Source: Streptomyces sp. NBC_01445 (GTDB lineage: Bacteria; Actinomycetota; Actinomycetes; Streptomycetales; Streptomycetaceae). From it: a DNA stretch of 64,000 nt. Position numbers and translations under genes: made by a program. Positions within the stretch are counted from its first letter, which is position 1. Each line of letters opens with the position of its first letter. The notes beneath the pieces were generated by a model. The model was not told the DNA's origin. It ran no database searches and saw nothing but the letters and a program-made list of their open reading frames with translations. Location: NCBI RefSeq assembly GCF_035918235.1, contig NZ_CP109485.1, positions 4,464,001 to 4,528,000 on the forward strand. The letters are read 5' to 3'. This document shows, piece by piece, positions 1 through 64,000 of the stretch.

Positions 1-606
1 GTCGTCCTGTTGGCAGGTCCTTCCGGCTCCGGCAAGTCGTCGTTCGCGTCCCGCTCCGGGCTTCCCGTGCTGTGCCTGGACGACTTCTACAAGGAGGCCG
101 ACGACCCGACGCTGCCGCAGGTGCCGGGCAGCTCGGACATCGACTGGGACTCGCCCCGCTCCTGGGACACGGAGACGGCCGTTGCCGCGATCGCGGAGCT
201 GTGCCGCACGGGCCGCACCCGCATTCCCGTCTACGACATCGCGACCAGCTCACGGGTGGGCGAGGAGACGCTCGACATCGAGCGCACGCCCCTGTTCATC
301 GCGGAGGGCATTTTCGCCGCGGACATCGTGGAGCGCTGCCGGGACCTCGGGCTGCTGGCCGACGCGCTGTGCCTGCGCGGCCGCCCGTCCACGACGTTCC
401 GCCGCCGGCTGCTGCGGGACCTCAGGGAGGGCCGCAAGTCCGTGCCGTTCCTGCTGCGCCGCGGCTGGCGCCTGATGCGCGCGGAGCGCGGCATCGTGGC
501 CCGCCAGACGGCGCTCGGCGCGCACGCGTGCGGCAAGGAAGAAGCCCTCGGCCGCCTGGCCGCGGCCGCCGCGGGCCGGTGCGTGAAGGCCCGCGCCCAG
601 GCGTGA
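1..606 (+). CDS. Uridine kinase-like P-loop phosphotransferase (5' end outside window)
   Basis: The reading frame is open from base 1, so the true start lies upstream. The visible protein opens with a P-loop, GPSGSGKSS, followed about 15 residues later by LCLDDFYK, the acidic substrate-side motif of uridine/pantothenate-kinase-type enzymes. The family phosphorylates uridine or cytidine with ATP or GTP in the cytosol. Later parts (FIAEGIFAADI, an Arg-rich lid near RRRLLRDLREGRKS) also fit. Family membership is seen; the exact substrate is inferred. A strong hairpin terminator follows the stop, separating it from the convergent sigQ. Confidence 0.8.
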   Translation, partial: VVLLAGPSGSGKSSFASRSGLPVLCLDDFYKEADDPTLPQVPGSSDIDWDSPRSWDTETAVAAIAELCRTGRTRIPVYDIATSSRVGEETLDIERTPLFIAEGIFAADIVERCRDLGLLADALCLRGRPSTTFRRRLLRDLREGRKSVPFLLRRGWRLMRAERGIVARQTALGAHACGKEEALGRLAAAAAGRCVKARAQA

Positions 607-632
607 GCGCCCCGCAGAGCCCGTACACATGA

Positions 633-673
633 AAGCGGGACCGGAGAGACCCCCCGGCCCTCCGGTCCCGCTT
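633..673. terminator. Bidirectional hairpin terminator
   Basis: A perfect 14-bp inverted repeat (633-646 with 660-673) lies between two convergent genes, the kinase and sigQ. It is GC-rich and has no long U-tract, as usual for Streptomyces. Confidence 0.75.
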
Positions 674-765
674 CATTCCCCCGTGAAGATCCCCCGTGAT
701 CCCCCCGGTACCGCTCCCCCGTACAACCGTCGCGTCCCCCCGGAGCGACGGCCCGCCCCCAGCCT

Positions 766-1524
766 TCAGGCCACCAGCTCGCCGAAGGACTCCTCCAGGT
801 CACGGCCGAAGCTGAGGGCCTCGTCCTCGCGCAGCCGGCGCAGGGAGCGCCAGATGCTCGACTTCACCGTGCCGACACTGATGTCGAGGATGTCCGCGAT
901 CTCGGGGTCCGTACGACCCTCGTAGTAGCGCAGGACGAGCATCGTGCGCTGCAGTTCGGGGAGGCGGGCCAGGGCCTGCCAGAGAACCGCGCGCAGCTCC
1001 GTGCCACGCATCGCGTCCGTGTCGCCCGCCGTCTCCGGCAGTTCCTCGGTCGGGTACTCGTTCAGCTTGCGGCGGCGCCACGCGCTGATGTGCAGATTGG
1101 TCATGGTGCGGCGGAGGTAGCCCCCGACCGCCGCCTTGTCGCTGATCCTGTCCCAGGCGCGGTACGTCGAGAAGAGGGCGCTCTGGAGCAGGTCCTCGGC
1201 CTCGAACCGGTCACCGGTCAGGTGGTAGGCGGTTGCGTACAGGGAGGCGCGGCGTTCCTGGACGTAGGCCGTGAACTCGGCTTCCGACAGGGACTTCTTC
1301 CGCTCCCCCGATTCCTCCCCGTACGCGGCTCCCCCGTCGGATACCGCCTGGTTCGCGTCAACCACCGTCATGTACGCGGTGTGCTGACGCCCGGTGCCGC
1401 GAGCGCACCCCCGCCCGCTCACGGCACCGGACAGCTCGTGCTTCCCGGAACCGGGACTCCGCACGAGAGCGTCATGAAGACGTGTGACAACTGCGCCAGT
1501 GGTGGTGCTGTGCAGCGTGTTCAT
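766..1524 (-). CDS. sigQ: ECF sigma factor SigQ (SigE family)
   Basis: This is an extracytoplasmic-function sigma factor. A variable N-terminal tail of about 75 residues precedes region 2 (RRASLYATAYHLTGDRFEAE) and region 4 (helix ending EIADILDISVGTVKSS), the actinobacterial SigE-type layout. The ATG at 1524 is chosen because a G-rich Shine-Dalgarno lies just upstream; an in-frame start at 1593 would run into the promoter region. It is transcribed divergently from afsQ1, the arrangement known for sigQ in S. coelicolor, where sigQ is an AfsQ1 target and lowers antibiotic production. Identification rests on sequence resemblance plus this gene order. The AfsQ1-type box in the shared intergenic region supports control by the two-component system. 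No anti-sigma gene is adjacent. Confidence 0.88.
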   Translation of the reverse strand: MNTLHSTTTGAVVTRLHDALVRSPGSGKHELSGAVSGRGCARGTGRQHTAYMTVVDANQAVSDGGAAYGEESGERKKSLSEAEFTAYVQERRASLYATAYHLTGDRFEAEDLLQSALFSTYRAWDRISDKAAVGGYLRRTMTNLHISAWRRRKLNEYPTEELPETAGDTDAMRGTELRAVLWQALARLPELQRTMLVLRYYEGRTDPEIADILDISVGTVKSSIWRSLRRLREDEALSFGRDLEESFGELVA

Positions 1525-1632
1525 CTCGCGCCCCCCGTCGTGGAGTCTCGGTTTCCCGTGGCTCGTAAGGACTTGCGTCCTTGCGATGTCCAAAAGCTTG
1601 CCCGGGCCACTTCATGACGGTGTCCGTCGACT

Positions 1633-1648
1633 GTCACAGACCTGTCAC
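1633..1648. promoter_or_regulatory. AfsQ1-type direct-repeat box
   Basis: The sequence is GTCAC-N6-GTCAC, an exact match to the published AfsQ1 consensus GTnAC-n6-GTnAC. It lies between sigQ (start 1524) and afsQ1 (start about 1763), 109 and 115 bp from the two starts, so it could serve sigQ activation, autoregulation, or both. Confidence 0.8.
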
Positions 1649-1762
1649 AGGGCCCGGGCGTGTGCGAGTCGTGTGTGGATGGGGCCCGAAGCCCCCTCAT
1701 TACGAGCTTGGGAGCGCTCCAACGGTCGAACTTGAGCCGTGCCATGGGACAGAATGACGTCT

Positions 1763-2440
1763 GTGCCTTCCCTGTTGCTGATCGAGGACGACGACGCCAT
1801 CCGTACGGCCCTGGAGCTGTCCCTTACGCGCCAGGGTCATCGGGTTGCCACCGCTGCCACCGGCGAGGACGGTCTGAAGCTGTTGCGCGAGCAGCGGCCG
1901 GACCTGATCGTGCTGGATGTGATGCTGCCCGGCATCGACGGGTTCGAGGTGTGCCGGCGCATCCGGCGCACGGACCAGCTGCCGATCATCCTGCTCACGG
2001 CGCGCAGTGACGACATCGACGTGGTGGTCGGGCTGGAGTCCGGCGCCGACGACTATGTCGTGAAGCCGGTGCAGGGGCGGGTGCTCGACGCCCGGATCCG
2101 GGCGGTGCTCCGGCGGGGCGAGCGGGAGGCCAACGACGCTGCGTCGTTCGGCAGTCTCGTCATCGACCGGGCCGCGATGACGGTCACGAAGAACGGCGAG
2201 GACCTCCAACTGACGCCCACGGAGCTGCGGTTGCTCCTCGAACTGAGCCGCAGGCCGGGACAGGCGCTGTCGCGGCAGCAGTTGCTGCGTCTGGTGTGGG
2301 AGCACGACTACCTCGGTGACTCGCGGCTCGTCGACGCGTGTGTGCAGCGGCTGCGCGCGAAGGTCGAGGACGTGCCGTCGTCACCGACGCTGATCCGTAC
2401 GGTGCGCGGGGTCGGCTACCGGCTGGACACTCCTCAGTGA
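1763..2440 (+). CDS. afsQ1: Two-component response regulator AfsQ1
   Basis: OmpR-type regulator: N-terminal receiver domain with the acidic pocket EDDD (residues 8-11), phospho-acceptor Asp52 (LIVLDVMLPG) and the conserved Lys of VVKP, then a C-terminal winged helix with TPTELRLLLELSR and VRGVGYRL. Starting at GTG 1763 gives 225 residues and puts the acceptor at D52, the residue reported for AfsQ1. An ATG at 1754, which has a slightly better-spaced GGGA, would add three residues. The gene overlaps afsQ2 by 4 bp (GTGA), so the pair is translationally coupled. AfsQ1/Q2 respond to nitrogen-related cues and steer antibiotic production, nitrogen assimilation and development in S. coelicolor. Confidence 0.93.
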   Translation: MPSLLLIEDDDAIRTALELSLTRQGHRVATAATGEDGLKLLREQRPDLIVLDVMLPGIDGFEVCRRIRRTDQLPIILLTARSDDIDVVVGLESGADDYVVKPVQGRVLDARIRAVLRRGEREANDAASFGSLVIDRAAMTVTKNGEDLQLTPTELRLLLELSRRPGQALSRQQLLRLVWEHDYLGDSRLVDACVQRLRAKVEDVPSSPTLIRTVRGVGYRLDTPQ

Positions 2441-4017
2441 GTGATGCGCACGACCGGCTGCGGGGCTGGGCCGCGGCGAAGAAGGCGATACTCGCGGGCC
2501 TGCGCTTCACGAGCCTGCGGCTGCGGCTCGTCGTCGTCTTCGCCCTGGTGGCGCTGACCGCGGCGGTGTCGGCGTCCGGGATCGCGTACTGGCTCAACCG
2601 CGAGGCGGTGCTGACCCGGGCGCAGGACGCGGCGCTCAGCGACTTCCAGCAGGAGATGCAGAATCGGGCCGCGGCGCTGCCCGAGCATCCGACGCAGGGC
2701 GAGTTGCAGCATGCGGCGAACCTGATGGCGAGCAGCAGCCAGCACTTCAGTGTGCTGCTGATCAGCGACGACAAGGACGGCCGGCGGATCGCCGGGAACT
2801 CCGACCTGGACGCGATCACGCTGGCCGAGGTGCCGCGTTCGCTGCGGGACGCGGTGAACAGGGAGCAGCCCCTCACGGACGGCAACAAGCATCCGTACCA
2901 CCTGTACTGGCAGCGGATCGTCAGCAATGACACGCCGTATCTGGTCGGTGGGGCGCGGGTGATCGACGGGGGGCCGACGGGCTACATGCTCAAGTCCCTG
3001 GAGCCGGAGGCGAAGGATCTCAACTCCCTTGCCTGGTCGCTCGGGATCGCGACGGCGCTTGCGCTGATCGGTTCGGCGCTGCTCGCACAGGCCGCGGCGA
3101 CGACGGTGCTCAAGCCGGTGCACCGGCTCGGGAGGGCGGCACGGCGGCTCGGCGAAGGAAAGCTGGACACGCGTCTGCGGGTGTCCGGTACGGACGAACT
3201 GGCCGATCTTTCCAGGACGTTCAACAGGACCGCGGAGAATCTGGAGAAGAAGGTCGCCGACATGAGTGCGCGCGAGGAGGCGTCGCGGCGCTTCGTCGCC
3301 GACATGTCGCACGAGCTGCGTACGCCACTGACGGCGATCACCGCCGTGACGGAGGTACTCGAGGAGGAGCTCGACGCGGAGACCGGTTCGGTCGACCCGA
3401 TGATCGAGCCCGCCGTACGCCTCGTGGTGAGCGAGACGCGCCGGCTGAACGACCTGGTGGAGAACCTCATGGAGGTCACCCGCTTCGACGCGGGCACCGC
3501 CCGGCTCGTCCTCGACCAGGTCGACATCGCCGACCAGATCACGGCCTGCATCGACGCCCGTGCCTGGCTCGACGCGGTGGACCTGGACGCGGAGCGCGGC
3601 ATCATGGCCCGCATCGACCCGCGCCGCCTCGACGTCATCATGGCGAACCTGATCGGGAACGCGCTCAAGCACGGCGGCTCGCCGGTGCGGGTGTCCGTGC
3701 GGCTTGCGGACTCGGAGCTGGTGATCGAGGTCCGTGACCACGGGCCCGGTATCCCGCAGGACGTGCTCCCGCACGTCTTCGACCGGTTCTACAAGGCGAG
3801 CGCGTCGCGGCCGCGTTCGGAGGGCAGCGGGCTCGGGCTGTCGATCGCCCTGGAGAACGCGCACATCCACGGCGGCGAGATCACGGCCGCCAACTCCCCC
3901 GAGGGCGGCGCCGTGTTCACGTTCCGGCTGCCGCTCGACGCGTCACCGCTGACGCTGCCGCCCGATGACGAGGGCGCCGACGGTGGCGGTTCCGGTGAGG
4001 AGGGCGGCGCGCGATGA
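2437..4017 (+). CDS. afsQ2: Sensor histidine kinase AfsQ2
   Basis: A membrane kinase of 526 residues. It has TM1 (about 30-50), an extracytoplasmic sensor segment of roughly 140 residues, TM2 (about 195-215), HAMP, and a DHp helix with the phosphorylated His in DMSHELRTPLTAI. The ATP-binding domain has N-box (NLIGNALKHG), G1 (DHGPGI), F-box (FDRFYK) and G2 (GSGLGLSI). The start GTG overlaps the afsQ1 stop as GTGA; an upstream in-frame start at 2338 lies inside afsQ1 and is not needed. The C-terminus is an acidic, Gly-rich tail. It presumably phosphorylates AfsQ1 Asp52. Its stop overlaps the next start by ATGA. Confidence 0.93.
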   Translation: MSDAHDRLRGWAAAKKAILAGLRFTSLRLRLVVVFALVALTAAVSASGIAYWLNREAVLTRAQDAALSDFQQEMQNRAAALPEHPTQGELQHAANLMASSSQHFSVLLISDDKDGRRIAGNSDLDAITLAEVPRSLRDAVNREQPLTDGNKHPYHLYWQRIVSNDTPYLVGGARVIDGGPTGYMLKSLEPEAKDLNSLAWSLGIATALALIGSALLAQAAATTVLKPVHRLGRAARRLGEGKLDTRLRVSGTDELADLSRTFNRTAENLEKKVADMSAREEASRRFVADMSHELRTPLTAITAVTEVLEEELDAETGSVDPMIEPAVRLVVSETRRLNDLVENLMEVTRFDAGTARLVLDQVDIADQITACIDARAWLDAVDLDAERGIMARIDPRRLDVIMANLIGNALKHGGSPVRVSVRLADSELVIEVRDHGPGIPQDVLPHVFDRFYKASASRPRSEGSGLGLSIALENAHIHGGEITAANSPEGGAVFTFRLPLDASPLTLPPDDEGADGGGSGEEGGAR

Positions 4018-4625
4018 CCGCACGCAGGACAAGACGGCGTTACGCGGTGCTGGGCGCGGCGGTGCTCGCCGCGCTGCTCGCCGGGTGCGGGATCAGGCCG
4101 ACGGAGGTGCCGACGGACTTCGGGGCCGCGCCGTCGCGGGTGCCGTGCACGCTGTCGGACCCGGATCTGGAGTCGCGCACGGGCGGCGAGTTCGCCGTGC
4201 AGGTGTATCTGGTCTGTACGTCACAGCTGGTGAGCGTCGACCGGACGGTGACCCTGCCGAAGGGGCGGGGCGCCTCGGACCGGGTGCGGCTCGCGCAGGC
4301 GCTGCTCGACGAGCTGGAGCAGTCGCCGGCCGGCGCCGAGCGGCAGGCGGGGTACACCACGGACGTCAGGCCCGGGATGACCGTCTCGGGGCCGGGCAAG
4401 GGTGACCCGGACAACGCGCTGCGGCTGAGCGTCCCGCCGGACGACCTCTCGCCGTACGCGCTGGCCCAGATCGTGTGTACGTATGCGAACGGCGGGGCCG
4501 CGGCAAAGGACGACAAGGTCGTGCTCGGCGGTCCTGGTGACGACGCTCTGCGCGCGTACGCCTGCTCGCCGGAGATGCGGACGCGGCCGGGGCTCGTACC
4601 GGCGCCCGCCGAGACGGTCGGCTGA
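4014..4625 (+). CDS. Lipoprotein with GerMN-like region, coupled to afsQ1-afsQ2
   Basis: A 203-residue exported lipoprotein: Arg-rich N-terminus, hydrophobic core and lipobox LLAGC (Cys about 25). The middle part (VQVYLVCTSQLVSVDR followed by a helix with LAQALLDELEQSP) resembles a GerMN-type domain. It shares 4 bp with afsQ2 (ATGA), so it belongs to the same operon. A lipoprotein in this position also accompanies afsQ1/Q2 in S. coelicolor. Its role is not established; by position it could be an accessory of the AfsQ2 sensor on the outer face of the membrane, which is inference. A weak 8-bp hairpin follows at 4662-4693. Confidence 0.85.
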   Translation: MTARRTRRRYAVLGAAVLAALLAGCGIRPTEVPTDFGAAPSRVPCTLSDPDLESRTGGEFAVQVYLVCTSQLVSVDRTVTLPKGRGASDRVRLAQALLDELEQSPAGAERQAGYTTDVRPGMTVSGPGKGDPDNALRLSVPPDDLSPYALAQIVCTYANGGAAAKDDKVVLGGPGDDALRAYACSPEMRTRPGLVPAPAETVG

Positions 4626-4693
4626 CGGGGGCGGGCACGCTTGTCGCGGGCGGACGCCGGCGACGCGGAACCGATCGTCCCGCCGTCCGCGTC

Positions 4694-5245
4694 TTGGGGG
4701 ACGTGCAGCGCCATCGCCCGGGCGGCTCCAAGGCCGCCATCCGCTTCCGTACGGCAGGGATAGTCCTCCTTGCCGCGCATCTGCTTCTCGTCTGCTGGAT
4801 CACGCTGCGACCACTGGACGTGCCGTGGGTCAGCGCCGCGAACCTGCATCCGTTCGCCGGGATCAGGGCGGATCTCGCGCTCGGTCCGGCGGAGGCGGTG
4901 CGGCGCATCGGCAAGGAGCTGGTGCTGCTCGCGCCTCTGGGGGTGCTGCTGCCGATCGCCGGAGGGCGGCTCGTCGTCTCGCCGCTGGGTTCGCTGGTGC
5001 GTACGGTCGCCGCCGGAGCGCTGCTCTCGCTCGGCATCGAGCTGCTGCAGACCGGGGTACCGGGGCAGGTCGTGGACATCGACTCACTGTTCCTGAACAC
5101 GCTGGGCGTGGCCCTCGCGCACGCGGCCGTGGTGCCGACTCTCAGGGGCAGGCTCCGCCGCAGGACCGAGGTCCCCGCCCTCCCCCGGGAGGAGCCCTCT
5201 CAGGGGCGGACCCCGACGATTTCCAGGGTCGGCATCGCCCCGTGA
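4694..5245 (+). CDS. VanZ-like membrane protein
   Basis: About 183 residues with VanZ-family traits: an early transmembrane segment with LRPLD soon after it, a second helix (ELVLLAPLGVLLPIAGG), and the GIELLQTGVPGQVVDIDSLFLNTLG signature. VanZ proteins were named from a teicoplanin-resistance operon, but most chromosomal members have no known role. The start is uncertain: TTG 4694 has no Shine-Dalgarno, and GTG 4703 follows GGGGGA with only one base between. No operon partner is evident. Confidence 0.78.
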   Translation: MGDVQRHRPGGSKAAIRFRTAGIVLLAAHLLLVCWITLRPLDVPWVSAANLHPFAGIRADLALGPAEAVRRIGKELVLLAPLGVLLPIAGGRLVVSPLGSLVRTVAAGALLSLGIELLQTGVPGQVVDIDSLFLNTLGVALAHAAVVPTLRGRLRRRTEVPALPREEPSQGRTPTISRVGIAP

Positions 5246-5354
5246 GCTGACGCTTCGCCCGGTTCGTCACCGTAGCTTTGAAGCCATCGGAGACGTCCCG
5301 GCCAGTCCCGGCCAAGGGGGCGCCTCACCGCTACGGTTCGCGAAGGAGCCCACC

Positions 5355-5555
5355 ATGACCGCCCTTGCCCGCCCCACGAACGGACGGATGATCGGCGGAG
5401 TGTGCGCAGCGCTGGCAAGGCGCTTCGGCACCTCCGCGACCACGATGCGCGTGATCTTCGTGCTCTCGTGTCTGCTTCCCGGTCCCCAGTTCCTGCTGTA
5501 CATCGCGCTGTGGATCCTGCTGCCGAGCGAGGGCAAGGTCCGCCAGGCGTGGTGA
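5355..5555 (+). CDS. Small PspC-domain membrane protein
   Basis: 66 residues, essentially a lone PspC domain: a basic N-terminal helix with GRMIGGVCAALARRFG, then one transmembrane span with LYIALWILLPSE. AAGGAG upstream supports the ATG. PspC proteins sit in the inner membrane and take part in phage-shock/envelope-stress responses in other bacteria; single-domain forms are common in actinomycetes. The strong terminator at 5605 ends the unit. Confidence 0.85.
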   Translation: MTALARPTNGRMIGGVCAALARRFGTSATTMRVIFVLSCLLPGPQFLLYIALWILLPSEGKVRQAW

Positions 5556-5604
5556 CGACGGGGCCCGCAGGCTGATGTACGACAAGGCAGGCTGACGTAC
5601 GACA

Positions 5605-5642
5605 AGGAGGGGCGCACCCGCTCGCGCGGGTGCGCCCCTCCT
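5605..5642. terminator. Strong bidirectional terminator
   Basis: A perfect 17-bp stem (5605-5621 with 5626-5642) with loop TCGC, between the convergent PspC gene and the secreted-protein gene. Confidence 0.88.
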
Positions 5643-5673
5643 GTGTGTCCGTGTGTGCGCCGTGTCGGGTGGG

Positions 5674-6018
5674 TCAGCCGACGGGCAGGGCGCCGCCGGC
5701 GGGCAGCGACTTGACGGGCAGGCCGCCGAGGAGACCGGAGACCGGGTCGCTGCCGTTGGTGGGGAGGGCCTTCGTGACGGCGGGCGTGGCGGCCTTCAGG
5801 CCACCGGCGACGGCGTTCTTGCCGGCAGTGAGGGACTCGGTGCCACCGGCGGGCAGTACCTGCGCGACCTGCTCGGCGGGGAGCGTGCTGGTCACGGTGT
5901 CCAGGGCGGAGCCCGCATCCGGGAGGGCGGGGGCGGCGGACGCGGCACCGGCGCCCGCGGCAGCGAAGGCGGCACCGAGGGCGGCGACACCGAGGGTCTT
6001 GACAGCAGACTGCTTCAT
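5674..6018 (-). CDS. Small secreted protein, Ala/Pro/Gly-rich
   Basis: 114 residues starting with a classical Sec signal peptide (basic start, long Ala/Gly core, cleavage near ASAAPALPD). The mature part is low-complexity, rich in Ala, Leu, Pro and Gly, without Cys or recognisable catalytic motifs. GAGGA lies 11 nt before the ATG at 6018. Similar small secreted proteins with helical repeats are common in Streptomyces and have no assigned function. It lies downstream of add but behind a strong terminator, so it has its own promoter. Confidence 0.75.
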   Translation of the reverse strand: MKQSAVKTLGVAALGAAFAAAGAGAASAAPALPDAGSALDTVTSTLPAEQVAQVLPAGGTESLTAGKNAVAGGLKAATPAVTKALPTNGSDPVSGLLGGLPVKSLPAGGALPVG

Positions 6019-6107
6019 TGTGAAATGAGTCCTCGTGAACGGGGGCTTGAGCGGTCCACGACCGTAAACATGCGTCAGGGCGCGTCGCAACCGGCGAAAT
6101 ACACGGA

Positions 6108-6141
6108 GAAGCGGCCGGGAGCTAATGCTCCCGGCCGCTTC
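6108..6141 (-). terminator. Terminator after add
   Basis: Perfect 15-bp inverted repeat (6108-6122 with 6127-6141), loop TAAT, starting about 20 bp downstream of the add stop codon. Confidence 0.88.
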
Positions 6142-6160
6142 AGATTCGCACAAAGAGGCG

Positions 6161-7318
6161 CTACTGCGCGACAGAACCCCTGGTCGAGGCGGTCTGACGG
6201 AACAGCCATTCGGATTTCAACTCGGCATATCCGGGCTTGATGACGTCATTGATCATGGCCAGTCGTTCATCGAAAGGAATGAATGCTGATTTCATCGCAT
6301 TGACAGTGAACCACTGCATGTCGTCGAGCGTGTAGCCGAATGCGTCGACCAGGTGCTCGAATTCGCGGCTCATGCTGGTGCCGGACATGAGGCGGTTGTC
6401 GGTGTTCACCGTGGTGCGGAAGTGCAGCTTGCGGAGCAGGCCGATGGGGTGGGCCTCGTAGGAGTCGGCAGCGCCCGTCTGGAGGTTGGAGCTGGGACAC
6501 ATCTCCAGGGGGATGCGCTTGTCGCGTACATAGGAGGCGAGGCGGCCGAGCTTGACCGTGCCGTCGTCCTCGACCTTGATGTCGTCGATGATCCGCACGC
6601 CGTGGCCGAGGCGGTCGGCGCCGCACCACTGGAGGGCCTGCCAGATGGAAGGCAGGCCGAAGGCCTCGCCCGCGTGGATCGTGAAGTGGTTGTTCTCGCG
6701 CTTGAGGTACTCGAAGGCGTCGAGGTGGCGGGTGGGAGGGAAGCCGGCCTCCGCGCCCGCGATGTCGAAGCCGACGACGCCCGTGTCGCGGTAGCCGTTT
6801 GCGAGTTCGGCGATCTCCAGGGCGCGGGCCGCGTGCCGCATGGCGGTGAGCAGGGCGCCCACGCGGATGCGGTGGCCGTTGGCCCTGGCGCGGCGCTCGC
6901 CTTCCCGGAAGCCTTCGTTGACCGCCTCGACTACCTCTTCGAGGGTGAGGCCCTGTTCGAGGTGCTGCTCGGGGGCGTAGCGGATCTCGGCGTAGACGAC
7001 GCCGTCCTCGGCGAGGTCCTCGGCGCACTCGGCGGCGACCCGGAACAGCGCCTCGCGGGTCTGCATGACGGCGCAGGTGTGGGCGAAGGTCTCCAGATAG
7101 CGCTCGAGGGAGCCGGAGTCGGCGGCCTCGCGGAACCAGATACCGAGCTTGTCGGGATCGGTCTCCGGGAGGTTCTCGTAGCCCTGTTCCAGGGCGAGTT
7201 CGACGATGGTGCCGGGGCGAAGGCCGCCGTCGAGGTGGTCGTGCAGCAGCACCTTGGGGGCGCGAACGATCTGCTCGGGGGTCGGAATCTGCGAGTTTCC
7301 GCTGGTCTGGCTCGTCAT
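6161..7318 (-). CDS. add: Adenosine deaminase
   Basis: 385 residues. It hydrolytically deaminates adenosine and deoxyadenosine to inosine forms in the cytosol. Metal and catalytic motifs are visible: [10 protein letters not shown] near the N-terminus (two His ligands), FTIHAGE (His plus catalytic Glu), LGHGVRI, and [11 protein letters not shown] (Asp ligand). Many actinobacterial versions read NTDNR where classical ones read NTDDP. The ATG at 7318 lies 6 nt after a TAGAGT -10 box, so the mRNA is probably leaderless. The palindrome CTACGCGCGTAG sits directly upstream of that -10 and recurs at the other nucleoside genes, suggesting common repression. Confidence 0.95.
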
Positions 7319-7324
7319 TTCCGC

Positions 7325-7347
7325 ACTCTAACGCCTACGCGCGTAGA
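7325..7347 (-). promoter_or_regulatory. add promoter with shared nucleoside-gene operator
   Basis: The -10 TAGAGT (7325-7330, complement) ends 6 nt before the ATG. Upstream lies the perfect 12-bp palindrome CTACGCGCGTAG at 7335-7346, between the -10 and the expected -35, where a repressor would block transcription. Related palindromes occur at 14411, 18955 and 20169. Confidence 0.7.
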
Positions 7348-7431
7348 TACTCGGTGACGTCCGCCTGTCGATACGTAACGGTGACCCTGCGGACGGGTGG
7401 CGTACACCGGACCTTCTGACACTGTTCTGTC

Positions 7432-8190
7432 ATGGGACAGCAAGCGACGACGGTCCGTGAGGCCCGGCTCGGGAAGGCGATGGGGCCCGTTTCCGCGACG
7501 GTGAGCGGTGTGGTTCTGCTGCTGCCCGCAGGTGAGGAGACCTCCGCGCGCAGGCCGTCACCGCTGGCCTCGGCGGCCGTACGGACCCTGGGGCGCGCCC
7601 TCGTGCGCGAGGGACGGCGGGACGGCCTTGCGGCGCATGTCGTGCACTACCGCGGCCGCGGCTGGAACGGCGCGCAGGCACAGCTCGCGCGCGACGCCGA
7701 CTGGGCCGCGGACGAAGCCGTACGGCGCTACGGCGACATCCCCATCTGCCTCGTCGGGGTCGACATGGGTGCCCGCGCGGCGCTGCACGCGGGCGGGCAC
7801 AGCGCCGTCAACTCGGTGCTCGCGCTTGCCCCTTGGCTGCCCGAGGAGGACGTCGCCGCGCCACCTGAACCGGTGAAACAGCTCGCGGGCCGCCGCGTTC
7901 TGATCGTGCACGGCACGAACGACGAGCGCACGGATCCCGAGCTGTCGTTCCGCCTGGCCGCCCGCGCGAAGAAGTCCAACCGCGACATCTGCCGCTTCGA
8001 GGTGCACTCCGACGGCCACGCGCTCCACCAGCACCGCACCGAAGTCCACGCCCTGGCCCGCGACTTCGTGCTCGGCTCGCTCTTCGGCCGGGCGTTCTCG
8101 CGGCCGCTGCAGGACGCGCTGGCCGCGCCGCCGCCGCTGGGGCTGCGGATGCCGCTGGCCTCGGGCTTCGGCAGGTCGCTCGCGCGGTGA
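7432..8190 (+). CDS. Alpha/beta hydrolase with Asp at the nucleophile position
   Basis: 252 residues of the alpha/beta-hydrolase fold: an early strand VVLLLPAG, the nucleophile elbow LVGVDMGARAAL, an acid turn VHGTNDERTD and a His motif HSDGHALH. The elbow carries Asp111 where lipases and esterases have Ser; with Asp163 and His195 this gives an Asp-Asp-His triad, as in haloalkane dehalogenases and epoxide hydrolases. The substrate is unknown. The ATG at 7432 has no clear Shine-Dalgarno. Its stop abuts the stop of the convergent LysR gene with no gap. Confidence 0.8.
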   Translation: MGQQATTVREARLGKAMGPVSATVSGVVLLLPAGEETSARRPSPLASAAVRTLGRALVREGRRDGLAAHVVHYRGRGWNGAQAQLARDADWAADEAVRRYGDIPICLVGVDMGARAALHAGGHSAVNSVLALAPWLPEEDVAAPPEPVKQLAGRRVLIVHGTNDERTDPELSFRLAARAKKSNRDICRFEVHSDGHALHQHRTEVHALARDFVLGSLFGRAFSRPLQDALAAPPPLGLRMPLASGFGRSLAR

Positions 8191-9162
8191 CTACTCCTGC
8201 GCGCGCGTCCACTCGGAGAGCAGCTTGCCGCGCCGGGAGAGCAGGAACTTCTTGAACGCCGCGACGGGCGGGGTGTCCGGATGGCCGTCGAGCCAGGCCA
8301 CGCCGATCTCGCGCACCGCCCGCTGCCCGGTCACGGTCAGCTCCACAACCCCCGGGCGCGGTACTGCGGGTGGCGGCAGGAGCGCCACACCGAGGCCCGC
8401 CGCGACCAGGCCGCGCAGGGTCTCCGTCTCCTCCCCCTCGAAGGCGACACGCGGCTTGAACCCCGACTCCGCGCACAGGCCGTCGGCGATGCGCCGCAGC
8501 CCGTAGCCGGGTTCGAGGGTCACGAACGGCTCGTCGGCCGCCTCCGCGAGGCGGACGCGCTTGCGGCCCGCGAGGCGGTGGTCGTCGGGGACGACCAGGC
8601 GCAGGCGCTGCTCGTCGAGGCGGCGCGCGACGAGGCCCGGCTCGTCGGGGACGGGCGAGGTGAGACAGAGGTCGAGCTCGCCGGCGCGCAGGCGCTCCAG
8701 CATCGCCTCGCCGTAGTTCTGGACGAGGCTGAAGCGGATACGGGGGTGGTCGGCGCGGAAGGCCCGGATCAGGCCGGGGACGGTCTCGGAGCCCATGGTG
8801 TGCAGGAAGCCGAAGGCGACCTTGCCCGACGCGGGGTCGGCGTCGGCCCGTACGGACTCGGCGGCGCGGCCGACCTCGGCGAGCGCCCTGTCGACGGACG
8901 TGAGGAACGTACGGCCCGCCGGGGTGAGCGAGACGGTGCGGCCGTGCCGCGCGAACAGCTCCACGCCGAGGTCCTGTTCGAGGCGGACCAGGGCGCGCGA
9001 CAGCGTCGACTGGGGGATCTCCAGCTCGTGCGCGGCCCGCGTGACGTGCTCGGTGCGGGCGACCGCGGCGAAGTACGACAGGCGGGGCGCGAGCGTCGTC
9101 ACGATGTCTTCTGTGTCACTGGACGGTGACAGACGAGTCTCTGAACTCTGCTTATGCGCCAT
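8191..9162 (-). CDS. LysR-family transcriptional regulator
   Basis: An N-terminal winged helix (about residues 22-85, with ELEIPQSTLSRALVRLEQDL) is followed by a periplasmic-binding-like effector domain, 323 residues in all, the normal size. The ATG at 9162 (MAHKQSS) is chosen; the in-frame ATG at 9198 would extend into the divergent operator. It is divergent from the MFS gene at 9225 with a 62-bp gap containing a dyad, the classical layout of a LysR regulator controlling its neighbour and itself. The effector is unknown. Confidence 0.88.
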   Translation of the reverse strand: MAHKQSSETRLSPSSDTEDIVTTLAPRLSYFAAVARTEHVTRAAHELEIPQSTLSRALVRLEQDLGVELFARHGRTVSLTPAGRTFLTSVDRALAEVGRAAESVRADADPASGKVAFGFLHTMGSETVPGLIRAFRADHPRIRFSLVQNYGEAMLERLRAGELDLCLTSPVPDEPGLVARRLDEQRLRLVVPDDHRLAGRKRVRLAEAADEPFVTLEPGYGLRRIADGLCAESGFKPRVAFEGEETETLRGLVAAGLGVALLPPPAVPRPGVVELTVTGQRAVREIGVAWLDGHPDTPPVAAFKKFLLSRRGKLLSEWTRAQE

Positions 9163-9179
9163 GGGATTGATTATGGCGT

Positions 9180-9202
9180 TTTCATGCATTGGACGCATGA
9201 AA
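9180..9202. promoter_or_regulatory. LysR-type operator between regulator and MFS gene
   Basis: Perfect inverted repeat TTTCATGC-N7-GCATGAAA (9180-9187, 9195-9202), of the size expected for a LysR recognition site, in the 62-bp divergent region. Confidence 0.65.
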
Positions 9203-9224
9203 CACGGAGGCCTACCTTCGAGAT

Positions 9225-10514
9225 ATGCCTCCTGCCAGTAGCGGGGCGGCCGCCACCCACGCGGTCGCCGCCCGTAAGCCGTCGTCCCCCGAAGCCCCCG
9301 ACACCCGTCTGAACCCGGGCGGACCCGGTTACCGCCGGATGAGCTTCGCCCTTTTCCTGGCCGGGGTCGCGACCTTCGCCCTCCTCTACTCCACGCAGGC
9401 CCTGCTCCCCCTCGTCTCCGCCGACTTCGGCGTCAGCGCGAGCGCCGCGAGCTGGACGGTCTCCGGCGCGACGGGCGCGCTCGCTCTGTGTGTACTGCCG
9501 CTGAGCGCCCTGTCGGAGCGGTTCGGACGGCGCACCGTGATGACGGCGTCCCTGTCGGTGGCGGTCGCGGTCGGCCTGCTCGTCCCCTTCGCTCCCTCGC
9601 TCAGCGCGCTGATCGCGCTGCGGGCCCTCCAGGGCGCCGCGCTCGCCGGTCTGCCGGCCTCCGCGATGGCGTATCTCGCGGAGGAGGTGCGGCCCAAGGC
9701 GCTGGTCGCCGCGATCGGCCTGTTCGTGGCGGGCAACTCCATCGGCGGGATGAGCGGCCGGGTCATCACCGGGTGGGTCGCGCAGGAGTGGGGCTGGCGC
9801 GCGGCGGTCGCCACGATCGGCGTGATCGCCGTGGCGTGCGCGGTCGCGTTCCGGCTGCTGCTGCCGCAGCCCCGGCACTTCACCCCGGGCTCGCTGCGGC
9901 CGCGGGTCCTGGCCCGCACGGTGCGCGGCCACCTCGCGAACCCGCTCCTGTGCCGTCTGTACGTGATCGGCGCCCTGTTCATGACGGTCTTCGGCGCCGT
10001 CTACACGGTGATCGGCTACCGGCTCACGGCCGCGCCGTTCTCGCTCCCGCAGGGCATCATCGGCTCGATCTTCCTGGTGTACCTGGTGGGTACGGTCTCC
10101 TCGGCCGCGGCCGGCAAGCTCGTCGCGCGGCTCGGGCGGCGCGGGGCGCTGTACCTGGCGGTGGGCACGACGGCGTCCGGGCTGCTGCTCTCGCTCGGCG
10201 ACGCGATCGTCATGGTGCTGCTCGGCCTCGTCCTGATCACGGCCGGTTTCTTCGCGGGGCACGCGGTGGCCTCGTCCTCGGTCAGCCACACGGCGACGCA
10301 CGGGCGGGCGCAGGCGTCCGCGCTGTACCAGTCCGTGTACTACATCGGCTCCAGCGTGGGCGGCACACTCGGCGCGGTGGCCTTCCACGCGGGTGGCTGG
10401 GCCGGGACCGTGGCCCTCGGCCTGGTGGCGGTGCTCGGCGTCGTGTCGGTGACCCTGTGGGGCTCGCACGCGGCGCGGGTGCAGCAGCGGCAGACGCTCG
10501 TGGCGGCGCACTGA
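9225..10514 (+). CDS. MFS efflux transporter (YnfM-like)
   Basis: 429 residues with 12 predicted membrane helices. The MFS motif A is visible in the loop between helices 2 and 3 (LSERFGRRTVMT), and TM5 carries a Gly-rich stretch (GNSIGGMSGRVITG). The overall pattern resembles the YnfM/arabinose-efflux-like family of drug and metabolite exporters. A cytoplasmic Pro/Ala-rich tail of about 35 residues precedes TM1. The divergent LysR gene and operator suggest induction by a compound it exports; the substrate cannot be read from sequence. Confidence 0.88.
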   Translation: MPPASSGAAATHAVAARKPSSPEAPDTRLNPGGPGYRRMSFALFLAGVATFALLYSTQALLPLVSADFGVSASAASWTVSGATGALALCVLPLSALSERFGRRTVMTASLSVAVAVGLLVPFAPSLSALIALRALQGAALAGLPASAMAYLAEEVRPKALVAAIGLFVAGNSIGGMSGRVITGWVAQEWGWRAAVATIGVIAVACAVAFRLLLPQPRHFTPGSLRPRVLARTVRGHLANPLLCRLYVIGALFMTVFGAVYTVIGYRLTAAPFSLPQGIIGSIFLVYLVGTVSSAAAGKLVARLGRRGALYLAVGTTASGLLLSLGDAIVMVLLGLVLITAGFFAGHAVASSSVSHTATHGRAQASALYQSVYYIGSSVGGTLGAVAFHAGGWAGTVALGLVAVLGVVSVTLWGSHAARVQQRQTLVAAH

Positions 10515-10535
10515 CCGCGTTCGGATCATGCTGAG

Positions 10536-10578
10536 AACGGCCCCCGGACAGGCGTATTTCGCCGGTCCGGGGGCCGTT
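10536..10578 (+). terminator. Terminator after the MFS gene
   Basis: Perfect 14-bp stem (10536-10549 with 10565-10578), 15-nt loop, starting 21 bp after the stop codon. Confidence 0.82.
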
Positions 10579-10663
10579 GTCAGTGCCCTGCGGTAGCTTC
10601 CGAAGTGCTGGGACTTGCATGGACTTTCGGGACTTGCCAGAAGCCGCAGGGCGGGGTGTGTAC

Positions 10664-11656
10664 ATGAGTGACATCGCAGGGACGACCACCGAGGTGGACG
10701 TCCGTCTCGAGAAGTACCGGGTCGAGCTGACCGGGTACTGCTACCGGATGCTGGGCTCGGCCTTCGAGGCCGAGGACGCGGTGCAGGACACGATGGTCCG
10801 CGCCTGGCGCAGCTTCGACAAATTCGAGGGCCGCTCCAGCCTGCGGTCCTGGCTGTACCGCATCGCGACGAACGTCTGCCTGGACATGCTGAACGCGGGC
10901 AACAAGCGGGCCCGGCCGATGGACCTGACGGCGGCGGCGCCGCTCGCGCAGGCGGCTCTCACACCCCGGCCGGACAATGTGTGGCTGGAGCCGATGCCGG
11001 ACGCGCGCGTGCTGCCGACCGTGCACGACCCGGCGGAGGCGGCGGTGGCGCGGGAGTCGGTGCGGCTCGCGTTCGTGGCGGCGCTGCAGCAGCTCCCGGC
11101 CAAGCAGCGGGCCGTGCTCATCCTGCGCGAGGTCCTGGCCTGGAAGGCGCAGGAGGTCGCCGAGCTCCTCGACACCTCGGTGGCGTCGGTGAACAGCGCG
11201 CTCCAGCGGGCCCGCGCCACGCTCGCCGAGGTCCCGGCCGAGAAGAAGAGCGCGGACGACGAGCTGGACGAGGAGCATCAGGCGCTCCTGGAGCGCTATG
11301 TCGCCGCGTTCGAGGGATACGACATGAAGGCGCTCACGGCGCTGCTCGCCGAGGACGCCATCATGACGATGCCGCCGTTCGACCTGTGGCTGCGCGGCAC
11401 GCCGGACATCACGGGCTTCATGACGACGATCGGCGCCTCATGTGCCGACAGCCGGCTGGTGCCCGTCGAGGCCAACGGCTCGCCCGCGTTCGCCCACTAC
11501 AAGCCCGACCCGGACAAGGGCGGGTTCTCGCCGTGGGCCGTCCAGGTCCTTGAGGTCTCAGAGGGCCGGATCACCGGACTCCACTGCTTCCTGGACACAG
11601 CGCGCTATTTCCCGCTGTTCGGCTTGCCGCTCCATCTCGACGACGAGACCGCCTAG
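10664..11656 (+). CDS. ECF sigma factor with SnoaL-like C-terminal domain
   Basis: 331 residues: region 2 (residues about 15-80, GYCYRMLGSAFEAEDAVQDT), region 4 (about 140-195, LPAKQRAVLILREVLAWKA then VASVNSALQRARATL), followed by about 125 residues (LLERYVAAFEGYDMKALTAL onward) that look like a SnoaL/NTF2-like fold. Such extended ECF factors lack a separate anti-sigma; the C-terminal domain is thought to modulate activity. The ATG at 10664 is the start closest to region 2; upstream in-frame starts exist at 10577 and 10619. Its last about 100 bp overlap the convergent STAS gene. Confidence 0.87.
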   Translation: MSDIAGTTTEVDVRLEKYRVELTGYCYRMLGSAFEAEDAVQDTMVRAWRSFDKFEGRSSLRSWLYRIATNVCLDMLNAGNKRARPMDLTAAAPLAQAALTPRPDNVWLEPMPDARVLPTVHDPAEAAVARESVRLAFVAALQQLPAKQRAVLILREVLAWKAQEVAELLDTSVASVNSALQRARATLAEVPAEKKSADDELDEEHQALLERYVAAFEGYDMKALTALLAEDAIMTMPPFDLWLRGTPDITGFMTTIGASCADSRLVPVEANGSPAFAHYKPDPDKGGFSPWAVQVLEVSEGRITGLHCFLDTARYFPLFGLPLHLDDETA

Positions 11657-11962
11657 GCCGGGCAGGCCGACCAGCTGAAGCAGGGCCCACAGCGCCGGGG
11701 ACGGATCGCGCAGCCGCAGTCCTGACCCGGCTCTGCGGGCGGCGAGCTGCATCCGGGCGAGCGCGTCCACGGTGGCGAGATCGGCCGTGGTGACGGCCGC
11801 GAGGTCGCAGACGATGTCGCGCGCGGGGGCGCGGGCGCACGCCGTGCGCACCTGGTCGCACAGGTGCGGCACGTCGCCGCGGCGCAGGGGGCCGGCGGGA
11901 GCCAGGTCGGGAGGTCGGAAAGCTGCCACGCTAGGGAGACCGGCGCGGCGGCGGGAACTCAT
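11558..11962 (-). CDS. STAS-domain protein (anti-sigma-factor antagonist-like)
   Basis: About 134 residues with a STAS-like core: strand DIVCDLAAVTTADLATVDAL followed by a helix (ARMQLAARRAGSGLRL). STAS proteins bind anti-sigma partners or act in phospho-switches. The position normally holding the regulated Ser reads TADLATVDAL, so the phosphorylation site is unclear. The ATG at 11962 is chosen over 11998. Its 3' end overlaps the end of the convergent ECF gene by 99 bp; the last about 30 residues are therefore encoded opposite sigma-factor sequence. Confidence 0.68.
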   Translation of the reverse strand: MSSRRRAGLPSVAAFRPPDLAPAGPLRRGDVPHLCDQVRTACARAPARDIVCDLAAVTTADLATVDALARMQLAARRAGSGLRLRDPSPALWALLQLVGLPGLGGLVVEMERQAEQREIARCVQEAVESGDPAL

Positions 11963-12116
11963 CGGCGGTCCGGCCGCGCGCCGAATGCCGTGCACCACGT
12001 TGCCCTGGTGTCGCGCGCATCACGTTGACCCTGTGTCGGGTGGCCTCCGAGGGTATGAGGATGCCCCTTGATCGCGTACCTGCTCAGCCGTCCGCACGAC
12101 GCCGGCAGGGGGCATC

Positions 12117-13040
12117 GTGGCAGGGGTGCTGAACGGGTTCGCCGTCATCGCGGTGGTCATCGCCGTCGGCTTCCTGATCGGCAAGCGCGGCTATCTCGGG
12201 GACAACGGCCGCGAGGTCCTCACCAAGCTCGCCTTCCATGTCGCCACGCCCGCGCTGCTGTTCACCACGCTCGCGAAGGCCGACCTCTCGGTGATCCTGT
12301 CGCCGCGGCTGCTGGTGACGGCGCTGAGCACGGCGGCCGCCGCCGGGGTGTTCATCGCGGTGGGCGTCGCGCGCCGGTGGGGCGTGGGGCGGACGACGAT
12401 CGGCGCCCTGTGCTCCAGCTACGTCAATTCGGGCAACCTCGGCATCCCCATCGCCGTGTACGTCCTCGGCGACGCCTCGCTGGTCGCGCCCGTGCTGCTC
12501 TTCCAGCAGATCGTGGTGACGCCGATAGCGATGACGGTCCTCGATCTCTCGGAGGCCGGGGAGACGCGGTCCCTGTGGCAGCGGCTCGTCACGCCGCTGC
12601 GCAACCCGATCGCGGTCGGGGCGCTCGCGGGCGTGATCGTGGCGGCGACGGGGTGGACGGTGCCGGGCCCCGTCTTCAACCCCGTCGATCTGATCGGCAA
12701 GATGTCCGTGCCGGTGGTGCTGCTCGCGTACGGGATCTCGCTGTGCGGGAGCTCGCTGCCAGCCCGGCGAGGTTCCGACCGGGTGCCGGTACTGCTGTCG
12801 GTGGCCCTGAAATCAGTGGGCCAGCCCGCGGTGGCGTGGGTGCTCGCGGCGGGCGTCTTCGGCCTGCGGGGCGCGTCACTCCTGGACGTGGTGGTGACGT
12901 CGGCGCTCCCGGCGGCGCAGAACCTCTTCACGTACGCCTCGCGCTACAACGTCGCGGAGAGACTGGCGAGGGAGTCGATCCTGCTGTCGACGCTGGCGTC
13001 GGTGCCTGCGCTGGTGGTGGTCGCGGCGTTGCTGGGGTGA
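12117..13040 (+). CDS. AEC-family transporter
   Basis: 307 residues, about ten hydrophobic helices in two inverted halves. Typical features are an N-terminal helix (GFAVIAVVIAVGFLIGKRG), a conserved NSGNLGIPIA motif near residue 105, and a symmetric C-terminal half ending ALPAAQNLFTYASRYN. AEC carriers move auxin-like, malonate- or malate-like anions. GTG 12117 is preceded by AGGGGGC. Substrate and regulator are unknown; a terminator lies 3 bp after the stop. Confidence 0.87.
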   Translation: MAGVLNGFAVIAVVIAVGFLIGKRGYLGDNGREVLTKLAFHVATPALLFTTLAKADLSVILSPRLLVTALSTAAAAGVFIAVGVARRWGVGRTTIGALCSSYVNSGNLGIPIAVYVLGDASLVAPVLLFQQIVVTPIAMTVLDLSEAGETRSLWQRLVTPLRNPIAVGALAGVIVAATGWTVPGPVFNPVDLIGKMSVPVVLLAYGISLCGSSLPARRGSDRVPVLLSVALKSVGQPAVAWVLAAGVFGLRGASLLDVVVTSALPAAQNLFTYASRYNVAERLARESILLSTLASVPALVVVAALLG

Positions 13041-13042
13041 CC

Positions 13043-13076
13043 GAACGGGACCGGCAGAGGTCTGCCGATCCCGTTC
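13043..13076. terminator. Terminator between convergent AEC and deoA genes
   Basis: 15-bp stem with one mismatch (13043-13057 with 13062-13076), loop AGGT. Confidence 0.8.
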
Positions 13077-13098
13077 ACCCGTACGGGGAAACCTCAGG

Positions 13099-14376
13099 TC
13101 AGCCGATGCGTTCCCGCACGACCGGCGTGGGCTCGAATGCCGTGCCCGGGGCCGAGATGTCGTAGGAACCCTCGACGGACTCAAGGGCGTACTCGAAGCG
13201 CTCCGGGGTGTCCGTGTGCAGGGTCAGGAGGGGCTGGCCCGCGGTGACGGGGTCGCCCGGCTTGGCGTGGAGTTCGATGCCGGCGGCGGCCTGGACCGGG
13301 TCCTCCTTGCGGGCGCGGCCCGCGCCGAGGCGCCAGGCGGCAACGCCGATGCCGTACGCGTCGAGGCGGGTCATGACGCCGGACTTCCCGGCCACCACCA
13401 CGTGCTGCTCACGGGATGTGGGCAGCGCCGCGTCGGGGTCACCGCCCTGCGCGGCGATCATGCGGCGCCAGACGTCCATCGCGGAGCCGTCGGCGAGGGC
13501 CTTCGCCGGGTCGGCATCCTTGATGCCCGCCGCGTCGAGCATCTCGCGGGCCAGGGCGAGGGTGAGCTCGACGACGTCGGAGGGGCCGCCGCCCGCCAGT
13601 ACCTCTACGGACTCCCGGACTTCGAGCGCGTTGCCGGCGGTGAGGCCGAGGGGCGTCGACATGTCGGTGAGCAGGGCGACCGTGCGCACGCCGCTGTCGG
13701 TGCCCAACTCGACCATGGTGGAGGCGAGTTCGCGGGCGTCCTCGATCGTCTTCATGAACGCGCCGGTGCCGACCTTGACGTCGAGGACGAGCGAGCCCGT
13801 GCCCTCGGCGATCTTCTTCGACATGATCGAGGAGGCGATGAGCGGGATCGCCTCGACGGTGCCGGTGACGTCGCGCAGCGCGTAGAGCTTCTTGTCTGCG
13901 GGGGCGAGCCCGTCGCCGGCCGCACAGATCACGGAGCCGACGGTGTCGAGGACGTTCAGCATCTCGTCGTTGGAGAGCAGGGCGCGCCAGCCGGGGATGG
14001 ACTCCAGCTTGTCGAGAGTGCCGCCGGTGTGGCCGAGGCCGCGGCCGGAGAGCTGCGGGACGGCGGCGCCGCACGCGGCGACCAGCGGGGCGAGCGGCAG
14101 CGTGATCTTGTCGCCGACGCCGCCGGTGGAGTGCTTGTCGGCGGTCGGGCGGGACAGGGACGAGAAGTCCATGCGCTCGCCGGAGGCGATCATCGCGGCG
14201 GTCCAGCGGGCGATCTCCGTACGGTTCATGCCGTTGAGGAGGATCGCCATGGCGAGCGCCGACATCTGCTCGTCCGCGACGACGCCGCGCGTGTACGCGT
14301 CGATGACCCAGTCGATCTGCTCGTCGCTGAGTTCGCCCCGGTCCCGCTTGGTCCGGATGACGGAGATGACGTCCAT
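13099..14376 (-). CDS. deoA: Thymidine phosphorylase
   Basis: 425 residues, the usual size. It phosphorolyses thymidine and deoxyuridine to base plus deoxyribose 1-phosphate. Phosphate- and nucleoside-binding motifs are present: KHSTGGVGDKITL, and the family signature SGRGLGHTGGTLDKLE (about 112-127). C-terminal strands with LHAKPGDPVTAGQPLL form the third domain. AAGGA nine bases upstream supports ATG 14376. It follows cdd but a terminator separates them, and it has its own promoter overlapping the operator shared with add and the nucleoside importer. Confidence 0.96.
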   Translation of the reverse strand: MDVISVIRTKRDRGELSDEQIDWVIDAYTRGVVADEQMSALAMAILLNGMNRTEIARWTAAMIASGERMDFSSLSRPTADKHSTGGVGDKITLPLAPLVAACGAAVPQLSGRGLGHTGGTLDKLESIPGWRALLSNDEMLNVLDTVGSVICAAGDGLAPADKKLYALRDVTGTVEAIPLIASSIMSKKIAEGTGSLVLDVKVGTGAFMKTIEDARELASTMVELGTDSGVRTVALLTDMSTPLGLTAGNALEVRESVEVLAGGGPSDVVELTLALAREMLDAAGIKDADPAKALADGSAMDVWRRMIAAQGGDPDAALPTSREQHVVVAGKSGVMTRLDAYGIGVAAWRLGAGRARKEDPVQAAAGIELHAKPGDPVTAGQPLLTLHTDTPERFEYALESVEGSYDISAPGTAFEPTPVVRERIG

Positions 14377-14408
14377 GGCGTTGTCCTTCCGCAGGTGGCA
14401 GCAGGCCG

Positions 14409-14437
14409 ACTCTACGCGCATAGAGCGACCCGTTGAA
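14409..14437 (-). promoter_or_regulatory. deoA promoter with nucleoside-gene operator
   Basis: On the complement, -35 TTCAAC (14437-14432), 17-bp spacer, -10 TAGAGT (14414-14409). The palindrome TCTATGCGCGTAGA (14424-14411) overlaps the -10 and differs by one base from the perfect copy at add. Confidence 0.7.
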
Positions 14438-14440
14438 AGT

Positions 14441-14464
14441 GGCCCCGCCCAACCGGGCGGGGCC
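14441..14464 (-). terminator. Terminator after cdd
   Basis: Perfect 10-bp GC stem (14441-14450 with 14455-14464), loop AACC, immediately downstream of the cdd stop and upstream of the deoA promoter. Confidence 0.75.
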
Positions 14465-14469
14465 GTAGG

Positions 14470-14859
14470 TCAGTTGAGGTGCTGGGGTCCGAACGCGTCG
14501 GGGAGCATCTCGCCGAGCGGGCGGATCCCCGATGTCGTCTCCAGGAGCAGCTCGGTGCCCCCGAACTCGTAGAGGAGCTGGCGGCAGCGGCCGCACGGCA
14601 TCAGGATCTCGCCCTTGCCGTCCACGCACGTGAAGTGCGTCAGGCGGCCGCCGCCGGTGAGCTGGAGCTGCGAGACGAGCCCGCACTCGGCGCACAGGCC
14701 GAGCCCGTACGACGCGTTCTCGACGTTGCAGCCCGACACGGTGCGGCCGTCGTCCACGCGGGCCGCGGCGCCGACCGGGAAGGCCGAGTACGGCACGTAC
14801 GCGCGGGACATGGCCTCGCGGGCCGCCTCCCTGAGTGCTTCCCAGTCGGCTTCCGTCAC
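14470..14859 (-). CDS. cdd: Cytidine deaminase
   Basis: 129 residues, the small homotetrameric form. The zinc-site signature is complete: CAE (Cys ligand and catalytic Glu) in GLGLCAECGL and PCGRC for the other two Cys ligands; substrate residues FPVGAA and NVENASYG are present. It deaminates cytidine and deoxycytidine. GTG 14859 overlaps the permease stop by 4 bp, making it the last gene of the importer operon: uptake is coupled directly to catabolism or salvage. Confidence 0.96.
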   Translation of the reverse strand: MTEADWEALREAAREAMSRAYVPYSAFPVGAAARVDDGRTVSGCNVENASYGLGLCAECGLVSQLQLTGGGRLTHFTCVDGKGEILMPCGRCRQLLYEFGGTELLLETTSGIRPLGEMLPDAFGPQHLN

Positions 14860-16145
14860 TTGCCCTGACCCTTCCGGTAGCGCATGCCGTCGGCCTTGGG
14901 CATCCGCAGCCGCTGCGCGGACAGGGAGAGCACCAGGAGGGTGACGACATACGGGGTGGCGCCGACGAAGTCGCCGGGCACCTCATCCGTCAGGAGGTAC
15001 CAGACCAGGACAACCACGGCAATCACCGCGCTGATCGTGGCCTGGATCATGGCCTTGCGGTACGCCTTCCAGCCCGCAAGCAGAGCCAGCAGCACGACCA
15101 GCAGGAGCAGCAGCGCGTGGACGGTCTCGCCGCCGTTGCGCAGCTGGAGCGCGTCGGAGAAGCCGAACAGGCCCGCGCCCATGGCGAGTCCGCCCGGCCG
15201 CCAGTTGCCGAAGATCATGGCGGCGAGGCCGATGTAGCCGCGCCCGCCGGTCTGGCCCTCCAGGTAGCTGTGCGAGGTGACCAGCGCGAGGAACGCGCCG
15301 CCGAGACCCGCGAGTCCGCCGGAGATGGCGACGGCGGCGTACTTGTGCGCGTACACGTTGACGCCGAGGGACTCGGCCGCGACCGGGTTCTCGCCGCAGG
15401 AGCGCAGGCGCAGGCCGAACGAGGTGCGCCACAGCACCCACCAGCTGCCCACGAAGAGCAGCACGGCGAGGATCGTGATCACGGAGACGTTGGTGACCAG
15501 GCCGCCGAGGATGCCGGCGAGGTCGGAGACCAGGAACCAGTGGTGCTGCTCGATGGAGTGCAGTGCGCTGGACAGGCCCGGGATCGTGACGTCGCCGAGC
15601 GACTCGGCGGGCGGCGACTGCTTGGGGTTGCCGCCCTTGGCCGCGGGCTCGCCGTCGGCGAAGAACAGTTTGGCGAGGTACTGGGTGGCGCCCAGGGCGA
15701 GGAGGTTGACGGCGACACCGGAGACGATGTGGTCGACGCCGAACGTGATGGTGGCGACGGCGTGGATGAGACCGCCAAGGACACCGAAGCCGATGCCACA
15801 GACGAGGCCGAGCCAGGGGCTGGTCTGCCAGCCGAGCCAGCCGGCGCCGAACGTGCCGAGGATCATCATGCCTTCGAGGCCGATGTTGACCACGCCGGCC
15901 CGCTCCGACCACAGGCCCGCGAGAGCCGCGAGGCCGATGGGCACGGCGAGTCCGAGGGCGGCGCTGATCTGGCCGCCGGAGGTGAGCTGGTCGGCGCCCG
16001 TGATGACGCGGACGGCGGAGACCAGGAACAGCGCACCGACGACGATCATCAGGGTCTGGCCCGTGGAGAGCCGGCCGCGCGCCTTCTTGGCGCCGCTGAC
16101 CGCGGGTGCCGCCGGCGGCGGGGTGTCGGTCGTCGTGGCGGTCAT
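14856..16145 (-). CDS. Nucleoside ABC transporter permease 2
   Basis: 429 residues, many hydrophobic helices, of the BPD_transp_2 family used by BMP-dependent nucleoside importers. Features include RAGVVNIGLEGMMILG and the coupling-loop-like SCGENPVAAESLGVNV, both typical. The N-terminus has a Thr/Pro/Ala-rich cytoplasmic tail. ATG 16145 overlaps the upstream permease stop (ATGA), and its own stop overlaps cdd. It forms the channel together with the other permease. Confidence 0.92.
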   Translation of the reverse strand: MTATTTDTPPPAAPAVSGAKKARGRLSTGQTLMIVVGALFLVSAVRVITGADQLTSGGQISAALGLAVPIGLAALAGLWSERAGVVNIGLEGMMILGTFGAGWLGWQTSPWLGLVCGIGFGVLGGLIHAVATITFGVDHIVSGVAVNLLALGATQYLAKLFFADGEPAAKGGNPKQSPPAESLGDVTIPGLSSALHSIEQHHWFLVSDLAGILGGLVTNVSVITILAVLLFVGSWWVLWRTSFGLRLRSCGENPVAAESLGVNVYAHKYAAVAISGGLAGLGGAFLALVTSHSYLEGQTGGRGYIGLAAMIFGNWRPGGLAMGAGLFGFSDALQLRNGGETVHALLLLLVVLLALLAGWKAYRKAMIQATISAVIAVVVLVWYLLTDEVPGDFVGATPYVVTLLVLSLSAQRLRMPKADGMRYRKGQGK

Positions 16146-17287
16146 CCGGCCACCTCCTGCTTGTCGGTGCGGACGGCGGCGGCCTGCGCGGCGAGTTCGG
16201 CGCCGACCCGCTGCTGCTGGCGCTTGAGCCCGTAGCGGCGTACGACTTCGTAGGCGATGACGACGCACAGGACGATGACGCCCTGGATCACGCCGAGGAT
16301 CTCCTTGTCGTAGCCCTGGAACTCCAGGTGGTTGGTGGTGCGCTCCAGGAAGCCCCACAGCAGGGCGCCGAGCGCGATGCCGACCGGGTGGTTGCGGCCG
16401 AGCAGCGCGATCGCGATGCCTGTGAAGCCGAGGCCCACCGGGAAGCTGTTGTCGTACTGGTGGCTGTCGTTGAGCAGCGTCGGCATGCCGACCAGACCGG
16501 CCACGGCACCCGAGATGACCATGCTGGTGGCGACCATCTTCTTGACGCTGACGCCGCTCGCGGCGGCCGCCGACTCGGACTGGCCGACCGTGCGCAGGTC
16601 GAAGCCGAAGCGGGTGCGGCCGAGGACGAACCAGTACGCGACGCCGACGAGCACGGCGATCACGATGAAGCCCCAGACCTGGCCGGCCGGTCCCGCGTCG
16701 ATCATGAAGAAGTTCGAGGACTCGGGCAGCGGCTTGGTGGACACCAGGGTGCCCGCCTCGTCGAGCTGGCCGAGCTGCTCGGGCTGGAGGAGGTAGGCGA
16801 TGATCGCGGTCGCGATCGAGTTGAGCATGATCGTCGAGATGACCTCGCTGACACCGCGGGTCACCTTGAGGATGCCCGCGATGGCGGCCCACAGGGCACC
16901 GGTCGCCATGGCGGCGAGCAGGATCAGCGGGATGGAGAGCCAGCCGGGCAGCGTGAGCGCCCCGCCGAGCACGGCCGCGACGAACGCGGCGAGCCGGTAC
17001 TGGCCGTCGACACCGATGTTGAACAGGTTCATGCGGAAGCCGATGGCCACCGCGACACCCGCGAGGTAGTACGTCGTCGCCTTGTTGAGGATGTAGACCT
17101 GGCTGTCGCTCGCGGAGCCGTAGGTCACCATGTCGCTGAACGCGGCGAAGGGGTCCTTGCCGGTCGCCGCGATGATCACGGCGGTGACGACGAGTGCGGC
17201 GATGATCGCCAGGAGCGGGGCGGCGACCGCGAGGATCAGCCGCTCCTTGTCGATCCGGGACTTGCCCCGGGATATCAGTGTCTTCAT
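16142..17287 (-). CDS. Nucleoside ABC transporter permease 1
   Basis: 381 residues, BPD_transp_2 family, paralogous to the next permease. It has an N-terminal helix after a basic stretch, then IGFRMNLFNIGVDGQ, a motif in this family's first subunit, and TVGQSESAAAASGVSVKK in the loop that contacts the ATPase. ATG 17287 overlaps the ATPase stop by 4 bp. Order ATPase-permease-permease-cdd matches guanosine/uridine-type importers in Gram-positives. Confidence 0.92.
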   Translation of the reverse strand: MKTLISRGKSRIDKERLILAVAAPLLAIIAALVVTAVIIAATGKDPFAAFSDMVTYGSASDSQVYILNKATTYYLAGVAVAIGFRMNLFNIGVDGQYRLAAFVAAVLGGALTLPGWLSIPLILLAAMATGALWAAIAGILKVTRGVSEVISTIMLNSIATAIIAYLLQPEQLGQLDEAGTLVSTKPLPESSNFFMIDAGPAGQVWGFIVIAVLVGVAYWFVLGRTRFGFDLRTVGQSESAAAASGVSVKKMVATSMVISGAVAGLVGMPTLLNDSHQYDNSFPVGLGFTGIAIALLGRNHPVGIALGALLWGFLERTTNHLEFQGYDKEILGVIQGVIVLCVVIAYEVVRRYGLKRQQQRVGAELAAQAAAVRTDKQEVAG

Positions 17288-18852
17288 CGGGCGTCCCCGC
17301 CTTCGGCGTCTTCCGTGTGCTCGAGGTGGCCGGAGGCCGCACCTGTCATGGCGGAGCCCAGCTCCTCCGGGGTGATGGTGGCGGGGTCGGCGTCGGCGAC
17401 CAGGCGGCCGCGGTACATCACCCGCAGGGTGTCGGACAGGCCGATCAGCTCGTCCAGGTCGGCCGAGATGAGCAGCACGGCGAGGCCCTCGCGGCGGGCG
17501 CGGCGGATCTGGTCCCAGATCTGGGCCTGTGCGCCGACGTCCACACCGCGGGTGGGGTGGGCGGCGATCAGCAGCTTGGGCGCGTGGCTCATCTCGCGGC
17601 CGACGATCAGCTTCTGCTGGTTGCCGCCGGACAGGGAGGCCGCGGTGACCTCGATGCCCGGGGTGCGGACGTCGTAGTCGCGCACGATGCGCTCGGTGTC
17701 GGCGCGGGCGGCCTTGAGGTCGAGCAGCCCGCCCTTGGAGTTGGGGCGCTCGGTGACATGGCCGAGGACCCGGTTCTCCCACAGCGGCGCTTCGAGGAGC
17801 AGCCCGTGACGGTGCCGGTCCTCGGGGATGTAACCGACACCGGCTTCGCGGCGCTTGCGGGTGGGGGTCCGGGTGACGTCGGCGCCGTCCAGAGCGACGG
17901 TGCCGCGGTCCGGGGCCCGCATGCCCATGATGGCCTCGACGAGTTCGGACTGGCCGTTGCCCTCCACGCCCGCGATGCCGAGGACTTCGCCGCGGTGGAT
18001 GGTGAAGCTGACGTCGTCGAGGATGACGCGCTCGACGCCGTCCAGGTCGGTCTGCGTGAGGCGCACCCCGCCCAGGTGGAGCATCGGGGTGTCGGTGACC
18101 GTCGACTCCTCGGTCTCCGGCGACGGCAGCTCGCTGCCGACCATGAGCTCGGCGAGCTGCTTGGTGCTCGTGTTCTTCGGGTCGGCCGTGCCGACCGTGG
18201 TCCCGCGCCGGATGACCGTGATCTCGTCCGCGACGGAGAGCACTTCGCCCAGCTTGTGGGAGATGAAGATGACCGTGAGGCCCTCGGACTTGAGCTCGCG
18301 CAGGTTGTCGAAGAGCGCGTCGACCTCCTGCGGCACGAGGACCGCGGTGGGCTCGTCGAGGATCAGCGTCCGGGCGCCCCGGTAGAGGACCTTGAGGATC
18401 TCGACGCGCTGCCGGTCGGCGACCCCGAGCTCCTCGACGAGGACGTCGGGGCGCACCCCGAGGCCGTACGCCTCCGATATCTCGCGGATCTTCGTACGTG
18501 CCTTGCCGCCGATGCCGTGCAGCTTCTCGGCGCCCAGGACGACGTTCTCCAGGACGGTGAGGTTGTCGGCCAGCATGAAGTGCTGGTGGACCATGCCGAT
18601 GCCGCGCGCGATGGCGTCGGCGGGCGTGGCGAAGGTGACCTGGGTGCCGTCGACCGCGATGGTGCCCTCGTCCGGCTTCTGCATGCCGTAGAGGATCTTC
18701 ATCAGGGTCGACTTGCCGGCGCCGTTCTCACCGCACAGGGCGTGGACGGTGCCCCGCCGTACGGTGATGTCGATGTCGCGGTTGGCGACGACGCCGGGAA
18801 AGCGCTTGGTGATGCCGCGCAGTTCGACGGCGGGAGGGCTGGACGCGTTGAT
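17284..18852 (-). CDS. Nucleoside ABC transporter ATPase with non-canonical ATC start
   Basis: A 522-residue protein with two fused ATP-binding halves, the usual size for ATPases of BMP-type nucleoside importers. The first Walker A (GENGAGKST) is at residues 41-49 only if translation begins at ATC 18852. There is no ATG, GTG or TTG in frame between the upstream stop (TAG near 18957) and the Met at residue 51 (18702), which would leave out the whole Walker A. A GAGGAGA Shine-Dalgarno lies exactly 7 nt before the ATC, where ATG would be expected. Walker B is LILDEPT in half 1; half 2 has LSGGNQQK but a degenerate Walker B (LLIAAHPTRGVD). Rare ATC initiation, a mutation or a base-call error are the options. 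Confidence 0.9.
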   Translation of the reverse strand: MNASSPPAVELRGITKRFPGVVANRDIDITVRRGTVHALCGENGAGKSTLMKILYGMQKPDEGTIAVDGTQVTFATPADAIARGIGMVHQHFMLADNLTVLENVVLGAEKLHGIGGKARTKIREISEAYGLGVRPDVLVEELGVADRQRVEILKVLYRGARTLILDEPTAVLVPQEVDALFDNLRELKSEGLTVIFISHKLGEVLSVADEITVIRRGTTVGTADPKNTSTKQLAELMVGSELPSPETEESTVTDTPMLHLGGVRLTQTDLDGVERVILDDVSFTIHRGEVLGIAGVEGNGQSELVEAIMGMRAPDRGTVALDGADVTRTPTRKRREAGVGYIPEDRHRHGLLLEAPLWENRVLGHVTERPNSKGGLLDLKAARADTERIVRDYDVRTPGIEVTAASLSGGNQQKLIVGREMSHAPKLLIAAHPTRGVDVGAQAQIWDQIRRARREGLAVLLISADLDELIGLSDTLRVMYRGRLVADADPATITPEELGSAMTGAASGHLEHTEDAEGGDAR

Positions 18853-18859
18853 GGCGCAC

Positions 18860-18866
18860 TCTCCTC
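18860..18866 (-). promoter_or_regulatory. Shine-Dalgarno deciding the ATC start of the ABC ATPase
   Basis: GAGGAGA on the complement, 7 nt before ATC 18852. It fixes the start position even though the codon is not canonical. The same bases could not serve a useful start in another frame. Confidence 0.7.
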
Positions 18867-18953
18867 GGGGGACAGGACGTACGTACGGAAGGGGTGAACG
18901 GTCGCGCGGAGCCGCGCGGGGGCGCGTCGGCGACGGTAATACGCCAACCCATA

Positions 18954-18967
18954 GCTACACGCGTAGA
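18954..18967 (-). promoter_or_regulatory. Nucleoside-gene operator upstream of the ABC operon
   Basis: CTACACGCGTAG (18955-18966), one mismatch from the perfect palindrome at add, about 100 bp upstream of the ATPase start. On the complement it reads into TAGCTA, a possible -10. The 193 bp between the ATPase and BMP genes hold no other gene. Confidence 0.6.
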
Positions 18968-19045
18968 GTTGACACATTGTTATGGCCCGGCGAGGGGAAG
19001 CTTTCGCCACTCCCCCCGCCGAGCCGGGCCCTCAGGGGCCTGAGG

Positions 19046-20107
19046 TCACGGGGTGGTCTTGACCTTGACCTTGCCGCTCGCGATCTGCTCCTTGGCGGCG
19101 TCCAGCTTGGCCTGGATGTCGTCGATGTAGCCGCCGGAGGTGGCGAGCGAGACGCCGCCGTCCTTCAGGGCGTAGGTGTTGGTGCCGGTCTTCGGCGAAC
19201 CGTCCTTGACCGACTGGATCAGGTCGTAGACGCCGATGTCGACGTTCTTGACGACCGAAGTCAGGATCGAGGACTTGTACTTGGCCAGACCCGGGATGTT
19301 GTACTGGTCCGAGTCGACGCCGATCGCCCAGGCGCCCTTCGTGCCGGAGACGGCCTCGATGGCACCGTTGCCGGAGGAGCCGGCCGCCGAGTAGACGACG
19401 TCGGCGCCCTTGTCGAGCATGCCCTGGGCGGCTTCCTTGCCCTTGTCCGGGGAGGCGAAGCCGGAGGTGTCCGAACCGTGGCTCAGGTACTGGACGTCGA
19501 CCTTGATCTTCGGGTTGGTGGCCTTGACGCCCTGGACGTAGCCCGCCTCGAACTTCTTGATCAGCGGGACGTCGACACCGCCGATGAAGCCGACGTGGTC
19601 CTTCTTCGTCTTCAGCGCGGCGGCGACGCCGGCCAGGTAGGAGCCCTGCTCCTCGGTGAAGACGATGGAGTCGGTGTTCTTGGCGTTCACCACGGAGTCG
19701 ACGATGCCGAAGGTGGTCTTCGGGTACTTCGCGGAGACCTTGGTCATCGAGGTGGCGTACGCGTAGCCGACCCCGATGATGGGGTTGTAGCCGGCGTCGG
19801 CCAGGTCGGACAGGCGCTGCTCGCGGTCGGCCTCGGTGTCGGAGGTCTTGGCGGTCAGCTCCTTGAGGTCACCGCCGAACTCCTTCTTGGCCTTGTCGGC
19901 ACCGCGCGCGGCGGAGTCGTTGAAGGAGTGGTCGCCGCGGCCGCCGACGTCGAAGGCGAGGCCGATCTTGACCCCGCCCTTCTTGCCGGAGTCCGACGAG
20001 GAGCCCGAGGACTCGTTGTCCGAGGAAGTGCCGCCACATGCGGTGGCGGTGAGAGCGAGTGCCGCGGTGGCTATGCACGCAGCAGAGATTTTGGCTACCC
20101 GGCGCAA
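19046..20107 (-). CDS. BMP-family nucleoside-binding lipoprotein
   Basis: 353 residues: signal peptide with lipobox-like TATAC (Cys about 24), a Ser/Gly linker, then a BMP (basic membrane protein, PnrA-like) domain starting VKIGLAFDVGGRGDHSFND, with GVGYAYATSM, GFIGGVD and VVYSAAGSSGNG. PnrA-type proteins capture purine or pyrimidine nucleosides for an ABC importer. TTG 20107 follows AAGGAG at 6 nt. It lies just upstream of the ATPase-permease-permease-cdd operon on the same strand but has its own operator, so binding protein and membrane complex are co-regulated as two units. Confidence 0.93.
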   Translation of the reverse strand: MRRVAKISAACIATAALALTATACGGTSSDNESSGSSSDSGKKGGVKIGLAFDVGGRGDHSFNDSAARGADKAKKEFGGDLKELTAKTSDTEADREQRLSDLADAGYNPIIGVGYAYATSMTKVSAKYPKTTFGIVDSVVNAKNTDSIVFTEEQGSYLAGVAAALKTKKDHVGFIGGVDVPLIKKFEAGYVQGVKATNPKIKVDVQYLSHGSDTSGFASPDKGKEAAQGMLDKGADVVYSAAGSSGNGAIEAVSGTKGAWAIGVDSDQYNIPGLAKYKSSILTSVVKNVDIGVYDLIQSVKDGSPKTGTNTYALKDGGVSLATSGGYIDDIQAKLDAAKEQIASGKVKVKTTP

Positions 20108-20167
20108 GGGAGGCTCCTTCGACCTGACCTGAGCGCCGGGCTCCCGGCGCTGGTTTTCGGACGGATC

Positions 20168-20181
20168 GTAACGCGCGTAGA
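20168..20181 (-). promoter_or_regulatory. Nucleoside-gene operator upstream of the BMP gene
   Basis: TAACGCGCGTAG at 20169-20180: the right half-site is perfect and the left has two mismatches to CTACGC. It lies about 60 bp upstream of the TTG start. The rest of 20108-20316 shows no gene. Confidence 0.55.
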
Positions 20182-20316
20182 TGTCAGATAAAGGGCCGTT
20201 CCGCAGCCGTTATCGGATTGACGCGAACGACGCCCGGCGGTCCGGTCTACGGGGCGTTACGGGGGTGGGTCGGGTGGGTTACGTGCCGCCCACACCGACC
20301 CTTTCCCCGCACCGAT

Positions 20317-21576
20317 TTACGCCCCCTGCTCCCGTGCGGCCCCGTCCATCAGCGCCGCCGCGGTGAACAGCTCCACTCCTACGGTGATCGCCGACTCGTC
20401 GGCGTCGAAGTCGCCCTGGTGCAGGTCGCGTCCGCCGCGCTCGCCGGGGGTGCGCACCCCGAGGCGGGCCATGGCGCCGGGGACGTGCTCCAGATACCAG
20501 GAGAAGTCCTCGCCGCCCAGGCTCTGCTGGGTGTCCTCGACGGAGTGGGCGCCGCGGCGCAGCGTCATCGCGGCGGTCAGGAGGTCGGTGACCTCCGGGT
20601 CGTTGACCACGGGCGGCACCCCGCGGATGTAGTTGATCTCCGACTTGGCGCGGTAGAGGTCGGCGATCTCCTGGATCGCGCCGTGCACCAGGTCGGGCGC
20701 CTGCCGCCACGCTTCGAGGTCGAGGCAGCGGACGGTGCCGGACAGCTCGGCGTGCTGCGGGATGACGTTGCACGCGTGGCCGGATTCGATACGTCCCCAG
20801 GTCACGGCGAGGCCCGAGCGGGCGTCGATGCGGCGGGCGACGAGCGCGGGGACCTCGGTGGCCACCTTCGCGGCGGCGGTCACGAGGTCGGTGGTGAGGT
20901 GGGGGCGCGCGGTGTGCCCGCCGGGCCCGTCGAGCGCGACCTCGAGACGGTCGCAGGCCGAGGTGATCGCGCCGTGCCGCAGCCCGATCCGGCCCGCGTC
21001 GACCTTCGGGTCGCAGTGCACGCCGATGATCGACCCGACGCCTTCGAGCACGCCCGACTCGATGGCGTCGGGGGCGCCGCCGGGCAGCACCTCCTCGGCG
21101 GGCTGGAAGATCAGGCGTACGGGGTGCGGGAGCCGGCCCTGCCGGTGCAGCTCGGCGAGGACCAGGCCCGCGCCGAGCACGACCGTCGTGTGCACGTCAT
21201 GGCCGCAGGCGTGAGCGCGGCCGGGCACGGTGGATCGGTAGGCGCAGCTCGCCTTGGTGTCCGGGATGGGAAGCGCGTCGATGTCGGCGCGCAGGGCGAG
21301 CATGGGGGGCCCGCCCCGCCACTCCCCCTCCGCCGTGCCGATGTCGCAGACGAGTCCCGTGCCGATGTCCAGAATGCGTGGAGTGAGCCCGGCCTTCTCC
21401 AGGCGGGCCCTGATCGCCGCCGTGGTGCGGAACTCCTGGTTGCCGAGCTCGGGGTGCATGTGCAAGTCGCGGCGGAAGGCAACCAGTTCGGCACGGAGCT
21501 CTTCGGACAGCGTGCCGGGGAGCGCTCCGGAGGGGACCACTTCCCCGGGCTGACCGGCCTCGGACTCTCGGGACAT
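20317..21576 (-). CDS. M20-family amidohydrolase
   Basis: 419 residues, the usual length for M20D amidohydrolases (hippurate hydrolase/IAA-amino-acid hydrolase-like). Metal motifs: HACGHDVHTT with the two His ligands, FQPAEEVLPGG with the Glu pair, and GVHCDPKVDAGRIG; the C-terminal LGGEDFSWYLEHVPG is characteristic. It hydrolyses N-acyl amino acids or similar amides in the cytosol; the substrate is not deducible. ATG 21576 is chosen; GTG 21588 in frame is possible. It stands alone between two intergenic regions. Confidence 0.88.
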   Translation of the reverse strand: MSRESEAGQPGEVVPSGALPGTLSEELRAELVAFRRDLHMHPELGNQEFRTTAAIRARLEKAGLTPRILDIGTGLVCDIGTAEGEWRGGPPMLALRADIDALPIPDTKASCAYRSTVPGRAHACGHDVHTTVVLGAGLVLAELHRQGRLPHPVRLIFQPAEEVLPGGAPDAIESGVLEGVGSIIGVHCDPKVDAGRIGLRHGAITSACDRLEVALDGPGGHTARPHLTTDLVTAAAKVATEVPALVARRIDARSGLAVTWGRIESGHACNVIPQHAELSGTVRCLDLEAWRQAPDLVHGAIQEIADLYRAKSEINYIRGVPPVVNDPEVTDLLTAAMTLRRGAHSVEDTQQSLGGEDFSWYLEHVPGAMARLGVRTPGERGGRDLHQGDFDADESAITVGVELFTAAALMDGAAREQGA

Positions 21577-21782
21577 CAGTTGGTTCACCCTTTGAAGGGT
21601 AGGCCGGGGCGGGGGTCGGCCGCCCCACGATCAACAAAAGTTCAACCGAATTGGGGTAAGAAATGCGGCCGGAGTGCGCATGCGCTTCACGCGAAGTGGG
21701 TAGGACGTCTCTTTCGCGGCGAGTTGTCTTCGGCCCCTCCGTCACACGCCGCCTCGCCCTCCGCGGGCCCGATGAACTCGGA

Positions 21783-21820
21783 CGTGCCCGCCTCCGAGGC
21801 GACCCCGGGAGGCGGGCACG
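21783..21820 (-). terminator. Hairpin after the DUF1906 gene
   Basis: Perfect 13-bp stem (21783-21795 with 21808-21820) in the 336-bp stretch between the amidohydrolase start and the DUF1906 stop. It is the most likely end of the latter transcript. Apart from this hairpin and the amidohydrolase promoter side, I see nothing in 21577-21912. Confidence 0.65.
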
Positions 21821-21912
21821 GCCCGGCACTCCCTGACACCGGCCAGGTCGAGGGCGAGCAGCCCGGGCAGCGTCTGATCCCGGGCGCACCCCCGCCCACG
21901 TGATCTCGGCGG

Positions 21913-22743
21913 TCAGCCGACGATCGCCACCGGCGCGTCCCACGCGTCCCGGTCCACCGTGATCGTGTAACCGCCGCGCGACTCCTTGCTGTTCACCATG
22001 TACTGGTGGGCGCGGCGGTGGCCGGTCCACAGGGTGGAGGCGAAGGGCCAGTACGTCGTGGTCGTGTTGACCTTGTCCCAGAGCGCGTACCAGAGGATGT
22101 CCGGCATGTCCGTGCGGTTCGTCGTCGTGGCGACGGCCTTCGCGCTGGAGCTGCGGAAGCCGTAGAAGCCGGTCCGGTAGCTCTTGGTGTGCACGGCCTT
22201 GTCCCAGGCGCGGACGTAGGTGAGGACCGCGTTGTTGCAGGACGTGTTCGTCGTGTCGTACGACTCCATGTCCAGGTAGAGCGGGGAGCCGGCCTTCATG
22301 CCGAGGGCGGCGGCCTTGGTGACGGCGTCGGCGCCGTCCTTCGCGCCGAGCGAGGCGGCGGTGGACGCGGTCATCTTCTCGGGGTTCGCGCCGGACTGGC
22401 AGGGCGGCTGGGCACCCACGTAGAGCGGGATCAGCTTCCAGCCGGAGGCGCTGACCGACTTCACCCAGGACGCGGTGAGGTTGGGCTGGGCGCAGCCGCG
22501 GTTCTTGCCGCCGACGTAGACGGCGGCGGCGCCGTAGAAGCCGGTCTTCCAGGCCTTCATGGCGGAGAGGGAGGGGGCCGTGCAGGTGTCGAAGGCGCGG
22601 CCGGTGTACGTCTTGGCCGCGGGCAGCGTGGTGGCTGTCGCCGACTGGGCGACGATCGCTCCGGTGGCGGCCAGTGCCACGCCTGCGGCGGACATGGCGA
22701 CGTAGCGGCGTCTCTTGGAGAGGCGGTGTCGGGGGTGCGTCAC
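21913..22743 (-). CDS. Secreted DUF1906 glycoside-hydrolase-like protein
   Basis: 276 residues. It has a long basic N-terminus (HPRHRLSKRRRY) and a hydrophobic Ala-rich core ending near SATATTLPAAK, a Tat/Sec-type signal. The mature part begins GRAFDTCTAPSLSAMKAW, with FYGAAAVYVGGKNRGC, PLYLDMESYD (candidate Asp/Glu active residues) and a late YTITVDRDAWD. This is the DUF1906 (Rv2525c-like) TIM-barrel family, thought to be glycan hydrolases of the cell envelope. GTG 22743 follows AGAGGA. Position beside the glycopolymer cluster makes an envelope role plausible but unproven. Confidence 0.83.
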   Translation of the reverse strand: MTHPRHRLSKRRRYVAMSAAGVALAATGAIVAQSATATTLPAAKTYTGRAFDTCTAPSLSAMKAWKTGFYGAAAVYVGGKNRGCAQPNLTASWVKSVSASGWKLIPLYVGAQPPCQSGANPEKMTASTAASLGAKDGADAVTKAAALGMKAGSPLYLDMESYDTTNTSCNNAVLTYVRAWDKAVHTKSYRTGFYGFRSSSAKAVATTTNRTDMPDILWYALWDKVNTTTTYWPFASTLWTGHRRAHQYMVNSKESRGGYTITVDRDAWDAPVAIVG

Positions 22744-22842
22744 GGATTCCTCTGGGCGCTGTGTGCGGAGTGGGGGGTGCGGTGGGTTTGACCTGCCGGC
22801 GCCCCGTGGGGTTGCCCTTCGGATTGCCACGCGATCACCAAG

Positions 22843-22883
22843 GTCTGACCAAGATCGGGCCCGCGGGGGCCCGGCGGTCAGAC
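22843..22883 (-). terminator. Terminator overlapping the end of the polysialyltransferase-like gene
   Basis: Stem GTCTGACC/GGTCAGAC (22843-22850 with 22876-22883) enclosing a second GGGCCC repeat; it starts within the stop-codon region. Confidence 0.55.
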
Positions 22884-23966
22884 GGCCGGGGCGACCGAGG
22901 CGAGGCGGTGTACGTCGCGTGCGGTGCCGGTGACGCCGGAGAGGAAGCCCTGGGCGCGCGGTGAGGCGTTCTCCGTCAGCCAGGCGGGGTCGATGTCGCA
23001 GACGGCGACGCGGACCTCGGTGCCGACGAGGGCCAGGGGCAGGGTGTGGACGACCGTCGAGGGGAAGCTGAGGATCGTACGGCCGATGGGGCCGCGGCGG
23101 GCGATCAGTTCCAGGGGGAGGTCGGGACGGACCACTTCGAGGCCGGTCTCGGTGGCGAGGCGGTGCAGCTTGTCCGAGCTCTCGCGGCGGTGGGCGAAGT
23201 AGCGCGTCGCGCCGTGAGCGCGGGCGAGGGCGCGGACGGCCTCCAGGTAGCGGTCCGGGTCGACGACGCCGGTCTCGACGAGGGACGTGCCGACGAGGTC
23301 GGCGCCCTTCGTCATGCGGGGCGGGCCGAAGCGGGCGCGGGTCCAGGTGAAGTCGTTGCGGGTGACGCGGACACCGTCGGGGACGGAGTCGATCGGCATG
23401 GCCGAGAAGACCTCGACGGTGCGGCGGGTGCCGTCGGGGGTGAGGCGGCGGCGGGCGGCGGCGGACACGGGCGCGAAGACGACGTCGCGCGGTCCGGGGC
23501 GGCCGCCGCGGCGGTGCCAGCGCACGAGGCGCTCACCGCGGGCGAGCTGGGAGACGAACTCCATGGTCGCGGTGCCGTCGTCGACGACGACGAGTTCGGG
23601 GGCCCGGGTGATCGTCAGCAGGAGCTGCACGTAGCGGGAGAACGGGTCGCCGATGACGATGCGGGCGGCCTTGCGCAGCGCGCCCGCGAGTCCGCCGATG
23701 GTGTGGAAGGGCGCGGTGGCGCCGCCGCGCGCCTCTTCCCAGCGGACGATGTGGCCCTCGTCGCGGGCGAGTTCGGCCATGCGGCGCAGCTGGCCGCGGG
23801 TCATGGGGTCCGTGGGCGACAGAACGACCAGGGTGATCCGGTCCGTCTTGTCGGTGCTCTCGGCGCGATGCGCCCATTCCAGGACGTTGAGGAGCTGGAC
23901 GGGGCTCTCCACGAAACACAGGGTTCCGGAGCGGCGTCCGGAGCGTGCTGCTGACATGGGCGACAT
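22878..23966 (-). CDS. Polysialyltransferase-like glycosyltransferase (PF07388-type)
   Basis: About 362 residues. The N-terminus TLCFVESPVQLLNVLEWAH is the hallmark start of alpha-2,8-polysialyltransferase-like proteins, followed by ARIVIGDPFSRYVQLLL and ELVVVDDGTATMEF; a late block around LELIARRGPIGRTILSFPST holds the conserved serine-rich end. The family transfers nonulosonic acids from CMP-activated donors. The neighbouring neuB and CMP-sugar synthetase would supply the donor. ATG 23966 follows GGAGG; ATG 23957 is an alternative. A strong hairpin separates it from neuB. Cytosolic, probably membrane-associated. Confidence 0.78.
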   Translation of the reverse strand: MSPMSAARSGRRSGTLCFVESPVQLLNVLEWAHRAESTDKTDRITLVVLSPTDPMTRGQLRRMAELARDEGHIVRWEEARGGATAPFHTIGGLAGALRKAARIVIGDPFSRYVQLLLTITRAPELVVVDDGTATMEFVSQLARGERLVRWHRRGGRPGPRDVVFAPVSAAARRRLTPDGTRRTVEVFSAMPIDSVPDGVRVTRNDFTWTRARFGPPRMTKGADLVGTSLVETGVVDPDRYLEAVRALARAHGATRYFAHRRESSDKLHRLATETGLEVVRPDLPLELIARRGPIGRTILSFPSTVVHTLPLALVGTEVRVAVCDIDPAWLTENASPRAQGFLSGVTGTARDVHRLASVAPAV

Positions 23967-24001
23967 GGGCCCTCCGAGGGACCTGTGGGGGGTTGGGGCC
24001 C

Positions 24002-24033
24002 GTGGGCCGGCGCCCGGCTGGGCGCCGGCCCAC
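24002..24033 (-). terminator. Intercistronic hairpin between neuB and the transferase gene
   Basis: Perfect 14-bp GC stem (24002-24015 with 24020-24033), loop GGCT, 19 bp after the neuB stop. It could end the upstream mRNA or attenuate expression of the transferase gene. Confidence 0.72.
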
Positions 24034-24052
24034 ACGGGCGGACGTCGGACGG

Positions 24053-24991
24053 TCAGACGCCGACCGGCTCGCCCGCGGCGACGGCGATCTCCGACTCGGC
24101 GACGACGCCCGCGACGCGGCGGAGCTTCTTCATCGGGCCGAGCTCCGACTCGTAGACCTTCTTGACGCCGTCACCGAGGGACGCCTCGATGGTGCGGATG
24201 TCGCGCACGAGGCGGGTGAGGCCCTGCGGCTCGACGGAGGCGGCCTGGTCGGAGCCCCACATGGCGCGGTCGAGGGTGATGTGACGCTCGACGAAGGTGG
24301 CGCCGAGGGCGACGGCGGCGAGCGTGGTCTGCAGGCCGGTCTCGTGGCCGGAGTAGCCGATCGGGACGTTCGGGTACTCGGCCTGGAGGGTGTTGATGAC
24401 GCGGAGGTTGAGCTCCTCCGCCTGCGCCGGGTAGGTCGACGTGGCGTGGCACATGAGGATGTTGTCCGAGCCGAGGACCTCGACCGCGTGACGGATCTGC
24501 TTCGGCGTCGACATGCCGGTGGAGAGGATGACCGTGCGGCCGGTGGCGCGCAGGGCGCGGAGCAGCTCGTCGTCGGTGAGCGACGCGGAGGCGACCTTGT
24601 GGGCCGGGATGTCGAACTTCTCCAGGAAGGCGACGGCCTCGGTGTCCCACGGGGAGGCGAACCAGTCGATGCCGCGCTTCTTGCAGTGCTCGTCGATCTG
24701 GCGGTACTCGTCCTCGCCGAACTCGACGCGGTGGCGGTAGTCGATGTACGTCATGCGACCCCAGGGGGTGTCGCGCTCGATGTCCCACTGGTCACGCGGG
24801 GTGCAGATCTCGGGGGTGCGCTTCTGGAACTTGACGGCGTCACAGCCGGCCTCGGCGGCCGCGTCGATCAGCTTGAAGGCGTTGTCGAGGTCGCCGTTGT
24901 GGTTGATGCCGATCTCGCCGGTGATGTACACGGGCTGGCCGGGGCCGGCGGTCTTCGAACCGAACGTGCGCAGGCGGGAGTTGGTGCTCAT
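24053..24991 (-). CDS. NeuB-family nonulosonic (Kdn/sialic) acid synthase, no SAF domain
   Basis: 312 residues forming the NeuB TIM barrel: YITGEIGINHNGD at the N-terminus, DAVKFQKRTPE, FASPWDTEAVAFL, KVASASLTDDELL, LSTGMSTPKQI, HATSTYPA, GYSGHETGL and ERHITLDRAMWGSDQAASV. The family condenses PEP with a hexose or hexosamine (6-phosphate) to a nine-carbon acid. Classical NeuB proteins are about 345 residues with a C-terminal antifreeze-like SAF domain that contacts the sugar of the partner subunit; this one ends right after the barrel. It sits next to a synthetase/phosphatase fusion, which fits a Kdn 9-phosphate route. Product assignment is inference. Confidence 0.88.
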   Translation of the reverse strand: MSTNSRLRTFGSKTAGPGQPVYITGEIGINHNGDLDNAFKLIDAAAEAGCDAVKFQKRTPEICTPRDQWDIERDTPWGRMTYIDYRHRVEFGEDEYRQIDEHCKKRGIDWFASPWDTEAVAFLEKFDIPAHKVASASLTDDELLRALRATGRTVILSTGMSTPKQIRHAVEVLGSDNILMCHATSTYPAQAEELNLRVINTLQAEYPNVPIGYSGHETGLQTTLAAVALGATFVERHITLDRAMWGSDQAASVEPQGLTRLVRDIRTIEASLGDGVKKVYESELGPMKKLRRVAGVVAESEIAVAAGEPVGV

Positions 24992-25005
24992 GACTGGGGA
25001 GTTCC

Positions 25006-26304
25006 TTACTTGTTGAGGGAGTCGAGAGAAGGGCCGAGGATCCAGGTGGCGATCTCTCGGATCGCGCCGTCACCACCGGGGAGAGTGGTGACCGCGCGCG
25101 CGGCGCCTCGTACGACGTCGTGGGCGCTCGCGACCGCCACGGGCCAGCCGACAAGGCCGAAGCACGGGAGGTCGTTGACGTCGTTGCCGACGTAGAGCAC
25201 GCGCTCGGGCGCGATGCCCTGTTCCTCGCACCACTGCTTCAGTGCGAGGTCCTTGCGGTCGATGCCGTGCAGGACCGGGATCTGGAGCTTCCTGGCCCGG
25301 GCGGCGACGACCGGGTTCTGTTCCGTGGACAGGATCAGCAGCGGCAGGCCCGACTTGCGCAGGGCCGCGATGCCGAGGCCGTCACCGCGGTGCACGGTGA
25401 CGAACTCCCGTCCGTCGGAGTCGATCAGCACCTTGTCATCGGTCTGGGTGCCGTCGAAGTCGAGGACGACCGCGTCGATGTCTTCGGCGGTCGGGAGGGA
25501 GCCGGGCCTGTTCGCGTCGAAGAGCGGCGCGAGGGCCCGGGCGCGGGAGAGGTCGTGCGGGTCGTCGATCTCCAGGACCCGCGCGGGGTCGGTGCGGACG
25601 AGTTCCGTGCGGCCGAAAAAGCGGTGCTTGGCCTCGCGGAAGCCGCTCGCGTCCATGGCGTAGACCGCGCCGGTCTCCAGGAGGTCCTGGGGGCGGTCCT
25701 GGCGCATCTGGCGGAAGGACTTGTCGTGGTTGACGCCGTAGCCGCCGCTGGTGGCGGCGGGGGCGACGAGGGTGTCGGTGCCGCCCTCGACGGAGGCGCG
25801 CTCCACCGCGGGCGCGGCCGGCTCGTCATCGGCGTCGCGCCACACGAACCCGTGGAAGGGGGCGACGGTCAGGGCCGTGTCGGCGCCCTTCTCGACGATC
25901 GCGTTGACGACGCCGTCGATGTCCTCGCGGACGATGAAGGGGCTGGTGCACTGGACGAGGAGCACGACGTCGACCGCTGCGCCCTGGAGGGCCTCGTGGG
26001 CGTCGAGGGCGTGCAGCACGGCCGCCTCGGAGCTCGACTTGTCGCCGGCGATGGCGGCGGGCCGCAGGACGACCTCGGCGCCCGCCTCGCGGGCCACGGC
26101 GGCGATCGCGGCGTCGTCGGTGGAGACCACGACGTCCGTGACGAGCCGGGTGGCGCGGCACTCGCGGACGGTGCGGGCCACGAGGGGCACGCCGCCGACC
26201 GGGGCGAGGTTCTTGGCGGGCACTCCCTTGGAGCCGCCACGGGCGGGGATCACGGCGAGGACGCGGCGGACCGGTGCCGCTGTGCCCGCTTCCGGGTTGG
26301 TCAT
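25006..26304 (-). CDS. CMP-nonulosonate cytidylyltransferase fused to a HAD phosphatase
   Basis: 432 residues, two enzymes. N-terminal half (about 12-240): CMP-sialate synthetase, with VIPARGGSKGVPAKNL, VVSTDDAAIA and VQCTSPF. C-terminal half (about 265-425): KDO8P-phosphatase-like HAD domain, with nucleophile motif VVLDFDGTQTDD, LILSTEQNP and YVGNDVNDLPC. Together they would dephosphorylate a nonulosonate 9-phosphate and activate the acid as CMP-sugar, the steps either side of NeuB product. CAAGGAGA precedes ATG 26304. It lies 14 bp from neuB on the same strand, so the two are co-transcribed. Confidence 0.92.
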   Translation of the reverse strand: MTNPEAGTAAPVRRVLAVIPARGGSKGVPAKNLAPVGGVPLVARTVRECRATRLVTDVVVSTDDAAIAAVAREAGAEVVLRPAAIAGDKSSSEAAVLHALDAHEALQGAAVDVVLLVQCTSPFIVREDIDGVVNAIVEKGADTALTVAPFHGFVWRDADDEPAAPAVERASVEGGTDTLVAPAATSGGYGVNHDKSFRQMRQDRPQDLLETGAVYAMDASGFREAKHRFFGRTELVRTDPARVLEIDDPHDLSRARALAPLFDANRPGSLPTAEDIDAVVLDFDGTQTDDKVLIDSDGREFVTVHRGDGLGIAALRKSGLPLLILSTEQNPVVAARARKLQIPVLHGIDRKDLALKQWCEEQGIAPERVLYVGNDVNDLPCFGLVGWPVAVASAHDVVRGAARAVTTLPGGDGAIREIATWILGPSLDSLNK

Positions 26305-26330
26305 CAGGTCTCCTTGAGGGGTACGGGCGT

Positions 26331-27647
26331 TCACAGCTCGCCCATCCGCCGGATGACGGGCGCTACGCGCTGCACTCCGTGCCGGTAGGCGCCACGTGCG
26401 GCGCGGCGCACGATCTGCCGGACGGGGCCGGGCTCCTTGCCGGCGGCGGGTGCGCCGGGCAGCGGCGTCCCGTCGGGGGCGAGGTGGTGGCGGGCGAGGA
26501 TGCGCGGCAGGTAGCCGGGGGCGGTGGTGAGGCTGTAGTAGGGGGCCAGGGGCGGGAGCCGGTCGGCTCCGGTCAGGCCGGTGACCCGGGCGCGGGCCGT
26601 GTCGAAGGCGGTGTCGTACGTGCCGTCGGCCGCGACGCCCTGGCGTGCCACCCACTCCTCGTCGGCCTTCGGCAGGTGGCCCGCGTCGAGCTGGTCCCAG
26701 GAGGCGAGGCAGCCGGAGCCGGTGAAGTGGTGGTTGCCGAGCGCCTCGCGCACCCCGAGGTCCGTGAGCAGGGCCGTGGGGATGCGCCGGTGCAGGGCTT
26801 CGAGCGCGGCCGTCGAGCTGACGGTGACCAGGAGGTCGGTGCGGTCGAGTACCTCGCCCATGTGCCCGTAGACGAGGCGGCAGTTGGCGGGCAGTCCGCC
26901 GTCGATCCGCTGGGCGAGCTTCTGGTAGGGCGCCTCTTCGATGTGCGTGGTGTGCTCGCCCGGCTTGCTGCGCAGCTTGAGCAGTACCTCGCGCTCGGGG
27001 TGCAGACGGGCGTGTCCGACGAGCCGCTTGAGCAGGTAGGCGCGGTCGGCGGGGGTGTCCGGTACGGAGGGCTGCGCGGCGAAGACGACCGTGTACGGGT
27101 CGTGCTTCTCCTCGTAGGGCGTGCCGCCGAGGAACGGCAGCGCGCACTCGGTCACCGAGGAGGCATCCGCGTCCACACCCTCGTACACGGCGCGGAAACG
27201 GTCCGCGTCATGGCGGGAGTTGGCGAGGACGAGGTCGGCGCCGTGCCGCAGGAGCAGCCCGTCGGCGAGCTTCTCGTAGACGACTCCCACGTAGCCGGTG
27301 ACGACGACGGGCCGCTTGGCCCGGCCCTGCCAGGCCCGCGTGAGGCCGTGGAGCATGGCCTGGACGGCGCCGCCGACGAGGGCGAGGACGACGACGTCGT
27401 ACCGGTCGGCGTCCTGCTCCATACGGCGCAGGAATTCGACGGCGGTGACTTCGTCGAGGCTGTCGGCGCGGACGCCGACCTCGTCGAGCTGGCGTGGTGT
27501 CGGGGTGGCCCGGCCGCGCAGGAGGAATCCGTTGAGCGGACTCTCGTCGGTGGTGAGGCGGCGCGCGGTGAGCGCGCCCCACTTCCACCGGGTGTCGGAG
27601 TCCGCGAGCACGGCGACCCGTCGGGTCTCAGAGGTACTTGCTGGCAC
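26331..27647 (-). CDS. Putative glycosyltransferase (DUF6716-type)
   Basis: 438 residues starting RRVAVLADSDTRWKWGALTA, the opening of a family of putative glycosyltransferases found in actinobacterial wall-polymer clusters. Further blocks: VVTGYVGVVYEKLADGLLLR, LANSRHDADRF and a C-terminal Rossmann-like part with VTVSSTAALEAL. Reaction and sugar are not known. GTG 27647 is preceded by TAGCTT at 7 nt, indicating a leaderless mRNA; an upstream in-frame start at 27686 would lie in the promoter. It is the first gene of the left arm (then synthetase/HAD, neuB, transferase). Confidence 0.78.
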   Translation of the reverse strand: MPASTSETRRVAVLADSDTRWKWGALTARRLTTDESPLNGFLLRGRATPTPRQLDEVGVRADSLDEVTAVEFLRRMEQDADRYDVVVLALVGGAVQAMLHGLTRAWQGRAKRPVVVTGYVGVVYEKLADGLLLRHGADLVLANSRHDADRFRAVYEGVDADASSVTECALPFLGGTPYEEKHDPYTVVFAAQPSVPDTPADRAYLLKRLVGHARLHPEREVLLKLRSKPGEHTTHIEEAPYQKLAQRIDGGLPANCRLVYGHMGEVLDRTDLLVTVSSTAALEALHRRIPTALLTDLGVREALGNHHFTGSGCLASWDQLDAGHLPKADEEWVARQGVAADGTYDTAFDTARARVTGLTGADRLPPLAPYYSLTTAPGYLPRILARHHLAPDGTPLPGAPAAGKEPGPVRQIVRRAARGAYRHGVQRVAPVIRRMGEL

Positions 27648-27654
27648 ACCGAAG

Positions 27655-27660
27655 AAGCTA
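27655..27660 (-). promoter_or_regulatory. -10 box of the left arm; leaderless start
   Basis: TAGCTT on the complement, 7 nt before GTG 27647. No Shine-Dalgarno is present. The 198 bp between the two divergent GTG starts hold the control region for both arms of the cluster. Confidence 0.5.
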
Positions 27661-27832
27661 GGAAGCGATTCCGATCGACGGCCCAACCGGAGTGCAACAA
27701 ACGGTTAACAGCGCACCGACGAATGGGGAATCCGGCCGGGAAGTGCCCGGGAAGCAGGCGGGTTCACTATTCCGCCACGCGTCGTTCACCTGACATCTCA
27801 CCATCGGTCAAGACGAATGCCGGGCCGCCGCC

Positions 27833-27838
27833 TAGCGT
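27833..27838 (+). promoter_or_regulatory. -10 box of the right arm; leaderless start
   Basis: TAGCGT, 7 nt before GTG 27846, in a context (CCTAGC) nearly identical to the divergent partner at 27655. No clear -35 in either case. Confidence 0.55.
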
Positions 27839-27845
27839 CCTTCAC

Positions 27846-28826
27846 GTGGTCAAGCTCTCCGTCATCGTGCCGTTCTACAACGTGCAGCAATACGCGCCCG
27901 ACACCCTCAGAAGTCTTCGTGCCAACGCGCGCGACGACTTCGAATTCATTCTCGTCGACGACTGTTCGAAGGACGAGACCCCGGACATTCTCGCGCGCGC
28001 CGAGCGCGAGCTGCCCGGCGCCGTCCTGGTCAGACACGAAAAGAACGGAGGCCTGGCCACCGCGCGCAACACCGGACTCGACGCGTCGCGCGGTGAGTAC
28101 CTGACATTCCTGGACGGGGACGACTGGCTCGCCCCTGGATACTACGAGCGACTGCTCGCCTCCATCGAAGGCCTGGGCTGCGATTTCGTCCGTACGGACC
28201 ATGTCCAGTGCACCGCGCGGGCCCGCACCGTCCACCGCGTGCCGACCGGCAGGCGCGGTGTCGTCATGGATCCGCGCGAGGCGATCCTGCCCGCCGACCG
28301 CTCGACGTCCGTCGACTACGCGTACGCGTGGGCCGGCATGTACCACCGGCGGCTCGCCGACGCCGGCCTCCTCCACTTCACCGACGGCCTGCGCACGGCC
28401 GAGGACAGGCCGTGGATCTGGCGGCTGCACCGCGAGGCGAAATCCTTTGCCGCGGTGGGACTTCTCGGCGTGTTCTACCGGCGCGGTGTCGCCTCGTCGC
28501 TGACGCAGATCGGCGATGTGCGACAGCTCGATTTCATCAAGGCGTTCGACCAGGTGGTGGCCGAAACGGCGCAGGACCAGGACGCGGAAAAACTTCTGCC
28601 GAAGGCCGTCCGTACGTACTGCGCGATTATTTCCCACCACCTGGGATCCATCGAAAGGTTCGAACCGGCAGTGGCGCGCAAATTGAAGACACTGAGTTCC
28701 GCGGCGCTGAAGCGCATGCCGCAGGACGTACTCGACGACGCGCTCGACTCGATGGACGTGCAGCGGGCGACGCGCCTGCGCCGGCTGCGGCGCCGCCCCG
28801 CCGCGGCGGGGGTGGCTGCCGCGTGA
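27846..28826 (+). CDS. Family 2 glycosyltransferase
   Basis: 326 residues. GT-A fold motifs: LSVIVPFYNVQQYAPDTL at the start, LVDDCSKDETPD, LATARNTGLDASRG, and the metal-binding FLDGDDW. The C-terminal third (EDRPWIWRLHREAKSF and on) is helical, as in wall teichoic acid and capsule transferases. It uses a nucleotide-diphospho-sugar donor at the cytoplasmic face. GTG 27846 is likely leaderless. An upstream reading frame antisense to the left arm is open by chance. Its stop overlaps the next start by GTGA. Confidence 0.9.
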   Translation: MVKLSVIVPFYNVQQYAPDTLRSLRANARDDFEFILVDDCSKDETPDILARAERELPGAVLVRHEKNGGLATARNTGLDASRGEYLTFLDGDDWLAPGYYERLLASIEGLGCDFVRTDHVQCTARARTVHRVPTGRRGVVMDPREAILPADRSTSVDYAYAWAGMYHRRLADAGLLHFTDGLRTAEDRPWIWRLHREAKSFAAVGLLGVFYRRGVASSLTQIGDVRQLDFIKAFDQVVAETAQDQDAEKLLPKAVRTYCAIISHHLGSIERFEPAVARKLKTLSSAALKRMPQDVLDDALDSMDVQRATRLRRLRRRPAAAGVAAA

Positions 28827-30160
28827 CCACGCAGATCTTCTTCGCCTCCACGCTGTACGGGACCGCGACGCTCGCCGCGGCCCTCGACGCGGACTGCTTC
28901 GCGCCCGCGGACCGGCGCATCCTGCTCGTCGCCAACAACGCGGCGACCCCGGAGACGACGCCCGCCGTCGACGAGATGCCGGGCTTCGAGCGGCTGCGCG
29001 GCCGCTTCGACGACGTCGTGTCGTGGAACGAGACCATCGCGCCGTTCCACCCCGGCGGCTGGGCCCCGCGCCCCGACGACGTACCGCTGTGGGAGCGCCA
29101 TCTGCGTCTCGCCTGGGACCTGGGCGACGACGACGTCGAGCTGGCCGTGGAGTCGATCCAGGTCAACCCGGCGATGGCCGTGGCGCAGATCTTCACCGGC
29201 GTCCCCGTCGACGTGTACGCGGACGGCCTGATGAGCTACGGCCCGACCCGCAACAAGATCGACCCGCTGGTCGGCACCCGCGTGCGGCGGCTGCTGCACC
29301 TGGACCTCGTACCGGACCTGAAGCCGCTGCTCCTCACGGAGTTCGGCGTGGAACCCGAGGTCGTGCCGACGGACGTCTTCGTGAAGGTGCTGGCCGAACT
29401 GGGTGATGTGAGCGGCGAGTTGCCGCCCGTCGGGCCCGAACCGGCCGTGCTGCTCGGGCAGTACCTGTCCGCGCTCGACATCCTCACCGCGCAGGAGGAG
29501 GAGGACCTGCACGTGCGGATGATGCGCGGCGCGGTCGCCCTCGGCCACACGCGGATCGTCTTCAAGCCCCACCCGACGGCGCCGGCCACCTGGTCGCGCA
29601 CCCTGGAGGCGGAGGCGGAGAAGCTCGGCGCCGAGCTCACCGTCCTCGACACGCCCGTGCTCGCCGAGGTCCTGTACCAGCGGATGCGCCCGGCCCTGGT
29701 GGTCGGCTGCTTCTCGACGGCGCTGCTGACCGCGTCCGCGTTCTACGGCATCCCGGTCGCCCGCATCGGCACCGGCACCCTCCTCGACCGCCTCGCGCCG
29801 TACCAGAACAGCAACCGCGTCCCGGTCACGATCGTGGACGCGCTGCTGCCGGAGCTGTCGGAGCAGGCGGCCGTGACCGCGCAGGAGTCCGGCACGGCGA
29901 ACGCCGAGCTGAACCAGCTGGTGCGCGCGGTCGGCTTCGCGATGCAGCCGAAGATCTACCCGGACCTGCGGGCCGCGGCCGAGCGGTATCTCTCGACGCA
30001 CTTGAACGACCACACGTGGCGCTACTTCAAGCGCCGCCGGCTCACGTCCCTCGCGCTGCCTGGCGCCGTCCCGGCTCAGCTCGCGTTCATTCCGCGCAAC
30101 GCGACGGTGCGCCGGGTCGCCCGCCGCGCGCGCTCGTTCAAGCGGGCTGCCCTCGGATGA
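28823..30160 (+). CDS. Second polysialyltransferase-like protein
   Basis: 445 residues opening TTQIFFASTLYGTATLAAAL, with VNPAMAVAQIFTGVPVDVYADG, LLGQYLSALDILTAQEE, IVFKPHPTAPA and VVGCFSTALLTASAFYG. These are the conserved blocks of the alpha-2,8-polysialyltransferase-like family (the KPHP and late Ser/Thr motifs bind the CMP-donor). It is distant from the shorter homologue at 22878, so the cluster encodes two such transferases. GTG 28823 overlaps the GT2 stop by 4 bp and its stop overlaps the acyltransferase start: one coupled operon. Confidence 0.83.
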   Translation: MTTQIFFASTLYGTATLAAALDADCFAPADRRILLVANNAATPETTPAVDEMPGFERLRGRFDDVVSWNETIAPFHPGGWAPRPDDVPLWERHLRLAWDLGDDDVELAVESIQVNPAMAVAQIFTGVPVDVYADGLMSYGPTRNKIDPLVGTRVRRLLHLDLVPDLKPLLLTEFGVEPEVVPTDVFVKVLAELGDVSGELPPVGPEPAVLLGQYLSALDILTAQEEEDLHVRMMRGAVALGHTRIVFKPHPTAPATWSRTLEAEAEKLGAELTVLDTPVLAEVLYQRMRPALVVGCFSTALLTASAFYGIPVARIGTGTLLDRLAPYQNSNRVPVTIVDALLPELSEQAAVTAQESGTANAELNQLVRAVGFAMQPKIYPDLRAAAERYLSTHLNDHTWRYFKRRRLTSLALPGAVPAQLAFIPRNATVRRVARRARSFKRAALG

Positions 30161-31302
30161 GTACTTCACAGACGACGCTCCCCACGCTTTCTCCGGGAGC
30201 GGACGCCACGGTGCGGAGCGCGCGCCCCCGCGCGCACGCACCGCGGCTGAGAGCCCTGGACGGCCTGCGACTCATAGCCGCCCTGATGGTCGCCGCGTAC
30301 CACTACGGCGGCCGTGACGGTGAGGTGTCCCAGGCCTGGGGCACCTCACCGAAGGTCCAGTTCCCGTCACTGCACCAGTGGTTCGCCTACGGCTGCCTCG
30401 GGGTGCAGATCTTCTTCGTCATCAGCGGCTTCGTGATCTGCATGAGCGGCTGGGGCAAGCCCCTGCGCTCGTTCTTCGCCTCCCGCGCGTCCCGACTGCT
30501 GCCGTCCTACTGGGCGGCCGTGATCCTGGTGACGGCGGTCTTCGCGCTGCCCGTGGTCGCGTACAAGGCGGTCTCGCCCAGTGACGCGCTCCTGAATCTG
30601 ACGATGCTCCAGCAGCCGCTCGGCGTGGACCGGGTCCTCGGCGTCTGCTGGACCCTGTGGGCCGAGGTCCGCTTCTACGCGCTGTTCGCCCTGTGCATCG
30701 TCCTGCCGGGCGCGAACCGGCGCCGCGTCGTGCTGTTCTGCGCCGTGTGGACGCTCGCCGCCGCGATCACCCAGGCGTCCGGCGAGCCGACCCTCAAGGT
30801 CATCCTGATGCCGGAGTACGCGCCGTACTTCATCGGCGGCGTCGGCCTGTATCTGCTCCACCTCGACCGCCGCGACATGACCGCGTGGGGCATCGTCCTC
30901 GTGAGCTGGCTGATCGGTCAGCACTACGCGGTGGCCGCACTGTGGCATGCACCGAACCCTCACTTCTTCTCGTACCGGGGGTCGGGCTCGATCATCCTGA
31001 TAGTGACCCTCGGCTTCGTGGCGGTGGGCGCGATAGCGCTCGGGCTGCTGAACCGGATCAACTGGGGATGGCTGACGGTCGCCGGTGCGCTGACGTACCC
31101 GTTCTACCTGGTCCACGAGCATCTGGGCTGGGTGGTGATCGAGATGCTGCACCGGCGTCTCGGGCTGCCGTCCGCCGTGACGTTCACCCTCACGGTCGCC
31201 GCGATGCTCACCCTCGCATGGCTCCTGAACCGCGTCGCGGAGAAGCCGCTTGCACCTTTCCTGCGCAAACAGCTGAACCCCACGCCCGCCAGGATTCACT
31301 GA
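30157..31302 (+). CDS. Membrane acyltransferase (family 3)
   Basis: 381 residues with about ten membrane helices. Acyltransferase-3 motifs: RLRALDGLRLIAALMVAAYH with the conserved His, GVQIFFVISGFVI, SRLLPSYWAA. Members O-acetylate exported glycans, using acyl-CoA from the cytosol. Coupled by ATGA to the preceding transferase, it probably decorates the same wall polymer; Kdn polymers carrying acyl or methyl groups are known in actinomycetes. The N-terminal about 30 residues are a cytoplasmic Ser/Thr/Pro tail. Confidence 0.88.
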   Translation: MSTSQTTLPTLSPGADATVRSARPRAHAPRLRALDGLRLIAALMVAAYHYGGRDGEVSQAWGTSPKVQFPSLHQWFAYGCLGVQIFFVISGFVICMSGWGKPLRSFFASRASRLLPSYWAAVILVTAVFALPVVAYKAVSPSDALLNLTMLQQPLGVDRVLGVCWTLWAEVRFYALFALCIVLPGANRRRVVLFCAVWTLAAAITQASGEPTLKVILMPEYAPYFIGGVGLYLLHLDRRDMTAWGIVLVSWLIGQHYAVAALWHAPNPHFFSYRGSGSIILIVTLGFVAVGAIALGLLNRINWGWLTVAGALTYPFYLVHEHLGWVVIEMLHRRLGLPSAVTFTLTVAAMLTLAWLLNRVAEKPLAPFLRKQLNPTPARIH

Positions 31303-31358
31303 GGGTTCATGCCCAGCGGAGTTTGCTGCCCGATTGGCGGATGCGATCTCTGAGCGCC

Positions 31359-31388
31359 TTGACCCTGTCGATCAGGAGCTCATAGGTT
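31359..31388 (+). promoter_or_regulatory. Promoter of the methyltransferase gene
   Basis: -35 TTGACC (31359-31364), 18-bp spacer, -10 TAGGTT (31383-31388), then 8 nt to ATG 31397: a good housekeeping-type promoter producing a leaderless message. Confidence 0.7.
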
Positions 31389-31396
31389 CGCGTCCC

Positions 31397-32296
31397 ATGA
31401 CTGCTGTGCACACCACCGCCCGGCGCCCGATCGACCTCGACGACGTCCCCGGCTGGTTCCCCCCGCTCGACCAACTCCTGTTCACCTGGCTCCTCGAACG
31501 GCAGGCGCGGCGGGAGGTCCGCGGGGATCTGCTGGAACTCGGCGTCTACATGGGCAAGAGCGCGGTCCTCCTCGGACAGCATCTGCACGGCACCGAGAAG
31601 TTCACCGTGTGCGACCTGTTCGAGGGCGACGCCCCCGACGAGGCGAACCAGGCCGAATCCACCAAGTCCTACGCCTCACTGACCCGGCAGGCCTTCGAGG
31701 AGAACTACCTCTCGTTCCACGACGAGCTGCCGAAGGTCGTCCAGGCACCCAGCTCCGTGATCTCCGACGAGGTCGACCCGGGCACCTGCCGCTTTGTCCA
31801 CATCGACGCCTCGCACCTCTACGAGCATGTGTACGGCGACATCGGCGCCGCCCGCGAGCTGCTCGGCGCCGACGGCATCGTCGTCCTGGACGACTTCCGC
31901 TCCGAGCACACGCCGGGCGTCTCCGTCGCCGCGTGGGAGGCCGTACTCAACCGCGGCCTGCGCCCGCTCTGCCTGAGCACCCAGAAGCTGTACGCCACAT
32001 GGGAGGACCCCGAGCCCCTCCAGGACGAGCTCCTCGGCATGCTCAGGGAGCGCGACGACATCGCCCTCAGCGTGCAGCAGGCGGCCGGTCACCGCCTGGT
32101 CCGCACGAAGTCGAAGGCGGTCAAGGCGCCCTCGTTCCCGCGCTCCCGCCACCATGTGGAGCACCTGGCGGAACCGAAGGCGGCCTCCGCCCCGGATCCG
32201 GCTCCCGTACGCAAGCGCAGCCACGCCCGCCGGATCGCCGTGGACCTGACGCCCCCGGTCATCACCCGGGCCGTGCGCCGCGCCCGCAGGGGCTAG
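31397..32296 (+). CDS. Class I SAM-dependent methyltransferase (TylF/CmcI-like)
   Basis: 299 residues. SAM-binding motif I is DLLELGVYMGKSAV and the acidic loop is TVCDLFEGDAPDE; FVHIDASHLYEHVYGDI and IVVLDDF complete the class I fold of the Methyltransf_24/TylF type, which O-methylates sugars. The C-terminal about 50 residues are basic (KRSHARRIAV, RAVRRARRG), possibly a membrane-surface anchor. Start ATG 31397 is set by the promoter at 31359; an in-frame start at 31334 precedes that promoter. As last gene on this arm it could O-methylate the polymer; that role is inferred from position. Confidence 0.83.
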   Translation: MTAVHTTARRPIDLDDVPGWFPPLDQLLFTWLLERQARREVRGDLLELGVYMGKSAVLLGQHLHGTEKFTVCDLFEGDAPDEANQAESTKSYASLTRQAFEENYLSFHDELPKVVQAPSSVISDEVDPGTCRFVHIDASHLYEHVYGDIGAARELLGADGIVVLDDFRSEHTPGVSVAAWEAVLNRGLRPLCLSTQKLYATWEDPEPLQDELLGMLRERDDIALSVQQAAGHRLVRTKSKAVKAPSFPRSRHHVEHLAEPKAASAPDPAPVRKRSHARRIAVDLTPPVITRAVRRARRG

Positions 32297-32316
32297 GCCG
32301 AAAGCAGCCCGGGGCC

Positions 32317-32973
32317 TCAGGCCCCCGCGAGGGACAGCTTGACCGCGAAGCCCAGGAACAGCATGCCCGCCGCCGTGGTCGCGCCCGCCGAGAGCCGCCT
32401 GCGGCGCCGGAAGGCGTCGGCCAGGCGGGTACCGCTGAAGATCAGGGTGGAGAGGTAGAGGAAGCTCAGGACCTGGAGCAGCCCGCCGAGTACCACGAAG
32501 GACAGCGCCGGGTAGGCGTAGCCGGGGTCCACGAACTGAACGAAGAAGGAGATCAGGAACAGGATCGCCTTCGGGTTGAAGAGGCTGACGATCAGGGCGC
32601 GGCGGTACGGGTGCTCGTCACCGCTCCCGGTCACCGGCTCGGTTCCGCTCTCCACGGCGGGCTCACCGCGCTGCTTCCACAGCGCCCGCGCCGAGCGGAT
32701 CATGCCGATCGCCATCCACGTCAGGTAGCCCGCTCCCGCGTACTTCACGACGAGGAAGAGCAGGGGCGTCGTCTGCAGCACGGAGGCCGCGCCGAGCGCG
32801 GCCAGTGTCATCAGGACCGTGTCCCCGGTGAAGACACCGGCGGCGGCCGCGTATCCGGTGCGTATGCCCTTGCGGGCGGCCACGGAGAGCACGTAGAGGG
32901 AGTTCGGTCCTGGCAGCAGGACGATGAGGACTAGACCGGCCAGATAGGTCGGGAGATTGATGACACCGAGCAT
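32317..32973 (-). CDS. LysE/RhtB-family amino-acid exporter (LeuE-like)
   Basis: 218 residues, six hydrophobic helices; signatures LPGPNSLYVLSVAARKG near the start and SLFNPKAILFLISFFVQFV in the middle are diagnostic for LysE/RhtB exporters and resemble leucine exporter LeuE. The cytoplasmic loop between helices 3 and 4 is long and acidic. Transcribed towards the methyltransferase; a short GGGGCCT-C-AGGCCCC hairpin overlaps its stop (32311-32325). A large dyad lies just upstream of the ATG. Confidence 0.88.
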   Translation of the reverse strand: MLGVINLPTYLAGLVLIVLLPGPNSLYVLSVAARKGIRTGYAAAAGVFTGDTVLMTLAALGAASVLQTTPLLFLVVKYAGAGYLTWMAIGMIRSARALWKQRGEPAVESGTEPVTGSGDEHPYRRALIVSLFNPKAILFLISFFVQFVDPGYAYPALSFVVLGGLLQVLSFLYLSTLIFSGTRLADAFRRRRRLSAGATTAAGMLFLGFAVKLSLAGA

Positions 32974-32977
32974 GAAA

Positions 32978-33015
32978 GGGAGTGTCGCACGCCTATATGG
33001 CCATACGACACTCCC
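32978..33015 (-). promoter_or_regulatory. Nested palindrome upstream of the exporter gene
   Basis: A perfect 10-bp outer repeat (32978-32987 with 33006-33015) encloses the perfect palindrome TATGGCCATA (32996-33005). It lies within 43 bp of the exporter ATG and 23 bp after the mutase stop. It may be the mutase terminator, an operator, or both. Confidence 0.5.
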
Positions 33016-33038
33016 TGCTCAGAGGGTGATACGGGGCC

Positions 33039-34619
33039 TCAGAACGCGTCGGTCGGGATGTACGTGCCCCACACGTCGCGCAGCGCGTTGCAGACCTCGC
33101 CGACGGTGGCGCGGGCGCGCAGGGCGTCCTTCATCGGGTACAGGACGTTGTCCTCGCCCTCGGCCGCCTTCTTGAGCGCCGCGAGTGCCGCGTCGACGGC
33201 CGCCTGGTCGCGCTCGGCGCGCAGCTTCGTGAGGCGCTCGGCCTGCTGGGCCTCGATCGCCGGGTCGACGCGCAGCGGCTCGTAGGGCTCCTCGGCGTCG
33301 AGCTGGTAGCGGTTGACGCCGACCACGACGCGCTCGCCGGAGTCGGTCTCCTGCGCGATGCGGTAGGCGGAGCGCTCGATCTCGTTCTTCTGGAAGCCGT
33401 GCTCGATGGCGTTGACCGCGCCGCCGAGGTCCTCGACCTTCGTCATGAGTTCGAGCGCGGCGGCCTCCACGTCGTCCGTCATCTTCTCGACGACGTACGA
33501 GCCGGCGAACGGGTCGACGGTGGCGGTCACGTCGGTCTCGTAGGCGAGGACCTGCTGGGTGCGCAGGGCGAGGCGCGCGGACTTGTCGGTCGGCAGCGCG
33601 ATGGCCTCGTCGAAGGAGTTCGTGTGCAGCGACTGCGTGCCGCCGAGCACGGCGCCGAGGCCCTGGACGGCGACGCGGACGAGGTTGACCTCGGGCTGCT
33701 GGGCGGTGAGCTGCACGCCCGCGGTCTGCGTGTGGAAGCGGAGCATCAGCGACTTGGGGTTCTTCGCGCCGAACTCCTCCTTCATGACCTTGGCCCAGAT
33801 CCGGCGGGCGGCGCGGAACTTGGCGACCTCCTCCAGGATCGTCGTGCGCGCCACGAAGAAGAAGGACAGGCGCGGCGCGAAGTCGTCGACGTCCATGCCG
33901 GCCGCGACGGCCGTGCGCACGTACTCGATGCCGTCCGCGAGCGTGAACGCGATCTCCTGCGCGGGCGAGGCACCGGCCTCGGCCATGTGGTAGCCGGAGA
34001 TCGAGATGGTGTTCCACTTCGGGATCTCGGCCCTGCAGTACTTGAAGATGTCGGCGATCAGCCGCAGGGAGGGCTTCGGCGGGAAGATGTACGTGCCCCG
34101 CGCGATGTATTCCTTCAGCACGTCGTTCTGGATCGTGCCGGTCAACTGGTCCGCGGGGACGCCCTGCTCCTCGCCGACGAGCTGGTACATGAGCAGGAGC
34201 AGCGCCGCCGGGGCGTTGATCGTCATCGACGTGGACACCTTGTCCAGCGGGATGCCGCCGAACAGGATCCGCATGTCGTCGATCGAGTCGATGGCCACGC
34301 CGACCTTGCCGACCTCGCCGGACGCGATCGGGGCGTCCGAGTCGTGGCCCATCTGGGTGGGCAGGTCGAAGGCGACGGACAGGCCCATCGTGCCGTTGGC
34401 GATGAGCTGCTTGTAGCGGGCGTTGGACTCGACGGCGGTGCCGAAGCCGGCGTACTGGCGCATCGTCCAGGGGCGGCCGGTGTACATCGACGGGTAGACG
34501 CCCCGTGTGAAGGGGTACTTGCCGGGCTCGCCGAGCTTCTCGGCCGCGTTCCAGTCGGCCAGCGAATCAGGGCCGTAGACCGGCTCGATGGGCAGTCCTG
34601 ACTCAGACTCGCGCGCCAT
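33039..34619 (-). CDS. Acyl-CoA mutase large subunit (methylmalonyl-CoA mutase family)
   Basis: 526 residues covering only the substrate-binding TIM barrel of the B12-dependent acyl-CoA mutases: [73 protein letters not shown] and [19 protein letters not shown]. The C-terminal cobalamin-binding domain (DXHXXG) is absent, so it must work with a separate small subunit encoded elsewhere, as in IcmA/IcmB-type isobutyryl-CoA mutases. Which acyl-CoA it isomerises is not clear from sequence alone. ATG 34619, divergent from the transpeptidase gene; no small subunit is adjacent. Confidence 0.9.
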
Positions 34620-34852
34620 GGTGGTGCCTCCAGCTCGGGTGTTACTTGCCAGTTGGGTCGCCCCTCGCGACGGACTGTAGCGGCGCGCCTGCTCGCCATG
34701 GAGAGCCGCCGGCTGGGACCTTGCTCACAGCCCGTCCTTCACCTTTACTCCATCCCACAATGCGCGGCACTTACGCCGAGTTCGCAACCGGACGCGCGCG
34801 GGAAACATCTCTGTTGGCACATCGGACTAGTGGCGAGACTGCGGGGGCCCGG

Positions 34853-35701
34853 ATGCGTGCGACCGTCATGCGTGGATCACTCGCCGTCGTCGGGGTCATC
34901 GCCCTGGCCGGCGGTTGCAGGACACAGGCCGTCGACACGGGGGGCAAGCAGCCGCCGAGGGCGGACGGCTCCGCATCACCGGCCCCCTCCGACGACGCGA
35001 AGGAGCCGGGCGCGAAGAAGCCGGGCGCCACCCCCTCCCGCACTCCGTCGGTGAGACCGACACCGCCGCCGAAGATCCTCATGGCGCGCGGCGCCAGCGG
35101 CGGCAAGGTGCGCGAACTCCAGGCCAGGCTGCGGCAGATCGCGTGGCTCTTCGAAGGGCCGAACGGAAAGTACGGCCCCGCGACGACCAAGGCGGTCGAG
35201 GGTTTCCAGGGCAAGCGGGGCCTGCCGCGCACGGGGAACACGGACACGGTGACCTGGGCGCGGCTCGTGAGGATGACGCACACTCCGACGCGCGACGAGC
35301 TGTACGCGTCCGGCGGGCAGCCCGCGGCGAAGCCGGACCGGCGCTGCATGACCGGCCGCGTCGTCTGCATCAGCAAGACCAGCCGCACGCTGACGTGGAT
35401 GATCGACGGCAAGGCCCTGATGACGACGGACGTACGGTTCGGCTCGCAGTTCACGCCCACCCGCGAGGGCGTCTTCAGCGTGTACTGGAAATCCCGCCAC
35501 CACGTCTCGACGATCTACCACACGGCCATGCCGTACGCGATGTTCTTCAGCGGCGGCCAAGCGGTGCACTACTCCGCGGACTTCGCGGCCCGCGGCTACA
35601 ACGGGGCGTCGCACGGGTGCGTGAACGTACGGGACGAGGGGAAGATCGCGTCGCTGTTCGCGCAGGTCCGCAACGGCGACAAGGTCGTCGTCTACTGGTG
35701 A
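34853..35701 (+). CDS. L,D-transpeptidase lipoprotein with peptidoglycan-binding domain
   Basis: 282 residues: signal peptide with lipobox LAGGC (Cys about 20), Pro/Ser/Lys-rich linker, PG_binding_1 domain (about 80-135, RELQARLRQIAWLF, YGPATTKAVEGFQ), then a YkuD catalytic domain ending in SHGCVNVRD with the nucleophilic Cys. It would make 3-3 cross-links or anchor proteins on the outer membrane face. ATG 34853 follows GGGGG; 34868 is a second option. The 233 bp shared with the divergent mutase hold both promoters but no gene. Confidence 0.9.
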   Translation: MRATVMRGSLAVVGVIALAGGCRTQAVDTGGKQPPRADGSASPAPSDDAKEPGAKKPGATPSRTPSVRPTPPPKILMARGASGGKVRELQARLRQIAWLFEGPNGKYGPATTKAVEGFQGKRGLPRTGNTDTVTWARLVRMTHTPTRDELYASGGQPAAKPDRRCMTGRVVCISKTSRTLTWMIDGKALMTTDVRFGSQFTPTREGVFSVYWKSRHHVSTIYHTAMPYAMFFSGGQAVHYSADFAARGYNGASHGCVNVRDEGKIASLFAQVRNGDKVVVYW

Positions 35702-35721
35702 CCTGCTGAGAAGTGGAGTGG

Positions 35722-35760
35722 GGCGCGGGCGGGACCGGGGGAACGTGTCCCGCCCGCGCC
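35722..35760 (+). terminator. Terminator after the L,D-transpeptidase gene
   Basis: Perfect 14-bp GC stem (35722-35735 with 35747-35760). The remaining 35761-35959 holds no gene that I can support. Confidence 0.82.
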
Positions 35761-35959
35761 AGTGGCACAGAGCCGAAGGTACGGGGGGAACCCGCGGCTC
35801 GTGCACGGCCGATGACCAGTCGGCTCACTTGTTACTGCGCCATGCCGTCCAAAAACGTCACACCCGCCTCGGAAATTCTTTGTCTGCGCAGGTCAGGGCG
35901 GTTCAGAGCAGGTCTGAGCAGGCCGGCCCGAGCGAGCTCAGGGACGGCTGAGAACAGGC

Positions 35960-37105
35960 TCAGGACTGTGCGGGCGTGGCGCTGTACGAGGCCGAGGCCG
36001 TCGTGGACGGCGTCGTCGGCGCGGTGTCCGAGGCGTCGCCGCCGGGCTCGGACGGGACCCACGAGGCGGTCGGCACGGCGCCGCTGACGCCGGAGTCCTC
36101 GCCGTTCTGGCTGTCCTCGTCGCCGTTCTTGCCGCCGTTCTTGTCGTCGCCGTCCTTGCCGCTGCCGTCGTCGCCGCTGCCGGAGTCGTCGGTCTCTTCG
36201 AGGATGCGGGCGCAGAACCGGTCGGGGTCACGGTCCCGCTTCTTCGTGGTGATGCGCTTCGCCGCGGCCCTGAGGCGCTCCGTCTGGGAGTCGCTCAGGG
36301 CGCCGTCGCGGTACTTGCGGCAGGCGTCGACCAGGCGCTGCCGCCAGGCCTCCCGGTCCGCGGCGTCCGATTCGCGCAGGCCGGTGCCGGGCTGCGTCGC
36401 CGCCGGGCCGGCCCGGTCCGCCGTGTCGTCCTGGGACGGGGCGCCCGAGCCGGGCTCGTGCGAGTGGCCGTCGGGCACGGCGCTGCCCGAGCGTCCGCCG
36501 TCGGTCTCCGAGATGTCGGGCGACGGTGAGGCGAGGGGCTGTTCGGGAGACGCGGCAGCGGAGACGCTGGTGGCGGGCCCGGGTTCGTTCCGTCCGCCGA
36601 ACGGCGACGGGAGCACTCCGGTTCCGGCCGCGACGGCGACGCCGCCGATCATGCATCCGGCGAGCGCGGCGGCCAACCCGAACCGCACCGGGCGGCCCCA
36701 GCGGACGGGCCGCGCGTCGGGTCTCGCGAGGCGGACACTGCCGACGTCGGAACCGGCGTGCCCTTCGGCGTCGGCATTTGCGTTCGCGTCGCTCTCCCGG
36801 CCCACGGGTCCGTGGAGCGAGGAGACCGGGGCGAGAGCCCCGCGGGGCCTGGCATGGCGTGCCTTCGGGGGCGCCGCGCCCGGCTCCTCCGCCACGGATT
36901 CGCGCGCCTTGCGGAACGCCGCCAACGCGGCCGCCTCGCCCCGCAGTTCGCCTCCGTCTACGCGTGTCACTGCAAGTGCGTCGAGTGTCTCGGCCAGACG
37001 GGCTGCCCGGGCACGGGTGACTGCGTCGACGGCTTCCAGGGGCTCACCGCGCAGCAGACGCTCGGCCGCGTCCCGGTCCAGCCACTTGTTGTGCTCGTCG
37101 GCCAT
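35960..37105 (-). CDS. Single-span membrane partner of ECF sigma factor (putative anti-sigma)
   Basis: About 381 residues. N-terminal cytoplasmic part (1-135) with LDRDAAERLLRGEPLEAVDA and AALAAFRKARES; one transmembrane helix (FGLAAALAGCMIGGVAVAAG, about 143-162); and an outer part rich in Ser, Pro, Asp and Gly with a helical block WRQRLVDACRKYRDGALSDS. No HxxxCxxC zinc motif. ATG 37105 shares one base with the sigma stop. Gene order sigma then TM protein is typical of sigma/anti-sigma pairs, and the same arrangement occurs 1 kb away with a related protein. Anti-sigma function is inferred. Confidence 0.78.
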   Translation of the reverse strand: MADEHNKWLDRDAAERLLRGEPLEAVDAVTRARAARLAETLDALAVTRVDGGELRGEAAALAAFRKARESVAEEPGAAPPKARHARPRGALAPVSSLHGPVGRESDANANADAEGHAGSDVGSVRLARPDARPVRWGRPVRFGLAAALAGCMIGGVAVAAGTGVLPSPFGGRNEPGPATSVSAAASPEQPLASPSPDISETDGGRSGSAVPDGHSHEPGSGAPSQDDTADRAGPAATQPGTGLRESDAADREAWRQRLVDACRKYRDGALSDSQTERLRAAAKRITTKKRDRDPDRFCARILEETDDSGSGDDGSGKDGDDKNGGKNGDEDSQNGEDSGVSGAVPTASWVPSEPGGDASDTAPTTPSTTASASYSATPAQS

Positions 37106-37791
37106 CACATGTCCTTCTGCGTCCGCGTCCGCGAATGCGTCACACCGGCGGACGTCACCGCGTGCCCGCGCGGCTCTCTCGGGGGCGGTACGGCGTCGAG
37201 CGTGCCGTCCCGGCCGGCGTGCGCTGTCTGCACATGCGAACCCTCGGCACCGAGCAGCTCGGCGAGGCGCTTGAGGCCGCGGTGCGCCGCGGTCCTGACG
37301 GCACCCGGACGCTTACCGAGCGTCTGAGCAGCGCTCTTGGCGTCGAGCCCGACGACGACGCGCAGGACGACGGCCTCGGCCTGGTCCTGCGGAAGCTGGG
37401 CGATGAGCGCCAGCGTGTCACCGGTGGCGAGGAGTTCCATCGCCTCGTCGGCGGTGTCGGACACCGCGGGCCGACCGGTGAGTTCGGTCTCGTCCCCGCC
37501 TATGGCGGGGCGGCGTCCCCGCATCCGTATGTGGTCGAGGGCCCGGTTACGGGCTATGCGTGCGGCCCAGCCGCGGAAGCGGTCGGCGTCTCCGCTGAAC
37601 CGGTCGAGGTCCCGGGCGATCTGCAGCCAGGCCTCGGACGCGACGTCCTCCGCGTCCGGTTCACCGACGAGTGTCCGTACGTACCCGAGCAGCCGTGGAT
37701 GCACCGCGCGGTACACAGTCCGGAACGCGGTCTCGTCCCCGTCCTGCGCCGCATGCACCGCGGCCGTCAGCTCCGCGTCGTCCCCCAGCAC
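37105..37791 (-). CDS. ECF sigma factor (tandem copy 2)
   Basis: About 228 residues: region 2 (LLGYVRTLVGEPDAEDVASE), linker, region 4 (LIAQLPQDQAEAVVLRVVVG, then KRPGAVRTAAHRGLKRL), and a 35-residue C-terminal tail. GTG 37791 follows AAGGGTGG; an upstream start at 37890 would add 33 residues of no sigma character. It is paralogous to the sigma factor at 38817, sharing EDVAS, QDQAEAV and GKRPGAVRTAA. Its stop overlaps the membrane partner. The 300 bp upstream (37792-38091) hold only its promoter. Confidence 0.87.
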   Translation of the reverse strand: MLGDDAELTAAVHAAQDGDETAFRTVYRAVHPRLLGYVRTLVGEPDAEDVASEAWLQIARDLDRFSGDADRFRGWAARIARNRALDHIRMRGRRPAIGGDETELTGRPAVSDTADEAMELLATGDTLALIAQLPQDQAEAVVLRVVVGLDAKSAAQTLGKRPGAVRTAAHRGLKRLAELLGAEGSHVQTAHAGRDGTLDAVPPPREPRGHAVTSAGVTHSRTRTQKDM

Positions 37792-38091
37792 TGCGCCACC
37801 CTTGCGCTTAAACCCTGCGCCGCTCACCGACGCGAACCAGCACGCTACGGCCTGATACGGCTCCCCGTCCACGTTTGGTACAACCCGCAACTAGCACGTG
37901 ACACAACGCGGTGTGACAGAAAACGCACGCGCGGCGCTGAAGGTAGTACGGGCCGCCGCGCGGCCCGTACCGCGCGACGGCCGGGGCCTCTCCTGTGGGG
38001 GGTGGCGGCCTCGGCCGTCCCGGCGGTGCCCTTCGGAGGTGCCGCCCCCGCACCCTTACGCGCTGGGACTTCCCTGCTTCTTGGGGTTCCG

Positions 38092-38820
38092 CTACTTCTT
38101 GGGATTCTTCGCCCCGGTCGGCTTCGGGCCCGGGTGCCCGCTCTGCTGACCTTCGGCTTTCCCGCCGGCCGCTTTGTCGCTGCCGTTGCCGCCATTGCTG
38201 CTGCCGGTCTCCTGGCGGGCCCGCTCTGTCGCGCAGTACGCGTCCACGGACGCCTCTCCGCCCGCCTCCGCGAGGAAACGCTGCCAGGCGGGCGAGTCGA
38301 GCGCCTCGCCCCGGCCCCGTACGGATGCGTACGCGTGGCACTTGGCGAGGGTGTCACCGGCCCGGTCCGGGTGGCCGGGGGACAGGCCCGGCGCGTGGGA
38401 CGGAGCGGGCACCGTGGCGGGTGGCCCGACCTGCTCGTGCGTGGGCCGCCCGGGGGAGCCGGCGGCGCTCCGCCTGGGCGTCGGCCGCTGTTCGGCGTCG
38501 TCGCCCGGGGCGTCCCCGACCGCGCCGATCCCGGCCATCGCGACGCCGCCCAGCGTGACACCCGCGACCAGCGTGCCCACGGTGGTGCGCAGTGACCAGC
38601 GGGCGAGGCCCCGGGGGCGCGGACGCCAGTCGTCGCGGCGTCGTGTCCTGGCCGAATGAGCTCCCTGGTCGCGGGCCTCGCGGAACGCTGCGACGGCCCG
38701 TTCCTGGGCGCCGTCCCGCTGTTTCGCCGAGCGTACGGCGGCGGCGAGCAGAGTCTCGAAGCCTCCGGCTCCTTCCGGGCCGGCCGACCCATGGTCCTGC
38801 CTGAGTGGGTTGTCAGTCAT
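38092..38820 (-). CDS. Single-span membrane partner of ECF sigma factor (tandem copy 1)
   Basis: 242 residues. N-terminal cytoplasmic segment with LLAAAVRSAKQRDGAQERAV and AAFREARDQGAH, one transmembrane helix near 80-97 (VGTLVAGVTLGGVAMAG), then an exported Pro/Gly/Ser-rich part with a helical block FLAEAGGEASVDAYCATERA. Same architecture as the partner at 35960, including AAFR(K/E)AR before the membrane helix, so the two are paralogues. ATG 38820 overlaps the sigma stop by 4 bp (ATGA). No zinc motif. Confidence 0.78.
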   Translation of the reverse strand: MTDNPLRQDHGSAGPEGAGGFETLLAAAVRSAKQRDGAQERAVAAFREARDQGAHSARTRRRDDWRPRPRGLARWSLRTTVGTLVAGVTLGGVAMAGIGAVGDAPGDDAEQRPTPRRSAAGSPGRPTHEQVGPPATVPAPSHAPGLSPGHPDRAGDTLAKCHAYASVRGRGEALDSPAWQRFLAEAGGEASVDAYCATERARQETGSSNGGNGSDKAAGGKAEGQQSGHPGPKPTGAKNPKK

Positions 38821-39494
38821 CTCGACTCCCCCAGCGTCGTGGGGCCGTCATCCGTCACACCTCGCGCGCCGAGCCGGTCCGCGAGTTTCTTCAGGCCCCG
38901 GTACGCGGCGGTCCGCACGGCGCCCGGGCGCTTGCCGAGGACGCGCGCGGCGGACGGCCCGTCGAGCCCGACGACGACGCGCAGGAGCACGGCTTCGGCC
39001 TGGTCGCGCGGAAGGTCGCCGATCAGCGTGAGCGCCTCTGCGGTGGAGATCGTCTCGAGGGCCTGGTCGGACGTGCTGTGGGTGCCGGGGAGTTCGAGCA
39101 TGTCCTGTTCGAGGCCGGAGGGGCGCGGGCGCACCTTCTGGCGGCGCAGCAGGTCGAGGGCGCGGTGCCGGGCGATGGTGGCGGTCCAGCCGCGGAACCC
39201 GGAGCCGTCCCCGCGGAAACGTCCGAGGTCGCGGGCTATCTCCAGCCAGGCGTCGGAGGCCACGTCCTCGGCCTCGTCGCCGACGAGGCCGCGCAGATAT
39301 CCGAGGAGGCCGGGCTGCACGAGCCGGTACGCGACCGCGAAGGCGGCCTCGTCCCCCTCCTGCGCCCGCGCCACGGCCATGCCCAGCTCCTCGTCGCGCG
39401 CGTGCGTGCGACGGGGCTCCCCACCCTGGCCCAACCGTTGTCCTCTTCGTACGTCTGCGTACTGACCTGACGCGGCACAGATCAATGCGTCCAT
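38817..39494 (-). CDS. ECF sigma factor (tandem copy 1)
   Basis: About 225 residues: region 2 (LLGYLRGLVGDEAEDVASDA), region 4 (LPRDQAEAVLLRVVVGLDGP, GKRPGAVRTAAYRGLKKL). The ATG at 39494 is chosen over a remote in-frame start at 39752 because the extra sequence has no sigma character; an internal start is also possible. Promoter target and signal unknown. Together with the following paralogous pair it forms a tandem duplication of a sigma/membrane-protein operon. Confidence 0.85.
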   Translation of the reverse strand: MDALICAASGQYADVRRGQRLGQGGEPRRTHARDEELGMAVARAQEGDEAAFAVAYRLVQPGLLGYLRGLVGDEAEDVASDAWLEIARDLGRFRGDGSGFRGWTATIARHRALDLLRRQKVRPRPSGLEQDMLELPGTHSTSDQALETISTAEALTLIGDLPRDQAEAVLLRVVVGLDGPSAARVLGKRPGAVRTAAYRGLKKLADRLGARGVTDDGPTTLGESR

Positions 39495-39547
39495 GCCCTC
39501 ACGGTCATCAGCGTCCCGGCCCACAGAAATGTCACTGGGCGCACATG

Positions 39548-39997
39548 TCACAGGGCGGCGCAGGTCTTGCCCTTCCCCCGGTCGCCGCCGCGTCCGTGGA
39601 GGGTCAGGTAGAAGGTCTGGAGGGATTCCTCGCGGCCGAGTTCGAAGCGGTTGACGACTTTGCCGAGGGGGTTCCACACGCGCCCGTCGGGCATGCGGAC
39701 GCCGGCGGGCTGGCCGAAGTAGGCGCGCTGGGCGGCGTCGAAGTCGACCCATACGGCGCCGGCCCGCCGCACGAGCACCTCCCCCACATACGCTCCGATG
39801 CCGAACAGGGCCCCCGCGACCGACGCCCGGTCCGCAGTCCCTTTACGCAGGCCGTCGACGAGGAAGTCCGCGACGCGGAGGCTGGTGACGGTGTAGTCGA
39901 GCGGGAGCCGGTTGCGCGCGGTGGCGTGTGCGACGAACCCCGCGGCGTGCCGCCGCATGTCCGCCGCGTTCGGCTCAGGCTTGTGGCCAGCTCCCAT
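39548..39997 (-). CDS. Conserved hypothetical protein
   Basis: 149 residues, probably cytosolic. No domain recognised. Blocks LDYTVTSLRVADFLVDGLRK, LFGIGAYVGEVLVRRAG and FGQPAGVRMPDGRVWNPLGK look conserved and protein-like; the pattern (helix, Gly-rich turn, strand with VWVDF) resembles actinobacterial proteins of unknown function. ATG 39997; no clear Shine-Dalgarno. It lies upstream of sigma copy 1 with a 53-bp gap. Confidence 0.65.
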   Translation of the reverse strand: MGAGHKPEPNAADMRRHAAGFVAHATARNRLPLDYTVTSLRVADFLVDGLRKGTADRASVAGALFGIGAYVGEVLVRRAGAVWVDFDAAQRAYFGQPAGVRMPDGRVWNPLGKVVNRFELGREESLQTFYLTLHGRGGDRGKGKTCAAL

Positions 39998-40149
39998 GAC
40001 GTCCGCCCCTCATCCAGTTCGGGGAGCGGCCTGCGCGACTCCCCGCCTGGCCCAGCGGCTGACACCACGCAAGCATCACGCTTCGCGCACATGTCGCTTC
40101 TCACATGAACAGTTACCCAAGCCCGCACAACCTTTGAGGCAGTTGCGCG

Positions 40150-40608
40150 TCAGTGCAGAAACCCGGCCAGCCGGTCCCGCGCAGGAACCGAAAGCCGGTC
40201 CACCGCCATGTCCTCGAGCGTGACGCGCAGCATCTCCGGCTGCATCAGGGGGATGGCCGCGACGAGGAGTTCCTCACTCGCGTACAGCGGCTCCACCAGC
40301 TGGTAGAACACGGCGGATGCCACGGGCTGGGTCGAGTTCAGGAGCAGATTCTCGGTGAACTCGGCGCATCGGCCGAGCAGTTCGGTGTCACGCTCCGCCT
40401 CGGGCATGAGCAGCTCGGGCCGGACCAGGTCGCGGAAGACCACGTCGCGCAGGAAGTCGTAGAGATCGAACCATTCGAGATCCCCGGAGACGGCCTGCTC
40501 CGCGGACATCCCCGCCACGGCCTCGATCCCCTCCCGGGACTCGGGGACCATGATCAGGAGGAGGCCGGGGATCTGGTGTCTGCCGATGCGGGACCCGGGC
40601 GAAGTCAT
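40150..40608 (-). CDS. Hypothetical protein, helical
   Basis: 152 residues, acidic and mostly helical, no signal peptide. Blocks SGDLEWFDLYDFLRDVVFRD and LLNSTQPVASAVFYQLVEPL look conserved. No known function; size and composition would also suit an immunity-type protein, but no toxin gene is adjacent. ATG 40608. Confidence 0.62.
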   Translation of the reverse strand: MTSPGSRIGRHQIPGLLLIMVPESREGIEAVAGMSAEQAVSGDLEWFDLYDFLRDVVFRDLVRPELLMPEAERDTELLGRCAEFTENLLLNSTQPVASAVFYQLVEPLYASEELLVAAIPLMQPEMLRVTLEDMAVDRLSVPARDRLAGFLH

Positions 40609-40636
40609 TTCCCGGACCTTACGCGCTCCCCGGTCT

Positions 40637-41437
40637 TCAGCGCGGAACCGGCCCGGCCGCCTGCCCTCCGCCCGCGGTCGCGCTCTCCGGTCGTGGGTAC
40701 ATCAGCACCGCCGCGCACGCCACGGCGGGAAGTCCGACGGCGGGCACGGTCCACCACGGGATGCCGGTCCACACCGCCGGGAGCCCCACCCCGAAGCAGA
40801 CAGCGATGCCGGTGAAGAACAGCCGCCTGCCGTACGGGTCCCAGGTGAAGGGCGCGTAGGCGCGCGGGCTGACCAGGCGTACCGCGCCGAACGCGAACGC
40901 CTGAGCCGCGAAGAACGCGGCGAGCATGCCCATGGCGGCGTTCATCTGGATCTCGTCACGGGGTGCCTCCGAGGTGTTCTGCCGGATGCCGTCCTTGCTG
41001 AGTACGACGATGTCGCGGCGCCAAGCGGTGGCGGTGACCCGGTCGCCCGGCTTCAGGCGCTCCAGGAGCGGCCCCGGGTCACCGAAGTCCACGACTCCCT
41101 GCCAGGAGTCCCCGTCCTTCAGCGTCGCCTTGTAGCGGGAAGTCTTCCCGACGTTCTTGATCTCCGCCTTCACCACGGTGAGATGCCAGGTGCTCAGGCA
41201 GTCCGTCGCCGTCGCACGAGCGGGGCACGGCTCGGCTGCCACGTAGTCCCGGTAGCGATCCCTGTCGGAGGGCAGCCACCATGAGAACGCGATGTAGCAG
41301 AGCACCGCCGACATCAGAGCCAGCAGGATCAGCAGCACGCCCGTGGACCGGATCCGGCCCGGAGACCGCCGACGGGCACCGTCCTTGTCCAGCCGCCCGC
41401 CCACGCCCTGAGCCGTAGCCCTCGCCCGTACCGTCAT
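40637..41437 (-). CDS. Membrane protein of unknown function
   Basis: 266 residues. One helix near 34-52 (GVLLILLALMSAVLCYIAF), an exported domain of about 110 residues with two Cys (CPARATATDC, possible disulfide), and three further helices at the C-terminal end (FAAQAFAFGAVRLV, FFTGIAVCFGVGLPAV, VGLPAVACAAVLMY). ATG 41437 has a strong GGAGGGGG upstream; the in-frame ATG at 41458 precedes that Shine-Dalgarno. Similar proteins are frequent in Streptomyces with no assigned role. Confidence 0.75.
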   Translation of the reverse strand: MTVRARATAQGVGGRLDKDGARRRSPGRIRSTGVLLILLALMSAVLCYIAFSWWLPSDRDRYRDYVAAEPCPARATATDCLSTWHLTVVKAEIKNVGKTSRYKATLKDGDSWQGVVDFGDPGPLLERLKPGDRVTATAWRRDIVVLSKDGIRQNTSEAPRDEIQMNAAMGMLAAFFAAQAFAFGAVRLVSPRAYAPFTWDPYGRRLFFTGIAVCFGVGLPAVWTGIPWWTVPAVGLPAVACAAVLMYPRPESATAGGGQAAGPVPR

Positions 41438-41548
41438 GGCCCACCCCCTCCGCCTCATCCTCCGTGAGACGGAAGCGGGGATACAACGAGGTCGGACGGC
41501 AGTCCGGGGGAGCTAGCGGCTTCCGCATCCCGGCAACAGGAAGCGGGC

Positions 41549-42415
41549 CTACAACCGTGCCGAGCCGTCAGGCACTCGCCCCCGCATGCACTCGCCGCAG
41601 AACTCCTCGTCGCCCTCGGGCCGGAACAAGCGCGCCTGCGTATGCACGCCCTCGCATTCCCGCAGTTGGGCGATACGTGGCTGTACGGGGCCGGGGCGGC
41701 GGGACTCTTCCTCGACGGGCGCCGGTGGTACGTCGCTCAGGATGTACCGCAGCAGGCCGCCCGGCTTATGGATCGGCTGCTTCGGGCCCGGCAAGCTGCG
41801 CCGCACATGTGCCCGTACGCCACCAGGTGTGTGCCCCGCCTCCAGCCAGGCGCTTGCCAGTGCCGCCAGCTGCGGCAGTATGCCGCGCGGCACACGGAGC
41901 CTCGGCTCCAAGTCCAGGATCATGGCGATGAGTTGGCGCCCGGCCTCCGTAGCCGCGGGCGCCGCGGGCGCCTCCGCCTCCGGAGGCGTCCCGGGATGGT
42001 GGGGGGTGTTCTCAAGAACGGGTTTTTCTGGATGACGGCCGACGGCCCGGCCGGTCGGCTCACCGGCGGCCGGGTTTCCGCCCGCCGGAGCCCCGTCCCG
42101 TAAGGCGAGCGCCTGCTCCGGCTTCAGCGGCACATTCGAGACGAGCTGCACGGTCGACCACAGTCCACGAACGCCCTGTTGGCGCCACTCGTGCAGATAG
42201 CCCTCGCGCTTCAGTTCGCCCTTGGCGCGGTTGAAGGCGCACTTGCCGATCCCGGCCTGACGGGCGGTTTTCGACAACGGGTCCTTGGCGTCACCAGGGA
42301 GCGACAACTGCCAGGTCAGCAACCGTACGGCGTCCGACGAGAGGCGCGGATGGCGGAGGATTTCGTTCGGCACCTGGCTGAAGAAACGGGCAGGCGCGAT
42401 AGCATGACGGAGCAT
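41549..42415 (-). CDS. Winged-helix DNA-binding protein
   Basis: 288 residues. The first about 95 (ARFFSQVPNEILRHPRLSSD, LSKTARQAGIGKCAFNRAKG, LKREGYLHEWR) form a winged helix as in actinobacterial replication-initiator-like or helix-turn-helix proteins. A Pro/Ala/Glu linker follows, then a helical part and a C-terminal Cys pair (FCGECMRG) with an upstream Cys (LRECEGVH), possibly metal-binding. Such proteins often accompany XRE/DUF397 genes, as here. ATG 42415. Target unknown. Confidence 0.72.
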   Translation of the reverse strand: MLRHAIAPARFFSQVPNEILRHPRLSSDAVRLLTWQLSLPGDAKDPLSKTARQAGIGKCAFNRAKGELKREGYLHEWRQQGVRGLWSTVQLVSNVPLKPEQALALRDGAPAGGNPAAGEPTGRAVGRHPEKPVLENTPHHPGTPPEAEAPAAPAATEAGRQLIAMILDLEPRLRVPRGILPQLAALASAWLEAGHTPGGVRAHVRRSLPGPKQPIHKPGGLLRYILSDVPPAPVEEESRRPGPVQPRIAQLRECEGVHTQARLFRPEGDEEFCGECMRGRVPDGSARL

Positions 42416-42551
42416 TTTCCGGTGGCGCTTTCCACTGGTGATGAAGGCCCTCTTCGCTGGCTGGAACCGGCGTTGAGGGCCGCCTCATGTGAGGCGTGCT
42501 GTCGCGCTCACCGTACCGCAACTTGCGTATGCGAACGGTCACTTGCCGTAA

Positions 42552-42776
42552 TCACCACTGCCCGCCGTATCTCTGCGCACGCTCCCGCAGCCACGCCCGC
42601 ACCCAGACCTCTTCACTCTCCGAGGCCGGCCGCAGGTCTCGCGCCGCGATCGTCGCCACGAAGTACACGAACCGCACGCGCCGCGATTCCCCGTCGACGC
42701 CGAGCGCCTTGCCGGGCCCGTAGACGTCCGTACCGGTGTGGGCGACGAACGCGCCTTCCCCGTGTTGCATCGACAC
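42552..42776 (-). CDS. Small hypothetical protein
   Basis: 74 residues from GTG 42776 (or 72 from ATG 42770). Strand-rich first half (FVAHTGTDVYGPG, RVRFVYFVATIAA) and a helical end (SEEVWVRAWLRERAQRYGG) look protein-like and more balanced in composition than the overlapping frames. No family recognised. It lies between the winged-helix gene and the divergent XRE gene. Confidence 0.5.
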   Translation of the reverse strand: MSMQHGEGAFVAHTGTDVYGPGKALGVDGESRRVRFVYFVATIAARDLRPASESEEVWVRAWLRERAQRYGGQW

Positions 42777-42888
42777 TGCCTCTCGATCTCGCTCTGCGTA
42801 GGAATTCGGTCACAGAGTGAGGTCGCCACAGCTAGGCTCGCCAGTGGTCCGAGCGTGACAACCCAAGTCGCACATACGGGAGTTGCGG

Positions 42889-43719
42889 ATGGCGATCGAG
42901 GACAATCCCGGTTCCCGGACGAGTTACGGGGATGAGCTGCGGCGGCGCCGGGAGGCCGCCGGGTTCACGCAGGAGGAGTTGAGCGCGCGGGCCATCATGT
43001 CGCGCACGCACATCGCCCACATCGAGGCGGGGCGCCGCCGGCCGTCACTTGAGGACGCGCGACGCCTGGACCAGGTGCTGACTACGGGCGGGGTATTCGA
43101 GAACTTCCTGCCCACGCAGGGAGAGGGCAGCGTCGCCGAACACTTCGCGGAAGCATTGGAGTTGGAGCGTCAGGCGACGGTGATCAGGGAGTATGCGCCG
43201 AAGCTTGTCCCGGGAGTCCTTCAGACGGAGGCGTACGCCCGCGAAGTCCTCCAGTCCGGCTTCCCGCCGAAGACGGATGAGGAACGTGACAGGCTCGTTG
43301 TCACACGACTGGACCGGGCGCGCATCCTGGACAACTTCGCTTCGCCTGTTGCCTGGTATCTCCTCGACGAGGCGGTACTACGACGCCCGGTGGGCGGCCC
43401 GGCCGTGATGTGCGAGCAGCTCTGTCACATCGCCGAGTTGGGCGAACGTCGCCGCATTCGCGTGCACGTGCTACCGCTCTCGGTAGGCCTGCATGCCCTC
43501 CTGGAGGGGTTCGTCTCCTTGATGTGGTTCGAGGACCTGCCTCCGGTCGCGTACGTCGAGGGCCTGAAGACGGGCCGGGTCCTTGAACTCCCGTCCGTGG
43601 TACGTGAATGCCAGGCGGTCTACGATCACGCCATGGGCGACGCGCTGTCGCACGGTAAGTCGCTGGCCCTGATCAGGTCCGTCGCGGAGGATTACGCACA
43701 TGACGCACAGCAGCAGTGA
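42889..43719 (+). CDS. XRE-family regulator with DUF5753 domain
   Basis: 276 residues: HTH_3 at about 10-70 (RRREAAGFTQEELSARAIMS, RTHIAHIEAGRRRPS), then the DUF5753 domain (EHFAEALELERQATVIREYA, LVPGVLQTEAYAREVL, VHVLPLSVGLHALLEGFVSL). Very common in Streptomyces, almost always with a small DUF397 protein downstream, as here (20-bp overlap). ATG 42889 follows GGGAG; TTG 42883 is possible. These pairs affect development and antibiotic production in several species and have a toxin/antitoxin-like flavour, but mechanism is open. Confidence 0.9.
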   Translation: MAIEDNPGSRTSYGDELRRRREAAGFTQEELSARAIMSRTHIAHIEAGRRRPSLEDARRLDQVLTTGGVFENFLPTQGEGSVAEHFAEALELERQATVIREYAPKLVPGVLQTEAYAREVLQSGFPPKTDEERDRLVVTRLDRARILDNFASPVAWYLLDEAVLRRPVGGPAVMCEQLCHIAELGERRRIRVHVLPLSVGLHALLEGFVSLMWFEDLPPVAYVEGLKTGRVLELPSVVRECQAVYDHAMGDALSHGKSLALIRSVAEDYAHDAQQQ

Positions 43720-44014
43720 GCAGCAGCGGCATCACATCCGTGTCACCGACGCATCGACCCTGCCCATGTGGCGCAAGTCCAGCTACAGCGGTGGCAGCAG
43801 CGGCGAGTGCCTCGAAGTCAGCGACGCCTGGCGCAAGTCCACGTACAGCGGCGGCGACAGTGGCCAGTGCCTCGAAGTCAACGACCACGCCTGCGCCGCC
43901 CACGTCCCCGTACGGGACAGCAAGAACCCTCACGGTCCGGCCGTCGTGTTCACCGGCGGCGCGTGGACGGCGTTCCTCGGTGCGGTGAAGGCGGCCGGCC
44001 GCCCGCGCCCCTGA
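43700..44014 (+). CDS. DUF397 protein with duplicated core motif
   Basis: 104 residues. The DUF397 signature W(R/T)KSSYS-GG-CLEV appears twice: WRKSSYSGGSSGECLEV and WRKSTYSGGDSGQCLEV, 19 residues apart, followed by the usual VPVRDSKNPHGPAVVF and WTAFL end. Most DUF397 proteins are 60-80 residues with a single motif. The second copy replaces the normal spacing, so the gene probably arose by internal duplication. It overlaps the XRE gene by 20 bp. Confidence 0.9.
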   Translation: MTHSSSEQQRHHIRVTDASTLPMWRKSSYSGGSSGECLEVSDAWRKSTYSGGDSGQCLEVNDHACAAHVPVRDSKNPHGPAVVFTGGAWTAFLGAVKAAGRPRP

Positions 44015-44023
44015 GCGGCGGGC

Positions 44024-44584
44024 CTACTGGCCCACCCTCCCGTCGATGCACTCGCGCAGCAGGTCGGCGTGGCCGCAGTGGCGGGCGTACTCCTCGACCC
44101 GGTGCACCAGCAGCTCCCGGACCGCGATCCCGTCCTTCCCGAGACGCTCGCCCAGATCCGCGTGCCCCGCGAGCGCGGCGTCGGTCGCGGCCTGCTCGCG
44201 TTCGAGATCGGCGTACGCGGCGTCGATCACGGCCTGCTCGGCGACGGCGCCGTTGAAGTCCCCGTCGGGCTCGCCGTACAGCTTCGGCAGCGGTTCGCCG
44301 TCGGTTATCCAGTTGAGCCAGTCCCGCTCCGCCTCGGCGAGGTGCCGGAGGAGGCCGAGCAGCGACATCGTCGACGGCGGCACCGACCGCCGGGCGAGCT
44401 GCTCCGGGTCCAGGCCCTCGCACTTCATGCGCAGGGTCAGGCGGTAGTCCGTCAGGAAGGTCCGGAGCGTCTCCAGCTCGCCCTCCGCGCTGACGCCTTC
44501 GCTGCTGCGGGGGTCGTCGTCCGGGTCGGCCCACATGTCGGGGTAGACGCTCGCCTGGCTCCATCGTGCGGGTTGGTCAGTCAT
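44024..44584 (-). CDS. DinB-family protein (DUF664)
   Basis: 186 residues, four-helix DinB/YfiT fold: LETLRTFLTDYRLTLRMKCE, LLGLLRHLAEAERDWLNWIT with the first His, and the C-terminal RELLVHRVEEYARHCGHADL with the other His ligands (HXXXH arrangement). In actinomycetes such proteins can be thiol-dependent S-transferases (mycothiol type). ATG 44584 chosen over 44593. It converges on the DUF397 gene. Confidence 0.88.
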   Translation of the reverse strand: MTDQPARWSQASVYPDMWADPDDDPRSSEGVSAEGELETLRTFLTDYRLTLRMKCEGLDPEQLARRSVPPSTMSLLGLLRHLAEAERDWLNWITDGEPLPKLYGEPDGDFNGAVAEQAVIDAAYADLEREQAATDAALAGHADLGERLGKDGIAVRELLVHRVEEYARHCGHADLLRECIDGRVGQ

Positions 44585-44685
44585 ACGTCGCATGGTTGTC
44601 GGTGGGGGGCCTGGCTCGCCACTGATTTGCGGTACGCGTGTCCGACGGAGCCCTGCGGGACTGCGGACGTGCCGTCGCCTCGGAG

Positions 44686-45599
44686 CTACTCCTCGTCCTC
44701 GTAACTCTGGAACCAGTGCGTGTCGTAATAGCGGGCGACCGAGTGCGGATGCGAGCGCTCAGTGAGCATGCGGAAGACGAACTCGGCGGCCGTGCCGTCG
44801 AAACGGGTCCAGGAATCCGGGATGTCCTCCGACGCCAGGACGGGCCAGCGGTCGGGGTCGTCGCCTTCGGTGAGCCAGTAGTACTGGTCCACCTGCTCGG
44901 ACGACGCCCACTCCAGGAGTCCGCCGGGGGCCGGGTAGATGCCGTACGGCCTCCACAGGCTCGTACCCGAGCGGGCCGCGAACCCGGCCAGATGCTCCGC
45001 GTTCTCCACGAAGTCCATGCCGGGGACATCGGACTCGGGCACGTAGAGGGTGAGGAAGCCGTCGAAGGCGCCGTATCCGAAGATCTCGGCAAGCTGCTTG
45101 AAGTCCGTGGGCAGCCGGGTGCCGAGCCGCGCCTCCACGCATCCCAGTCGACCGTACGGGCCTCACCCGCCCACCCGGTCACGGCCACGACCCGCTCGAC
45201 CCACGTGGCGTCGTCGGACAGCTCCTCCACAACGGGCACGTCCCGCTCGGCGACGAGGACGACGTGCCGTATGTCGTCCCCCACCCGGACCGTCCCGGCC
45301 CCGATCCACTGGTCGGCGTGCGCCCAGGCTCGCATGTCGATCACGTCGGTGCCGAAGGGCGCGAGCAGGGGCAGCCCGGTCGTAGCGTCCACGGTGGGAT
45401 CGGCGAAGCCGCGCATGGCGAGGTTGCGGGACGCCCCGTACCGGCCGCTGATCCCGTCGATCAGTTCGAGGAGGCCGAGCTCTTCGGAGAGGGCGAGGCA
45501 TACGTGTCCCGAGCCGTGCCCCTCCTCGCAGCACTCGAAGCGCCGAGCGCCTTTGCCGACCAACCGCGTTACAGCATCAACGAGTTCATCCGGTTCCAT
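44686..45599 (-). pseudogene. SUKH/SMI1-KNR4-type gene with a frameshift
   Basis: The upstream part (45599-45139; MEPDELVDAVTRLV to GEARTVDWDA) is open in one frame and the downstream part (45138-44686; VEARLGTRLPTDFKQL to the end) in another. A missing base in GATGC-GTGGAG at about 45139 would join them as DWDA-VEARLG, the normal SMI1/KNR4 entry. The downstream part carries SUKH traits: FKQLAEIFGYGAFDGFL and, later, YWLTEGDDPDRWPVLA. SUKH proteins are often immunity proteins. Either a real frameshift or a base-call error. The 3' end is partly duplicated at 48257. Confidence 0.72.
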
Positions 45600-45843
45600 G
45601 CCCGCCTCTCGCCTCCTGCTCTCGCCTCGCGCAAATCTGCTGTCTTCCTTGATCGCCCCCATGAGTGCCACCCAGCACATGGCGTAGCCGAGTGAGCGAT
45701 TCACGAGCGACTCCTCCGGTTCTCCTCAGGGAAGCCGGGCCGGTTCTACAGCACGCCACCCTCAGCGCGCGAGCGGCCGGAGCTTTCGGACATCGCTACG
45801 CGTGCGGCGCGCTCCTCGCATCAGGACGCCTGTAGGAAACGCC

Positions 45844-47064
45844 CTAGTCCGTGACGGCGGGTTCCGGCAGGACGTCCGGGCGTGTCCCGGGGACGGTCGG
45901 CCGTCGCTCCTCACGCCTGCCCAGCGCCGCGAGAGCCAGCGTCACGGTGACCGAACCGGCCGCCATCAGCGTGATCGCCGTGGCGGAGGAGGTGAGTTGG
46001 GCCAGCGTGCCCGCGAGGAGGGCGCCGATGCCTTGGAGGGCGGCCATGCCGGTGGCGTGCAGGCCGAGGGCCTGGCCCGCGAGGTCGTCCGGGGTGAGGG
46101 ACAACAGACGTTCCTGCAGGACCAGACTCGCGGCGAAACCGACGGAGGCGACGGTGACGGCCACCGCCGACAGCGCCACTCCCGGCCGCAGGACGAAGAA
46201 CAGGTAGGGAGCCGCGAGGAGCAGTCGCAGCGGGGTCGCGAGACGGGGGCGCACCCCGGGCGGCACCAGGCGGCCCACCGCCATGTCACCCACGAACATG
46301 CCCAGCGCCCCGACCGCGTACAGCGTGCCGGCGGCTCCGGGAGCGTAGGAGACATAGAGCGAATCGCTGCCGACGATCAGGCCATTGGGGACCCACAGGC
46401 CCAGGTACGCCAGGCGGCGGGGGCGCGAGGACCACAGGAGGGCGTTGGTGCGCCAGGTCGCGGCGACGGACGGGCGGCCGGAGGAGCGCGGAGCCCGCGC
46501 CATGAGGCACAAGCGGGTGACGAGGGCCGACGTCACGTACAGCGCTGCCGCGAGGAGCAGACAGGTCCGTGGGGACAGGAGCGCAAGCAGTACACCGCCC
46601 GTCGCGAAACCGGCCATCTGCGTCAGGCCCCAGAGCATGTTGTAGATCGAACGGCCAAGCACATAGCCGTCCTTCGGCAGGATCTCGTTGAGCAGCCCCC
46701 CGCGCACTCCCCCGCCCAGCGACGCAACCAACCCCTGCCCGAGTACGACGACGAACACCGCCCAGACCGGCAGCCCGGGCAGCGCGAGGACCGCCGTGCC
46801 GGCCGCGAAGGCGAGGGCGAGGCCGGACAGGACCGCGCGCGGGGGCAGGCGGTCGGAGCCCGAGAGCAGGAACGCGCCCCCCAGCAACTGCGCCAATTGC
46901 GGCCCGAACATGCTCACCGCCGACAGGAGCGGGGAGCCGGTGGCCCTGAAGACCAGCGTGCCCAGGGCCAGGCCGCCGATCGTCTGGGCGGCGGCGAAAG
47001 CGGCGAAGGAGAGCAGGAACGGGGCGAACTCCGGCGTGCGGAACAGGGTGCGGTAGCTGCGCAT
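45844..47064 (-). CDS. MFS transporter
   Basis: About 406 residues, 12 hydrophobic helices. Start region MRSYRTLFRTPEFAPFLLSF, a basic loop after helix 2 (SGSDRLPPRAVL, a weak motif A), and helices including VFVVVLGQGLVASLGGG and MLWGLTQMAGFATGG. It belongs to actinobacterial MFS exporters that are usually divergent from an ArsR/DUF5937 regulator; that regulator is present here but truncated. ATG 47064; no Shine-Dalgarno seen. A longer frame from 47280 runs through the regulator remnant and is unlikely. Confidence 0.85.
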   Translation of the reverse strand: MRSYRTLFRTPEFAPFLLSFAAFAAAQTIGGLALGTLVFRATGSPLLSAVSMFGPQLAQLLGGAFLLSGSDRLPPRAVLSGLALAFAAGTAVLALPGLPVWAVFVVVLGQGLVASLGGGVRGGLLNEILPKDGYVLGRSIYNMLWGLTQMAGFATGGVLLALLSPRTCLLLAAALYVTSALVTRLCLMARAPRSSGRPSVAATWRTNALLWSSRPRRLAYLGLWVPNGLIVGSDSLYVSYAPGAAGTLYAVGALGMFVGDMAVGRLVPPGVRPRLATPLRLLLAAPYLFFVLRPGVALSAVAVTVASVGFAASLVLQERLLSLTPDDLAGQALGLHATGMAALQGIGALLAGTLAQLTSSATAITLMAAGSVTVTLALAALGRREERRPTVPGTRPDVLPEPAVTD

Positions 47065-47130
47065 GCATCGAAGTCTGGGAGCGGACTGGGGGTCGTGTTC
47101 ACTGTTTCGCCGACACGCGAAAGGTCGTAC

Positions 47131-47345
47131 GTGCGCATGGGCTTGTGGCAGATCGACGCGGACAGCCTCGCCCGCAGCCGGTTCGTGCTCCCGCCGTTCG
47201 CCGAGCCCTTCGCGAGCCTGAGGCTGCTGCACGCGGGAACCGGTTCCCATCCGGGCGAGGATGCCTGGCTGCGCACGCACCTGCCCGGCTACCGTGCGCG
47301 CCTGGCGGCCGAACCGGTGGCCGCACCCCTCGTACAGGTGGTCGG
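47131..47345 (+). pseudogene. Truncated ArsR-like (DUF5937-type) regulator
   Basis: From GTG 47131: GLWQIDADSLARSRFVLPPF then LRLLHAGTGSHPGEDAWLRT. This is the N-terminal part of the ArsR-type regulators that face such MFS genes in Streptomyces, usually over 300 residues with a C-terminal winged helix. Here homology stops near 47345 and the frame closes at 47433 inside the 3' end of the opposite lipoprotein gene. The DNA-binding part is lost, so the MFS gene has lost its local regulator. Confidence 0.65.
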
Positions 47346-47357
47346 GCTGAAGGCCCG

Positions 47358-48248
47358 TCAGCCCACGTCCGCGGGCAGGCTGATGCTCTCTTTGAACACC
47401 CCGCCATTCACCTCGCTCACGTCCTGCCGGTAGTTGATGTACCCGTCGTCGTGCGGAATGAGGAAGGTGAACCCGAACCGATGGGCTTTGATCCGCCCGG
47501 TCCTGGCGTCCAGGGTCAGCGTCTCGTTGAACCAGGCGAGCGTGATCTCGGACTTGCTGGTGGCGATGCCGGCGCCCTGGAGCTGGGTGAGGATGGGGTC
47601 GAGCTCGCGGACGGCGGTCTTCACGTAGGCGCGGTCCTGTACGTCCTTCAACGCCGATGGCGGAAGCTTGATTTGAAGCTCGGCCGTGTCGCCCTTCTTC
47701 ACCACGGTGACGTCCTTGTTGCCCGCCTTGAGATAACCCCGGTACGCGTCGATGGCGGCCACCGAGTCCTCGACCTTGTTCTCCATCGCGGGGTCGGTGG
47801 AGGCGCCCTTCTTCCAGGCGGCGGTCCCCTCCTTGACGTAGGTCGTACCGCCGACGACAAACACCTTCTCCGCCTTCTGTACACCCTTGCTGCTGGTGAT
47901 GACACCCTGCGAACGGAAGGCCTCCGGCTTCCCGGTGCGCGACACAGTGGCCTCGTAGGACGCGCCGCTCTCCTGCTCCTGGAGCTTGAGGACCTCTTCG
48001 CCCTCCACGGCGAAGGTCCAGCCGGGTTCGGCGGCCATGGCTTTGTCGGCGAGGTCGAGGAAGTCGGCGGGGGTGGTGGGCGCGGAGGCTTTCGCCTCTC
48101 CCTTCGCCTTCTCCTGCACCTTCGCGTCAGCCTGCTTCGTTGCGGTGGGCCTGGCCGCGTCCGAGCCACCCGCCCCCGCGCCGCAACCGGCCAACACGAC
48201 GCACAGGGGCGATATAGCCGTCAGACATCCCAGACGAAATCTCTTCAC
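47358..48248 (-). CDS. Secreted lipoprotein (LppX/LprAFG-like size, unknown ligand)
   Basis: 296 residues: signal peptide with lipobox VLAGC (Cys about 22), a Lys/Ala/Glu-rich linker, then a domain of alternating strands: FAVEGEEVLKLQEQESGASY, VFVVGGTTYVKEGTAAWKKG, LTLDARTGRIKAHRFGF. The layout resembles the half-barrel lipoproteins of actinobacteria (LppX/LprG type), which carry lipids, but this is only a fold-level resemblance. ATG 48248. The end overlaps the remnant regulator at 47345-47433 on the other strand. Confidence 0.78.
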   Translation of the reverse strand: MKRFRLGCLTAISPLCVVLAGCGAGAGGSDAARPTATKQADAKVQEKAKGEAKASAPTTPADFLDLADKAMAAEPGWTFAVEGEEVLKLQEQESGASYEATVSRTGKPEAFRSQGVITSSKGVQKAEKVFVVGGTTYVKEGTAAWKKGASTDPAMENKVEDSVAAIDAYRGYLKAGNKDVTVVKKGDTAELQIKLPPSALKDVQDRAYVKTAVRELDPILTQLQGAGIATSKSEITLAWFNETLTLDARTGRIKAHRFGFTFLIPHDDGYINYRQDVSEVNGGVFKESISLPADVG

Positions 48249-48256
48249 TTTGCGGC

Positions 48257-48378
48257 CTACTCCTCGTCCTCGTAACTCTGGAACCAGTGGGTGTCGTAGT
48301 ACCTGGCGATCGAGTGGGGTGCGAGCGCTCGGTGAGCATACGGAAGATGAACTCGGCGACGGTGCCGTCGAAGCGGAT
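48257..48378 (-). pseudogene. Remnant copy of the SUKH gene 3' end
   Basis: About 120 bp closely match the 3' end of the gene at 44686 (ctactcctcgtcctcgtaac at the stop side, then gagcgctcggtgagcat). A one-base deletion in the GAGTGGGGTGCGAGCG segment shifts the frame. It begins 9 bp upstream of the lipoprotein start on the same strand; homology ends at about 48378. Confidence 0.75.
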
Positions 48379-48724
48379 CTACATCTGCCACATCGCCGCA
48401 GGCGCGAAGGGGTCCTGGCCGGTGGACGGGTCGGACGACGACGCGGATGCGCGATGCATCACGATCTCCTCCGCCCGGATGGACATCCGGATCTGGTCGC
48501 GTCTGCGGCCGTCCGTCGACCGGTTCGGGTCCGCCGTCACCGTCGCCGGTCTCACCGGGGACGGCGTCGCAGGCCTCGCGATCGGCGCCGAGGGCGAGAA
48601 CGCGGGCGACGGGACCGTGATGACCGTGGGCGGCGGGACAGGTGCCTCTTACAGGCCCACCGCGCTCGGGACGGCCACCGGTGCCGGTATCGGTGACGAA
48701 CCGGACCCGGTGACTTACGGGTGA
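48379..48724 (+). pseudogene. Remnant of an FG-GAP repeat protein
   Basis: In the frame ending at TGA 48722, SVDRFGSAVTVAGLTGDGVA and AIGAEGENAGDGTV are recognisable FG-GAP repeats close to the last repeat of the amidase that starts 146 bp downstream (LVIGAAGEDAGNGTLL, LGTATGN). Nothing upstream supplies a start or signal peptide. Probably a decayed piece of a related gene. Confidence 0.6.
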
Positions 48725-48869
48725 TTATCGGGCGATTTCCAGGTGGATTCCAGGTGACGTGCAGCACACCAGCACAACCAGTGACGTTTCCCGATGGTCG
48801 ATCGCTGGATAGAGCAGCTACCCGTGTGACGGGTGAGGCATTTGTGAACTTATTCGAGGGGTGGGGCAT

Positions 48870-51620
48870 TTGAGCCCGCGTAATCCGCGTGCGCGCAGAT
48901 CACATGCGTACAAACCGCTGAGTCTCAAGCGCAGGGCCTGGGTGACGGTGGGGGCCGTCGTCCTCGGTGGCGCGGGCGTGGTGACGTACGCCGTCGCCAG
49001 CCCGGAGGCGTCCGGCGGCTCCGGCCCCTCCGCGACGACTCCGCGGCCGGTCAAGGTGCGCTCCGCCGAACTGAAGGCCGACGGCAGCACCAAGCGGGAA
49101 CTCCCGCGCACCGGCACGGAGCCGTTCTCTCTGGTCGGGGTGACCTGGGACAAGCAGAGCGCCGAGCTCAAGGGCACCGCCCAGGTCCGCACGCGCAGCA
49201 GCGTGACCGGGAAGTGGACCGACTGGGTGTCCGTGAACACGGACTCGCACCTGCCCGACCCCGACACCGCCGAGAGCAAGAACGGCGTGCGGGGCATGTC
49301 CGAGTCCCGGTGGGTCGGGCCCTCGGACGGCGTCGAGGCCCGCGTGGTCGCCGCCGACGGGTCGTCGACCGCGCTGCCCAAGGGGCTCACCCTGGCGATG
49401 GTCGACCCGGGCGTCACCTCGAAGGAGGCCAAGGAAGCGAAGGCATCCGTCGCCTCCGGTGGGCCGCAGAACGCGGCGTACACCACCGACCTCGACGAGT
49501 CCCCCTCGCCGTCTCCCTCGGACTCCGCCACGGAGAGCCCCTCGCCTTCGGCGTCGCCCAGTGACTCGGCTCCGGCCGGCTCCCCGAGCCCGTCGGACTC
49601 CGCCTCGGCGAGCGCGAGCCCCAGCCCGTCGCCGACGCCCACCAAGCCCCCGGCCCCGCCCTCCACGGTGAAGCAGCCGCCGATCATCATGCGGTCGGAG
49701 TGGAAGCCGGACACCTCTCTCGCGGTCAACTACAGCCCGCCGGAGTACATCGACAAGGTCCAGGCCGCGTTCATCCACCACACCGTGGACGCGAACAACT
49801 ACAGCTGCGCCGACTCGGCCAAGCTGATCCGTGCCGACTACGCGTACCACGTGAAGCCGGAGCCGGACGGCAACGGCTGGAAGGACATCGGCTACAACTT
49901 CCTGGTCGACAAGTGCGGACAGATATTCGAGGGCCGCGAGGGCGGCATCGACGAGCCCGTCCTCGGCGCGCACACGTACGGCTTCAACTCGTACTCGACC
50001 GGCATCGCGATCCTCGGCAACTTCGTGGACTCCAAGCCCTCACGGGCCGCGATGGAGTCCGCCGCACGCATCGCCGCGTACAAGCTCGGCCAGTACGGCG
50101 TCGACCCGAACGGCTCGGTGAACCTCGTCGCCGCCGCTGACACCGGCGTCTACAAGACCGGCCAGACCGCGACCCTGCGCACCGTCTCCGGCCACCAGGA
50201 CGCGTACGCCACCGAGTGCCCGGGCAAGCAGCTCGAGGACCGGCTCGGCACGATCCGCTCCTTCGCCGCCGGCGCGGGCCGCAGCTCCGCCATCCCCACC
50301 GCCGACGTGAACCGCGACGGCATCAGCGACCTCGTCACCGGCCTGCCCAGCGCCTCCAGCGGCGGCCGCGTCGTCGTCGTGCCGGGCGGCGCGAGCGGCC
50401 CCGACAGCGCCAAGAAGATCTCGCTCACGCAGTCCAGCCCGGGCGTGCCCGGCACCGGTGAGACCGGTGACCAGTGGGGCGCCGCCGTGGCCACCGGCGA
50501 CATCAACGGCGACGGCTACGCCGACCTCGCGATCGGCCAGCCCGGCGAGAACGACACCTCCTCGCACGCCGACCGCGGCGCCGTCACCATCCTGTACGGC
50601 CCCGCCTTCACCACCGGCGCGCAGATGAACCTCGACGAGGGCTTCTACGCCAACGGCGCCAAGTACGGCTCCGCCGTGGCAGTCGGCGACTTCAACGCCG
50701 ACGGCAAGGCGGACGTCTTCGCGTCCTCCACCGGTACCGGCGGCACCTGGACCGCGCGCTACGCCGAGGGCCAGGAGAGCAGCTCCAACATCACCAGCGG
50801 TGACACGGCCCTCTCCTACGAGGACGCCACCAGCGGCGACTTCAACAAGGACGGCTACGCGGACGTCGCGCTCAACTACCGCGACTCGACCTCCGTCGGC
50901 CGGGTCGTCTGGTTCAAGGGCGGCAGGAACGGCCTGACCAAGGCCGGCACGCTCTCGGTCAAGGGCGGCCGCTCCATCGCCTCCGGCGACCTCAACGGCG
51001 ACAGCGTCGACGACATCGTCATCGGCCAGCCCTACACCGCCGAGTCCGGCGCCTACGCGGGCGGCCAGGTCACCGCGGTCTACGGCTCGAAGATCACGTC
51101 CACGACGCCCGGCGGCCTCACCGCCACGGGCGCCAAGACGATCCACCAGGCCACCAGCGGTGTCCCGGGCGCGGCCGAGTCCGGCGACGCCCTCGGCAGC
51201 TCCGTCGCGGTCGGCGACTACAACGCCGACGGCTACGCGGACGTCCTGGCCGGCGCCCCGAACGAGGACATCACCCGCACCAGCAACCGTTCCAACGCGG
51301 GTACGTCGCTGCTGTTCAAGGGCTCGTCGACCGGCCTCACCGGCACCGGCGCCATCGCCGTATCGCAGGACGAGCCCGGTGTCCCCGGCTCGACGGAGAC
51401 CAACGACAATCTGGGCTCCGCCGTCTCCCTCACCGACCTGACCGGCTTCGGCCGCGCGGACCTGGTGATCGGCGCCGCGGGCGAGGACGCGGGCAACGGC
51501 ACACTCCTGTACGTCCCGAGCAATAGCACGGGGCTCGGCCTGTCGACGTCCAAGTACTACGGACTGACACAGCTCGGCACCGCGACGGGCAACCACCTGG
51601 GCACCACGCTGGCGCCGTAG
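48870..51620 (+). CDS. Secreted PGRP-type amidase with seven FG-GAP repeats
   Basis: About 916 residues: signal/anchor helix (LKRRAWVTVGAVVLGGAGVV), a first domain of about 130 residues, a Ser/Pro linker (about 205-265), an amidase/peptidoglycan-recognition domain (about 275-470; zinc ligands in FIHHT and SGHQDAYATECPG, plus YNFLVDKCGQIFEGREGG), and seven FG-GAP blocks with Ca-binding loops such as DINGDGYADLAIG, DFNADGKADVF, DYNADGYADVLAG. It should cut or bind peptidoglycan outside the cell, the repeats forming a beta-propeller. TTG 48870 follows GAGGGGTGGGG; GTG 48861 is the alternative. Confidence 0.9.
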   Translation: MSPRNPRARRSHAYKPLSLKRRAWVTVGAVVLGGAGVVTYAVASPEASGGSGPSATTPRPVKVRSAELKADGSTKRELPRTGTEPFSLVGVTWDKQSAELKGTAQVRTRSSVTGKWTDWVSVNTDSHLPDPDTAESKNGVRGMSESRWVGPSDGVEARVVAADGSSTALPKGLTLAMVDPGVTSKEAKEAKASVASGGPQNAAYTTDLDESPSPSPSDSATESPSPSASPSDSAPAGSPSPSDSASASASPSPSPTPTKPPAPPSTVKQPPIIMRSEWKPDTSLAVNYSPPEYIDKVQAAFIHHTVDANNYSCADSAKLIRADYAYHVKPEPDGNGWKDIGYNFLVDKCGQIFEGREGGIDEPVLGAHTYGFNSYSTGIAILGNFVDSKPSRAAMESAARIAAYKLGQYGVDPNGSVNLVAAADTGVYKTGQTATLRTVSGHQDAYATECPGKQLEDRLGTIRSFAAGAGRSSAIPTADVNRDGISDLVTGLPSASSGGRVVVVPGGASGPDSAKKISLTQSSPGVPGTGETGDQWGAAVATGDINGDGYADLAIGQPGENDTSSHADRGAVTILYGPAFTTGAQMNLDEGFYANGAKYGSAVAVGDFNADGKADVFASSTGTGGTWTARYAEGQESSSNITSGDTALSYEDATSGDFNKDGYADVALNYRDSTSVGRVVWFKGGRNGLTKAGTLSVKGGRSIASGDLNGDSVDDIVIGQPYTAESGAYAGGQVTAVYGSKITSTTPGGLTATGAKTIHQATSGVPGAAESGDALGSSVAVGDYNADGYADVLAGAPNEDITRTSNRSNAGTSLLFKGSSTGLTGTGAIAVSQDEPGVPGSTETNDNLGSAVSLTDLTGFGRADLVIGAAGEDAGNGTLLYVPSNSTGLGLSTSKYYGLTQLGTATGNHLGTTLAP

Positions 51621-51636
51621 GACTGTCCTGTAGAAC

Positions 51637-51684
51637 CTCTCGCCGCGCGGCTCCCGACACTCTCGGGCAACCGCGCGGCGAGAG
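51637..51684 (+). terminator. Terminator after the amidase gene
   Basis: Perfect 14-bp stem (51637-51650 with 51671-51684), with an inner CCCGA/TCGGG repeat. The rest of 51685-51841 has no gene. Confidence 0.82.
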
Positions 51685-51841
51685 CCGTTTCGGCCCCCGA
51701 CGGTCACGTCCGCTTTGTGCCCGCACTTGCGCCGCCACGCCCGAATGGGCTACTCACTACCTTCCACGGAATTGGACCCGACCGCAGGAGGGGGCGGCCG
51801 GGCCCGGTTCCGTTCGGGTCCGTGTCGTCGGATCCGTGTGC

Positions 51842-52237
51842 TCAGACTCCGGCGGTGTTCTCCTCGAACGACACCGCCACGAGCCGGTCGCTGAACCGCT
51901 TGGGGCTCTTGACCCCCTCGACCAGCGCGCGCTGCGCACGGACCGCCTCGTCGGTGAGTGTGACCGAGACGACGGGACAGTCCTCGATCCGGTTCGTGTG
52001 CGAGGGCGCGCAGCTGCCGATGTCCGCCCGCGTATGTCCCGGGCAGACCGCCCGTTCGGGCAGCTCGATCTCCAGATCCAGGTTCCCGATGTCCGTGAAG
52101 CGGTAGCCGCCCGAAGTCGGCGGGACAGGCCGCCGCTTCGCCCCCTTCGTCACCTGCGCCGTCAGCCCGCGAGCCGACGCGATACGGCCCTCACCGTGCG
52201 GCCCGTACACGTCGACCGTGATCCGCCGCCCGCCCAC
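51842..52237 (-). CDS. Hypothetical protein, probable C-terminal part of a broken gene
   Basis: 131 residues from GTG 52237: RRITVDVYGPHGEGRIASA, FTDIGNLDLEIELPERAVCP, VVSVTLTDEAVRAQRALVEG. It lies in the same frame as the gene directly upstream (52253-52606), separated only by one in-frame TGA and a few residues. The upstream part ends in a strand AFTVSAVIDPGRGR that would continue naturally into this one. Likely one membrane-anchored protein split by a stop or by two compensating shifts, though two genes cannot be excluded. Function unknown. Confidence 0.55.
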   Translation of the reverse strand: MGGRRITVDVYGPHGEGRIASARGLTAQVTKGAKRRPVPPTSGGYRFTDIGNLDLEIELPERAVCPGHTRADIGSCAPSHTNRIEDCPVVSVTLTDEAVRAQRALVEGVKSPKRFSDRLVAVSFEENTAGV

Positions 52238-52252
52238 GGGGCGCGGCCAGCG

Positions 52253-52606
52253 TCAGCGGCCGCGCCCCGGGTCGATGACCGCGCTGACCGTGAAGGCATA
52301 CGGCCCGTCGAAGTCCGGGCCCGAACGCGAGTACCCGTAAGAGGTGAGCACGAGCGCGGGCGCGGGCGCCTGCTCGCCCTCGCCGCGTGGCGCGGGCCTC
52401 GCAGTCCCGGGCGCACCGCACCCGGCCAGCGCCGCCGTGCTGCCGTCGGGCAGCGCGACATCCTTCAACACCCCTGGGACGACGTGGAGTCGGCCCGTCG
52501 GATCGTCCGGCATGCCCCGGTGCGCGGCCAGCGCGACGAGTGCCGCCACGACCGGTAGCGCGAGCGCCGCCCGCGCCCGCGGGGAGGGCCCGGAGATCCC
52601 GTGCAT
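52253..52606 (-). CDS. Hypothetical membrane-anchored protein, probable N-terminal part of a broken gene
   Basis: 117 residues: one hydrophobic helix near 13-27 (AALALPVVAALVALAA), then an exported part with LPDGSTAALAGCGAPG and SGPDFDGPYAFTVSAVIDPG. The single start ATG shares one base with the stop of the preceding gene (TGATG), so it is translated with it. It stops at TGA 52253, just 15 bp before GTG 52237 of the following fragment in the same frame. Confidence 0.55.
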   Translation of the reverse strand: MHGISGPSPRARAALALPVVAALVALAAHRGMPDDPTGRLHVVPGVLKDVALPDGSTAALAGCGAPGTARPAPRGEGEQAPAPALVLTSYGYSRSGPDFDGPYAFTVSAVIDPGRGR

Positions 52607-53163
52607 CAGACGCGGCCCCGCGCCCGCCGCGACACGACGGCCCGCAGGATGCGCCGGCCCTCCGTCGACACGTCGAGCGCCTGGCGCAGGCCGCCCGTGC
52701 CACGGCCCGCGAGCAGCTCAAGGATCCTGACCTGACGCCGAAGCTCGGCCGCCACCAGCGGGGACATGCCGTCCGTGCGGCCCTCGCGCCGGGACCGTAC
52801 CGAGCCCGCGCCGTCCTCCATCGTGTCCAGCATGCGGTGGATCTGGAGCGCGCCGACCGAGCAGGCGTCGGCCCACTCGCGCAGCGCGGGCGCCGACGGG
52901 GTGTCCGGCACGGCGGCCAGCATGCGCCGGGCGAGCCCGGACGCCTCGTCCGCGTCGGCGTCCGGCCCGGCCGGGAACGCGGCCCGCGCCTTCGCCAGGC
53001 ACTCGCCCCACTCCGGACCGCCCTCGGCGAGGCTTGCCCACAGCGGGCGCAGCGCCTCGTCGTCCTCGGCGCCCAGCAGCGGCACACAGCGGTCGAGGCA
53101 GGCGAGACCGCTGGCCGCGAGACCCCGCTCGTCGGCCTGCGCGATCAGCTCCACCAGGCTCAT
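52606..53163 (-). CDS. Hypothetical cytosolic protein
   Basis: 185 residues, mainly helical, acidic N-terminal half (LVELIAQADERGLAASGLAC, LRPLWASLAEGGPEWGECLA) and basic C-terminal tail. No recognised domain. ATG 53163; coupled by TGATG to the next gene. Upstream gene at 53238 is on the same strand, 75 bp away. Confidence 0.65.
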   Translation of the reverse strand: MSLVELIAQADERGLAASGLACLDRCVPLLGAEDDEALRPLWASLAEGGPEWGECLAKARAAFPAGPDADADEASGLARRMLAAVPDTPSAPALREWADACSVGALQIHRMLDTMEDGAGSVRSRREGRTDGMSPLVAAELRRQVRILELLAGRGTGGLRQALDVSTEGRRILRAVVSRRARGRV

Positions 53164-53237
53164 GAAGTACGCCCTTTCCCTGCCGACCCGGCATTTCGTC
53201 TCTACTGGGCTCTACTGCGTGCCGGGGCGCAGGAACG

Positions 53238-53747
53238 TCACAGCGGTGCGACGCCGAGCCGGTCCAGGAAGCGGAAGAAGAGCGGCTCGGCGAACGGGTC
53301 GGGGTCCTGGCCCAGGACGTCGGCGAGCGGACCCTGCTCGACGGTGCGGCCGCACTCCTGCGCCCACGCGACCGCGCGCCGCGCGGCGTCCGCGGGCTCC
53401 AGGAAGTAGTCCTCCAGGGTCAGTTCGTCCGCGGAGAGATATCCGGCCATGGCATCGCGCGCCAGACACGTGGTCCACGCGCCGCTCTCCGGCGCGGCCG
53501 CCTCGATGACGACGCAGTCGCTGTCCATGACGTAGCCGAACAGGGCGGGCGCGCCGGTCTCGGTGGCCAGCGCGTTCATGCTGCCGACGTCGTGGCGCCG
53601 GTCCCCGCCGTCCGGGCACTCCCAGACCTGCCAGCCGTCGGCCCGCCGCTCCAGGAGCGTGAGCCCGTCGCGCGCCCCGCCCAGCGCGTCGAGCTCGGCG
53701 AGCGGCCGCTGACTCCTGGCCACGACGTAATAGCCCCAGTAACCCAT
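53238..53747 (-). CDS. Conserved hypothetical protein
   Basis: 169 residues from ATG 53747 (MGYWGYYVVARSQRPLAEL), preceded by GGGGGGAC. A longer frame from 53837 adds 30 unlikely residues. Features: DGWQVWECPDGG, APALFGYVMDSDCVVIEAAA, DELTLEDYFLEPADAARRAV. Such MGYWGYY-starting proteins recur in Streptomyces genomes; function unknown. Confidence 0.75.
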   Translation of the reverse strand: MGYWGYYVVARSQRPLAELDALGGARDGLTLLERRADGWQVWECPDGGDRRHDVGSMNALATETGAPALFGYVMDSDCVVIEAAAPESGAWTTCLARDAMAGYLSADELTLEDYFLEPADAARRAVAWAQECGRTVEQGPLADVLGQDPDPFAEPLFFRFLDRLGVAPL

Positions 53748-53849
53748 GCCGGTGTCCCCCCGGTGCCTTCGAAAGCGGCTGATCTCGGCTCGGGCCGAAT
53801 ACACCACAGCCGTACGTGGCTCCGCCACCGAAAACACAGATCCGGCGAT

Positions 53850-54539
53850 TCAGGCAGGGAACGGCGCCATCGCGGGCCCGCGCAGAGCCTTCTCGTCCTG
53901 CATGCGGGTCAGGGCGCGGACGAACATGATGGCGGCGACGGCGGCAGCGATGTCGAGCGCGTCGGAGAGCATCAGCATCTCGGTGGCCGTCTTGATCTCG
54001 CCGATGCTTTCGGCCTTGTCGTACTGGCTGCCCGCGAGGCGGCCGATGACATTGCTCACCAGCCACAGCGACCACCAGCTGTTGATGACCTTGCGCGAGT
54101 ACTTCCGCGGGATCAGGTCGGCCTCCGGAACGCTGGCGTCCCAGGTGTCGGTGGCGACCTGGCGCGGCGCCCACAGGTTCATGACGGGCACGAACCAGCC
54201 CCAGGAGGCCCAGCCGCGCGACCTGCTGTGCCCGTCGGGCCGGAACACCTCGGCGTTGATGCGCACCCGCCGGAACCACACGATGAAGACGACCGCGGTC
54301 GCCACCATGGCACACAGCTGTGCGACGGCCGCCGCCGAGTACAGCGAGTCGATGCGGTCGGCGTCCGCATCACTGCCCGCCGAGAAGCGCCCGGCCACGA
54401 AGTCCGCCGCGAGACTGCGCTGCTCGAACCCCACCCACAGCGCGAACAGGTCGATCGCGGCCGTCACCCCCAGCAGGACGACGACAGCCTTCGAGACGCC
54501 GACCGGCGACTTGAGCACAGGAAAAGTACTTTTGGACAC
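53850..54539 (-). CDS. DUF4328 membrane protein
   Basis: 229 residues, four predicted helices. Family features: VFIVWFRRVRINAEVF, GWASWGWFVPVMNLWAPRQ, SWWSLWLVSNVIGRL. DUF4328 proteins are integral membrane proteins of unknown role, widespread in actinobacteria. GTG 54539 follows GGGGGGTCC. Confidence 0.86.
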   Translation of the reverse strand: MSKSTFPVLKSPVGVSKAVVVLLGVTAAIDLFALWVGFEQRSLAADFVAGRFSAGSDADADRIDSLYSAAAVAQLCAMVATAVVFIVWFRRVRINAEVFRPDGHSRSRGWASWGWFVPVMNLWAPRQVATDTWDASVPEADLIPRKYSRKVINSWWSLWLVSNVIGRLAGSQYDKAESIGEIKTATEMLMLSDALDIAAAVAAIMFVRALTRMQDEKALRGPAMAPFPA

Positions 54540-54655
54540 GACGGACCCCCCACGGGTTCACGGTGAGCCGGTCGCGCGCATCTCCCCAGAGCGCGTCGAT
54601 CACCGGCCAGCGGAACATACGGTTCAGGCCACCGCGCTGTCCACTGCTTAGCCGC

Positions 54656-56275
54656 TCAGGATCCCAGCCGGTTCGCGAGCGCCACGAACTGCGGCCACGT
54701 GAGCGGCGGTTTGCCCGGATACCAGAGCTTCTGGATCGTGGCCCGCAGCGGCATGCGGATGCCCTGCGCGACCTGCGCCTCCGTCTGCGAGTTCGCCAGG
54801 TCGCACCACACGGCGAACGTGCCGCCCAGGATCTGGCTGTCGTACCTCGCGGGCACCGGCGTCGTGCCGCGCACGACGAGCGGCGTCCAGCTCTCGTAGA
54901 TCCGCTGCCCGGTCGGGTACACGAAGTTGTTGGGCTGACCGAGGACGTAGTAGAGGAACTCGTCGTTGTAGTTGGTCATCTTGCGGCCCTCGGCCAGGTA
55001 CTCCTCCGGCGGGCGCGCCCCGATCTCCTTGCCCGTCCAGTAGGCGACCTCCAGGCTCTTGTCGGCCTTGACGACACCGCCCCGGAAGAACCCGTCGTTC
55101 CACGCCTTGAGGGAGCGGTCGAACGGCTTCATCGTGGCGACCCGGTCGTTCAGCCAGCCCGTCGTGAGGTCCTCGACCGTCGCGTTCGCCCCGTACTTCT
55201 TCTGGGCGGCGGCCGCGAGCTGCGGGAAGGACGCCTCGGGGTTCTTCACCGTCAGGGCCTGGTACTCGTCGCCGCCCAGGTGCCAGAACGCGCCCGGGAA
55301 GAGGGGAGCGTACTCACGCAGCAGATCGTCGACGATCTTCGCCGACTCGGGGTTCGAGATGTCGACGGCGCCGCGCGTCGCGACACCTGCCGTGTTCCGC
55401 AGCTGGAGCTCGGGGTGCGCCGCGATCACGGCGCCGAGGTGTCCGGGCGAGTCGATCTCGGGGATCACGGTGATGTGCCGCTCGGCGGCGAGCGAGACGA
55501 TCTCGCGGACCTGCGCCTTGGTGAGGTGGTCGGGCGAGACGATCTCGGGGTGCGAGTCCGACTGGATGCGGAAGGCCTGGTCGTCGGAGAAGTGCAGACC
55601 GAACTGGTTGTACTTCAGGTCGCCGATCTCCCGGATCTGTTCCTTGATCCATCCGACCGTGAAGGGCTTGCGCGCGATGTCCAGCATGAATCCGCGCTGC
55701 GGCTTCGCCGGCGCATCCTTCACCACGCCCTCCGGCGCGGTCCCCCCGCCGTGCACCTCCTGCTTGAGCGTGCGCGTGCCGTAGAAGACACCCGCGTCAC
55801 CCGGCCCCACGATCCGCACCCGGCCGTCCTTCACGGTCATCGTGTACGACTCCGGGTTGCCGCTCCCGCCGAGCGCCAGCTCCACGTCACCGGCGCCGGC
55901 CTTGACCTTGCCCGCGTACTTCAGCTTCAGCTCGTCGGCGATGAGCTTGCCCTCGTCGGAGAGCTTCGCGTCCCCGATGACGACCCGGCCGCCGGTGGGG
56001 CGCCACCCGGGCCCGCGCGCCGCCGCGTGCTCGCGCACGGAGGGGATGGTCTGCGGGGTTTTCGACAGGGCGTACGACTTCGAGGGCGAGGGCTCCGCCG
56101 AGGTCTGGGCCGAGTCGGAGGTGGGGGACGCGGACTTTCCGTCGGAGGGGCGCCCGGCACGGGTGGCGCTTGTGCCGCCCCCGTCCCCGGCGCAGCCGAC
56201 GAGGACCATGGTCAGCGCGACCGTCCCCGCCGTGACGACTCCCGCGCCGACCGTCGATCGACTCCGCGTGCCCAT
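54656..56275 (-). CDS. GH20 beta-N-acetylhexosaminidase lipoprotein
   Basis: 539 residues: signal peptide with lipobox VLVGC (Cys28), Ser/Thr linker, GH20b domain (about 75-190), then the catalytic GH20 barrel. RGFMLDIARKPF opens the barrel; HITVIPEIDSPGHLGA and WHLGGDEY carry the Asp336-Glu337 pair of substrate-assisted catalysis. It releases terminal GlcNAc/GalNAc from chitin or glycans outside the cell. ATG 56275. Chitobiose breakdown in streptomycetes is often under DasR, but I could not identify a DasR site here. Confidence 0.92.
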   Translation of the reverse strand: MGTRSRSTVGAGVVTAGTVALTMVLVGCAGDGGGTSATRAGRPSDGKSASPTSDSAQTSAEPSPSKSYALSKTPQTIPSVREHAAARGPGWRPTGGRVVIGDAKLSDEGKLIADELKLKYAGKVKAGAGDVELALGGSGNPESYTMTVKDGRVRIVGPGDAGVFYGTRTLKQEVHGGGTAPEGVVKDAPAKPQRGFMLDIARKPFTVGWIKEQIREIGDLKYNQFGLHFSDDQAFRIQSDSHPEIVSPDHLTKAQVREIVSLAAERHITVIPEIDSPGHLGAVIAAHPELQLRNTAGVATRGAVDISNPESAKIVDDLLREYAPLFPGAFWHLGGDEYQALTVKNPEASFPQLAAAAQKKYGANATVEDLTTGWLNDRVATMKPFDRSLKAWNDGFFRGGVVKADKSLEVAYWTGKEIGARPPEEYLAEGRKMTNYNDEFLYYVLGQPNNFVYPTGQRIYESWTPLVVRGTTPVPARYDSQILGGTFAVWCDLANSQTEAQVAQGIRMPLRATIQKLWYPGKPPLTWPQFVALANRLGS

Positions 56276-56479
56276 CAGTGACCGCCCTCCGGTTTCGACA
56301 GCAACCTCGAGATCGAATTCCGCGTCCTAGGAGGCGACCGTAAGGCCCCGCTCCCCCGACCTCCCGTCCACCACACGCCCCCAAACTCTCCCGTCCGGGT
56401 GAAATCGGTGCATCCGCCAGACAGCTCCAAGCCCGGATCGCTAGCGTGTACGCACATCCGTCACACCCTCACCACATGT

Positions 56480-57202
56480 CCCGTGACACTCCTGACTGAC
56501 GTCTCGTCCCAGTGTCAGCCCAGTCACGTCCCACGTCTCGCCGAGGAGCGCACGCTGCCTTCGCACCGTTTCTCCCGCCTCCCCGGGCATGCCGCCATAC
56601 CGGTGCAGTGCTCACCAGGGCATGCGTCGCCGCCGCAGTCGTCCCCGCACGGCCTGACGCGGTTCAACACGCTGCCCGCGACCGAGGCCGAGCGCGCGCT
56701 CCTGACCTGCTGCGGATCACTCCACTGGGCCCGTCGCCTCGTCGCCCACCGGCCTTACCCGGACCTCGACGCCCTGCTCGCCGCCGCCGACGAGGCGGTC
56801 TACGACTTCGCGCCCGCCGACCTCGACGAGGCCCTGTCCCGCGAGTCGCTCCCCCTGACCCCGCACCGCTCGTACTCCGTCGCGCACACCGCGCTCGGCG
56901 CCGCGCACAGCGCGTACGAGAGCCGCTTCGGTCACGCGTTCGTCATCTGCCTCGACGGCTACGGGCCCGACGAGGCCCTGGACCAGCTCCTGGCCGGAAT
57001 CCGGTCACGCCTTGGCAACGATCCCGAGGAGGAGCGCGTCCTGTCCTGGGACGAGCTGCGACGACTCGCCCGGGGACGACTCGCCCGGCTCGTACGGTCG
57101 CTCGATGCCCGGACAGAGCCCCAGGAAGCGATAGACCCGCAGGAACCAGCGGATTCCGGGCGCCCCGACAGCGCGTCCGATAGCCCGTACGTGGCTGTTT
57201 GA
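56480..57202 (+). CDS. OHCU decarboxylase (2-oxo-4-hydroxy-4-carboxy-5-ureidoimidazoline decarboxylase)
   Basis: The core begins LTRFNTLPATEAERALLTCC, with SLHWARRLVAHRPYPDLDAL, YESRFGHAFVICLDGY and a final LRRLARGRLARLV helix, matching the family that converts OHCU to S-allantoin after urate oxidase. The start is unclear: ATG 56399, GTG 56480 or GTG 56600; residues before the core are low-complexity. A 40-residue Pro/Asp/Ser-rich tail follows. No other purine-ring genes are adjacent; its neighbours are a GH20 enzyme and sdhC. About 150 bp separate it from sdhC. Confidence 0.82.
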   Translation, partial: PVTLLTDVSSQCQPSHVPRLAEERTLPSHRFSRLPGHAAIPVQCSPGHASPPQSSPHGLTRFNTLPATEAERALLTCCGSLHWARRLVAHRPYPDLDALLAAADEAVYDFAPADLDEALSRESLPLTPHRSYSVAHTALGAAHSAYESRFGHAFVICLDGYGPDEALDQLLAGIRSRLGNDPEEERVLSWDELRRLARGRLARLVRSLDARTEPQEAIDPQEPADSGRPDSASDSPYVAV

Positions 57203-57351
57203 TTGCCTGTTTGATCACACCGGCGGCCCCCGGGCGAGCGAGCCGACAACTCGTCGATACGATGACGAGCGGCCGGTGGACCGTACCCGGCCGGGCCCGA
57301 CCGACAGAGAAGCCGGCGCGGCCCCAATCCCCGCTCCCGGAGGGTTCTTCC

Positions 57352-57732
57352 GTGCCGGCTGGAACGCTGTACCGCGGCCGGGAAGGCATGTGGTCGTGGG
57401 TGGCTCATCGAGTCACCGGTGTCCTCATTTTCTTCTTCCTGTTCGTACACGTCCTGGACACCGCTCTCGTCCGCGTCTCCCCCGAGTCGTACGACGACGT
57501 CGTTTCCACCTACAAGACGCCGATCGTCGCTCTCCTCGAGTACGGCCTCGTCGCCGCCATCCTCTTCCACGCGCTCAACGGCCTGCGTGTCATCGCCGTC
57601 GACTTCTGGTCGAAGGGCCCGCGCTACCAGAAGCAGATGCTCTGGACCGTCGTCGGCATCTGGGTCGTGCTGATGGTGGGCGCGCTGTACCCGGTCCTCG
57701 GCCACGCCGTCCGTGAACTCTTCGGGAGCTGA
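57352..57732 (+). CDS. sdhC: Succinate dehydrogenase cytochrome b556 subunit
   Basis: 126 residues, three helices, anchoring the complex: VTGVLIFFFLFVHVLDTAL, ALLEYGLVAAILFHALNGLR with the heme His, VVGIWVVLMVGALYPVL. GTG 57352 has GGAGGG upstream; a frame from 57199 extends it by 51 residues and is rejected. First gene of sdhCDAB. It accepts electrons from SdhB and reduces quinone. Confidence 0.93.
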   Translation: MPAGTLYRGREGMWSWVAHRVTGVLIFFFLFVHVLDTALVRVSPESYDDVVSTYKTPIVALLEYGLVAAILFHALNGLRVIAVDFWSKGPRYQKQMLWTVVGIWVVLMVGALYPVLGHAVRELFGS

Positions 57733-57740
57733 CGCCAGAC

Positions 57741-58229
57741 ATGTCTGCTGACACCACCCCTGCGAAGACGCCCGGCGTCGGACCCGTCGAGGGCGTCGCC
57801 GTCTATGACGTCGACAACCCGGCGCCCTTCATCGAGGCCCCCCGCAAGCGCACCTCGAGGACCCCGCGCTCGACGCGCGGCAACTTCGAGATGGCCGCAT
57901 GGCTCTTCATGCGCCTGTCCGGCGTCGTCCTCGTCGTCCTGGTCCTCGGCCACCTGCTCATCCAGCTCGTCCTCGACGGCGGCGTGAGCAAGATCGGCTT
58001 CGCGTTCGTCGCGGGCCGCTGGGCCTCGCCGTTCTGGCAGGGCTGGGACCTCCTGATGCTGTGGCTCGCGATGCTGCACGGCGCGAACGGCCTGCGCACG
58101 GTCATCAACGACTACGCCGAGCGCCCGAACACGCGCCTGTGGCTGAAGGGCCTCCTGTACACCGCCACGGTGTTCACGATCCTGCTGGGCACGCTGGTGA
58201 TCTTCACCTTCGACCCGAACATCCGATAG
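57741..58229 (+). CDS. sdhD: Succinate dehydrogenase membrane anchor subunit
   Basis: 162 residues: a 50-residue polar N-terminus, then three helices with LSGVVLVVLVLGHLLIQLVL, LLMLWLAMLHGANGLRTVI (heme-ligand His) and LLYTATVFTILLGTLVIF. ATG 57741 lies 8 bp after sdhC. Confidence 0.93.
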   Translation: MSADTTPAKTPGVGPVEGVAVYDVDNPAPFIEAPRKRTSRTPRSTRGNFEMAAWLFMRLSGVVLVVLVLGHLLIQLVLDGGVSKIGFAFVAGRWASPFWQGWDLLMLWLAMLHGANGLRTVINDYAERPNTRLWLKGLLYTATVFTILLGTLVIFTFDPNIR

Positions 58230-58252
58230 GCACGGGGCTGAGGCAACCACTC

Positions 58253-60007
58253 ATGAAGATCCACAAGTACGACACCGTCATCGTCGGCGCCGGCGGCGCG
58301 GGCATGCGCGCGGCCATCGAGTCGACGAAGCGCAGCCGCACCGCGGTCCTGACGAAGCTCTACCCCACCCGTTCCCACACGGGCGCGGCGCAGGGCGGCA
58401 TGGCCGCCGCGCTCGCCAACGTGGAGGAGGACAACTGGGAGTGGCACACCTTCGACACGATCAAGGGCGGTGACTACCTGGTCGACCAGGACGCCGCCGA
58501 GATCCTCGCGAAGGAGGCCATCGACTCCGTCCTCGACCTGGAGAAGATGGGCCTGCCGTTCAACCGCACCCCGGACGGCACCATCGACCAGCGCCGCTTC
58601 GGCGGCCACTCGCGCAACCACGGCGAGGCCCCGGTCCGCCGGTCCTGCTACGCCGCGGACCGCACCGGCCACATGATCCTTCAGACGCTGTATCAGAACT
58701 GCGTGAAGGAGGGCGTGGAGTTCTTCAACGAGTTCTACGTCCTGGACCAGCTCATCACCGAGATCGACGGCGTCAAGCACTCCGCCGGTGTCGTCGCGTA
58801 CGAGCTGGCGACCGGCGAGATCCACATCTTCCAGGCCAAGTCGGTCATCTACGCCTCGGGCGGCACCGGCAAGTTCTTCAAGGTGACGTCGAACGCGCAC
58901 ACCCTGACCGGTGACGGCCAGGCGGCCTGCTACCGACGCGGTCTGCCGCTGGAGGACATGGAGTTCTTCCAGTTCCACCCGACCGGCATCTGGCGCATGG
59001 GCATCCTTCTCACGGAGGGCGCCCGCGGTGAGGGCGGCATCCTCCGTAACAAGGACGGCGAGCGCTTCATGGAGAAGTACGCGCCCGTCATGAAGGACCT
59101 CGCGTCCCGTGACGTCGTGTCCCGCTCCATCTACACGGAGATCCGTGAGGGCCGCGGCTGCGGTCCCGAGGGCGACCACGTCTACCTCGACCTCACGCAC
59201 CTCCCGCCGGAGCAGCTCGACGCCAAGCTCCCGGACATCACGGAGTTCGCGCGCACGTACCTCGGCATCGAGCCCTACACGGACCCGATCCCGATCCAGC
59301 CGACCGCGCACTACGCCATGGGCGGCATCCCGACGAACGTCGAGGGTGAGGTCCTGTCGGACAACACCACCGTCGTCCCCGGCCTGTACGCCGCCGGCGA
59401 GGTCGCCTGCGTGTCCGTGCACGGCGCCAACCGCCTGGGCACCAACTCGCTGCTCGACATCAACGTCTTCGGGCGTCGTGCGGGCATCGCGGCCGCCGAG
59501 TACTCCGAGAAGGCCGACTACGTCGAGCTGCCCGAGGACCCGGCTTCGATGGTCGTCGAGCAGGTCGAGCGCCTGCGCAACTCCACGGGCACGGAGCGCG
59601 TCGCGGTGATCCGCAACGAGCTCCAGGAGTGCATGGACGCCAACGTGATGGTGTTCCGCACCGAGCAGACGATCAAGACGGCCGTCGAGAAGATCGCCGA
59701 GCTGCGCGAGCGGTACCGGAACGTCTCGATCCAGGACAAGGGCAAGCGGTTCAACACCGACCTCCTGGAGGCCATCGAGCTGGGCAACCTGCTCGACCTG
59801 GCCGAGGTCATGGCGACCTCCGCCCTGGCGCGCAAGGAGTCCCGCGGCGGCCACTACCGCGAGGACTTCCCGAACCGCGACGACGTCAACTTCATGCGCC
59901 ACACCATGGCGTACCGCGAGGTCGGCGACGACGGCTCCGAGTCCATCCGTCTGGACTACAAGCCGGTCGTCCAGACCCGCTACCAGCCGATGGAGCGTAA
60001 GTACTGA
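58253..60007 (+). CDS. sdhA: Succinate dehydrogenase flavoprotein subunit
   Basis: 584 residues, the normal length. FAD-binding VIVGAGGAGMRAAIES, covalent-FAD region RSHTGAAQGGMAAALAN, catalytic FHPTGIWRMGILLTEGARGE, and the late GGIPTNVEG and GLYAAGEVACVSVHGANRLG. It oxidises succinate to fumarate in the TCA cycle and respiratory chain at the inner membrane face. ATG 58253; stop TGA overlaps sdhB start (TGATG). Confidence 0.97.
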   Translation: MKIHKYDTVIVGAGGAGMRAAIESTKRSRTAVLTKLYPTRSHTGAAQGGMAAALANVEEDNWEWHTFDTIKGGDYLVDQDAAEILAKEAIDSVLDLEKMGLPFNRTPDGTIDQRRFGGHSRNHGEAPVRRSCYAADRTGHMILQTLYQNCVKEGVEFFNEFYVLDQLITEIDGVKHSAGVVAYELATGEIHIFQAKSVIYASGGTGKFFKVTSNAHTLTGDGQAACYRRGLPLEDMEFFQFHPTGIWRMGILLTEGARGEGGILRNKDGERFMEKYAPVMKDLASRDVVSRSIYTEIREGRGCGPEGDHVYLDLTHLPPEQLDAKLPDITEFARTYLGIEPYTDPIPIQPTAHYAMGGIPTNVEGEVLSDNTTVVPGLYAAGEVACVSVHGANRLGTNSLLDINVFGRRAGIAAAEYSEKADYVELPEDPASMVVEQVERLRNSTGTERVAVIRNELQECMDANVMVFRTEQTIKTAVEKIAELRERYRNVSIQDKGKRFNTDLLEAIELGNLLDLAEVMATSALARKESRGGHYREDFPNRDDVNFMRHTMAYREVGDDGSESIRLDYKPVVQTRYQPMERKY

Positions 60008-60771
60008 TGGCTACCCCGACCATGGACAAGCTCGAGGCTCTCGAGGCGGACAACGGCTCGCACCTCATCACGGTCACCTTCCGCATCCGCCGGTTCAACC
60101 CGGAGGTCTCCGCGGACGCGGTCTGGGAGGACTTCCAGCTCGACATCGATCCGAAGGAGCGTGTCCTCGACGCCCTCCACAAGATCAAGTGGGAGCTCGA
60201 CGGCTCGCTGACCTTCCGGCGCTCCTGCGCGCACGGCATCTGCGGCTCGGATGCCATGCGCATCAACGGCCGCAACCGCCTGGCCTGCAAGACGCTGATC
60301 AAGGACATCAGCCCGGAGAAGCCGATCACGGTCGAGGCCATCAAGGGCCTCACGGTCCTCAAGGACCTCGTGGTCGACATGGACCCGTTCTTCCAGGCCT
60401 ACCGGGACGTCATGCCGTTCCTGGTCACGACGGGCAACGAGCCGACGCGCGAGCGTCTGCAGTCCGCCGAGGACCGCGAGCGCTTCGACGACACGACCAA
60501 GTGCATCCTGTGCGCCGCGTGCACGTCCTCGTGCCCGGTGTTCTGGAACGACGGCCAGTACTTCGGCCCGGCCGCGATCGTCAACGCGCACCGCTTCATC
60601 TTCGACTCGCGTGACGAGGCGGGCGAGCAGCGCCTGGAGATCCTCAACGACAAGGACGGCGTGTGGCGTTGCCGCACGACGTTCAACTGCACGGACGCCT
60701 GCCCGCGCGGTATCGAGGTCACCAAGGCGATCCAGGAAGTCAAGCGCGCGCTGATCACGCGACGCTACTGA
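60007..60771 (+). CDS. sdhB: Succinate dehydrogenase iron-sulfur subunit
   Basis: 254 residues. [2Fe-2S] ligands in RRSCAHGICGSDAM and the following Cys; [4Fe-4S] and [3Fe-4S] ligands in CILCAACTSSCPVF and CRTTFNCTDACPRGIEV. It relays electrons from SdhA to the quinone site. ATG 60007 shares one base with the sdhA stop. Confidence 0.97.
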   Translation: MATPTMDKLEALEADNGSHLITVTFRIRRFNPEVSADAVWEDFQLDIDPKERVLDALHKIKWELDGSLTFRRSCAHGICGSDAMRINGRNRLACKTLIKDISPEKPITVEAIKGLTVLKDLVVDMDPFFQAYRDVMPFLVTTGNEPTRERLQSAEDRERFDDTTKCILCAACTSSCPVFWNDGQYFGPAAIVNAHRFIFDSRDEAGEQRLEILNDKDGVWRCRTTFNCTDACPRGIEVTKAIQEVKRALITRRY

Positions 60772-60801
60772 CCTTCCCGGTCGTACATCTCGTACAGCCC
60801 T

Positions 60802-60842
60802 GAGGGCCCCGCTCCCGGTTTCGCACCGGGGGCGGGGCCCTC
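60802..60842 (+). terminator. Terminator of sdhCDAB
   Basis: Stem GAGGGCCCCGC/GCGGGGCCCTC (60802-60812 with 60832-60842) with an inner CCGG repeat, between convergent sdhB and the Lrp gene. Confidence 0.85.
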
Positions 60843-60848
60843 GGCGCG

Positions 60849-61343
60849 TCACGTGACAACCGGCCGCTCGAAGAACGTCTCCAGGGCCACCGTCGCCTGC
60901 GTGCCGCTGACGCCCTCGATCGCGTACAACCGCCGGAGCACGTCCTGGAGTTGCTGCGTCGTCTCCGTTCGCACCTTCACCAGGACCGACGCGCTGCCGG
61001 CGATCACGTGCGCCTCCTGGATCTCAGGGATCGCGGCGAACTCCCCGGCCGACTCGCCCATCCACGACGACGACTCGACCATCACGAACGCGAGCACCCC
61101 CTGCCCGAGCGCGGCCGGGTCCACGTCGACGGTCGTCCGCCGGATCACGCCCCGCTCGCGCAGCTTGCGCACCCGCTCGTGGGCCGCGCCCGCCGAGAGG
61201 CCGACCTCCTTGCCGAGCGCCGCGTACGCCGTCGTCGCGTCCCGCTGGAGCAGCGCGACCAGCTTCCGGTCGATCTCATCCACTGCCACTGTGACCCACT
61301 CCCGCTCCGCCGACCATGGCGTAACCGTATCCCGTTCTGCCAT
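60849..61343 (-). CDS. Lrp/AsnC-family regulator
   Basis: 164 residues: N-terminal HTH (AVDEIDRKLVALLQRDATTA, EVGLSAGAAHERVRKLRERG) and a C-terminal RAM effector domain (VLAFVMVESSSW, IQEAHVIAGSASVLVKVR). ATG 61343 gives a 20-residue lead; GTG 61289 is closer to the usual Lrp start. Divergent from the lactonase gene with a 50-bp gap, suggesting it controls that gene and itself. Confidence 0.88.
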   Translation of the reverse strand: MAERDTVTPWSAEREWVTVAVDEIDRKLVALLQRDATTAYAALGKEVGLSAGAAHERVRKLRERGVIRRTTVDVDPAALGQGVLAFVMVESSSWMGESAGEFAAIPEIQEAHVIAGSASVLVKVRTETTQQLQDVLRRLYAIEGVSGTQATVALETFFERPVVT

Positions 61344-61393
61344 AGTCCCATACGACAGGATGTCATTCGGTCTATAGTTCCTGGGGGATAACC

Positions 61394-62323
61394 ATGTCTG
61401 GCCAGAACCAGCTCAGCGTGTACGAGATTCTGGACGAGCGCTTCCGTACCGGACGGTGCGCTTTCGGGGACGACAGCCTCACCACCCTGCACACCGGCAG
61501 CCGTTGGGCCGAAGGCCCGGTCTACCTGCCCGCCTGGCGCCAGCTCATCTGGAGCGACATCCCCAACGACCGCCTGCTGCGCTGGGACGAGGCGACCGGC
61601 GCGGTCAGCCTCTTCCGCACCCCCGCCGGACACACCAACGGCAACACCCTCGACCGCGAGGGGCGCCTCATCAGCGCCGAACAGGGCGGCCGCCGCGTCA
61701 CCCGCACCGAGGCCGACGGCCGGATCACCGTCCTCGCCGACCGCTTCGAGGGCAAGCGGCTCAACAGCCCGAACGACGCGGTGGTCCGCTCGGACGGCTC
61801 GATCTGGTTCTCCGACCCGGACTTCGGGATCACCAGCGACTACGAGGGCTTCCGCGCCGAGTCCGAGATCGGCGCCAACAACGTCTACCGGATCGACCCC
61901 GCCACCGGCGAGGTGCGCCAGGTCGCCGACGGCTTCGGGGCGCCGAACGGCCTCGTCTTCTCGCCCGACGAGCGCCAGTTGTACGTCTCCGACACCCGGG
62001 CCGGATGCATCCGCGTCTTCGACGTCCAGGACGACGGCGAGAGCCTGAGTGACGGCAAGGTCTTCGCGGAGACCAGCGGCGACGACGGCCGCTTCGACAA
62101 CATCCGCTTCGACGACGGCGGACGGCTGTGGGCCGCCGCCATGCACGGCGGTGTGCACTGCTACGACCCGGACGGCACGCGGATCGGCCGCATCAACGTC
62201 CCGGAGCCCGTCTCGAACGTCGCGTTCGGCGGCCCCAAGAACAACATCCTCTTCATCACCGCGACGACGTCCCTGTACTGCCTGATGACCTCCGTGACCG
62301 GCGCGCCACGTATCCGCCACTGA
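61394..62323 (+). CDS. SMP-30/gluconolactonase-family lactonase
   Basis: 309 residues, six-bladed propeller of the SMP-30/SGL family: SRWAEGPVYLPAWRQLIWSD (metal-site Glu), GHTNGNTLDREGRLISAEQG, KRLNSPNDAVVRSDGSIWFS (metal-site Asn), and FGAPNGLVFSPDERQLYVSD. It hydrolyses sugar lactones in the cytosol. GGGGGAT before ATG 61394. The neighbouring Lrp gene suggests control linked to amino-acid or sugar metabolism. Substrate unknown. Confidence 0.9.
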   Translation: MSGQNQLSVYEILDERFRTGRCAFGDDSLTTLHTGSRWAEGPVYLPAWRQLIWSDIPNDRLLRWDEATGAVSLFRTPAGHTNGNTLDREGRLISAEQGGRRVTRTEADGRITVLADRFEGKRLNSPNDAVVRSDGSIWFSDPDFGITSDYEGFRAESEIGANNVYRIDPATGEVRQVADGFGAPNGLVFSPDERQLYVSDTRAGCIRVFDVQDDGESLSDGKVFAETSGDDGRFDNIRFDDGGRLWAAAMHGGVHCYDPDGTRIGRINVPEPVSNVAFGGPKNNILFITATTSLYCLMTSVTGAPRIRH

Positions 62324-62367
62324 CGATGTACCGTCCCGTTCGCCTGAAGCATGGCTAATCTGACGGT

Positions 62368-62769
62368 ATGTCACTTGAGCTTGAGCTGCTCGGCTTCGAC
62401 AACGTGCTGTTCCCCGTCGGCGATCTCGGCGAGGCGGTCTCCTTCTACGAGCGGGCCGGCTTCCACGTGAAGTTCCGCCTCGACGAGGCCGGGATCGCCC
62501 TCCTCGAAGCCGGCAAGGAGACGCCCGGCGTACTGCTGCGCGCGGAGGAGGACTTCGACCGCCGGCCTCCTTCGTGGCCTGGGCCGCGCGTATGGCTGGA
62601 GGTGCGCGACGCGAAGGCGGCGGCCCGCGCGCTGACGGAGGCCGGGATTCCGCCGGTCGACCCGCCGTTCTCCACCTCCACCGGTTACGTCGTGGAGTTC
62701 GCGGATCCGTGGGGCAACGTCATCGGCCTCACGGACTATCTCAAGCGGCCTGAACTGGCGCGGAGTTGA
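62368..62769 (+). CDS. VOC-superfamily (glyoxalase/bleomycin-resistance-like) protein
   Basis: 133 residues with two beta-alpha-beta-beta-beta modules: FDNVLFPVGDLGEAVSFYER, FHVKFRLDEAGIALLE and YVVEFADPWGNVIGLTDYL, the last with the conserved Glu metal ligand. TAATCT 6 nt before the ATG indicates leaderless transcription. Could bind or detoxify a small molecule; the substrate is not deducible. Confidence 0.87.
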   Translation: MSLELELLGFDNVLFPVGDLGEAVSFYERAGFHVKFRLDEAGIALLEAGKETPGVLLRAEEDFDRRPPSWPGPRVWLEVRDAKAAARALTEAGIPPVDPPFSTSTGYVVEFADPWGNVIGLTDYLKRPELARS

Positions 62770-62806
62770 TGGCCGGGCTCGTCGATCCCCGTCGGCCGAC
62801 CCTCGC

Positions 62807-62866
62807 TTGAACATGTTCAAAAACAGGTCTACAGTCCTTCTCGACAGCGTTTTTGAACGCGTTCAA
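62807..62866 (+). promoter_or_regulatory. Promoter with two TetR-type operators
   Basis: Two perfect 14-bp palindromes, TTGAACATGTTCAA (62807-62820) and TTGAACGCGTTCAA (62853-62866), centres 46 bp apart. The first contains the -35 TTGAAC (62807-62812) of a promoter with a 17-bp spacer and -10 TACAGT (62830-62835); the second lies downstream of the expected transcription start. Binding at both would block initiation and elongation. A TetR gene is the third gene of the unit. Confidence 0.78.
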
Positions 62867-62880
62867 GGAGGGGTGGGGAA

Positions 62881-63291
62881 ATGGACCTCACAGTCATCGC
62901 ATACGTCGTCTACCTCGTCGTCAGCATCAGCCTGACCGTCTGGGTGGCGCGCACCCTGAGCCGTAACGGAAGGGTCTTCCTCGCCGACGTGCTGCACGGG
63001 AACGAGAAGCTCGCGGATGCCGTCAACCATCTGCTGGTGGTCGGCTTCTACCTCGTCAACCTCGGCTTCGTGGCGCTCTACCTGAGCGGGGACGACGACA
63101 TCGCCGACACCCGCGGCATCTTCGAGGCCCTGTCGACGAAGCTCGGCGTGGTGCTCCTGGTGCTGGGGGTCATGCACCTGGGGAACGTGTGGGTGCTCAA
63201 CAAGATCCGGCGGCGGGGGGTCATGGAGCGGGAGCAGCAGCCGCCCGTTCCCCCGCAGGGCTGGGCCGCGCCGCCGGTGGCCGGGGCGTGA
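62881..63291 (+). CDS. Small membrane protein under TetR-type control
   Basis: 136 residues, three helices: DLTVIAYVVYLVVSISLTVW, LADAVNHLLVVGFYLVNLGF, LGVVLLVLGVMHLGNVWVLN, with a polar tail (PPVPPQGWAAPPVAGA). AAGGAGGGG precedes ATG 62881. No family function known. Its stop overlaps the next start (GTGA). Confidence 0.8.
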   Translation: MDLTVIAYVVYLVVSISLTVWVARTLSRNGRVFLADVLHGNEKLADAVNHLLVVGFYLVNLGFVALYLSGDDDIADTRGIFEALSTKLGVVLLVLGVMHLGNVWVLNKIRRRGVMEREQQPPVPPQGWAAPPVAGA

Positions 63292-63806
63292 CGGCGATGA
63301 GCGGGGTCGCGGACCGGGGCACCACGGGGGCCCCGGTCCGCCGGCTCGTCCTCCTCTACGACGCCCAGTGCCCGCTCTGCACATTCCTGCGGAACTGGCT
63401 CGCCCGGCAGCGGCAGCTCGTCCCGCTCGACCTGGTGCCGGCCGGGTCCGAAGAAGCCCGGCGCCGCTGCCCCGGGATCGACCACATCTCCACGCTCTCG
63501 GAGATCACGCTCGTCGGCGACAGCGGCCAGATCTACCGCGGGCCCGCCGCCTGGGTCGTCACCCTGTGGGCGCTGTCCGAGTACCGGCCGCTGTCCCACA
63601 AATTCAGCACCCCGGCCGGCGCCCGCCTCGCGCGCGCCGCGGTCCTCGCCGCCGCCAAGTACCGCCAGGCGCACCGGGACCAGCAGGTCAGGAAGGCCGG
63701 GGGCAGCGCCTACCGCAGGGGGGACGGCTGGGTGTACGACCGCGTCGACGGCTGGACGTACTACGGCCCCGCGGCCTGCGACAGCGGCTGCCCCGTGCCC
63801 GATTAG
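63288..63806 (+). CDS. DCC-family thiol-disulfide oxidoreductase-like protein (DUF393)
   Basis: About 172 residues: RLVLLYDAQCPLCTFLRNWL gives the DxxCPxC signature of the DCC family, followed by QLVPLDLVPAGSEEA and ITLVGDSGQIYRGPAAWV. The C-terminal end is Tyr/Trp-rich (GWVYDRVDGWTYYGPAACDS). GTG 63288 overlaps the preceding stop (GTGA); ATG 63297 is the alternative. Role: probably a redox partner of a membrane protein, unproven. Confidence 0.83.
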   Translation: MTAMSGVADRGTTGAPVRRLVLLYDAQCPLCTFLRNWLARQRQLVPLDLVPAGSEEARRRCPGIDHISTLSEITLVGDSGQIYRGPAAWVVTLWALSEYRPLSHKFSTPAGARLARAAVLAAAKYRQAHRDQQVRKAGGSAYRRGDGWVYDRVDGWTYYGPAACDSGCPVPD

Positions 63807-63815
63807 GCTCTGAGC

Positions 63816-64000
63816 GTGCCAGCAGAGAAAGAGACCCCCAGCCCGGCAGCGGCCGAGAGCCCCGCGAAGAGTCCCGCCAAGAGTGAGCAGACGCGGGCGC
63901 TGATCCTGGAGACCGCGATGCGGATGTTCCGGGAGCGCGGCTACGACAAGACGACGATGCGGGCCATCGCGAAGGAGGCGGGGGTCTCCGTCGGCAACGC
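63816..64000 (+). CDS. TetR-family regulator (3' end outside window)
   Basis: The N-terminal 61 residues are visible: a Pro/Ala/Lys/Ser-rich lead, then the TetR HTH start EQTRALILETAMRMFRERGY, TTMRAIAKEAGVSVGNA. TAGGCT lies 6 nt before GTG 63816, so it has its own leaderless start. It is the best candidate for binding the two palindromes upstream of 62881. The gene continues beyond base 64000. Confidence 0.86.
   Translation, partial: MPAEKETPSPAAAESPAKSPAKSEQTRALILETAMRMFRERGYDKTTMRAIAKEAGVSVGN

Follow-up and report, generated by a model that had tools for sequence, protein, structure and literature searches.

The ATPase gene of a BmpA-type importer in this Streptomyces genome begins at ATC, and comparison with relatives makes it close to certain that this codon, at 18852 on the minus strand of the window (the whole 64,000-nucleotide stretch of DNA analysed), is the real start of the gene. 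The overall reading, to which a probability of roughly 0.7 is given, is that a start codon which is non-canonical, conserved and probably under IF3 restraint limits the membrane part of the importer. Bacterial genes known to retain a start codon outside AUG, GUG and UUG are few. A passage of Belinky 2017 gives one switch to AUU reconstructed among 61,358 ancestral AUG starts (PMC5622118), and a passage of Feeney 2017 states that the full set of IF3-repressed genes is still to be found (PMC5472188). With AUH (AUC, AUU or AUA) retained in several families, this transporter gene offers a clean natural example, and its start site a ready reporter. A literature search returned no report of an AUC start in this importer gene; the widely kept AUC start would join the small known set, with IF3 as a good but unproved mechanism. 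The features of the locus are the following.

19046..20107, minus strand: bmpA-like substrate-binding lipoprotein gene with a TTG start (open reading frame; Pfam PF02608, Bmp)
18955..18966, minus strand: palindrome CTACGCGTGTAG, a candidate operator in the gap between bmpA and the ATPase gene, one of four exact sites in the genome
18955..18957, minus strand: in-frame TAG stop upstream of ATC, at -105 from it
18861..18865, minus strand: Shine-Dalgarno sequence AGGAG, 8 nt before ATC, read from the sequence
18853..18860, minus strand: spacer AGTGCGCC, giving AGGAG-N-GTG together with AGGAG; columns 97-100% conserved except for C/T at -2
18850..18852, minus strand: ATC start codon; the homologous codon is AUH in 153 of 156 loci of the family and in 19 of 33 from other families
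17284..18852, minus strand: importer ATPase gene, a reading frame of 522 codons from ATC to TGA, with two ABC_tran stretches (PF00005)
18706..18732, minus strand: first Walker A motif, GENGAGKST, residues 41-49 of the translation, upstream of Met51
16142..17287, minus strand: permease 1 (PF02653), its ATG start read as overlapping the ATPase stop in ATGA
14856..16145, minus strand: permease 2 (PF02653), its start read as overlapping the permease 1 stop in ATGA
14470..14859, minus strand: cytidine deaminase gene (PF00383), in the same run of genes
13099..14421, minus strand: pyrimidine nucleoside phosphorylase gene (PF00591, PF07831, PF02885), drawn from the first ATG, with an alternative start possible at 14376

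On the minus strand the genes thus run in the order bmpA, ATPase, permease 1, permease 2, cytidine deaminase and pyrimidine nucleoside phosphorylase, and by Pfam this one run holds the Bmp binding protein, double ATPase and two permeases of a BmpA-type importer set. The ATPase (judged on the best 25 of its 190 matches), permease 1 and the binding protein reach no NCBIfam cut-off, and for this reason the substrate is assigned from the neighbours: the cytidine deaminase, the phosphorylase and a shared palindrome suggest that the importer carries nucleosides. Among solved structures there was no relative at E 1e-40, and matches in the plasmid collection were mostly to distant relatives. The gap between bmpA and the ATPase gene also holds, at 18983-19030 of the window, a hairpin-like inverted repeat, seen by eye and partly aligned, that might terminate or attenuate the transcript of bmpA.

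The original prediction, made from this DNA alone, held that no in-frame ATG, GTG or TTG lies between the upstream TAG and Met51, and that a start at Met51 would delete the first Walker A motif. Direct reading bears out both statements: the ATPase frame contains none of the three codons from the TAG (18957-18955) to Met51 (+150, 18702-18700), and the motif, which we take to be a Walker A, occupies residues 41-49, with GAGKS present in all 171 AUH loci. The Shine-Dalgarno sequence was likewise correctly placed; the predicted GAGGAGA at 7 nt and the GAGGAG read here at 18866-18861, followed by 8 nt, are the same place.

Several observations across relatives mark the codon as a start rather than an internal isoleucine. 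An upstream in-frame stop is in view for 167 of the 171 AUH loci, and in 114 of the 167 no canonical codon stands between that stop and AUH; in 41 there is also none as far as Walker A. In L096, L047, L049, L075 and L084 the stop lies only 6, 21, 21, 33 and 33 nt before AUH and no canonical codon intervenes; in L103 a stop 15 nt upstream of ATT is followed by an intervening GTG. Codon 2 and the length of the linker vary while the spacing of AGGAG is near-constant: of the 152 rows filed as family, 145 have the last GGAG 8 nt before AUH and 7 have it 6 nt before, and in the 17 other rows scored it precedes the start by 6-9 nt. The start of permease 1 is canonical in all 79 usable named loci (ATG in 74, all with the ATGA overlap, and GTG in 5), the script, confined to canonical codons in the vicinity of the ATPase stop, having located one at each locus. 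For bmpA, the start is GTG in 17 and TTG in 3 of the 20 loci, out of 30, where the script placed it.

Starts were scored in 184 loci of at least 60% identity, a set with some repeats, by a script that picked the best AUH codon behind a Shine-Dalgarno sequence and thus preferred AUH. AUH with a Shine-Dalgarno sequence and no canonical codon was returned for 102 of the 184, and AUH with a Shine-Dalgarno sequence plus a canonical in-frame codon lacking one for 64; in 4 (L032, L044, L069, L140) both kinds of codon have a Shine-Dalgarno sequence, 8 have only a canonical codon with one, 5 a canonical codon without, and 1 (L188) neither. L188, a Streptomyces sabulosicollis contig, ends in an apparent library adaptor that extends into the start of the gene. 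Twenty starts were set by hand (L064, L065, L073, L090-L092, L098, L100, L102, L104, L107, L110, L191-L195, L197-L199), and that of L196 was taken as ATC by eye. The least certain AUH calls are L087, with a GTG inside the Shine-Dalgarno sequence, and L193, with an ATG just before it. Excluded from the counts were L081 and L082 (repeats of L001 and L004), L188, L109 (infC), and L074 and L076-L080, which fall below 66% identity and were taken as paralogues; L200-L204 are loci added later. L075 is filed under other for the leader profile and spacing rows and as a family member in the 153 of 156.

Within the family, the 153 AUH loci among the 156 callable orthologues comprise 150 ATC, 2 ATT and 1 ATA, and the remaining three are 2 GTG and 1 ATG, all behind changed leaders; the counts are not of independent events, because loci may share species and Streptomyces is heavily sampled. 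A second genome of the same species (99.4% identity) has ATC too. A 361-base query over the start found a match in 295 of 295 genus genomes, the weaker matches not all reaching the start, and in the loci fetched from the best 30 of these 295, the same-species genome included, ATC was present in 30 of 30. Twenty chosen lower-ranking members of the genus gave 19 ATC and 1 ATT. A further 28 genomes were picked for a missing start pattern, another genus or a variant, and the 24 loci taken from them as orthologues gave 19 ATC, 1 ATA, 1 ATT, 2 GTG and 1 ATG; G295, G298, G312 and G322, with no match above 51% identity in the listed rows bar one fragment, were taken as lacking an orthologue. Three more family loci, from the class search, have ATC, as do all 79 usable loci among the named ones (the best 80 of at least 583). 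When 200 family genomes were searched for the start pattern with up to one mismatch, 107 matched, and the matches with the importer leader were ATC apart from one ATA; an ATG match in G341 was set aside, having a different leader and reading as an unrelated protein.

This comparison strongly supports the rare AUC initiation that had been proposed as one of two explanations. ATG at that codon in relatives, named beforehand as counting against it, was not found in the family; a homologous ATG occurs in the more distant L102. The rare ATT and ATA codons appear to be drift of ATC behind a conserved leader, and a start kept by most relatives suggests a retained brake on making the importer. The AUH leader is lost in L064 and L065, genus members with GTG, and in L073, where the ATG overlaps the apparent stop of bmpA. 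These three could be natural revertants that might reveal the purpose of the AUC start.

The block AGGAGAGTGCGYC-ATC is nearly invariant across the family, with positions -13 to +3 being 92-100% identical in 117 distinct family rows except for the C/T choice at -2. The strong, near-invariant AGGAG before the odd start in these rows is partly so by construction, as the profile rows were chosen as AUH with a Shine-Dalgarno sequence, which fixed the +1 and +2 columns and in part those of the Shine-Dalgarno sequence; the spacer columns were left free by this choice. A leader of the AGGAG-N-GTG type is found in 145 of the 153 AUH family loci as compared to 6 of 18 others, and the one base by which it exceeds the sigR leader AGGAGGTG, which it resembles, would bulge on pairing with 16S rRNA. 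When 57 loci were folded singly, the mean unpaired probability was 0.23 for the Shine-Dalgarno sequence and 0.81 for the start; because the Shine-Dalgarno sequence is mostly paired in these folds, structure could also limit translation, and RNA structure may share in control of the ATPase. A search for known regulatory RNAs in 18600-20400 gave three matches at E up to 1, all far below family cut-offs. Matches in the genome to AGGAGNGTGCGYCATH with at most one mismatch number 3, versus 1 for the reversed-pattern control; the two outside the importer, one inside a longer open frame and one without a convincing gene, look like chance and were rejected.

The start is not confined to one family. 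Of 118 genomes of the class that were searched, 39 had a match at E 1e-150 or better. Outside the genome's own family lie 32 of the 39, and with the Nonomuraea locus L110 these make 33 other-family loci: 14 ATC, 5 ATT, 7 ATG and 7 GTG. AUH is not essential, because 14 of these 33 loci, and 3 of the 156 in the family, use ATG or GTG. Two loci of one genus, g59, have ATT (L093) and ATG (L102) at the same place and behind the same kind of leader. One group with ATT is Microbispora, as identified by public proteins 95-100% identical, and the best of these public proteins has its annotated start at the ATT codon itself. On a tree of 61 chosen rows the three start states need at least 8 changes, versus a mean of 16.1 when shuffled, with none of 200 shuffles as low; the midpoint root separates three long-branch rows (2 GTG, 1 ATG) from the other 58, of which 44 are AUH.

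That translation begins elsewhere, whether at the leader GTG followed by a frameshift, at codon 11 (CTG), at some in-frame codon further upstream or at Met51, is very improbable, even though several of these starts are used in public annotation. When the annotated starts of 120 listed relatives (of 7997 scored) were sorted by first residues, 26 lay further upstream in frame, 17 at Leu11 (CTG), 12 at Met51 and 6 elsewhere, as compared to 59 at the ATC site. The frameshift was rejected because the leader GTG is absent from genus g14 (L063, L067, L069), and it is changed in L075. Codon 11 was rejected as well, being CTG in 108 and CTC in 59 of the 171 AUH loci. An upstream start has no canonical codon to use in the 114 of 167 loci counted above, and a start at Met51 loses Walker A. 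Public annotation, then, partly uses the AUC start already, and the expectation that automatic annotation would cut the protein at 18702 holds for the 12 listed relatives that start at Met51 and fails for the 59; with relatives of this ATPase carrying at least four different starts in public data, the locus is also a warning about annotation. The other explanation originally offered, a read error or else a recent point mutation from ATG to ATC, is excluded: the independent second genome of the species has ATC, as do 150 of 156 family loci.

Control of transcription may be a separate layer. Exact copies of the palindrome CTACGCGYGTAG occur at four places in the 11.47 Mb genome, and a stretch of 30 kb takes in all of them (7335-7346 and 18955-18966 of the window; 3122-3133 and 6910-6921 of L203). 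One lies in the start region of a phosphorylase-superfamily gene, two others 14 nt before a DeoC-family gene and 17 nt before an adenosine deaminase gene, and the fourth in the gap between bmpA and the ATPase gene. Because a reversed-pattern control also matches (2 forward, 2 reverse), the number of sites is modest, and it is their clustering at nucleoside genes that is the point. Weaker copies occur at the start of the phosphorylase gene (14412-14423, 1 mismatch) and before bmpA (20169-20180, 2 mismatches), and copies with at most 2 mismatches in the window, 19 versus a mean of 13.7, are at chance level, with 14 of 100 shuffles giving as many. Among family loci, 131 of 156 carry the exact palindrome in the 300 nt upstream, versus 0 of 32 others. 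It is a candidate operator of a local nucleoside regulon, and its distribution suggests that a single transcription regulator serves both the uptake and the salvage of nucleosides, in addition to the translational brake.

That an AUC start keeps expression low, as the original prediction also held, is plausible. In the proposed mechanism, initiator fMet-tRNA would read the AUC of the ATPase gene, which a strong Shine-Dalgarno sequence precedes by 8 nt; the strong leader would hold the 30S subunit, and imperfect pairing at AUC would let IF3 reject many complexes, as for infC and sigR. On this account little ATPase would be produced compared with the BmpA lipoprotein, which has a canonical start of its own, and how much would depend on IF3; the ATGA overlaps would extend this limit to the two permeases. 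An operator shared with nucleoside-salvage genes would set transcription separately. The same anatomy, including the separate canonical start of bmpA, fits an account in which the AUC start is real but only sets a constant low level of importer, for reasons of stoichiometry or toxicity, and the level of IF3 is no signal; binding proteins are usually in excess over the membrane complex. A weak Shine-Dalgarno sequence with AUG would suffice for a constant low level, yet the leader is strong and conserved, which weighs somewhat against this account and leaves it unlikely.

The preferred reading, by which we infer IF3 control of the importer ATPase start, has a broader and more tentative form, somewhat doubtful as matters stand, in which initiation fidelity governs nucleoside import in much of the class, AUH being held by selection and importer synthesis reading out the availability of IF3. 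If so, nucleoside salvage would follow the state of the translation machinery, and an IF3-controlled metabolic gene, of wider spread than the sigR GTC, would stand beside infC and the stress regulator sigR.

How the importer compares with known systems can be set out for its genes and for its start. Like BmpA-type nucleoside ABC importers, it has a Bmp protein, a double ABC ATPase and two BPD_transp_2 permeases, followed by a deaminase and a phosphorylase; unlike them, its ATPase, permease 1 and binding protein reach no NCBIfam cut-off, and its substrate is assigned from neighbouring genes. For the start, a passage on a reconstituted system reports that IF3 disfavours weak third-base pairs, AUU/CAU among them, and the passages of that source at hand give no value for AUC/CAU (PMC10158994). 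The gene for IF3 is itself a precedent: according to passages of PMC5472188, infC starts at AUU in E. coli and at ATC in Streptomyces, and is autoregulated by IF3. In the genome analysed here infC starts as GAGGAGGATCC-ATC, after AGGAGG, and thus resembles the importer gene in having an AUH start behind a strong Shine-Dalgarno sequence. It differs in that infC encodes the sensor and closes a feedback loop, whereas the importer would be a target only, with IF3 control proposed by analogy. Passages of the same source describe the sigR gene of S. coelicolor as starting at GTC behind AGGAGGTG and as repressed by IF3, with SigR overproduced when GTC is changed to ATG, GTG or TTG, and with GTT in place of GTC in 2 of 34 species (PMC5472188). 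The importer start is like that of sigR in being non-canonical, in drifting at the third letter and in following an extended leader (AGGAGGTG in sigR), and the gene likewise lies in an ATGA-overlapping operon where the ratio of proteins matters; the difference lies in another codon and another class of gene, and in the one extra base of the importer leader (AGGAG-N-GTG). According to the same source, M. tuberculosis and C. glutamicum show no sign of the sigR GTC start (PMC5472188), whereas the AUH start of the importer gene is found in several other families.
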